From NCBI GenBank assembly GCA_016875995.1, contig VGOG01000011.1, positions 1 to 36,867 on the forward strand: 36,867 bases of DNA. Direction: 5' to 3'. This DNA is from Chloroflexota bacterium. GTDB taxonomy: Bacteria; Chloroflexota; Anaerolineae; VGOG01. This document shows positions 1 through 36,867 of this stretch, piece by piece (within the stretch, counting starts at the first letter, position 1; each line of letters opens with the position of its first letter). The translations under genes were made by a program, and so were the position numbers. The notes below the pieces were generated by a model. The model worked only from the letters and a program-made list of their open reading frames with translations, searched no databases and was not told where the DNA came from.

Positions 1-2301
1 TTGCCTGGCTTCGAGCCGCCCACTCGCCAACTCTCCCTGGCCGAAGTTGCCGGCGCCGTGCCGGAGCAGTGGGGTGCCCACTACACCCTGGCCCGCCTGC
101 TCGACGACCTGCGCGCCTTCGCCGCCGAAGCCCTCCAGACCCACGATCTCAACGCCCAGCTCTTCGCTGAGGAAGCCGAGAAATCCGTCCACCTGCTGGA
201 CGTCTTCCTCAACGACTACGACGTGGTGGTGATGAATCCGCCGTATAACAAACCGAAGGAGATGCTGTTTTCGGTACAACGTTACCTCCAGAAAACTTTC
301 CAGTATGGTACAAATGACCTGTACACTGCGTTTTTCGAACGTGCACATGACTTACTCATCCCCGGTGGTTACTGTGGAGCCATAACATCGAGAACCTTCT
401 TCTTTCTGGCAACCTTTGAGCAATTCAGACGACAGTTTCTTATTCCGCTCACGCAATTGCGAGCTACTGCAGATTTAGGATTTGGCATTTTGGATGATGC
501 TGCCGTAGAAACTTGTGCCACGGTCATTGAGAGATCACCAACCGAATCAAGTAGAAAATTGCCTGCAACGTTCTTGAGGTTGCTAGATGCTGAAGACAAA
601 CAGCAAGTTGTCTATAACATGTGTAGAGGACTTAGTGACCCTAGACATCAATGCCGGGTGTTTGTCGTATGGCAAGATGATTTCACACTGACCCCTAGAT
701 GCTCACTGGCTTATTGGGCTCCACACCGTTTACTTGAACTTTTCTCCAATCACGCGCCCTTTGGCGAAGTGTTCGGAGATGTGCGTATGGGGTTATCGAC
801 AGCCAATGATGAACGGTTCCTGCGCTATGTTTGGGAAATGAGTGGACAAAAGACACCACCTATCCAACGGTGGGTACCCCATGCAAAAGGTGGGGAATTC
901 TCTCGATACTATCAGGACTTATACCTTGCCATAGACTGGCTTGACAACGGCAAAGTACTAAAAGTGTCTGAGGGGGCAGTTATACGAAATGCTGCATACT
1001 ACTTCAAGGAAGGGCTAACTTATCCTCACGATACAGTTAAGGGCCTCAACGTTCGTTATCTACCACCGAATGCGACATTCGGAGCAAAAGGCCTAGGAAT
1101 CTTCGTCAATGAGCCCGCCAATTTGTGGTTTGTGCTTGGCTACCTCAACAGCATTTTAGCACAACAACTCATGCTGTTCATGACACCTAGTCGAAGCTGG
1201 GAAGTTGGCTTGATGCAGCAGTTGCCATGCAAAGTACCGCCAAATCCTCAGCAAAGTGTTGTTTCTATCAACGCTCAAACAATCTTCGCCCTCAAGGCCT
1301 CCTGGGACACCGGCAACGAGACCTGCACCCGCTTCGACGCCCCCTGGCTCATCCAGGCGCACCAGGGCACCCTCCTGGCTGGAGCAACCACCGAACTGGA
1401 AATACCCAATACCCAATATCCAATATCCAAAGTCCAACCTCTAACCTCCAACCTCCAATCTCTGCTCGATCACGTCTGCAGCGTAGAAACCGTCGCCGAC
1501 GCCCGCCTGCAACAGCTCCAGGCCCAGATTGATGAGGCCGTCTATGACCTGTACGAGATTTCTCCTGAAGACCGCGCCCTCATCGAACGGGAGCTGGGCG
1601 ACCGGCCGCCGGAGTTGGTCTGGCCTCAGTTGGAGGGGAAATCCAACAAAGAGAAGCGCCGCGAGCACGTCCGCCGTCTCGTCTCCTACTTCCTCCTCCA
1701 GGCCCTCCAGGAGAAGCGGGACGGAATTCTGCCCCTGACACCCGGCGCCGGCCAAACCACCGCCCTGGACGAGGTGCGCCGCGGCATGGAGGCCGAGTTC
1801 GGCGAGGACGCTGCCTTCAGGATGGAGACGGAGATCAAGCCGGTCCTGGGTCAGAGCTTCGCCGATTGGCTGGACGGGCCGTTCTTCAAGTGGCACACTC
1901 AACTCTACAAACGCTGCCCTATCATCTGGCACCTGGCCAGTCCTCGCAATCTCTTCGCCTGTTTCGTCTATATCCACAAACTGGATCGGGATACCCTGCG
2001 CAAGGTGCAAACCCTCTACCTCTGGCCCCGCCGCCGGGCAGCCGAGGCGGAGCTGGAGGCTGCGCGGGCCGAGAAGGCTCACCGCCGCATTGACCAGGCC
2101 GAAGCCCTTCTGGATGACCTGGCCGAGTTCGAGAAGCGGCTGCTGGCCGTTATCCAGGGCGAAGTGGAGTGCGACACCCCCGACTGGGCCGAGGGGCCGT
2201 ACCGTGGCGGCGTCTACGACCCGGTGCTGGACGACGGCGTGAAGGTGAACATCACTCCGTTGCAAGAGGGGGAGGTGTTGAGGTACAGGAAGGTAGTGTG
2301 A
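1..2301 (+). CDS. pglX: PglX-like/Eco57I-type N6-adenine DNA methyltransferase, C-terminal part (5' end lies outside window)
   Basis: ORF open at the left window edge; DVVVMNPPYNKP matches amino-MTase motif IV (NPPY); followed co-directionally by pglZ and brxL. Confidence 0.75.
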   Translation: MPGFEPPTRQLSLAEVAGAVPEQWGAHYTLARLLDDLRAFAAEALQTHDLNAQLFAEEAEKSVHLLDVFLNDYDVVVMNPPYNKPKEMLFSVQRYLQKTFQYGTNDLYTAFFERAHDLLIPGGYCGAITSRTFFFLATFEQFRRQFLIPLTQLRATADLGFGILDDAAVETCATVIERSPTESSRKLPATFLRLLDAEDKQQVVYNMCRGLSDPRHQCRVFVVWQDDFTLTPRCSLAYWAPHRLLELFSNHAPFGEVFGDVRMGLSTANDERFLRYVWEMSGQKTPPIQRWVPHAKGGEFSRYYQDLYLAIDWLDNGKVLKVSEGAVIRNAAYYFKEGLTYPHDTVKGLNVRYLPPNATFGAKGLGIFVNEPANLWFVLGYLNSILAQQLMLFMTPSRSWEVGLMQQLPCKVPPNPQQSVVSINAQTIFALKASWDTGNETCTRFDAPWLIQAHQGTLLAGATTELEIPNTQYPISKVQPLTSNLQSLLDHVCSVETVADARLQQLQAQIDEAVYDLYEISPEDRALIERELGDRPPELVWPQLEGKSNKEKRREHVRRLVSYFLLQALQEKRDGILPLTPGAGQTTALDEVRRGMEAEFGEDAAFRMETEIKPVLGQSFADWLDGPFFKWHTQLYKRCPIIWHLASPRNLFACFVYIHKLDRDTLRKVQTLYLWPRRRAAEAELEAARAEKAHRRIDQAEALLDDLAEFEKRLLAVIQGEVECDTPDWAEGPYRGGVYDPVLDDGVKVNITPLQEGEVLRYRKVV
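1401..1463. repeat. Degenerate 7-bp tandem array (9 units of AAYNYCC type) inside the methyltransferase ORF
   Basis: aataccc aataccc aatatcc aatatcc aaagtcc aacctct aacctcc aacctcc aatctct; 63 bp = 21 codons, frame preserved (NTQYPISKVQPLTSNLQSL). Confidence 0.85.
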
Positions 2302-2330
2302 TCGGATTGCCCGATTTGGGAGACAGACGC

Positions 2331-3989
2331 ATGACGGAAAAGCAGCTACGAGCGATCATTGCCACAGGTGAATCAACCACAGTGGAGTTCAAAAGCGACC
2401 GGGGACCGCTGTCCGATGCTGATCTATTGGAGACCGTCGTCTGCCTGGCGAACGGCCAGGGCGGCACTATTCTGATCGGCGTTGAGGATGACGGAACCGT
2501 TACGGGTCTACACCCCGACCACCGTACGCGACCGGGGTTCCTGGCTGCCTTCGTGACCAGCCGCACCGTGCCTTCGTTGGCCGTGGAAGTGGCCTTTGTG
2601 GACCTGCCCGAAGGGCCGGTAGCGGTGGTGACCGTGCCAGCCGCCCACCAGCCGGTGGCGACCAGCGACGGCAAGCTGGTCATTCGCTATACCGATACCC
2701 ACGGGAGGCCTGGCTGCCGTCCCCTCTACCCCTACGAACTGACCAGTTGGCGTGCCGACCGTGGCCTGACCGACCTTTCGGCGCTGCCGGTGCCTGGTAC
2801 AACCTGGGATGACCTGGACCCCCTCGAGTTCGCCCGCCTGCGCCGCATGGTAGAGGAGAACCGGGGCGATGCGGCGCTACTCGAGCTGTCGGACCAGGCC
2901 ATCGCCCGTGCGCTAGGCCTGGTGCGCGCCGAGGACAACGTGCTCACCCCCACGCTGGCTGGGCTACTCCTGGTCGGCAAGGAGAGCGCATTGCGCGAAT
3001 ATCTGCCAGCCCATGAAGTGGCGTTCCAGGTATTACGTGGCACCGACGTAGCGGTCAACGAGTTCCGTCGCTGGCCGTTGCTGCGTGTCCACGAATGGTT
3101 GGTGCAAGCGATTGAGGTGCGCAACGAGGAGCAGGAGCTGATGGTGGGCAGTTTCCGGGTGGGTGTGCCGCGCTATGATCGGCGCGGGATCCGCGAGGCG
3201 GTGAACAATGCCCTCATCCACCGCGATTACACTCGCCTGGGCGCCATCCATGTTCAACTGCACGACAACCACGCCCTGGTGACCAACCCCGGTGGCTTTG
3301 TACTGGGCGTGCGCGTTGACAACCTGCTGGTGGCGGCGCCACGGCCACGCAACCCGTTGCTGGCCGACGCTTTCAAGCGTGTCGGGTTGGTAGAACGCAC
3401 TGGTCGCGGCGTAGGCATCATCTACCATGGTCAGTTGAGCAACGGCCGGCCACCGCCGAGCTACGACCGCTCTACCGAGACGAACGTGACCGTCACCCTG
3501 GACAGCCGTCCCGCTGATCTGGACTTTGTGCAGCTCACCATCCAGGCCAACCGGAAGCTGGAACATGCTTTAGGGGTGGAAGAGTTATTGGCCTTATGGG
3601 AAGTGTGGCGGAAAGGGACCACGAATATCCATGAGCTAATGCCTATACTGCAACGGGATGTGACCAACACGGCCGATGTATTGGCCGAGTTAGCACAGGC
3701 CGGATTGCTCAAGGCCGATGGGCCGGCATATCGCCTGGCACCGGAACTGCGTGCGGGCGCGGAGAGAAGGGTTGGGATCATACCCATTGATCCTGACGCA
3801 GCCATCCTGTCCTACGTGCAAGAATGCGGCCGCATCACGCGCCGGGAGGCGATGACCTTAACAGGGTTGAGCGAAGAGCAGACTCGTTATAGGGTGCGGA
3901 AGCTGGTAGAGCGCGGTGCCCTGGAACAGGTAGGTATAGGGCGCGGCGCTCACTACCGAATGGCCCAGAAAGAGAAAAACGGGGAATAA
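2331..3989 (+). CDS. AlbA_2/Schlafen-like ATP-binding putative transcriptional regulator with C-terminal winged-helix-like region
   Basis: TVEFKSD...ANGQGGTILIGVEDDGTVTG (AlbA_2-type), REAVNNALIHRDY and GRGVGIIY (HATPase-like region), C-terminal RREAMTLTGLSEEQTRYRVRKL; ATG at 2331 preferred over the upstream ORF start. Confidence 0.8.
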   Translation: MTEKQLRAIIATGESTTVEFKSDRGPLSDADLLETVVCLANGQGGTILIGVEDDGTVTGLHPDHRTRPGFLAAFVTSRTVPSLAVEVAFVDLPEGPVAVVTVPAAHQPVATSDGKLVIRYTDTHGRPGCRPLYPYELTSWRADRGLTDLSALPVPGTTWDDLDPLEFARLRRMVEENRGDAALLELSDQAIARALGLVRAEDNVLTPTLAGLLLVGKESALREYLPAHEVAFQVLRGTDVAVNEFRRWPLLRVHEWLVQAIEVRNEEQELMVGSFRVGVPRYDRRGIREAVNNALIHRDYTRLGAIHVQLHDNHALVTNPGGFVLGVRVDNLLVAAPRPRNPLLADAFKRVGLVERTGRGVGIIYHGQLSNGRPPPSYDRSTETNVTVTLDSRPADLDFVQLTIQANRKLEHALGVEELLALWEVWRKGTTNIHELMPILQRDVTNTADVLAELAQAGLLKADGPAYRLAPELRAGAERRVGIIPIDPDAAILSYVQECGRITRREAMTLTGLSEEQTRYRVRKLVERGALEQVGIGRGAHYRMAQKEKNGE

Positions 3990-4017
3990 ACGGGGAATTC
4001 CCCGTTTATTCCCTGTT
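3978..4017. promoter_or_regulatory. Long palindrome overlapping the stop of the AlbA_2 gene (attenuator/terminator or operator)
   Basis: Perfect 32-bp palindrome GGGAATAAACGGGGAATTCCCCGTTTATTCCC at 3982-4013, extendable to 3978-4017 with one G.T pair; contains the TAA stop (3987-3989). Confidence 0.85.
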
Positions 4018-4050
4018 CTATCTCCGAATTGGGGTAAGCGAGGTAAGGCC

Positions 4051-6567
4051 ATGCTGATTCAAGCCTTAACTGACCATTTCAATTCCTACTTCTACCGCGC
4101 CAAACACCACGACACCGTCCTCTGGTTCGACCCAGACCAGGAATACGTTGCCCTGCTGGATCACCTGACCGACATTCCCTTGTGGCGCTACGAGGATAGC
4201 CTGCTCCAAGTGCGCTACCGGCTGGTCAAGCGCGCGCCAGGCGAGCGAGCTGTCGTCTACCTGCCCTTGTCTCAGAAGGATGCCGAAATCCTGCGTCCCT
4301 TCTTCGCTACCAGCCTCATCTTCCGTGAGCGCCTGTACCGCTTTCTGCGCCGGCAGGGCCTGGACTTCCCCGATGATCCAGAAGTGGCCCACGAACTGCG
4401 TGCTCTACTGCCTCGCCTGGCTGCCCGTTCGGTTGGCAAGGGACGTGTGTTTTGGGAGTACAACCTGGCCAACCTGGAGCGAGCGAGGGAGACGCTGCTA
4501 GGCAACTTCGACGATGCCTTGCTCCGCTTCCTGACCCAGCCACAGGTTCAACTGACCGAACTGAAGCGGGAAAAGCTGGACGGCCTCTTCTTCGCCCAAC
4601 TGGAGAGCGCCTACGGGCTGGCTGCCGATCCAGAGGACGATCCGGATGAGGTCGCCCGCCGACTGGCTGCCCAATTGATTCTCACCTGTGCCTACATGCA
4701 GGCTGAGATCAACCTGCGTGAGCACGACAGCGAACTGGAGGATTTCCCCTACCCGGCCCGGCTGGCTGAGCCCCTCCACCGCGAGCGCTGTTGGACCTTC
4801 GTGACCCGCTGGCAAAACGACCGTACCTACAGTATGACCTACGCCCGCCTGGCCGACGAGCTCCAGATGCGCTACGACCTGACGCGCTGGGCCGTGGGCC
4901 TGCCCCATGACGTCGGCTTGACCCTCCGAGACACCTTCGCCAACGTACAGGAGGCCCTCTGGACCCACGTCGAGAAGACTTTGGACTCGCTGGCGAGCGA
5001 GGACGAGTGGCGCAATTGGTTGCAGGCTCACGACGGCTCCATCGCCGCACGAGCCGACGACTTCTGGGCTCGCGAAGGTCGGGACCCCGGTTGGCGGCTG
5101 CTGGTCCTGGCCAGAGACCTGCTGACCGCCATTCACTGGGTACGGCAGCAGCTCGATCGCTTGACACGACCGTCTGAGGTGCTCCGAAGCTATGCCGAAG
5201 GGTGGTACTGCACTGATCAGGACTATCGCCGCCTGCGCGAAGCCCTGGACGCCTCCCCCCGCTCCCACGACCGGCTGCGCGACCGCTGCGCTCGCAGCTA
5301 TCGGGACATCCTGCGCCGCATGAACGACCGTTTCTGCACCTTGCTGGAGGCGGAAGGTCGTTGGCCCCCAGAAGCTCTGCCCGCTCAGGATGCCTTTTGG
5401 GCCCAGGCCATAGGCGAACCGAAACCTGTCCTGAGCCGAAGCCCTGAACGGAGTGAAGGGGTAGCCGAAGGAAAGGGACGGCGGGTGGCCATCATGTTCG
5501 TGGATGCCCTGCGCTACGAACTGGGCCAGGAACTGCGAGAGGCACTGGAGAGCGAGAACGCAGGTGATCGGCGACAGCTCGCCGCGCGCCTCGCTGCCAT
5601 CCCCACCGTAACCTCCATCGGCATGGCCGCCCTCCTGCCCGGCGGCGACCGCCGGCAGGTGGCCTACAGTGATGATTGGGAGGTCACCATCGAGGGCAGC
5701 GGCAATCTGAAAGAGAAAGGCGCCCGGCGACAGTGGCTGGAGCGACATCTGAAAGGTGCAGCCTTCTACAACTTGGAGGAGTTGCTGAACACGCCGACCG
5801 ACCGAATACCTGAAGTTGCTGCCTACATCATCTTCGACACGACACTGGACGCGGTGGGTGAAACAGCTAGTACACTGGCCTGGAACACCTTCAGCACACT
5901 GCTCCAATCGGTCAAGAAAGGGGTGCACAAGCTCCTGGCGCTGGGCGTGAACGAGGTCCACGTGGTGGCCGACCACGGCTTCCTGCTGCTGGACGAGGTT
6001 GGGGAGCACGAGAAGGTCAGCGTGCGAACGGTCCCAGCACCAGCCAAGAAGTCTCGCTACCTGGTAGGGCCACATCTGGGCAAGACGGAACAGTTGCGCT
6101 TCCCGGTGCCGGGCAGCCAGGACCTTGTAGCCTGGTTCCCCCGGGGCATCGGCTGCTTCCGTACGCCAGGCCCATACAACTACGTACACGGGGGACTGTC
6201 GCTTCAGGAGTTGGTAGTTCCCCATCTGACGGTGACCCAACAGGTACTGGGGCGACCCGTGGGAGTGCAGGTGAAGCTGCCAAAGGTGATCCGCAGTGCT
6301 CAATTCAAGGTCGTCTTGCAGCCCGTATCGGCCGACATCTTCGACCAGCCTCGACAGGTGGCTCTCAGCCTGGAGAAGGCCGGCCAGGCGGTGATTCCAC
6401 CCCTGAGCTGCATCGTTCGTCCCAGCGAGCCGACGACGATAGACGTTTTCCTGCCCATGGGCTGTGGCCTGGAGCCAGGCGATCAGGTGCGCTGGCTGCT
6501 CCGCGATGCTGTCACCGACGAGGTGCTGGCCGAGCAGGAGGCCGTCAGTGAAGTAGATCTGTGGTGA
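4051..6567 (+). CDS. pglZ: BREX alkaline-phosphatase-superfamily protein PglZ
   Basis: IMFVDALRYELGQEL, TVTSIGMAALLPGG and HVVADHGFLLLDE motifs; position between pglX and brxL. Confidence 0.88.
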   Translation: MLIQALTDHFNSYFYRAKHHDTVLWFDPDQEYVALLDHLTDIPLWRYEDSLLQVRYRLVKRAPGERAVVYLPLSQKDAEILRPFFATSLIFRERLYRFLRRQGLDFPDDPEVAHELRALLPRLAARSVGKGRVFWEYNLANLERARETLLGNFDDALLRFLTQPQVQLTELKREKLDGLFFAQLESAYGLAADPEDDPDEVARRLAAQLILTCAYMQAEINLREHDSELEDFPYPARLAEPLHRERCWTFVTRWQNDRTYSMTYARLADELQMRYDLTRWAVGLPHDVGLTLRDTFANVQEALWTHVEKTLDSLASEDEWRNWLQAHDGSIAARADDFWAREGRDPGWRLLVLARDLLTAIHWVRQQLDRLTRPSEVLRSYAEGWYCTDQDYRRLREALDASPRSHDRLRDRCARSYRDILRRMNDRFCTLLEAEGRWPPEALPAQDAFWAQAIGEPKPVLSRSPERSEGVAEGKGRRVAIMFVDALRYELGQELREALESENAGDRRQLAARLAAIPTVTSIGMAALLPGGDRRQVAYSDDWEVTIEGSGNLKEKGARRQWLERHLKGAAFYNLEELLNTPTDRIPEVAAYIIFDTTLDAVGETASTLAWNTFSTLLQSVKKGVHKLLALGVNEVHVVADHGFLLLDEVGEHEKVSVRTVPAPAKKSRYLVGPHLGKTEQLRFPVPGSQDLVAWFPRGIGCFRTPGPYNYVHGGLSLQELVVPHLTVTQQVLGRPVGVQVKLPKVIRSAQFKVVLQPVSADIFDQPRQVALSLEKAGQAVIPPLSCIVRPSEPTTIDVFLPMGCGLEPGDQVRWLLRDAVTDEVLAEQEAVSEVDLW
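5425..5472. repeat. Interspersed-repeat-like in-frame insert in pglZ
   Basis: cctgtcctgagccgaagccctgaacggagtgaaggggtagccgaagga; 48 bp, encodes PVLSRSPERSEGVAEG in a linker just before VAIMFVDALRYE. Confidence 0.6.
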
Positions 6568-6583
6568 CGATGGAGTGTTTACG

Positions 6584-8638
6584 ATGCAAAAGACGCTTGT
6601 GTTGGATGAACTGGATCAGAAGTTGGCCGATGCCTTTCCGGGTCGGGTAGTGCGCAAGGACCTGGTACGTCAGACCAAAGTTGGCTTCAACGTGCCGGTC
6701 TACGTGCTGGAGTACCTGCTGGGTCAATATTGCGCCTCGACTGATCCAGAGGTCGTGGCTAAGGGCCTGAACTACGTACGCGAGACCCTGAGCCGCAACT
6801 ACGTCCGCGCTGACGAGAGCGAGAAGGTCAAGGCCATCACCCGCCAGAAGGGCCGCCACCGCATCCTGGATAAGGTCAAGGCCCGCCTGGACACCAACGT
6901 GAACCACTTCTGGGCTGAGTTGGTCAACCTGGGGGTCAAAGACGCCCTCATTGCCGATGACATCGTCCACGGCTATGACAAACTGCTGGTCGGTGGCATC
7001 TGGGCCCTGGTTGATCTGATCTACGACCCGGACTTCCAGGAGAGGGGGGTCACGCGACCATTTGCCATCGAGCGGCTCAAACCCATCCAGCAGCCCTCGA
7101 CGGACCTGACCGATTTTCTGGCTGCGCGGGGCAGCTTCAGCACCGACGAATGGCTGGACATGCTATTGCGCAGCCTTGGCCTGGAGCCAACCCATCCCGA
7201 CTTCACCCGGCGCAAGAAACTGCTGTACCTGATGCGGCTGATCCCCATGGTCGAGACCAACTACAACCTGCTAGAGCTCGGGCCGCGGGCAACCGGCAAG
7301 AGCTTCGTCTACCGTGAGATCTCCCCCTACGCCATCTTGATCTCAGGAGGACAGACGACCGTAGCCCAGCTTTTCATGCATCTGGGCACCGGACGCATCG
7401 GTCTGGTCGGGCTATGGGACGTGGTCGCCTTCGACGAGGTGGCCGGGGTGCGCTTCAAAGACCCTAACGGCGTCCAGATCCTCAAGGACTTCATGGAATC
7501 AGGCAGCTTCTCCCGCGGCAAAGAAGAGGTGCCAGCCGAAGCAGCCATCGTGTTCAATGGCAACCTGGACGGCGACGTGGCCACGCTGGTCAAGACCTCG
7601 CATCTCCTGCAACCACTGTCGGACCAGATGCAAGACCTGGCCTTGATTGACCGCATCCACTTCTACCTGCCGGGCTGGGAGATGGACAAGATGAGGCCGG
7701 AATACTTGACCGATCATTACGGCCTGGTGGTGGACTACATCACCGAGGTTTGGCGCTCCCTACGCAAGACCAGCTACGCCGATCTGGTGGATAGGCACTT
7801 CAGCCTGGGCAGCCACCTGAATCAGCGAGACGTGCGGGCCGTGCGCAAGACGGTCTCCGGCTTGGTCAAGCTACTGCATCCAGACGGTCAGGTGTCCCAG
7901 GATGAACTGGAGGAGTACCTGCAACTGGCCATGGAAGGCCGGCGGCGGGTCAAAGAGCAACTCAGGCGTATGGGCGGTCTGGAGTTCTGGGCGGTCAACT
8001 TCTCTTACATTGACCTTGAAACCCGCCAGGAGACCTTCGTCGCCATGCCAGAGCAGACCAGCGGCGGGCTAATCACCCCGGGGCAACTCGATCCGGGCGT
8101 GACCTTCACCGTGGGCACCGATCAGGCTGACGGCCGACTGGTCATCTTCCGTATCGAGGCCCAGGCCATGAAAGGGAGTGGTAAGCTGCGTGTAACCGGC
8201 TCGCCATCCAGGGCGGTTCGAGATGCCGTTGACACAGCCCACACCTATCTCAAGTCCCAGTACTCGCGGCTGGGCTTGAGCAAGAATCCCAACGACTACG
8301 ACCTGCACGTGCAGTTGGTCAACCTGATGGGAGCCAGGGAGGGAAGCGAGACAGGGGTGGCCTTCTTCGTGGCTATGGTGAGCGCACTATTGGGCAAGCC
8401 GATGGTGGAGTCGCTGGTAGTATTGGGGGAGATGAGCCTGCGAGGAGGACTGCTGAAGGTGGATCTCCTAACCGAGCGCCTGCAACTGGCCATGGACAAC
8501 GGGGCCAAGCGCGTGTTGCTCCCCGCCGAGAACAAGCGTGACTTCGCCGACATCCCCTCCGACGTGCTGGACAAGCTGCAGATTATCTTCTACTCCGACC
8601 CCATCAGCGCTGCTTTCCGGGCTATGGGTCTGGAGTAG
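6584..8638 (+). CDS. brxL: BREX Lon-like AAA+ protein BrxL
   Basis: Walker A GPRATGKS, DEVAGVRFKDPNG, C-terminal Lon-like fold region SETGVAFFVAMVSALLGKPMVESLVVLGEMSLRGGLL; ATG 6584 preceded by GGAG. Confidence 0.9.
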   Translation: MQKTLVLDELDQKLADAFPGRVVRKDLVRQTKVGFNVPVYVLEYLLGQYCASTDPEVVAKGLNYVRETLSRNYVRADESEKVKAITRQKGRHRILDKVKARLDTNVNHFWAELVNLGVKDALIADDIVHGYDKLLVGGIWALVDLIYDPDFQERGVTRPFAIERLKPIQQPSTDLTDFLAARGSFSTDEWLDMLLRSLGLEPTHPDFTRRKKLLYLMRLIPMVETNYNLLELGPRATGKSFVYREISPYAILISGGQTTVAQLFMHLGTGRIGLVGLWDVVAFDEVAGVRFKDPNGVQILKDFMESGSFSRGKEEVPAEAAIVFNGNLDGDVATLVKTSHLLQPLSDQMQDLALIDRIHFYLPGWEMDKMRPEYLTDHYGLVVDYITEVWRSLRKTSYADLVDRHFSLGSHLNQRDVRAVRKTVSGLVKLLHPDGQVSQDELEEYLQLAMEGRRRVKEQLRRMGGLEFWAVNFSYIDLETRQETFVAMPEQTSGGLITPGQLDPGVTFTVGTDQADGRLVIFRIEAQAMKGSGKLRVTGSPSRAVRDAVDTAHTYLKSQYSRLGLSKNPNDYDLHVQLVNLMGAREGSETGVAFFVAMVSALLGKPMVESLVVLGEMSLRGGLLKVDLLTERLQLAMDNGAKRVLLPAENKRDFADIPSDVLDKLQIIFYSDPISAAFRAMGLE

Positions 8639-9094
8639 GTGTCTGTCCAAATGTCTGGCCAGAGTCCAGAGACACAAGCACGCCTGCAAAGCATAAACAA
8701 GTTCCTCGAAGAGATCTACGGCCACCCCCGCTGGCTGAGCGACATCCTGCGCGCTGCGGGGATGGACGAAGACGAGATCACACGGCTGCGGAGCGATCAC
8801 CTGGACGACTACCTGGCCGGGCTTCTCCGGCGTTGGTGGTCGTGGATGGCCGAGATCCTGCCGTCCCGACGCGACGACATCATCGTCCGCCGCTACGGTC
8901 TGAACGGCTCTCCTCGACCGTCCCTGGCCCATCTCGGCCACGAGTACGGTATCTCTCGCGAGCGTGTCCGCCAACTGGAAAAAAGTGCCCTGAAGCGGTT
9001 ACGCTACCCGGCACGCAGACGCAGGCTGGAGCGCATTGCCGTGGAAACAGCGAGGGAGATCTTTGGGGGGTCAGACCGCGGAGGTTGTGACTGA
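8639..9094 (+). CDS. Small protein with sigma-70 region 4-type helix-turn-helix
   Basis: SLAHLGHEYGISRERVRQLEKSALKRLR matches sigma region 4.2; GTG start directly abuts the brxL stop. Confidence 0.8.
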   Translation: MSVQMSGQSPETQARLQSINKFLEEIYGHPRWLSDILRAAGMDEDEITRLRSDHLDDYLAGLLRRWWSWMAEILPSRRDDIIVRRYGLNGSPRPSLAHLGHEYGISRERVRQLEKSALKRLRYPARRRRLERIAVETAREIFGGSDRGGCD

Positions 9095-9146
9095 CCCCGG
9101 ACGAGGTGTTAACCCGATCGCCTATAGGATGACCTGAGTATCAATA

Positions 9147-10892
9147 ATGGCTACAATGATTACCTGCTACGGGGGTATCAACGAGATAGGCGGCAGTAAG
9201 GTCCTGGTCGAAGACGGAAACGTCCGGGCCTTCCTCGATTTTGGCAAATCTTTCGGCCGCTACAGTGACTACTTCGACGGCGTCTTCGTGCGGGAGCGGA
9301 CAACCAGGGGGCTGCTGGATGCCATGGCCCTGGGCCTGATTCCCCCTTTGGAAGGATTGTACAGGGATGACTTGGTCCCCATTTTCAACCCGGCACACGT
9401 TACAGTGCGGGAGGAGGAGTACTCCGACCGGGCGGGTCGGCGCAGAAGACGGCAATGCATGGAACGGGACGAACCCGCTGCCTATGCGGATTTCTGGGCA
9501 CGCTTTCGAATCTGCCCAGGCTACCGGGACCTGAGGCGGGAGGGGCCGGCGGTAGATGCCATCGTGTTGTCTCATGCACATCTGGATCATAGTGGTGATC
9601 TGGACTTTGTGGACCCTGACATTGCGGTGTTATCCTCACGCATGACGGCCTTCATTGCCAAGGCCATGCAGGACAGCGGCAAGCCCGGCGCTTCGGGGGT
9701 GGTCTACGCCAACCCTCATACCGTCAAAGAGAACGGCCTGCTGGCGGCAGATCAGTCGAAGGGATATGTCTGGCGGCGGTGGGGCTTCCTCGATGGCGAG
9801 CCTGCAGGATGTGCAAGCGCATCAGATCCTTTTGCCAGCGCCTGGAGCTTCTGGGTCTGGCGGCCAGCCAAGCAGGATCAGCCCGCCCCGGAAGCAGGAA
9901 CGCACAGCGAACCGGCTCCCTTGAACCTTAGGTGGTGGCCGCTGGACCATTCCCTCTTCGGAGCGGATGGCTTCGTCGTGGAGACGACGGCCGGCCTGAT
10001 AGCTTATACCGGCGACATCAGGTTCCATGGGCGTAACCGTGACCTCAGCTACCGTTTTGCGGAAGAGCTTTCGGTTCTCCGTCCTCTTGCCTTGCTTTGC
10101 GAGGGAACCCGCGCCGGTATCGGTGAACGCGTGACCGAGGATGAGGTCAGGGACAACTGTCTGGCCGCCGTTCAGGCGGCCGAAGGCAGGTTGGTTGTCG
10201 CCGATTTCGCCCCCCGCAACGTAGAGCGGCTCATCACCTTTCTGGACATCGCCCGCCAGACTAAGCGACGTCTGCTCATCCAGCCCAAAGATGCCTACCT
10301 GCTGGCGGCCATGCGCCTGGCTGAGCCGGCATCCGTCCCAGATCTGGAGCGGGAGCCATGGCTGGCCGTGTATGACGATCCCAAAGGCCAGCAGTACAAA
10401 TGGGAGCAGATAACCCGGCAGGTGTATGCCGACAACCTTTTGGGCCCTGACGAAGTCAAGGCACATCCCGGTGACTACATCCTGGCCTTCAGCCTGTGGG
10501 ATATGGCAGACCTGTTGGACGTCGAACATATCCTGGGAGAGGCCCCCGGAGGCGCGTACATCTACTCCAATAGCAAGGCCTATGACGAGGAACAGAAGGT
10601 AGACCTGGTGCGACTATGGAACTGGATCCGCCACTTCGGGATGGAACCGGTCGGATTGGAGGTAGTGGCTCGTGACCGGACTGGCCGGGTGGCCGAGGTT
10701 GACGTGGTGCCGGGCTATCATGCCTCCGGGCATGCTGACGGACCCGAACTGCTCCAGCTCGTGAAGACCGTGCGTCCCAAAGTGCTTATCCCCGTTCACA
10801 CAGAGCAGCCCCAATGGTGGCTAGAGGAACTGGCAGGGACCGGAATCCAGGTGGAGATCCCGCTCTATGCCCGGCCTATGTATCTGCGCTGA
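9147..10892 (+). CDS. MBL-fold metallo-hydrolase, RNase J/beta-CASP-like
   Basis: SHAHLDHSGDL (HxHxDH), AYTGDIRFHG, YHASGHADGPELLQLVKTVRPKVLIPVHTEQP. Confidence 0.85.
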   Translation: MATMITCYGGINEIGGSKVLVEDGNVRAFLDFGKSFGRYSDYFDGVFVRERTTRGLLDAMALGLIPPLEGLYRDDLVPIFNPAHVTVREEEYSDRAGRRRRRQCMERDEPAAYADFWARFRICPGYRDLRREGPAVDAIVLSHAHLDHSGDLDFVDPDIAVLSSRMTAFIAKAMQDSGKPGASGVVYANPHTVKENGLLAADQSKGYVWRRWGFLDGEPAGCASASDPFASAWSFWVWRPAKQDQPAPEAGTHSEPAPLNLRWWPLDHSLFGADGFVVETTAGLIAYTGDIRFHGRNRDLSYRFAEELSVLRPLALLCEGTRAGIGERVTEDEVRDNCLAAVQAAEGRLVVADFAPRNVERLITFLDIARQTKRRLLIQPKDAYLLAAMRLAEPASVPDLEREPWLAVYDDPKGQQYKWEQITRQVYADNLLGPDEVKAHPGDYILAFSLWDMADLLDVEHILGEAPGGAYIYSNSKAYDEEQKVDLVRLWNWIRHFGMEPVGLEVVARDRTGRVAEVDVVPGYHASGHADGPELLQLVKTVRPKVLIPVHTEQPQWWLEELAGTGIQVEIPLYARPMYLR

Positions 10893-11082
10893 ACGAGGAG
10901 GAGATAGAAGCGTTGCCGCTGATGGTGAACGAGGGGTGGGAGGTGAAGTAGCGAATGGGCATGTCTAACCTGAGATATCCTACTGAACACGAGCCTAACT
11001 GTTGTGCAACCAGAACCGAAATCATTCTAAACCGCTAAAAAACGGCACTTTACTAACCAGATAGTCTTCGGGTAGACTAATC

Positions 11083-11847
11083 GTGATTACTTTAGCACAA
11101 GGAGGTCACGATGAGTCTACCGCCAGAAGTTGCCGTCGGGGAATGCAAGGTCACGCGAACGGCCCACGCTATGCTGGTGACCTGGGGACTGTTCGCCCGC
11201 CAATACAAACTGGTCCAGGCGCTGTAGGAGGTATCTATTCCCCAACGTTCGCGGGAGCACAGGCCACAGACCAAATGGCCTTGTTGAGCGAGATGGGCTA
11301 CGAGGTCTACAGCAAGGCCTACAGCCACCGGGTTACCCAGGCGATGCACCGGCGGTTAACGGCGATGAACTCCTGGACCCGGGTAGGGGACAACGCCGAG
11401 ATGGTAGCCTGGAAAGACCTGCGGCTCGACTTCTGCCCTTATCCGCTGGATGTGGGCCTGGAGCACTTCTACACCGGGCAGAAAGAATGCTATGCCCTCC
11501 TCTTGCACTATGGCAGCGAGACAGTGACGGAGGACCTGCCCGGATGGTTCTCCTTCTACAACGGCCGGCAGACCATCGAGGCGGGGGTCAAGGAAGGCAA
11601 GCATGTCTTCCAGGTGCATCACCTGAAGGTCCGCTCGGAGGCCGGGCTGGCGATCCAAGAGGAGTTCAGCGCCTTGGCAGCGAATCTGGTACGTTGGGCG
11701 ACCCTCTGGCTGCACGAGCAATGTCCTGGAGCCCGACCCCCCTTTGACCAACCGCAAGCCTCAGTCAAACAGATGGTGCGGGTGGCGGCGAATACCTCGG
11801 CCTTGGTCTTCTGGCAAACAGAAGCGCTTGTCGTGGCAATTCCGTAG
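11083..11847 (+). pseudogene. Degenerate DDE transposase remnant (IS4/IS1380-like)
   Basis: N-terminal-like fragment from 11111 (MSLPPEVAVGECKV...LFARQYKLVQAL*EVSIPQRSREHRPQTK) in one frame with a stop, C-terminal-like fragment (WFSFYNGRQTIEAGVKEGKHVFQVHHL) in another. Confidence 0.65.
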
Positions 11848-12639
11848 GTACTCTCTGTGCTCAGGCGCAACCTCTTTTGACGCAGCGAAGTCCTCAGCAA
11901 GGTCGTGATGGTCACCATGCCTCAAGAAAGGGATCGGTAAATATCGCTCAGGTTTAGCTTCGTAAAAGTCGCAGGCTTCCAGGGCCGGATAGCAGGCGTG
12001 CCAGACCGCCTCGGGCCGGCACTGCGGGCCGATGGCATGGATCAGCAAGCTGTCGGGGGCACGATTGCCTTGTAACATCACCAAGATGCCATGCTGGGCA
12101 GCCAGCAATCCGGCGTAGAGGCCGAGGAAGGCCATCGTGATTCTCAAGGAATGTTTCTCCGAAAGGCGCGGCAGCAGCATCCCGACCCGTTCCCGGTAAG
12201 CGGCATACGCTTCCCCAAACATCTTTTCCAGAATGTGCTTTTCCTCGACACGGGCCTGGGCATAGATGATTCCGGCCATGAACGGCAGGACGCACAAGGC
12301 ATACCACGCGCCCCAGGCCAGAAACCAGCCCAGCAACATGACCAGTCCGGCAGTGTATTGCGGATGCCGCACCCAGGCATACGGCCCGCTGTCCACCAGT
12401 TTGCCAACTTTATCCAGCGTTGTGGTCGTACCTTTCTTGCGCAGGTACATCATCGGATAGACCCGCCCGAGCAGTCCCATGATGAGCAACGGCAAACCAA
12501 GCCCGTATTGGACAGTTGGATTGTCGAAAGTGGGCTGTTCGAACAAAGGCAGCGCCAGGGTGAGAAATCCAAGCATGGCCCCCGCCCCCACCAGAGCTTT
12601 CCTGACCGCTTCGCTTTCCAATGGCGGAACCTTTCTCAT
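11761..12639 (-). CDS. Isoprenylcysteine carboxylmethyltransferase-family membrane protein with aberrant C-terminal extension
   Basis: KLVDSGPYAWVRHPQYTAGLVMLLGW...EEKHILEKMFGEAYAAYRERVGMLLPRL; ATG 12639 overlaps upstream TGA (ATGA); C-terminus reads antisense into the transposase relic. Confidence 0.7.
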   Translation of the reverse strand: MRKVPPLESEAVRKALVGAGAMLGFLTLALPLFEQPTFDNPTVQYGLGLPLLIMGLLGRVYPMMYLRKKGTTTTLDKVGKLVDSGPYAWVRHPQYTAGLVMLLGWFLAWGAWYALCVLPFMAGIIYAQARVEEKHILEKMFGEAYAAYRERVGMLLPRLSEKHSLRITMAFLGLYAGLLAAQHGILVMLQGNRAPDSLLIHAIGPQCRPEAVWHACYPALEACDFYEAKPERYLPIPFLRHGDHHDLAEDFAASKEVAPEHREYLRNCHDKRFCLPEDQGRGIRRHPHHLFD

Positions 12640-13085
12640 TCCTTGCTTCGCAAGAGTTCTTTCCAACGCCGCTGACGGTGACGATAGAACAGATGGGCAA
12701 ACATCCAGACCAGCCCGGTCAGCAGCCCGGCCCCGATTTCGATCTCGTCGGTGTAGCGCAGTCTGCCATCCCCAAGTGAGTGAAACCGAATGGTGTGGTT
12801 CCAGACCGGCGCAAGTGCGCCGCTTTCTTGGCTCTCGATCAGGTTAGCGGCCCGGTCTATGGTGACGAGCGTGATGCGGTGTTCTCCGACTGGCAAAAAG
12901 CCGAACAGGGACAGCCGCAACGGGTATGTTTTGCCCACAACCCACTCGCCGTCGAGGTCGCCAGCAACCAGTGGCTCGAAACGCAAAAGTGGCGCGGACA
13001 CAAAGCGCAGCGAGGCCGGGCGGCTGATTTCGCCCCACAGTTGTTCCGCCGTACAATCGAAAACCGTCGAGATGCGCGCCAGCAT
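12636..13085 (-). CDS. SRPBCC-like (polyketide cyclase/DUF-type) protein
   Basis: MLARISTVFDCTAEQLWGEISRPASLRFVSAPLLRFEP..., 150 aa; start overlaps upstream stop (TAATG at 13083-13087). Confidence 0.6.
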   Translation of the reverse strand: MLARISTVFDCTAEQLWGEISRPASLRFVSAPLLRFEPLVAGDLDGEWVVGKTYPLRLSLFGFLPVGEHRITLVTIDRAANLIESQESGALAPVWNHTIRFHSLGDGRLRYTDEIEIGAGLLTGLVWMFAHLFYRHRQRRWKELLRSKE

Positions 13086-13879
13086 TATTCTTGCTCCTTG
13101 ATGTGTGGGCCTGTGAGAGTGGCGCTGGCGTTGAAATCCTTGCGCTGGAGATAGTGGTAGGTGAGCAGTCTGCCATCCAGCACGATGCCAAAGACGCCGT
13201 AGGGACTGGGAGAATTCGCCTGTAGCTCCTGCGCCGATTGGAAGGTCACCACCTGCGAGGGGATGCCTTTCTCCGCTGCGAATTCCAGAGCAATGTTCGT
13301 GGCGTCCTCGACGTAGGGGCATTGCGGCGTGCGGATGACGGTCAGCCCGGCGCCAAAGCGGGCCTGGCGCGCCTCCCAATCGGTGGGAAAGGCCGGGAGC
13401 GGCGCGGCGTCGTCGAAGCGGTAGACCAACAGGTGAAACGAAGGCGGCGCCTGGGCCACATCCACAAAGCCGTGCTTGAGGAAAATGTCCTTTTTCGCCA
13501 TCCACACCCGTTCGGTGGCAACCGTGACGACGCCGTGTTTGCCCTGGGCGCGCGCATCGTCCAGGCACGTCTGGATGAGATGCGCGCCGTAGCCCTTGCC
13601 CTTGCCTTTGCCCACCACCCACAGGCAGTGGATGAGCAGGTAGTCGGGCGCCTGGACGGCCCGCCAGGCGTACTCGCCGGGAATGTACTCGATGAAGCCC
13701 ACCGTCCGCCCGCCGATCTCGTGGATCATGTGGAGCTTGAGGCCTTCGGCAAAGCGCGCCGCCAGCCAGTCGCGCTTTTGACGATAGCCCGGCGTCTTGC
13801 GCTTGCTCATGTAGCAGAAAAAGCCCTGCTTGTCTACATTGTCCGCGTTCACCGTGATCATCTCAAAAGTTTCACTCAT
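13085..13879 (-). CDS. GNAT N-acetyltransferase with YoaP-like C-terminal domain
   Basis: HCLWVVGKGKGKGYGAHLIQTCLDDARAQGKHGVVTVA (acetyl-CoA site) plus thioredoxin-like C-terminal half (TPQCPYVEDATN). Confidence 0.75.
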   Translation of the reverse strand: MSETFEMITVNADNVDKQGFFCYMSKRKTPGYRQKRDWLAARFAEGLKLHMIHEIGGRTVGFIEYIPGEYAWRAVQAPDYLLIHCLWVVGKGKGKGYGAHLIQTCLDDARAQGKHGVVTVATERVWMAKKDIFLKHGFVDVAQAPPSFHLLVYRFDDAAPLPAFPTDWEARQARFGAGLTVIRTPQCPYVEDATNIALEFAAEKGIPSQVVTFQSAQELQANSPSPYGVFGIVLDGRLLTYHYLQRKDFNASATLTGPHIKEQE

Positions 13880-13882
13880 TTT

Positions 13883-14497
13883 TCATACTCCTCGCGTCAT
13901 TTCCCACATGGGAAGGTCAATGATAGGAAGCACAATCTTTTTGATGACGGCAAACCCCAGGTGTTCGTACATGCTGACATTGCTTTCGGTTTCCGCTTCC
14001 AGATAGAGGGAAACGCCGGTCTGCTCGCTTTTTTCAATCAGTGCTCTCAGCAGCCTGCCGCCGAACCCCTGCCCCTGCATGGCCGGCGCCACGCCAATGA
14101 TCTGGAGATAGATGTAAGGTTTGCCGCTCATGTTTTCTTTGCGGTCCGTTTCAACGGGCCTGAAGATGGGCTGCATTCTTCTGGCGATTCGTGCGCCGAT
14201 TTTCATCCCCGGCCATAGTGCGCCGCTGCGCAGGATGCGCCAGAACGTCATATCGGCCACCGCCCCCGGCAGCCAGGCCGCAACGCCTTCCAAAGCTCCA
14301 GAGGGCGCGTAGACCTCGCCGTATTTCAGGCAATAGCGAACGGGCGTCTCAAAGGCATACGCTCTTTGCGCCATCGTGGCATCACCAAAAACCGCGTTCC
14401 ATACGGGGTCGTGTTGAAAAGCGTCGGCCAACATCACCGCGGCCCGGTGAATGTCTTTTTTCTGTAAACGGTACAAACCAGCCAATGTGTCTGACAT
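13883..14497 (-). CDS. GNAT family N-acetyltransferase
   Basis: IYLQIIGVAPAMQGQGFGGRLLRALIEKSEQTGVSLYLEAETESNVSMYEHLGF. Confidence 0.85.
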   Translation of the reverse strand: MSDTLAGLYRLQKKDIHRAAVMLADAFQHDPVWNAVFGDATMAQRAYAFETPVRYCLKYGEVYAPSGALEGVAAWLPGAVADMTFWRILRSGALWPGMKIGARIARRMQPIFRPVETDRKENMSGKPYIYLQIIGVAPAMQGQGFGGRLLRALIEKSEQTGVSLYLEAETESNVSMYEHLGFAVIKKIVLPIIDLPMWEMTRGV

Positions 14498-14505
14498 CGT
14501 TCACC

Positions 14506-15060
14506 TCACCTGTCGTATGGTTCATTTCTCAAAAACGCGAGAACGTCCCGGCGGAACTGCTTGCCGCCGGCCGGATGCCCCATGTTCGGATAAAGGCAAA
14601 GCCTGGCGTTGGGAATCCCGGCCGCCGTCTCACGGAACAAGGCTGGGGTGTAAAAGGGGTCTCGATCGCCCACGACCACCAGGGTTGGCGCAGCGATCTC
14701 GCCCAGGCGGTCCTTGAAGGCGTGCCGGTCTTCGGCCTCCACGGTGACGACTAGATCGCCGGGGTCTTGTGGCGCGTTCAACGACAGCAGCCACGCGCTG
14801 AACCAGACGAGCGGGCGGGAGAGCCATTTTCCGAGGCCGGCCTGCGGGAACACCGAGCCAACCAGGATGGCCCAGGCCTTCATCCACTGCCCTTGCTGCG
14901 CCAGGCGGGCGACCTCCAGCTGCAACTGCTTGGCCGTGTCGCTCAGCGTGTGCGCGCTCGAGTGGATGACCAGGCGACGCACCAGGTCGGGGTGGTCGGC
15001 GGCGAAATGCTGGACGATGGAGCCGCCGGTCGAGATGCCCAGCACGTCCACCGGCCCACG
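14506..15060 (-). pseudogene. Alpha/beta hydrolase truncated at its N-terminus
   Basis: GISTGGSIVQHFAADHPDLVRRLVIHS (nucleophile elbow), APTLVVVGDRDPFY, NMGHPAGG; N-terminal part missing where the transposase fragment begins. Confidence 0.75.
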
Positions 15061-15484
15061 CCTGCATTTCACCACCACTCTGGCAGGGATAGTGGATTCG
15101 TGGCTGCTGGCTCCAGGTGCTCTTCATGATCTGACCCCAACACCAGAGTTGCTGCGAACCTATCACGACAAGTTGGCTGTCGGTGACAAAGCGTACAACG
15201 ATGCTGATTTGGAGACGGATTTGCGTCGAGAGCAGAACGTTCTTCTTCGTCCTCTGCGCCGTAAGAACCAGCAGAACAAGTGGCCTGAGGCCCTCGCTTA
15301 TGCCTTACAGAAGGCACGGCGGCTGATTGAGACTGCAGGTAGTGTGCTGACGACTGTCTTTCGCATCAATCACCCGGGTGCCCGCTCTTGGTCAGGCGTC
15401 GTAGCCCGTACAGCCACGAGATTGCTCGCTTACAATATGGCCTTTGTGCTCACTTATGTCCTGGAGTTCGTCTTCGGAAACTAG
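15058..15484 (+). pseudogene. Transposase C-terminal fragment (IS982-like)
   Basis: RLHFTTTLAGIVDSWLLAPGALHD...VGDKAYNDADLETDLRREQNVLLRPLRRKNQ...INHPGARSWSGVVARTATRLLAYNMAF; 5' part absent. Confidence 0.75.
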
Positions 15485-15558
15485 CACTTTCAGTAGATTT
15501 TGTTTTCCAAAATAAATTTGCCACATGGACTCCTATGAGTGAGATATGATGTAAGCCT

Positions 15559-15687
15559 GCCTAACGGACGGAGCTCAGCGGCGTGGCGGGTGAACCGAGG
15601 CTGCGTCGCCCGCAGGCGCACTGGCGAGCCGAAACAACTCGGAATTGGGGCCCAGGTAGCCACGTCAACTGCATGCGTTCGTTAGCC
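15559..15687 (-). other. attC-like integron recombination site 1
   Basis: Minus strand GGCTAAC-GAACGCATG...CGTCC-GTTAGGC; inner CAGTTG[A]CGTGGC pairs with the complement of GCCACG..CTG, leaving one extra A. Confidence 0.65.
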
Positions 15688-15745
15688 GCGTTTGTTCGGC
15701 TCAATGCCTATTGCGCTGACTCTTGGCTAGGCCCTCTAGACGAAT

Positions 15746-16933
15746 TCAGAACATCTCGCTGAGTAGTGGTGCACGCTTCAGTATTGCGGCGCTGATACCC
15801 CATGCCAGCAGCACTGTCGAAACCACAGCCAATGCCGCCTTGACGCCCAATGGTAGTTCAACGGACACTAGCAGATAGGCCAGCGGGTAGAGAATAAGCG
15901 GATGAACGTAGTATATGCCGTATGAATTGACGGCCTGGCTCCGCCAGAAGCGCCCCGCCCCGTTTACCCAGGTCCGGAATAGAGCCAATGCCGTCATCAG
16001 AGCCGTCAGACAGAAGATGTTGAAGGCCACACCCGTTGCAACAAACACAAGTGGCCCTGGTTCCGATCCCAATCGGCACGTCAAGTAACCGAGTCCAGCC
16101 AAGACCGCAACAACTCCCCATGTCCAAACGCGTGGGCAATACCCTCCAGGCGTGAACCAGGCGCGCAGGTGTGCATAAACCCCCAGGCAGAAGTAGCCCA
16201 GGTAGAGCGGTACACGCACGGGCTGAAAAACCAACAGGTAACCATGCGTCCAGGCATCAATCGGGTACGCGAGATTGACCCAAAGAAAGCTCCCGGTAAC
16301 GATCACGCTAAATACAGCCAACGCGAGCCATGGCCTTGAGCTAGGTCCTTGTTCGAGCGCCCGCATCCGTGGGCTGATCTCGTAGATCCAGCACAGCAAA
16401 GCGAATAAAAGCATCAGCATCCCGAGGAACCAATACACAGACTGTTGAAATACGAACGGGCTCCAGAAATCTACCGCCCAGAACTCCCACAAGCTCTTGG
16501 AAGTCCCGAGCGACCAATAACCGATATAGGTGGTTGGAGGCGCCAGCAAGAGTGCGCCTAAAACCCAAGGAGCGCCAACCCGGATTGCCTTTTCCTTGAG
16601 AAATTGGTGAGTTCCACGTTTCCGCAGCGACGGATACGCAAAGTAGCCGGCCACGAAGAACAGGATGGGCATGATCGGAACGTCAATCAACAGCACCAAT
16701 TGAGTGAAGGTCAAGTCAGAGTGCTTATCAAGGACATACCACCACTGTGGCGGGTATGCCATATACGTTATTGAAGCGTGAAGAACGATCACCAGCCAGA
16801 TGGTAGCCGCTCGAAGGTTATCTAGGAAGTACAACCGATTTGATCCGCCTGAAGAATGCGATCCTATGGCTGCATTTTGGAGAGCGTCAGCTGGCGAGGC
16901 CGTCATAGCGATTCCCCCGACTCGAAAAGGCAC
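15746..16933 (-). CDS. Acyltransferase-3 family integral membrane protein
   Basis: NRLYFLDNLRAATIWLVIVLHASI...PIMPILFFVAGYFAYPSLRKRG; multi-TM; true start may be the internal ATG at about 16906. Confidence 0.8.
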   Translation of the reverse strand: MPFRVGGIAMTASPADALQNAAIGSHSSGGSNRLYFLDNLRAATIWLVIVLHASITYMAYPPQWWYVLDKHSDLTFTQLVLLIDVPIMPILFFVAGYFAYPSLRKRGTHQFLKEKAIRVGAPWVLGALLLAPPTTYIGYWSLGTSKSLWEFWAVDFWSPFVFQQSVYWFLGMLMLLFALLCWIYEISPRMRALEQGPSSRPWLALAVFSVIVTGSFLWVNLAYPIDAWTHGYLLVFQPVRVPLYLGYFCLGVYAHLRAWFTPGGYCPRVWTWGVVAVLAGLGYLTCRLGSEPGPLVFVATGVAFNIFCLTALMTALALFRTWVNGAGRFWRSQAVNSYGIYYVHPLILYPLAYLLVSVELPLGVKAALAVVSTVLLAWGISAAILKRAPLLSEMF

Positions 16934-17024
16934 TGTTAAGGGAGTTTATCATCGTTTGCTTTCGGGCATGGCGCGATCGGTTGCCGACGAGTTTATGATG
17001 TCGGGGAGTTGGCCACGAGTAAGC

Positions 17025-17099
17025 GGCTAACGGCGGCGCATCACCCGCTGGCCGACGAGCGCAGCGAGGAGGCCAGTCGGCACCATGCGCTTGTTAGCC
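17025..17099 (-). other. attC-like integron recombination site 2
   Basis: Minus strand GGCTAACAAGCGCATGGTGCCGACTGGCC-TCCTCGCTGCGCTCGTC-GGCCAGCGGGTGATGCGCCGCCGTTAGCC; paired arms GCGCAT and CTGGCC with extra G and extra A on one arm. Confidence 0.75.
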
Positions 17100-17215
17100 A
17101 GCGCCCCGCTTGAGGTATTTGACATACACCAACTCTGGATCATCTTCGTCCAGATATGGAGAACATCCTATTCTGTAACTTTATCTGCTAGTTTTCGGCC
17201 TGATGTGAGGCCTGG

Positions 17216-17833
17216 ATGATTTGCCAAAATGGCCGTCATGCCGTAGATGAAGCCTATCGCAGACTGTTCCCGCCCGGGAAGCGACTACGGAGACGCGGTC
17301 CTGAGCCGGACTTCTCAGATAGCGAGGTCATCACCATCGGGCTCATCTGCGATACCTGCTTCCACGGTCATGAGGAACTCACGATGTCCTTTACAGGAGA
17401 TGGACCCCGAAGACAGGCTACGCATCGGCGATAGCGCACCGGCGTTTGTGTGCCCCTACATGCGCGGTTGGCAATGCACCACGGTCTTCGGGCCAGAGGG
17501 CTGCGGGGTAGTGAAAGCAAGCGGGCCAAGCTGTTTGGATTCCGTGTGCACCTCACCACCACGGTGAAGCAGATAGTAGATGAGTGGCTCCTGGCTCCGG
17601 CGGCCCACCACGATGTCAAGATCTTGCCCTTTGTCCTGAAAGATCGTGAGGACCTGCAGGTCATTCTGGACAAGGCTTACAATGACGAAGATCAGGAATT
17701 GCGAATGTGGCGTGAACAGGACATTCTCTTGTTGCCGCTGCGCCGCAAGAACACGAGGGCACAGTGGGAACCCGACGTGAAAGCTGTCTTGAAACGTGTC
17801 CGACGACGAGTCGAGACAGCGCTAGTGTCTTGA
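17216..17833 (+). pseudogene. Degenerate transposase relic (IS982-like), copy A
   Basis: VDEAYRRLFPPGKR...FSDSEVITIGLI; RAKLFGFRVHLTTTVKQIVDEWLLAPAAHHDVK...LDKAYNDEDQELRMWREQDILLLPLRRKN; split over frames. Confidence 0.75.
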
Positions 17834-18003
17834 CCCAGGTCTGGAGCATTAATGGCCTGGAGCTAGGAGTCTGTCAGGTATCATCGCGCGAATTGCAACG
17901 CGAATCCTGGCTCATACTATCAGCTTCATCGTCGCACCACAGCTACTTCCAGCGGAAACTAGCAATTAGAGTATATTTCTCTTGATGAAGGGCGGTCGGC
18001 CTC

Positions 18004-18891
18004 CTAGAATCCCCCCAGAACTGCGACCGTCGAGAAGATGACAATATCTTGGAAAAAGTGGATGATCCATGCGGCGAGGAATCCCTGCGTCTCGTACATG
18101 CTTCGACACATATACCAACCGAGTACGCCACTCATGATGACCCCAAGGATACCGGCCGGGGCTCCGTAGTAGTGGGCGATGCCAAAATAAGCAGATGCAA
18201 CCATGACAAGGTAATCCTTCGGGAGCTCTTCCTTAAGCGGGCCAAGTACCGAACTCCGATAGACCACTCCCTCACTTAAGGAATTCACGAGCGCGAGAAG
18301 GACGATGAGTGGCAAGAGTGGAGGTAGGCGGCCCAAGGTCGCTGGCTGTGAGAACCCGCTCACCGTGAGTAACGTCAGCAGGAGGGTCCCTGCAGCGATG
18401 AGCAGCGCCGAGATGACGGAGAGCCTTCCCCAACCGATCTTGCCTTCCTCTATTCCGAGCCAGGCGATGCGTGACGCCTTCGCCGACAGATCACCCTTTA
18501 CAAGGTAGACCTCGTGTGGCGATCGGTACAGGAGTAGTAGCACCCCCACGACTGGAATGATCCCCAGGAACTTGAGTAGGATTGCGCCGCCGAACTGTCC
18601 GCTAAAACTGCCTGGCGCAAAGATCGCCTGCCACCAGGTAGATGCCTGGGCTTGCTCAACGACCATCTGCACAATGATGATGGCAGTCAGCAAGAAACCG
18701 TACCGTGCCAGACTCCTCTCCCTGGCACCGACGCGAAGGTAGAGGGTGAAGGTGAAAAGGAGAACGGCTTTGGCCAAGAACCACCAGGATGGCAGGAACC
18801 CTACCGACTCCCTGACAACGATGTCCGGGAGCAGTGACGCAATAAGGGTGAGGACGCCCACCAGAATCAACTTCATATTCATACTCCTCAT
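18004..18891 (-). CDS. CPBP-family intramembrane metalloprotease-like protein
   Basis: NSLSEGVVYRSSVLGPL, SAYFGIAHYY, WIIHFFQDIVIF resemble CPBP motifs 1-3; multi-TM. Confidence 0.75.
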   Translation of the reverse strand: MRSMNMKLILVGVLTLIASLLPDIVVRESVGFLPSWWFLAKAVLLFTFTLYLRVGARERSLARYGFLLTAIIIVQMVVEQAQASTWWQAIFAPGSFSGQFGGAILLKFLGIIPVVGVLLLLYRSPHEVYLVKGDLSAKASRIAWLGIEEGKIGWGRLSVISALLIAAGTLLLTLLTVSGFSQPATLGRLPPLLPLIVLLALVNSLSEGVVYRSSVLGPLKEELPKDYLVMVASAYFGIAHYYGAPAGILGVIMSGVLGWYMCRSMYETQGFLAAWIIHFFQDIVIFSTVAVLGGF

Positions 18892-18948
18892 GCACTGCTG
18901 TCCTTTCTGTTTAACCCGTTTTATGCAATTACTATCAATCCATCTTGC

Positions 18949-19809
18949 TCATCTGTTACTCAGTTCATATTCAATTCGCTGAATCCGCCCACGCCAGTAT
19001 GGCTTCGCTCCGTCAGAAAGTAACCATGTCACTTCACCTTCCAGCGGAACCAACATGCCATCCCGAATTTCGTAGTCCCAGATTCGACCTTGCCAAGGGG
19101 TTGAAACCTGCTCCCCATCCACTTCGTGGTATCTGCCATCCGAATGAACTGAACTGATTAACCCTTGAGCATCAAATTTAAACACCAGCGTAACCGTCGT
19201 TGTGCCATCGGTGATCGTGGCACTGGCTTGTGTGTCATCAATTGCTGTCCAAGCCACACCCTGACTTGGAAGAAGTGCTGTTGGATACCACGCCGCCTCA
19301 GCGAAAAAGCGCATTAACTCTCCATGTGCCAGTTCTGGGGTACTGGGCTGTTTCATTACTGTCAATAGCCCGAATAGCTTTGCCGTCAAAACACCCTCAC
19401 CTGCAACATAGGCATCATGGACATGAATGGTCATTCCCGGCACCATACGAATGCGAGCGTCCCAAACAAAACCTGGACGCTGGATGATGACACGCTGAGT
19501 TGAACTGAACGGCTTCCATTGCTCTCCAGTCTCGCTCATGTTGAAGGTGCCAGTGTGTTCTATGCTGACTGCCGTAACTAACGGTTGCCCTTCTTTCAGA
19601 ACAGTACGAAGATAGCGCTGAACAGGCGCAGGCAGCCCCTCCAATTCACGCGGGTCATACGATGTTGGGGCGATCGGCACACGTGCCGCTTCCATTTTCG
19701 CATGCAGGTCTCTCGTATCTGATTGCCAGCGGTTAGTGCCGTAGATGATTACCGCCACAATAACGAACGCCAGAACGACAAGTAAAACTGCAATCACTTT
19801 CCACCACAT
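18949..19809 (-). CDS. DUF6544/DUF6920-like protein of unknown function
   Basis: N-terminal TM; LPAPVQRYLRTVLKEGQPLV...RFFAEAAWYPTALLPSQGVAWTAIDDTQASATI; GGAGGA upstream of ATG. Confidence 0.6.
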   Translation of the reverse strand: MWWKVIAVLLVVLAFVIVAVIIYGTNRWQSDTRDLHAKMEAARVPIAPTSYDPRELEGLPAPVQRYLRTVLKEGQPLVTAVSIEHTGTFNMSETGEQWKPFSSTQRVIIQRPGFVWDARIRMVPGMTIHVHDAYVAGEGVLTAKLFGLLTVMKQPSTPELAHGELMRFFAEAAWYPTALLPSQGVAWTAIDDTQASATITDGTTTVTLVFKFDAQGLISSVHSDGRYHEVDGEQVSTPWQGRIWDYEIRDGMLVPLEGEVTWLLSDGAKPYWRGRIQRIEYELSNR

Positions 19810-19825
19810 GTCTAATCCTCCTTCT

Positions 19826-19897
19826 GCTTAACGGTTGGCATAACCCGCTTGCGATGAGCGTAGCGAGGGGCAAGTCGGGTTCATGCCATTGTTGGGC
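19826..19897 (-). other. attC-like integron recombination site 3
   Basis: Minus strand GCCCAACAATGGCATGAACCCGACTTGCCCC-TCGCTACGCTCATC-GCAAGCGGGTTATGCCAACCGTTAAGC; ends fit RYYYAAC/GTTRRRY; arms TGGCAT[G]AACCCG[A]CTTGC pair with GCAAGCGGGTTATGCCA. Confidence 0.8.
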
Positions 19898-19972
19898 GGA
19901 GCGATTCCAGCCCCCCTGAGCCGAGGTAGTGAGCGCACAGGACGCCTTGCTAGAGCAACAGATCAAGCCGCG

Positions 19973-20386
19973 CTACTTGCTTCTTGCCCGATTCAAGATG
20001 TCAGCCACTGCCAGAATGACCCCGATCCCCATCAGGCCATAACCAACGAGTCTATCCTCCCCGAAGATGATCCCTGCCAAGACGAACGCGAAGGCCAAAC
20101 TGGCCAAAGGCGTGATTCTGTTCTCTGCCTTCTTCCCACGCACGAGGAAGACGACGATGCAGAATAGGTTCGGTATAGCATTCTGAAAAGTTGACTTATA
20201 CTGAACTTTGGCTATAATACCTGGTGCTTTGACTGGGCAATTTGGATTGAAACGCCGCTTCCGACCGACGCCCATATTATGCAATCGAAGTTCCTTTTTG
20301 TCAAACAACAGGAGGCAACTTGCTTTGCGAAACTCGAGTTGTCCATAACCCAAGTTTGCACCAAAAAACGATTTTGTGCAAGTCAC
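19973..20386 (-). CDS. Small membrane protein of unknown function (true start uncertain)
   Basis: Two hydrophobic segments near the C-terminus (NLFCIVVFLV; LASLAFAFVLAGIIFGEDRLVGYGLMGIGVILAVADIL). Confidence 0.35.
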   Translation of the reverse strand: MTCTKSFFGANLGYGQLEFRKASCLLLFDKKELRLHNMGVGRKRRFNPNCPVKAPGIIAKVQYKSTFQNAIPNLFCIVVFLVRGKKAENRITPLASLAFAFVLAGIIFGEDRLVGYGLMGIGVILAVADILNRARSK

Positions 20387-20429
20387 AAACCGCCCCGGAT
20401 TTTGTCTAAACTCAAGTTCTACAAGACGT

Positions 20430-20760
20430 ACCAGCCCTGCTCATCAACGTCAGAAATCTCTCCAAGAGTTACAGAACCGGTCAGGCTGAGACAAAGGCGC
20501 TGCGGGGCGTCAGCCTGGAATTGGAGAAAGGCGGAATTGGGGTTATCCTGGGTCCGTCTGGATCGGGGAAATCCACAGCAAGTCCCCGCTGGATGTGGGA
20601 GAAGTATTGGCGGCGATTGGGATGGAAGATGAGAAAAACCGCTTCCCACGGGAGCTTTCCGGCAGCGAGCAGCGTGTGGCGCTGGCGCGGGCGGTGGTCA
20701 AAAAGAGGAAAGCGCAGCATGAGGCTTTCGCCGGTCAGTTCTTGACTCCAGCCTCGAAAC
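20430..20760 (+). pseudogene. Internally deleted ABC transporter ATPase (MacB/LolD-like)
   Basis: INVRNLSKSYRTGQAETKALRGVSLELEKGG..GPSGSGKST (Walker A), then in another frame FPRELSGSEQRVALARAVV (signature); Q-loop region missing and Walker B not seen. Confidence 0.75.
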
Positions 20761-20780
20761 TGTCCGAAGGGAGGTAGGCT

Positions 20781-21935
20781 ATGGGCATGCCGGAATACGA
20801 TGTATTCATTGCTGGAGGCGCAATCGCCGGGCCAGTGGCGGCGAAGTTCTGCGCCAAACAGGGCTTGAAGACCCTGCTGGTCGAGAAAGCCAAAGTGCCT
20901 CGGGACAAAACCTGCTCCGGCATTCAGTTCCCGTACTTCGAGAAGATCATCGGTGATCCCATACCGCCCGACCGGCTGTGCCGCAATACCCTGTCGAAAG
21001 TGGAGATACATTTCCCCAATGGGAAGGTCACCCAGGTGGGCTTTCCCATGCTCAGCTTTATGCGGAGCACTTTCGACGAATGGCTCTGCCGCCTGGCCCA
21101 AGCTTACGGAGCCGAATTTCGGGATGGTTGTAGCTTCAAATCCTGCGAGGAGTCGGCCAGTGGCGCTTTGATTCATCTGGAAGCCGGTGGCAAACACGAG
21201 ACGATCAGAGCGAGGTACGTCGTAGATGCGACGGGCATGAGAGCAGTCATCCGGCGCCAACTCCGAGGCGCCGAGGGGTTTCAAAGAGGCGGCACAGGCG
21301 CAACTCTGAACTACTACTTTACGGCGGACGGCGATCTCCAGCCCGACACACTCTACCAGTTTTGGAATCTCGAATTCAACGATGCGATGTTTGCCTGGGT
21401 TTACAACAAGACCCTGCCCGATGGTCAAGACTATTGGGTCGTGGGAACGGGATATGAGAAGGACATCTATCTGCACCTGGATAGATTCTTCGCACACGTC
21501 CAGAACCTGTATCATCTGAAGAACGTGAATATCGTCAAGAAAGAGGGCTACAGCGCCAGCATGTCTTTGCTGGACGAGCGAAGAATCTGGCTTGGCGAGA
21601 GGAACTTCCTGATGACAGGTGACGCTGCGGGATTGATTGATGTGACCCGAGGCGTGGGTATGGATGCTGCCGCGCTGAGCGGCCGGCTGGCAGCAAAGGC
21701 CATCGGCCTAGCTGCGCGCGAAAGCAGGCCCGTCGGCGAGACCTATGCCCGGCTGATGAAGGACCTCGTCGCTCAAACCAGGAAGAACCAGCACAGCGGC
21801 GTGCAGTCGTGCGCGACCAATGCCGCGCTCCAGACATATCTGGACAAAGGTATGCTGCGGATGGGGCTGCGTATGTTCTTCCAGAATCGCCTCAATCGCT
21901 TGCGGAGTGGCGAACACCAGGTCATGCTGCCGTAA
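20781..21935 (+). CDS. FAD-dependent oxidoreductase, geranylgeranyl-reductase-like
   Basis: YDVFIAGGAIAGPVAAKFCAKQGLKTLLVEK, RYVVDATGMRAVIRR, FLMTGDAAGLIDVTRGVGMDAAALSGRLAA. Confidence 0.8.
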   Translation: MGMPEYDVFIAGGAIAGPVAAKFCAKQGLKTLLVEKAKVPRDKTCSGIQFPYFEKIIGDPIPPDRLCRNTLSKVEIHFPNGKVTQVGFPMLSFMRSTFDEWLCRLAQAYGAEFRDGCSFKSCEESASGALIHLEAGGKHETIRARYVVDATGMRAVIRRQLRGAEGFQRGGTGATLNYYFTADGDLQPDTLYQFWNLEFNDAMFAWVYNKTLPDGQDYWVVGTGYEKDIYLHLDRFFAHVQNLYHLKNVNIVKKEGYSASMSLLDERRIWLGERNFLMTGDAAGLIDVTRGVGMDAAALSGRLAAKAIGLAARESRPVGETYARLMKDLVAQTRKNQHSGVQSCATNAALQTYLDKGMLRMGLRMFFQNRLNRLRSGEHQVMLP

Positions 21936-21960
21936 GGGTCACCACCTGGGAGATGACGCG

Positions 21961-23364
21961 ATGACCTACCAACCTACGCTGGAATCGGTGAAAACCCATC
22001 CCCTGCCAAACTGGTATGACGGCGCCAAGCTTGGGATCTTTGTTCACTGGGGTGTATACAGCGTGCCTGCCTTTGCACCGCCAGGCGAAATGGCGGCGGC
22101 GAAATTGCTCAAGGGTGAAATAGGGTTTGCCCAATCACCTTACGCCGAGTGGTATCAAAACAGCCTGCGCATCCAGGGCAGCCCCACATACCGGCATCAC
22201 GTCGCAACCTACGGCGCGGACTATCGCTACGAGCAGTTTGCACCACAGTTCAATGAGCTGCTCCGGACATGGGATCCTGCCTCATGGGCGGAGCTATTTG
22301 CCCGCGCCGGGGCGCGCTACGTTGTCCTGGTCACCAAACACCACGACGGTTTTCTGATGTGGCACAGCCGCCATGCCAATCCGCGTCTCGAAAAATGGCA
22401 GGCAGCGCGCGACGTGGCGGGCGAGCTCAGTCGCGCCATCAATGCCCAAGGCCTCAAAATGGGCTTCTACTACTCCAGCCTGCTCGACTGGAGCTTCACC
22501 CAGAAGCCCATCACGTCACTCGCCGAACTCGTCGCCGGGAGCGACACCAGCCACGCCTATCTCGCCTACGTCGAAAAGCATTGGCTCGAGCTCATCGAAC
22601 GCTACGACCCCTGGATTTTATGGAGCGATATCGGATATCCACCTGGCTACAGCTTGCCCACGCTCTTCGCGCATTTCTACAACCGCAAGCCCGAAGGCGT
22701 GGTCAATGATCGCTGGATGCAACTGCCCCGATTCTTCTTCAGCAAACTGGGGCGCGCCATTCTCGGACAAATGACCAGACGCCTGCCAGGCGGTGAGCCG
22801 CCCAAGGTCCCGCACTGCGATTTTGTGACGCCCGAATACGCCACTTTCGACCACATCACAACGCACAAATGGGAGACCTGCCGGGGCATCGGCAACTCGT
22901 TCGGTTACAACCAGTGCGAGAACGCCAGGGACTATCAAAAGGCGGACGATCTGATCCGCCTGCTGGCGGACGTCGTCAGCAAAAACGGCAACCTGCTCCT
23001 GAATGTGGGACCCTACGCCGATGGGACCATCCATCCCTTGCAGGTGACGGCGCTCGAGGGGCTGGGCCGCTGGCTGAAGGCCAACGGCGAGTCCATCTAT
23101 GACACACGCCCGTGGATCCGCTTCCAGGATACCGGCGCCAATGGCGCGGAGGTGCGGTACACAGCCAAAGAGGGGGCGTTGTACGCCATCGTCACCAGGC
23201 TGCCGGCCAGCAAGGTGCTTTGCCTGCCGCTGGGGTTCGCGGGCGGCGCAACGCTGCTCGAAACAGGAGATGCGTTGGCGGTCGAACGCTCAGGTGGGAA
23301 TCTCCGGATCGCCTTCCCTCCCCGCATATCTGAAGAATCTATCCCGGTCGTCAGAATCCGGTAG
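21961..23364 (+). CDS. Alpha-L-fucosidase-like, glycoside hydrolase family 29
   Basis: WYDGAKLGIFVHWGVYSVPAF, ARYVVLVTKHHDGFLMWHS, GFYYSSLLDW, NGNLLLNVGPYADGTI; ATG at 21961. Confidence 0.85.
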   Translation: MTYQPTLESVKTHPLPNWYDGAKLGIFVHWGVYSVPAFAPPGEMAAAKLLKGEIGFAQSPYAEWYQNSLRIQGSPTYRHHVATYGADYRYEQFAPQFNELLRTWDPASWAELFARAGARYVVLVTKHHDGFLMWHSRHANPRLEKWQAARDVAGELSRAINAQGLKMGFYYSSLLDWSFTQKPITSLAELVAGSDTSHAYLAYVEKHWLELIERYDPWILWSDIGYPPGYSLPTLFAHFYNRKPEGVVNDRWMQLPRFFFSKLGRAILGQMTRRLPGGEPPKVPHCDFVTPEYATFDHITTHKWETCRGIGNSFGYNQCENARDYQKADDLIRLLADVVSKNGNLLLNVGPYADGTIHPLQVTALEGLGRWLKANGESIYDTRPWIRFQDTGANGAEVRYTAKEGALYAIVTRLPASKVLCLPLGFAGGATLLETGDALAVERSGGNLRIAFPPRISEESIPVVRIR

Positions 23365-23471
23365 CCTCTTTGCCGCTCTGACGCTATGGGACTTGAGCGG
23401 CAGGATCGTCAGGTTCAGGGTTGCTGAGGGCCTGCGGCCTTGTCAGCGCCCATGCCCGCCCTGATCGCCGC
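23351..23471. repeat. ~121-bp direct repeat, copy 1
   Basis: tcagaatccggtag...gccctgatcgccgc; 6 mismatches by eye versus 34422-34542. Confidence 0.9.
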
Positions 23472-23610
23472 CAGGTTCCAGCGGCCTGCGCCACCCCACC
23501 ACGCGGTCGCGCGGCCCGCAGGGGGAGATCCCCACTTTGTCAGGCGTGGAACTGCATTCGCAAGAAACCATCACCCTGCCCCCACTGGCTTACGGATTTT
23601 TGCTCTTCCG

Positions 23611-24498
23611 TCAGTGAGCCGCCGGGCGTTTCTTGAGGGCCTGCATCGCCACCACCCCGCAGATGATCAGCAGCAGCCCGACCGCCGTCATCCAGGTGAG
23701 CTGGTAGTTGGGGAGCAGGAACACCTGCCAGATGATTGGCAGCCCGATGAAGGCGGCGTTATAGGCCGGCACCAGCAGGCTGGCGCGTACCTTGTGGGCG
23801 AAGCCGATCTGTGTTACGACGAAGGCCAGAAAACCAACCACGAATGAGGAAGTGAAGAAGATTGTCCCAACCAGGTTGGACGGCAGCAGACCGGGCTGCC
23901 CGCCATAGTTCTGGCCGACGCCCTTGAAGAACGGGTCGAGGCTGCCCAACCCGCCGGCCAGGGTGCCGAACGCCAGGGCGACCACCGCCAGGTTCGAGCT
24001 CCGCAGCGAGGCGATGACGAAGGCAATGCTGAGAACCAGCCAGACCGCCTGGGCCGCCAGCATGGCGTTCACGTTCATCGAGAAACGGTCCATGCCGGTG
24101 CGTGCGATGTTCTCGATCCCGATGACCAGCGTCCCGCTGACGATGGCCGCCGCCCCCGCCAGTTCCAGACGGGTGATTTTTTCCTTCAGGACGAAAGCTG
24201 CATACGCCATCAGGAAGATCAGTCCCATCCCGAACATGCTGCTGAACAGGGCGGGCGGTCCGTAGGGCTGGGCCAGCGTAGACCAGACAAAGAGCGTGTT
24301 GTTCAGGATCAAACCGACGGTGTAGATGACCGGCTTCTTCAAACCGCCATCCACCGGCTGGCCGGTCTTTTGGAGTTTGGCCTTGATCTGCTCGAAAACC
24401 TCGATGCCCTGACGTTCCAGAGCCTTGGCCAGGTGGGCCTGGATGGTGAAGAGAATGCCCAGGAGCAGAACGAGTGGAATGTTGGTCATGAGAATCAT
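23611..24498 (-). CDS. EamA/DMT-like integral membrane transporter
   Basis: About ten hydrophobic segments; MAYAAFVLKEKITRLELAGAAAIVSGTLVIG and C-terminal LLLIICGVVAMQALKKR. Confidence 0.6.
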   Translation of the reverse strand: MILMTNIPLVLLLGILFTIQAHLAKALERQGIEVFEQIKAKLQKTGQPVDGGLKKPVIYTVGLILNNTLFVWSTLAQPYGPPALFSSMFGMGLIFLMAYAAFVLKEKITRLELAGAAAIVSGTLVIGIENIARTGMDRFSMNVNAMLAAQAVWLVLSIAFVIASLRSSNLAVVALAFGTLAGGLGSLDPFFKGVGQNYGGQPGLLPSNLVGTIFFTSSFVVGFLAFVVTQIGFAHKVRASLLVPAYNAAFIGLPIIWQVFLLPNYQLTWMTAVGLLLIICGVVAMQALKKRPAAH

Positions 24499-24546
24499 CC
24501 TTGAATAGGTACTAAAGAAAAGTAAAAAGGGAGAAGCGGCAGATGG

Positions 24547-25578
24547 TTAAGGCGTCCGGCGTGACTGCATGTCATCCAGGATGACGCGCAGGGCGGCGGG
24601 ATTGGCGCGGTGCAGGAACTCCCCGCGCGACCAGTAGACCTCGTAATGCCCGCCCAGCGAGGCGACGACCGCCTGGATGGCCGGGGCATACTGCGTGTAA
24701 CGCGGCTCATTGTAACAGCAAATGTCGAACTGGTTCAGGACCTGGATCTGCGACCGGCCTGCCGCCCCCAGGATGGACAGGTCTTCGAACCCGGCCAGGC
24801 GCTGCAGGTCGGGGAGATTCTCCTCCCAGTCGCCCCAGTTCCTCTGGTCGCGGTCGAAGCGCAGGGCCAGCGGCACGCCGGCCGCCACGGGGTAGCTGGC
24901 GTCAATGCGCACGTCCAGCGCCGCGGCCAGTTGGGTCGTCCAGCCGCCGCCGGAGAGACCGACCATGAAGATATCCTGGAAGCCCTGCGCCTCCGCCTCG
25001 TTGACCAGGGCGATGACCGGCTCGACGAAGTAGCGCAGCGGCGAACCGGCGGTGACCTCATCGAGGAAAGCAAACTGCTTGTGCTGGCGGAAGACCACCG
25101 GCCCGGTCTCAGGCAGGGACACGGTCACCTCGTGCAGGTTGGCGCCCAGCAGCGGCATGTCCAGTCTCCAAACGAGATATCCGGCGCGTACGAAGGTCTG
25201 GATGGCGGCCCGGTCGCGCCGGGTGTAACCCTCGTGCCCGGTGTGGTAGATCACCAGCGCCCCGTTGGGTTCGGCTGGCCGGGAAACGGTGACGACCGAC
25301 GCGAAGCCGTTCGGCAAATGGATGATCTTGCCGTCCCCGGCGATTTCCGGTATAATATCCGGCAGAGAGGCAGCAGCGAAAATATAGTCAATCAGCCTGA
25401 GGCGCAGCGCTGCGACGTCGGCGGCGTCGGTGACGTGGATCTGCGGCTGGTAGGCGGCAGACGTCTCCCCTGGGGCCGGTATGGCGCCGGTCAGGTACAG
25501 CGCCAGCACCAGTCCCACCACGGCGGTCGTCAGGACGCCCAGCAGGAACCATAAGACGGGGGAGCGTGTCCTTTTCAT
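24547..25578 (-). CDS. Membrane-anchored alpha/beta hydrolase
   Basis: N-terminal TM (MKRTRSPVLWFLLGVLTTAVVGLVLALYL), FMVGLSGGGWTTQLAAALD nucleophile elbow; ATG at 25578 rather than the 577-aa ORF start. Confidence 0.7.
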   Translation of the reverse strand: MKRTRSPVLWFLLGVLTTAVVGLVLALYLTGAIPAPGETSAAYQPQIHVTDAADVAALRLRLIDYIFAAASLPDIIPEIAGDGKIIHLPNGFASVVTVSRPAEPNGALVIYHTGHEGYTRRDRAAIQTFVRAGYLVWRLDMPLLGANLHEVTVSLPETGPVVFRQHKQFAFLDEVTAGSPLRYFVEPVIALVNEAEAQGFQDIFMVGLSGGGWTTQLAAALDVRIDASYPVAAGVPLALRFDRDQRNWGDWEENLPDLQRLAGFEDLSILGAAGRSQIQVLNQFDICCYNEPRYTQYAPAIQAVVASLGGHYEVYWSRGEFLHRANPAALRVILDDMQSRRTP

Positions 25579-25611
25579 GAGATCATTATAATGCAGTCGT
25601 TCGGAGGGCAC

Positions 25612-28563
25612 ATGGATCATAAAGTGTACGTGATGCTCGGGTTCCATATCAATTTTTATCACTCCTGGCGGGGCGATACCCCCGACGAGGCCGGCTTCGG
25701 CACCGATATACGCGTCATCCGGGGCATCCTGGACATCCTCGACCGCGCCAACGCGGCCGGGAGGAAGGCGCGCGGCTACTGGGACACGGAGGTTTACTGG
25801 ACCTTCCAGGAGATCCTGCCCAAACACTGCCCCGACATCCTGGAGCGGCTGCGCCGCCGCGTCGCTGCCGGGCTGGACGAGATCGTGCTCGGCCCGTTCA
25901 ACAACGGCGCCAACCACGCCGCCACCGCCGACGAATTCCGCCGCGCGGTGGAATGGGCCATGGAGAACCCGTGGGGGTCTGGCTTGAAGCAGTTGTTCCC
26001 GCAGGTCACGTCCTACTACCGCCCGCAGGAGTGCTTCTTGACCACCGGCCAGGAGCAAATCCTGAAGGACTGTGGTGTGGACGGTCTCATACTCTATTAT
26101 GCCCTCGTCCCGTTCAACACGCTGGGGGCCTTTACCCCGGCCCTGTCTCTGGAGCGGCGTTACAACCCGTTCTGGTTCCGCTCCCGCGAAGATCAGCCGC
26201 CGCTGGTCGTCTTCCCGGCCATGGCCGCCGCCGACGTGCTGGAGATGACCTCGCTCGAATCCATGCTGCTCGACCTGCACGCCCGCCAGTTGCGCGGCGA
26301 GATTAATTCAGATGTTGTCATCCACCTGAACGAGGACGCCGACCTGGAAAGCTGGCTGCCCGTCAAGCTGCCGCCCGCCTTCAAGTGGTTTCCCAACACC
26401 GGCGGGCTGGAGGAGTACATCCACCTGGTCAACAAGTACCCGTGGGCCGACTTTACCGTCCCGAGCGAGTACCTGGCCGCCCACCCGCCGCAGGGCGAGG
26501 TGCTCGTCCGGCAGGACCTGGCCGACGGCGGCTTCGACGGCAGCTACTCGTGGGCCGAGAAATGCGCCAGCCTGCGCACCTGGACCCTGCTCGAACAGTC
26601 CCGCCTGAAGTCCAACCATGCCGCGGCCCTGGCCCGGCGCACCGGCCTCGACCTGGATGCCCGCCTATGGGACGGCATGGATTCGTCCTTCTTCCAGCGG
26701 CTGATCGGCCTGACCACCACCCACTTCGGCATGTCCACGCCGGTCATCAACGAGGAGCGCCAGGCGCGCGCCTTCGCCATCCTGGGCGGGGCACGGCGGA
26801 TTGCCGATGAGGCCGAGCGAGAGGCGGCCGGGCGGATCGTTGCGAAGCAGCCGCCGGCGGAGGCGCTATACGCTTTCGAGATTTTTCCCACCCCGCCGGC
26901 GCGGGAGCTCGATCCGGCTCCGGCGCGGGCGGCAGTCTGTGTGCCGGTGATCCTGCCGGCCGGGGTGGAGGCGGTGCGATTGGAGCAAGATGGAAAGCTC
27001 GCGCCTGCCTCCCTGACGGACCGGACGCCCCTCCCGGATGGCCGCGTGCAATACAACCTCCGCTTCGTTACCGGGACGTTGAGCAAGGACGATGTCTTGC
27101 ACTATCGTCTCTTCGCCGCCGCTCCAGCCGCCGCCCCCGCCCCGCTGACCCGGCTGAAGAACGCGTGGCTCGAGGTCGAGTTCTCCGGGCAGACGGGGAT
27201 CGCCTCCTGCAAGCACAACGGCGTCGAGGTTGGCGGGACGGAGTTCCTAAGCCCCTTTGTCTCCTACCGGACGGACAAGCAGCCGGTCGTCTACCCGGCC
27301 ACACGCTGGGAGCTTATCCCCCTGACCGGGGAGCAGTGGCACGGCCTGCAGCGCCTGCGCCTGCGCGCCTCGGCCCCGATGCAGACGCCGCACGGGGAAT
27401 TCACCAACGAGTTCACTTACACCTTTACCCTGTTCGACGATCTGCCGCACCTGTACGTGGATGTGGAGGCACGCTACGCCGCCACGCCGTCCACCGAGAC
27501 CATCCACAACATGATCCAGAAACTGCGCCGGCTGATGGACCTGCGCTGGGTGGAGGTGGCGCCGTGCCAGCTCCATCCAGCCCTGACGGCTCCGGCGGCG
27601 AAGCCCTTGCGGGTCTGGAAGCACAACTACCTGGGGATCACGGCCTGGTACGACCTGAACTACGGGCAGATCAACCCCCGCAACCGCGACCTGGATTCCT
27701 TCAACCACCAGGCGACCGCCGGCTGGGTGGCGGTCAGCGACGGGAAGCGCGGCCTGCTCCTGGGCGAGAACGCCGAGCGGCTGGCCTCGATGGCCTTCTG
27801 CCCGATGCGGCTGCGCGAGAGAAATGGCCTTCAGCAGTTATGGCTCAATCCCTTCGGCTCGTACCACGGCCGGCAAGCCAGCTATTCCCACCTGGGGGCC
27901 AGCGGGCTTGGAACGGATTTCCTGAATGCCTTCAGCGGCGCCCTGAAGCCCAACGGCCCCTCGTTCAACGGCCAGACTGTGACCTTCTCACTGCTGCTGG
28001 CGCCGTATGCCGGCGACGAGCCTCCGGCGGAGCTGCAGGCCGAGGCCGCCGCGCACTTCTATCCGCCGGGCGTGGTCTTTCACGCCGCGCCTGCCGGGGT
28101 GGAGGCGCTGCTGCCGGAAGATATCCTTGCTGCCGCTGAAGAGAACCTGCGCCAGGCGGCGATCGCCGCGACCGAGACCGTTCCCGTCCCGGCGGCCTTC
28201 CTGGTCAATCCCAGTCACAATCAGGCCAACCTGGTCTGGGATCTGCCGCGCGCTGTCCCGGTGACCGGCTGCGAGGTGGCCTGGAGAGCGGGCGGCGAAT
28301 CGGAATGGCAGACCTGCTCCATCCCACCGGCGAACCGCTGGCAGGTGCCCGGCCTGGAGGACGGGCGGGAATACGCCTTCCGGCTGCGCGCCGCCTGCGG
28401 CCCGCGCTTCTCCGCCTGGACGGAGGAACAAACCTGCGTCCCCGGGGCGGTCCTGGTCTCGTCCATGGGTGGAGGCTTTGCGCAGCTTCCCCTGCGGTCG
28501 CTCCTCAAGTTGATCGGCGGCAGCCTGTGGTCGGTCGTACGGGCGCGGTTTGCCCGGCGCTGA
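25612..28563 (+). CDS. GH38/GH57-like glycoside hydrolase with C-terminal FN3-like domain
   Basis: MLGFHINFYHSWRGD, YWDTEVYWTFQEILPKHCPDILERLRRRVAAGLDEIVLGPFNN; C-terminal NLVWDLPRAVPVTGCEVAWRAGGE...YAFRLRAACG; GGAGGG before ATG 25612. Confidence 0.65.
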   Translation: MDHKVYVMLGFHINFYHSWRGDTPDEAGFGTDIRVIRGILDILDRANAAGRKARGYWDTEVYWTFQEILPKHCPDILERLRRRVAAGLDEIVLGPFNNGANHAATADEFRRAVEWAMENPWGSGLKQLFPQVTSYYRPQECFLTTGQEQILKDCGVDGLILYYALVPFNTLGAFTPALSLERRYNPFWFRSREDQPPLVVFPAMAAADVLEMTSLESMLLDLHARQLRGEINSDVVIHLNEDADLESWLPVKLPPAFKWFPNTGGLEEYIHLVNKYPWADFTVPSEYLAAHPPQGEVLVRQDLADGGFDGSYSWAEKCASLRTWTLLEQSRLKSNHAAALARRTGLDLDARLWDGMDSSFFQRLIGLTTTHFGMSTPVINEERQARAFAILGGARRIADEAEREAAGRIVAKQPPAEALYAFEIFPTPPARELDPAPARAAVCVPVILPAGVEAVRLEQDGKLAPASLTDRTPLPDGRVQYNLRFVTGTLSKDDVLHYRLFAAAPAAAPAPLTRLKNAWLEVEFSGQTGIASCKHNGVEVGGTEFLSPFVSYRTDKQPVVYPATRWELIPLTGEQWHGLQRLRLRASAPMQTPHGEFTNEFTYTFTLFDDLPHLYVDVEARYAATPSTETIHNMIQKLRRLMDLRWVEVAPCQLHPALTAPAAKPLRVWKHNYLGITAWYDLNYGQINPRNRDLDSFNHQATAGWVAVSDGKRGLLLGENAERLASMAFCPMRLRERNGLQQLWLNPFGSYHGRQASYSHLGASGLGTDFLNAFSGALKPNGPSFNGQTVTFSLLLAPYAGDEPPAELQAEAAAHFYPPGVVFHAAPAGVEALLPEDILAAAEENLRQAAIAATETVPVPAAFLVNPSHNQANLVWDLPRAVPVTGCEVAWRAGGESEWQTCSIPPANRWQVPGLEDGREYAFRLRAACGPRFSAWTEEQTCVPGAVLVSSMGGGFAQLPLRSLLKLIGGSLWSVVRARFARR

Positions 28564-28661
28564 TCGCGCGCTTTTAGGCAGGAAAGATCGCTCGCGGGCG
28601 GTTGCGCTGGGAAAGCTGTCCGTATTGATCCAGCGCTCAGCGCCCATCAGGAACAACCGAC

Positions 28662-28693
28662 AGGCAGCCTATCTACCGGCTGCCTGTTTTTTT
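28662..28693 (+). terminator. Rho-independent-type terminator
   Basis: aggcagcc-tatctacc-ggctgcct-g-ttttttt: 8-bp perfect stem, 8-nt loop, T7 run, after the glycoside hydrolase gene. Confidence 0.85.
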
Positions 28694-28712
28694 ACGATGA
28701 CAGAGGCCGCAC

Positions 28713-31700
28713 TCAGGCCATGGACTTGCCGATCTCCTTCAACTCCTTGACCACCTCCTCCGGCAGGAGGGCCGGCTCGACGCCCAGCAGCCTGCAGGTC
28801 ATGAGTTTGTGGGCGGTGATCTCGATGATCTCGGACATGTCGGCGGCCCGTCGCAGGCTGGAGCCGGCCACCACCAGGCCGTGGTTCTGCATCAGCACGC
28901 CCAGACCGTGCTGGAGCATGGCCTGGGCGACTTCCTTGCCCAACTGGTCCGTGCCCGGCATGATGAAGGGCACCACCGGGATGTCGCCGAAGAAGGCTGC
29001 ATCGGCGGAGATCGGTTGGAAGTGCGTGCCGGTCAAAGCCATCAAGGTAGCATAGGGGGCATGGGTGTGGATGACAGCACTGATGTCGGGCATGTTCTTG
29101 TAAATTTCGCAGTGAACGCGCCGCTCGCTGGAGGCGGTATAGTCGGTCTCGTTGAGGATTTTGCCGTCCAGGTCAATGCGCACCAACACGTCTAGATGCA
29201 GGTCGCCCTTGAAGATGGCATTGGGGGTGATCCAGATCTCGTTCGGGTTGTCGTCGCAGCGGGCGCTGATATTGCCGCCGGTGGAGGTGATCAACCCCTT
29301 GGCATACAGCTCGTTGGCGACCTGCAAGATCTGGTCGCGCACGTCGTTGGCCCTGGGTACAGCGGCTACGGCCGGTGCATATACGACCGTTTGCCCGACA
29401 GCCGGGGCAGGCGCGGCGGCAGGGGCCGGAGCGGCGGCAATCTTGGTCAGGTCGCCCGGATCACCGACCCTGGCACGCGCCTCGCTGTATAGGCGAGACA
29501 TGTTGCCCTGGATGCGCATGAAGGCCATGGCCTTGCCGGTGTCGCCGGAGAAGGAAAGCTTGCCACTCGTAGCAGCCTTGGTGGCATTGACCCGGCCGGT
29601 GAACATCCCATCCAGGATGTCGGCGGCCATCTTGAGCCTGACGTCCGGCTCACGCGGCGGATTGCCCAGCCCGGCGTCTACCTGGCCGTCAATGAAGCTC
29701 AGGAAGAACGCCTGGTCTATGTCCTTCACGGTAAACAGGAAGACCACGTTCTTGCCCCTGGCAAAGCTGGCCATCGCCGGGTCGGCGGTGATTGCAGCCG
29801 TGAACTCTTTCAGGATGGCGACCATCTTCTGGCGGCCGGCGCTATGCGCGGCGGGGACCGCCTGAGCGGCGACCGCGGCCAGGGTGGATGGGAGAGGGGC
29901 CGAAGTGGCTGGCGCGGCGGCAGGCGCGGCCGGGACACCTGATTGCGTCAGGTGACCGGGATCACCAACCCTGGCACGCGCCTCGCTCTTTCCCCTGGCA
30001 AAGCTGGCCATCTCCTTGTCTGCGGCGATGCGAGTGGTGAATTTCTTTAGAATGGCGGTCATTTTCTGGCGTACGGTATTCGTGTCCATGCTTGGAACCT
30101 TTTCGGTCAGCACCGCCGGCTGCGGGACGGCGGCGGGTAGGGGAGCGGCCCGGGTTTCAGCGGCCTTTTCCTTCTGGGCGGCCACGTCCAGGTCAGTCGC
30201 GCCTGGGCCAGGGCCAGCGGCGCGCTCCTGCAGCCTGGCCTCGTCCATCCGGCGGGCCCCCAGCCAACTGAATGATTCGAGGGCGGCCGGGTTGAGGATG
30301 TACTTCGGGCGCTGGCCGGCCAGCAGCAGCTTGATCTCGTTGTAGATGATCTCGCCCTGGTGGGCGGCCACCTCCTGGGTGTTGCCGGCCACGTGCGGGG
30401 TGGCGATCACATTGGGGAAAGCCAGCAGTGGATCGTCGGCGCCCGGCGGCTCGACCGGGAAGACATCCGTGGCGAAGCCGCCCAGCTTGCCGGACTGCAG
30501 CGCGGAGAGCAGCGCCTCCTGGTTGATCAGCGCCGCCCGGGCAGTGTTGACCAGGAAGGCGCCCGGCTTCATGCGCTCGAAGGCGGCCGCGTTCAGCATG
30601 CCCCGGGTCTCATCCGTGACCGCAGCGTGCAGGCTGACGAAGTCGCTCTCGGCCAGCAGGCGCTCGAAGGAGACCTTCTCGGCGCCCATCAGGGCGGCTC
30701 CTTCGGCGCTGACGAACGGATCGAAAAGCAGCACACGCGCCCCGAAGGGCAGGAGCCGGGCGGCCACCTTGCGGCCGACGGCGCCGCCGCCGATCAGGCC
30801 GATCGTCTTGCGCCACAGCTCAACCCCCAGGAACTCTTCGTGGGCCTGGCCCAGGCGGCCCAGGTCGCCGGCCTCCCCGCCAGGCTGGCGCAGGAAGGAC
30901 GAAGCACCCTGCAGCCGGCGGGCCAGCATAAGCAGGAACCCCAGCGTCAGGTCGGCGACTGCGTCCGCGTTGCGGGCGGGTGTATTGGCGACCGGCACGC
31001 CGGCCGCCGTGCAGGCTTCGATATCCACGTTGACCGGGTTGCCGCGGCAGACCACCACCAGACGCAGGTCGGGCAGCTTGAGCAGGCAGGCGGCGTCAAC
31101 GATGTCCACCTCGGTCACGAACACCTGGTAGCCTTGCAGTGCCTTGACCAGGTCGTCGCCGGTCAATAAGATGCCTTCGGTGCGATAGGGTTTGTAGGTC
31201 ACCTCGCCGATCTCGCCCAACTGCTTCAGGGCCAGCTCATCCACCTCGGCGGCGATGTAGATCTTCGGGCGGAAGGAAGCCGCCGCCGATCCGCCCTCGC
31301 CGGCCAGCGTCCCGGAAAGCATGACCTGGGTGATCTGCGTGGCGGCCGCACTGTCGGCTGGGCGGCGCTCCTGGCGCAGCGACTGCCAGTCGGCGTACAG
31401 CGCCTGGTAGGTGGACGAGAGCTGCGGGTCGGGCTGGTGCTCGCGTGCCGGGCGGGCCAGGGCCTTGGCGCCCGCCGCCAGGTTGGGGAAGAGACCGGCG
31501 GCCACACCGGCGCAGATAGCTGCCCCCAGGGCCGTGGCTTCCGCCGAGGCGGCCACCCGCACCCGGCAGTTGAGCAAATTGGCGATGGTCGCCGTCCAGA
31601 AGGTCGAGCGGGTGATCCCGCCGCCCAGGCAGACCTCGCCGGGCTTTTGGCCGGAGAGCTGCGCGATCTGGTCCAGGTTGGCGCGCACGGCGTAAGCCAT

Positions 31701-32852
31701 GCCTTCCAGGACGGCGCGCCCCACGTCGGCCCGGCCCTCGTCGCCCAGGCGGGCGATGAGCGAGGAGAAAGTCAGGTTGTCGACCGGGGGCTCGAGCGCC
31801 GAGGCGTTGAAGACCGTCGCCCCGATGGTCGAATGGATGCTGTGTGCGCCGGGAACAGAGGCCTCCGCCTCGGCCGCCAGGCGGGCGACCGGGTTGGGCG
31901 CCTCGGCGTGGAGCAGGCGTGCCACCCATTCCAGGGTGAAGCCCATCTGCCCGGCGTTCGTCTCGAGCACGTACAGGCCGGGGATGACGTGCAGGCCGGT
32001 CCAGATGCGCATTTCCGGGTCAATGGTCAGCTTTTCGACCGCCATTTGGACCGAGGTGGTAGTGCCGGCAATCACACCCACCTGGCCGGAGGCAACCACG
32101 CCTGAGCCAAGCAGGCCGCACTGCGTGTCCGGCCCGCCGACCGCCACCGGGATGCCGGGATGTAGCCCCAGGTTGGCGGCGGCCTCCCTGGTCAGCTTGC
32201 CGAGTCGGCTGCCGGCCGGCTGGAGCGGCGGCAGGACCTTCTCGGACAGGCCCAGGGACTTGATCAGGGCCGAGGCCCACTTGCGGGATTTCAGGTCGAA
32301 CAGCAGGCTCTCGGCCGCCTGGGCCGGCTCGGAGGCCAGCTCGCCGCTCAGCATGTAGCCGACCCAGTCGCTGATCGCCAGGGCGGCATGCAGCTCCTTG
32401 TACTTCTCCGGGCGGACTTCCTTCAGCCACATCAGGCGGGCGGCCATGAAGACCGGGTTGGGGTAATGTCCCGTGATCTTGTAGATCTCCTCGCCGCGCT
32501 CCATCGCCAGGTCCATGCCCTGGTCAACCGCGCGCGTATCGCGGTTGGGTGCCGCCAGCAGCACCCGTCCCTTTTTAGCGATCGCCACCAGGCTGTGGCG
32601 CATGGAGGCGGCGGCCACGCCGGCCACCTGGGCCGGTTCGATCCCGGCCTGGAGCAGGACAGCCCTGGCGCACTCGCCCAGCGTCCGCCAGACCAGGTCG
32701 GTATCCAGCCTGAAGGCAAAACCGCCGGCCTCCGGCTCGGGCGGCAGGCTCCAGGGCCGGAAGACGCTGGTGATTTCCCCCGTGGCGGCGTTGACCAGCA
32801 GGCAGCGTCCCCCGCCGCCACCGACGTCCAATCCCATCAGATACTTTGACAT
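28713..32852 (-). CDS. 1379-aa fusion: FGGY-type sugar kinase + D-2-hydroxyacid dehydrogenase + SCP2-like modules + class II aldolase
   Basis: GLDVGGGGGR/GGPDTQCGLLGSG (kinase); IGLIGGGAVGRKVAARLLPFG/NTARAALINQEALL/TPHVAGNTQE (dehydrogenase); SCP2-like repeats; STGGNISAR/HTHAPYATLMAL/NHGLVVAG (aldolase); uninterrupted frame. Confidence 0.88.
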   Translation of the reverse strand: MSKYLMGLDVGGGGGRCLLVNAATGEITSVFRPWSLPPEPEAGGFAFRLDTDLVWRTLGECARAVLLQAGIEPAQVAGVAAASMRHSLVAIAKKGRVLLAAPNRDTRAVDQGMDLAMERGEEIYKITGHYPNPVFMAARLMWLKEVRPEKYKELHAALAISDWVGYMLSGELASEPAQAAESLLFDLKSRKWASALIKSLGLSEKVLPPLQPAGSRLGKLTREAAANLGLHPGIPVAVGGPDTQCGLLGSGVVASGQVGVIAGTTTSVQMAVEKLTIDPEMRIWTGLHVIPGLYVLETNAGQMGFTLEWVARLLHAEAPNPVARLAAEAEASVPGAHSIHSTIGATVFNASALEPPVDNLTFSSLIARLGDEGRADVGRAVLEGMAYAVRANLDQIAQLSGQKPGEVCLGGGITRSTFWTATIANLLNCRVRVAASAEATALGAAICAGVAAGLFPNLAAGAKALARPAREHQPDPQLSSTYQALYADWQSLRQERRPADSAAATQITQVMLSGTLAGEGGSAAASFRPKIYIAAEVDELALKQLGEIGEVTYKPYRTEGILLTGDDLVKALQGYQVFVTEVDIVDAACLLKLPDLRLVVVCRGNPVNVDIEACTAAGVPVANTPARNADAVADLTLGFLLMLARRLQGASSFLRQPGGEAGDLGRLGQAHEEFLGVELWRKTIGLIGGGAVGRKVAARLLPFGARVLLFDPFVSAEGAALMGAEKVSFERLLAESDFVSLHAAVTDETRGMLNAAAFERMKPGAFLVNTARAALINQEALLSALQSGKLGGFATDVFPVEPPGADDPLLAFPNVIATPHVAGNTQEVAAHQGEIIYNEIKLLLAGQRPKYILNPAALESFSWLGARRMDEARLQERAAGPGPGATDLDVAAQKEKAAETRAAPLPAAVPQPAVLTEKVPSMDTNTVRQKMTAILKKFTTRIAADKEMASFARGKSEARARVGDPGHLTQSGVPAAPAAAPATSAPLPSTLAAVAAQAVPAAHSAGRQKMVAILKEFTAAITADPAMASFARGKNVVFLFTVKDIDQAFFLSFIDGQVDAGLGNPPREPDVRLKMAADILDGMFTGRVNATKAATSGKLSFSGDTGKAMAFMRIQGNMSRLYSEARARVGDPGDLTKIAAAPAPAAAPAPAVGQTVVYAPAVAAVPRANDVRDQILQVANELYAKGLITSTGGNISARCDDNPNEIWITPNAIFKGDLHLDVLVRIDLDGKILNETDYTASSERRVHCEIYKNMPDISAVIHTHAPYATLMALTGTHFQPISADAAFFGDIPVVPFIMPGTDQLGKEVAQAMLQHGLGVLMQNHGLVVAGSSLRRAADMSEIIEITAHKLMTCRLLGVEPALLPEEVVKELKEIGKSMA

Positions 32853-32890
32853 GTCATCTCCTGTCTGGATCGGTATAACCGTTCGGCCCT

Positions 32891-34393
32891 TTATCCGTGC
32901 CTCCTGAAGAGGCTAAGCCGTTCCTTCCAGTTGCCGAACAGGACCTTGATCAACGTGCGCACGAATTCCACTTTCTTTGCCGAATAGGGGAAGCCCATCA
33001 TCTGCCCGCCCAGGCGCGGCCAGGAGATGTGCTGCCAGACGACCATCTCGCGCAGGCCCTCGGCGCCGCGCGTCTTGCCGTAGCCGCTGGCCTTGCGTCC
33101 ACCCCAGCCGACCTCGGCGTAGCCGGTGGAGGTGCCGTGGTCGTTGAGCGCCGCGTCTCCCACCTCCAGCCGGGTCAGCAGACGGCGGCCGCGGGCCACG
33201 TCACGCGTCCACAGGCTGGCGGTCAGGCCGTAGGCGCTGGCATTGGTCAGGCGGATGGCTTCTTCGACATCCTTCACTCTTCGGATTGCGATGAGCGGGC
33301 CGAAGGTCTCCTCGCGCATGACGGCCATCTCCTCGCTGACGTCAACGATGATGGTCGGCGGGAAGAAGCGACCCGCACCGGGGAGCGGATCCCCGCCCAG
33401 CAGCACTCTGGCGCCCATCTGCCTGGCCTCGGCCACCTGCTGTTTCAGGACGTTCATCTGCGCCTCGGTGGTGATGGCGCAGACCTCGTTGGTCGGGTCC
33501 ATCGCCGGGCCGGTGCGCAGGCGGGCCGCCTTCGCCGTCAGTTTTTCGATGAAGGCCGCGGCTGCCGCCTCCTCGACGTAGACGCGCTCGACGGCCAGGC
33601 AGGCCTGACCGGCGTTGAGCAGCGCGCCCCACAGGATGCCCGCGGCGGCCTTGTCGAGGTCGGCGTCCGCCAGGACGATGGCCGCGTCCTTGCCGCCCAG
33701 CTCGAGCGTCAGCGGGACGAGGTGCTCGCCGGCCAGGGCGGCCACCTTGCGCCCGTTGGCGGCGCTGCCGGTGAAGACCAGCTTGTCGATCCCGGCAGCG
33801 ATCAGCGCCCGCCCGGTGGAGGCGTCGCCGGTCACTACCTGGACCAGCCCCTGCGGCAGCCCGGCCAGCCGCGCCAGCTCGCCGACCTTCAGGCCAACCA
33901 GCGGGGTGTATTCCGAGGGCTTCAGCACGGCGGCATTCCCGGCGGCCAGGGCGGCGATCAGCGGTTCCATGCTCAGGGCGAGCGGATAGTTCCAGGGCGA
34001 GATGATCCCGACCACGCCGCGCGGGCGGGCGACGATGCGGTTGGAGCGCAGCACCCCCAGGCGCGGCGAGACCGTACGCGTGCGCAGGATGCCCGCCGCA
34101 TGGCCGCGGTAAAAGTGCAGCAGCTCCAGGGCGGTGACCACCTCGCCGTAGGCCTCCACCTGGTTCTTGCCCTGTTCGGCGACGATGAGCCGGGCGATGG
34201 CATCGGCCTGTTCCACCAGCACCCGGCTGAGCCTTTTCAGTTCGTGCATTCGCTGGCGGACGGTCAGATCCCCCCATGCGGCCTGCGCCGCCCGGGCGGC
34301 CGTCACTGCCGCCTGAACCTGTTCGGGGGTGCAGACCGGCGCCCTCCCCAGTTCCTCCCCCGTAGCTGGATTTCTTGAGATGAGATTTTCCAT
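32891..34393 (-). CDS. Aldehyde dehydrogenase family protein
   Basis: ISPWNYPLALSMEPL, FTGSAANGRKVAALAG, LELGGKDAAIVL, NAGQACLAVERVYV; ATG 34393 with upstream AGGAG. Confidence 0.9.
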   Translation of the reverse strand: MENLISRNPATGEELGRAPVCTPEQVQAAVTAARAAQAAWGDLTVRQRMHELKRLSRVLVEQADAIARLIVAEQGKNQVEAYGEVVTALELLHFYRGHAAGILRTRTVSPRLGVLRSNRIVARPRGVVGIISPWNYPLALSMEPLIAALAAGNAAVLKPSEYTPLVGLKVGELARLAGLPQGLVQVVTGDASTGRALIAAGIDKLVFTGSAANGRKVAALAGEHLVPLTLELGGKDAAIVLADADLDKAAAGILWGALLNAGQACLAVERVYVEEAAAAAFIEKLTAKAARLRTGPAMDPTNEVCAITTEAQMNVLKQQVAEARQMGARVLLGGDPLPGAGRFFPPTIIVDVSEEMAVMREETFGPLIAIRRVKDVEEAIRLTNASAYGLTASLWTRDVARGRRLLTRLEVGDAALNDHGTSTGYAEVGWGGRKASGYGKTRGAEGLREMVVWQHISWPRLGGQMMGFPYSAKKVEFVRTLIKVLFGNWKERLSLFRRHG

Positions 34394-34421
34394 ACGTCTC
34401 CTGGGTGAATGAAAATGGTAA

Positions 34422-34542
34422 TCAGAATCCGGTAGTCTCTGTGCCGCTCTGACGCCATGGGACTTGATCGGCAGGATCGTCAGGTTCACGGTTGCTGAGA
34501 GCCTGCGGCCTTGTCAGCGCCCATGCCCGCCCTGATCGCCGC
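34422..34542. repeat. ~121-bp direct repeat, copy 2
   Basis: tcagaatccggtagtctctgtgccgctctgacgcc...gccctgatcgccgc, near-identical to 23351-23471. Confidence 0.9.
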
Positions 34543-34630
34543 ACCCCGCGACCCGAGGTGACGCCCCACTGAAAGCAGGATGGCTTCGGCCATGACCGTG
34601 CTGGCGGAAACCACACAGGACTTGGGGCGC

Positions 34631-34930
34631 TCAATCCGTATCGAAAGCTGCCAACGCCACGGGCAAGACCTGCGTTACGCCATGTCCGGCCGCCGGCAAG
34701 CCAATCAGGATGGCGCTAATGACTTCCTCGCGCGTTGCGCCCGCTTGCTTGGCGACTTGGACATGAAAGGGGATACCGCTTTCCAATCGCAAAGCCGCCA
34801 ACACAGCCAGGTATGCCAGAGCCGCCGTTTTCTTGTCCAGCGCGCTGGCTTGAGCAAGTCCTTGTACCATGCCGCCCCAGGCTTGCGCCTGTTGGGGGGC
34901 TTGGCTCATGAAGGTTTGAAACATAACCAA
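34631..34930 (-). CDS. Carboxymuconolactone decarboxylase/AhpD-like protein
   Basis: GLAQASALDKKTAALAYLAVLAALRLESGIPFHVQVAKQAGATREEVISAILIGLPAAG; start may be the ATG encoding MFQTF. Confidence 0.7.
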   Translation of the reverse strand: MVMFQTFMSQAPQQAQAWGGMVQGLAQASALDKKTAALAYLAVLAALRLESGIPFHVQVAKQAGATREEVISAILIGLPAAGHGVTQVLPVALAAFDTD

Positions 34931-34984
34931 ATCAAACCGCGATACAAGGCCGCGAAGCGGCGTCGCCTGCAGCGGGGGTTAGGC
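34921..34984 (-). other. attC-like integron recombination site 4 (weaker)
   Basis: Minus strand GCCTAACCCCCGCTGCAGGCGACGCCGCTTCGCGGCCTTGTATCGCGGTTTGATTTGGTTATGT; canonical GCCTAAC end and GCCGC-TTC-GCGGC hairpin, poor pairing elsewhere. Confidence 0.5.
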
Positions 34985-35018
34985 CGCCCAGTATTGTCAG
35001 CCCGTGTCAGTGCATCGC

Positions 35019-35540
35019 TCAATCACGCGGCCCAGCCTGTTCAAGAGGCTCGTGTTCAGCGAGGAACCTCTCAATGTCGTCGATGAACGCGACCGTGGCT
35101 TTTTCGATGGACGCGGTCAAAGCGTCTGAGTCGTTGAGGTCGAAATCTGTGGCCAGGTCGCATTCAAGAATCGAGTCGATACCTTTCGCTGGCGTGACAA
35201 CACGGTACTCGGGCCACTGGCTGTCTTTGAACAACTCCCAATACTGCCGCTGAACCTTCCGGTTGCTTCCCGCCAGCCAAGCTTCGAATCTGAATGCGTC
35301 GTAGTTGAAGACGATTGCGATTTTTAGGCCGCGATGCTTGAGCGACGGCGGAACGAGGGCAAAGTAAGTCATGTCCATATACCCCTGATAGAGACCAGAT
35401 ACGGCGAAACCCGCGTAGCTGTTGTTGAAGTGCGTTCGCAAACCCATCATGTAAGAGAGTAGTGCTCTGTACGCCTTCTGAATCGATCCTTTTCCGAGTT
35501 GCCCCCGCAACTCCTCCATGTCTTCCTGTATCGAGTGCAT
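35019..35540 (-). CDS. DUF7000-like protein of unknown function
   Basis: AYRALLSYMMGLRTHFNNSYAGFAVSGLYQGYMDMTYFALVPPSLKHRGLKIAIVFNYDAFRFEAWL; AAAGGAG before ATG 35540. Confidence 0.6.
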   Translation of the reverse strand: MHSIQEDMEELRGQLGKGSIQKAYRALLSYMMGLRTHFNNSYAGFAVSGLYQGYMDMTYFALVPPSLKHRGLKIAIVFNYDAFRFEAWLAGSNRKVQRQYWELFKDSQWPEYRVVTPAKGIDSILECDLATDFDLNDSDALTASIEKATVAFIDDIERFLAEHEPLEQAGPRD

Positions 35541-35618
35541 GCTTGGCTCCTTTCTCATCTGCGCAACCCTCGCGGGAGGACTCCGAAGGACGGGCACTAA
35601 CGGACCGTGCTTCAGCCG

Positions 35619-35839
35619 CACGATGTCCTTTATCCGGCAACATTATCTCTATCTTTTCCCCAGGCTCTTGGAAGACAGCCGCTTTAACCGCCGCCGTCGG
35701 GAATTGGCCTCGGTCATCGAGGCCGTCCGCCAACTCCTCCGCAATCAGGAGATGGACCCCGAAGACAGGCTACGCACCGGCGTTTGTGTGCCCCTACATG
35801 CGCGGTTGGCAATGCACCACGGTCTTCGGGCCAGAGGGT
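35619..35839 (+). pseudogene. Degenerate transposase relic (IS982-like), copy B
   Basis: Near-identical to parts of 17380-17500 with different deletions; MSFIRQHYLYLFPRLLEDSRFNRRRRELASVIEAVRQLL. Confidence 0.8.
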
Positions 35840-35870
35840 AGAACTCTCCCCTCGTTCCTTTGCCCTACCG

Positions 35871-36867
35871 CTACAACAGTGCCTCGCTACAGATGATGCG
35901 CGGAATCAACGGCGCTTCCTCGGCTCGATCAACAACGGTGCGGTGAGTTTCCTCCAGGTTGTAGTCCCGCACGATGCGCAATAGTTGCTCGATCAGAGCC
36001 TGGCCGGTGATCTGGCTGCGCCGCAGGTTGTTGAGCTCACGATGGGCACGAGCGGTCAAGGGGACGGTGCTTAAGATCTCGGACAGGAAAGCCAGCCGAG
36101 CTTTCTCCTCTGGGTCCTCCTCAGCATCGAAGATGAGGCGCAGTTCGGCCAGGGCGTAGTCGCGACCCAGGGCGGCGCCCACCCTGTGGCGGATCTCGGC
36201 CTCGCGAGCCCGCACCTCGGCGTCGAAGTCGCGCTTGACGGCGGCGATGCGCTCGTTAATGCCAACGGGCAGCGCCAGGGTGGGCTCGTCCTCCTCGCAG
36301 CGGATGGCGCGGATGGCCTGCTGAGGATCCGCCGTGCGATGGCCCCGTTCATCAACCAGGTAGAGGCGCTGATAGCTGCCGGCCTGGCAGAAGACGAACA
36401 GGCCAGGTTCACCAACGGACTGGCGCGCGCTGCGGACGCCGTCGGGCATGGTGGCGATCTCCTGAAAGCGGTCGGGGTCGGTGCGCTGCAGTTGGCGGAT
36501 GAGCTCTTCGGCCTCCAGCAGGCTGAAGATGTCGGGCTCAGGCTCGTCGTCCAGGACGCTGGGATCGCCCCGATAGATGGCGTACATGGCCTCCTCGTTG
36601 ATCTGCTCGCTCTTGTGCAGCACAGGGGCATCCTCGCCGATGGTGCGGTGGATGTCGGCGATGCGGCGCTCCAGACGTTGCTCGATGCCCAGCTCGCGCT
36701 CCAGGCCGGTCTCAGGGAGGAAGTTGTAGGCATAGATCGTATCGTGCTCAGTGCCGATGCGGTCCACGCGGCCCACGCGCTGGATGAGGCGGATGGGGTT
36801 CCAATGCAGGTCGTAATTGACGACGTGGTTGGCGTCCTGCAGGTTGAGGCCCTCGCTCAGGACGTCG
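35871..36867 (-). CDS. SNF2-family helicase, C-terminal part (5' end outside window)
   Basis: [42 protein letters not shown] = helicase motifs V/VI, in frame to the right edge. Confidence 0.88.

Follow-up and report, generated by a model that had tools for sequence, protein, structure and literature searches.

The window, a stretch of 36,867 nucleotides that makes up the entire contig C11 of a Chloroflexota assembly (414 contigs, 94.9% complete, 5.3% contamination), opens with six co-directional genes on the plus strand, separated in order by gaps of 29, 61, 7, 0 and 52 bp. All six lie where the earlier note had placed them and match the families it had named. The contig begins with the C-terminal part of pglX (1–2301), which matches PADLOC PglX (1.8e-91) and positions 473–1209 of the NF033452 model and contains the NPPY methylase motif. 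The following gene (2331–3989) encodes a Schlafen/AlbA_2–HATPase_c_4–winged-HTH protein (PF04326, 2.8e-19; PF13749, 1.3e-14; HTH_24, 2.7e-6), for which the comparison of start codons favoured the ATG at 2331. The pglZ gene (4051–6567) was assigned by PF08665 (1.6e-17) and PADLOC PglZ (1.3e-57), with 178.7 bits to TIGR02687 (cut-off 270), and brxL (6575–8638) by TIGR02653 (917.7 bits, cut-off 628), its product combining the BrxL_N, BrxL_ATPase and Lon_C domains. Downstream of brxL lie sig4 (8639–9094; PF04545, 3e-11), encoding a stand-alone sigma region-4 protein that begins with a helical domain, and a gene for an EF2904-like MBL/beta-CASP nuclease, not an RNase J (9147–10892; RMMBL, 3.2e-8; Lactamase_B_2, 7.5e-7). 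The true start of sig4 is probably the ATG at 8651, with an ATG at the matching place in a relative on contig C306 of the same assembly. Between the AlbA_2 gene and pglZ, a palindrome with a 14-bp hairpin stem (3982–4013, no strand assigned) is a candidate element that may represent a partial terminator, a regulator binding site or an operon divider; promoter and terminator scans returned counts at chance level. At the far edge of the contig, the minus strand encodes the C-terminal part of an SNF2-type helicase (35871–36866; HKD+Snf2 family, E 2e-4), another possible defence gene.

As the contig starts inside pglX, the remainder of the locus was sought in the same assembly. The N-terminal 584 aa of PglX are encoded on contig C255, the end of which matched positions 1–466 of the type 1 PglX model, and a BrxC search gave matches on contigs C244 and C255. 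The window start (1–121) overlaps C255 by 121 bp (98.3%), and C255 in turn overlaps C244 by 788 bp (95.4%). Joined as C244, C255 and C11, the contigs yield the order brxA, brxB, REase-ARP, brxC, a gene for a 299-aa protein, pglX, AlbA_2, pglZ, brxL, sig4 and MBL. REase-ARP is a 361-aa PD-(D/E)XK-type protein (PF22558, 28.4 bits, barely above the cut-off of 27), while the 299-aa protein encoded between brxC and pglX was without a family match. The earlier note had stated that the upstream genes could not be seen, which is correct for contig C11 and incorrect for the assembly, where the rest of the operon is on C255 and C244; the brxA, brxB and brxC genes it had suggested searching for were all recovered from these two contigs. 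Because the overlaps between C244, C255 and C11 are inexact, two strains or copies are probably represented in the assembly at the BREX locus, and the joined operon, with overlaps of 95–98% and not 100%, may be a mix of strains from one population.

The assignment of the locus to BREX in the earlier note was right. The full type 1 set of brxA, brxB, brxC, pglX, pglZ and brxL was found in the standard A-B-C-X-Z-L order and on one strand across the joined contigs, whose overlaps are those of strain variants and not proof of one molecule. BrxL scored far above its family cut-off; PglX and PglZ, in contrast, fall under the NCBIfam type 1 cut-offs (PglX being scored as a fragment), and the locus further differs from type 1 BREX in its additional REase-ARP, 299-aa, Schlafen, Sig4 and MBL genes. 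Schlafen and PD-(D/E)XK accessories are on record for BREX, and the combination of AlbA_2 with HATPase_c_4 and a winged HTH is a recorded accessory, interpreted as a Schlafen RNase effector (PMC12839542). The window protein shares with these auxiliary RNases the fusion of AlbA_2 to a minimal histidine-kinase ATPase and a winged HTH, as well as the position inside the core operon, and no difference from them was seen at the domain level (PMC12839542). AlbA_2 as a new BREX partner was accordingly rejected, the accessory being already on record, and what had been called a non-canonical regulator is better described as this known Schlafen-type accessory (PMC12839542).

The family matches of Sig4 were confined to sigma-70 region 4. 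Because region 2 is absent, Sig4 is predicted to be unable to open promoters alone, and its sequence indicates that it is most likely a transcription regulator. The structural model (pLDDT 88.5) consists of helices throughout, about 65 residues forming an N-terminal domain ahead of the region-4 fold. A fold search ranked sigma factors at the top, none of them reaching an E-value of 0.001; fold and sequence matches both point to region 4 of principal sigma factors, and the recognition helix SRERVRQLE aligns with TRERIRQIE of SigA, containing the R-E-R-x-R-Q pattern of the -35 helix. The sole match in the defence library, over the region-4 part, was MzaA, a member of the sigma-70 family from the MZA defence system, which is however about 700 aa long compared with 151 aa for Sig4, the N-terminal domain of Sig4 being different. 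A scan of genome contigs with the single protein gave sigma region-4 matches in Alphaproteobacteria only, and a search of plasmids for Sig4 found none. Sigma functions are split in T4 gp33 and Bacillus SigO/RsoA, where the region-4-like piece is a separate protein; as these proteins are generally described, Sig4 resembles them in this respect, which we take as a lead.

The MBL/beta-CASP protein carries nine residues that are invariant in 18 relatives (H143, H145, D147, H148, H268, D290, E319, H529 and H551), and the whole RNA-type beta-CASP signature is present: HxHxDH, the motif 3 His, the motif 4 Asp, the motif A Asp/Glu, the motif B His and the motif C His. A histidine at motif C is usually taken as the sign of an RNA-acting enzyme, and the protein is thus predicted to be an active RNA-type beta-CASP nuclease. 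Its best NCBIfam match was RNase J (TIGR00649), with which it shares the MBL, beta-CASP and RMMBL layout and the motifs, including the motif C His; however, it scored 52.2 bits against a cut-off of 400, has insertions between the motifs, and lies in the tree a very long branch away from the RNase J that this genome encodes on contig C180 (601.9 bits to TIGR00649). A housekeeping RNase J was rejected on these grounds, in agreement with what the earlier note had implied, and a false 'BREX RNase J' entry is averted. The best solved relative is EF2904 (PDB 2az4), an uncharacterised MBL hydrolase with the same motifs in the same order, but of 429 aa compared with 581 aa. The family was present in 44 of 301 Chloroflexota genomes, and relatives without BREX occur on a few thermophile plasmids (Thermus, Rhodothermus, archaeal); a single-protein scan of genome contigs found no relative. 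At three loci (L040, L050 and L052) the MBL gene adjoins one for an SbcC/Rad50-like ATPase, lying at L050 also behind an SbcD-like phosphoesterase gene, and at L075 it adjoins DinB. Because of these neighbours, nucleic-acid repair or processing is suggested as one of the usual settings of the family, with the protein possibly acting as a repair nuclease. A literature search for BREX with metallo-beta-lactamase or beta-CASP proteins found no paper, and the main text of the BREX survey contains no MBL or lactamase term and refers to sigma solely as a BrxL-internal domain or in general remarks (PMC12839542).

A second copy of sig4 was found on contig C306 (L128), 96.5% identical to the window at the DNA level over 341 bp. 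The homology begins within 7 bp of the start codon, and the sequence upstream of it is unrelated to the window: positions 1–3639 of C306 encode, on one strand, an HmaC/DUF499-type ATPase, a 149-aa protein, an SHMT-like PLP enzyme and Sig4. The SHMT-like gene looks unusual inside a DUF499 locus. This copy may come from another strain that carries a different defence operon at this position, since the divergence between the overlapping BREX contigs is of comparable size, or it may be a second copy in one genome; under either reading, one and the same gene is joined to two systems that are unrelated. C306 could instead be an assembly chimera, given that its sig4 copy ends at the contig edge and that strain variants occur among the contigs of the assembly, but the copy differs from the window gene at 12 of 341 bases, its ATG is in frame at the equivalent position, its first codons are its own, and independent homologues lie behind other defence genes in other genomes, which makes an artefact improbable. 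Across the 397 genomes searched in the class, the nearest further relative of full length (43% identical, G658) comes immediately after a type III Res gene, and the next nearest (41%, G336) lies behind genes for an HKD-SNF2 helicase and a DUF5615 protein; two more distant members follow DUF6998/DUF559 (G302) and GmrSD_N (G584) genes. At least seven distant members have non-defence surroundings, among them zinc-ribbon or longer forms (G347 and G507), a member in G591 and members in four genomes of family f2, where the gene context is conserved and ordinary. Read from individual gene neighbourhoods, the link of Sig4 with defence recurs without being exclusive. Outside obvious defence loci, members of the Sig4 family carrying an N-terminal zinc ribbon were also observed at L203 (9723–10457) and L184 (563–1189).

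The earlier note had proposed that Sig4 and the MBL nuclease may serve as regulatory or effector modules of a distinct BREX subtype, an arrangement suited by their position after brxL, on the same strand and at such short distances. In such a subtype, the order brxL–sig4–MBL should recur in other genomes, but no second case was detected. Neither Sig4 nor MBL occurred in any of 31 other brxL neighbourhoods from 301 Chloroflexota genomes (14 with a pglZ match alongside, several with BrxL matches that are partial or confined to the Lon domain), and the genes downstream of brxL varied between the loci; the taxonomic order of the window genome contributed three genomes, i.e., two besides the window genome. 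Conversely, tblastn with the window's BREX proteins detected brxL, pglZ or pglX in 0 of 43 MBL neighbourhoods (39 from Chloroflexota genomes and four from plasmids, including some short contigs). With these tallies, and with Sig4 also standing behind an unrelated defence operon of the same assembly, the subtype was rejected, the lack of recurrence beside brxL being an outcome that the earlier note had named as its refutation, and we regard it as very improbable; a regulatory role for Sig4 stays plausible, while its specificity to BREX was not borne out. The opposite explanation, that both genes are unrelated passengers of a defence island, placed after brxL by accident and without a role in BREX, is possible though doubtful. 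It accords with the single occurrence of the pair, with the members of the Sig4 family in ordinary surroundings, and with the settings of the MBL family elsewhere, which are plasmids or ordinary chromosomal regions, with SbcC/Rad50-like, DinB or toxin-antitoxin genes as neighbours. However, sig4 follows brxL with zero gap on one strand, and chance placement at a single locus would not account for its presence behind several different defence operons.

We favour, with a probability of roughly 60%, the reading of the locus as a type 1 BREX system, complete and somewhat divergent, in which Sig4 is a regulator add-on common to other defence operons and the MBL gene was acquired locally. Judging from the protein families, PglX would mark self DNA by adenine methylation, and BrxC, BrxL, PglZ, BrxA and BrxB would act on unmarked phage DNA, with REase-ARP and the Schlafen/AlbA_2 protein as putative auxiliary or backup nucleases. 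Sig4 would probably bind -35 sequences or the beta flap of RNA polymerase and tune the expression of its host operon. The MBL protein, an apparently intact RNA-type beta-CASP nuclease gained at this single locus, could be either a passenger or a further accessory nuclease. The Schlafen and REase accessories are thus of known kinds and MBL is probably a local addition, whereas Sig4 points to something that is not BREX-specific and possibly new. More tentatively, we hypothesize that Sig4 belongs to a class of portable region-4-only regulators that recombination close to their start codon has appended, in one Chloroflexota class, to anti-phage operons of several unrelated kinds (BREX, Hma/DUF499, type III restriction, HKD-SNF2 helicase and GmrSD-like), each time at the operon end, and that place these systems under common transcriptional control. 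If one small -35-binding protein is indeed common to unrelated defence operons, it would open a way to study how bacteria regulate several defences together.

The BREX locus itself provides a nearly complete, accessory-rich type 1 example from a poorly sampled lineage. A second BREX-like locus was observed in the same genome on contig C49 (L129, 3–14368), with genes for a short BrxL, PglZ, an SspC/BrxC-like protein, a restriction-nuclease-like protein and a UvrD-like protein.
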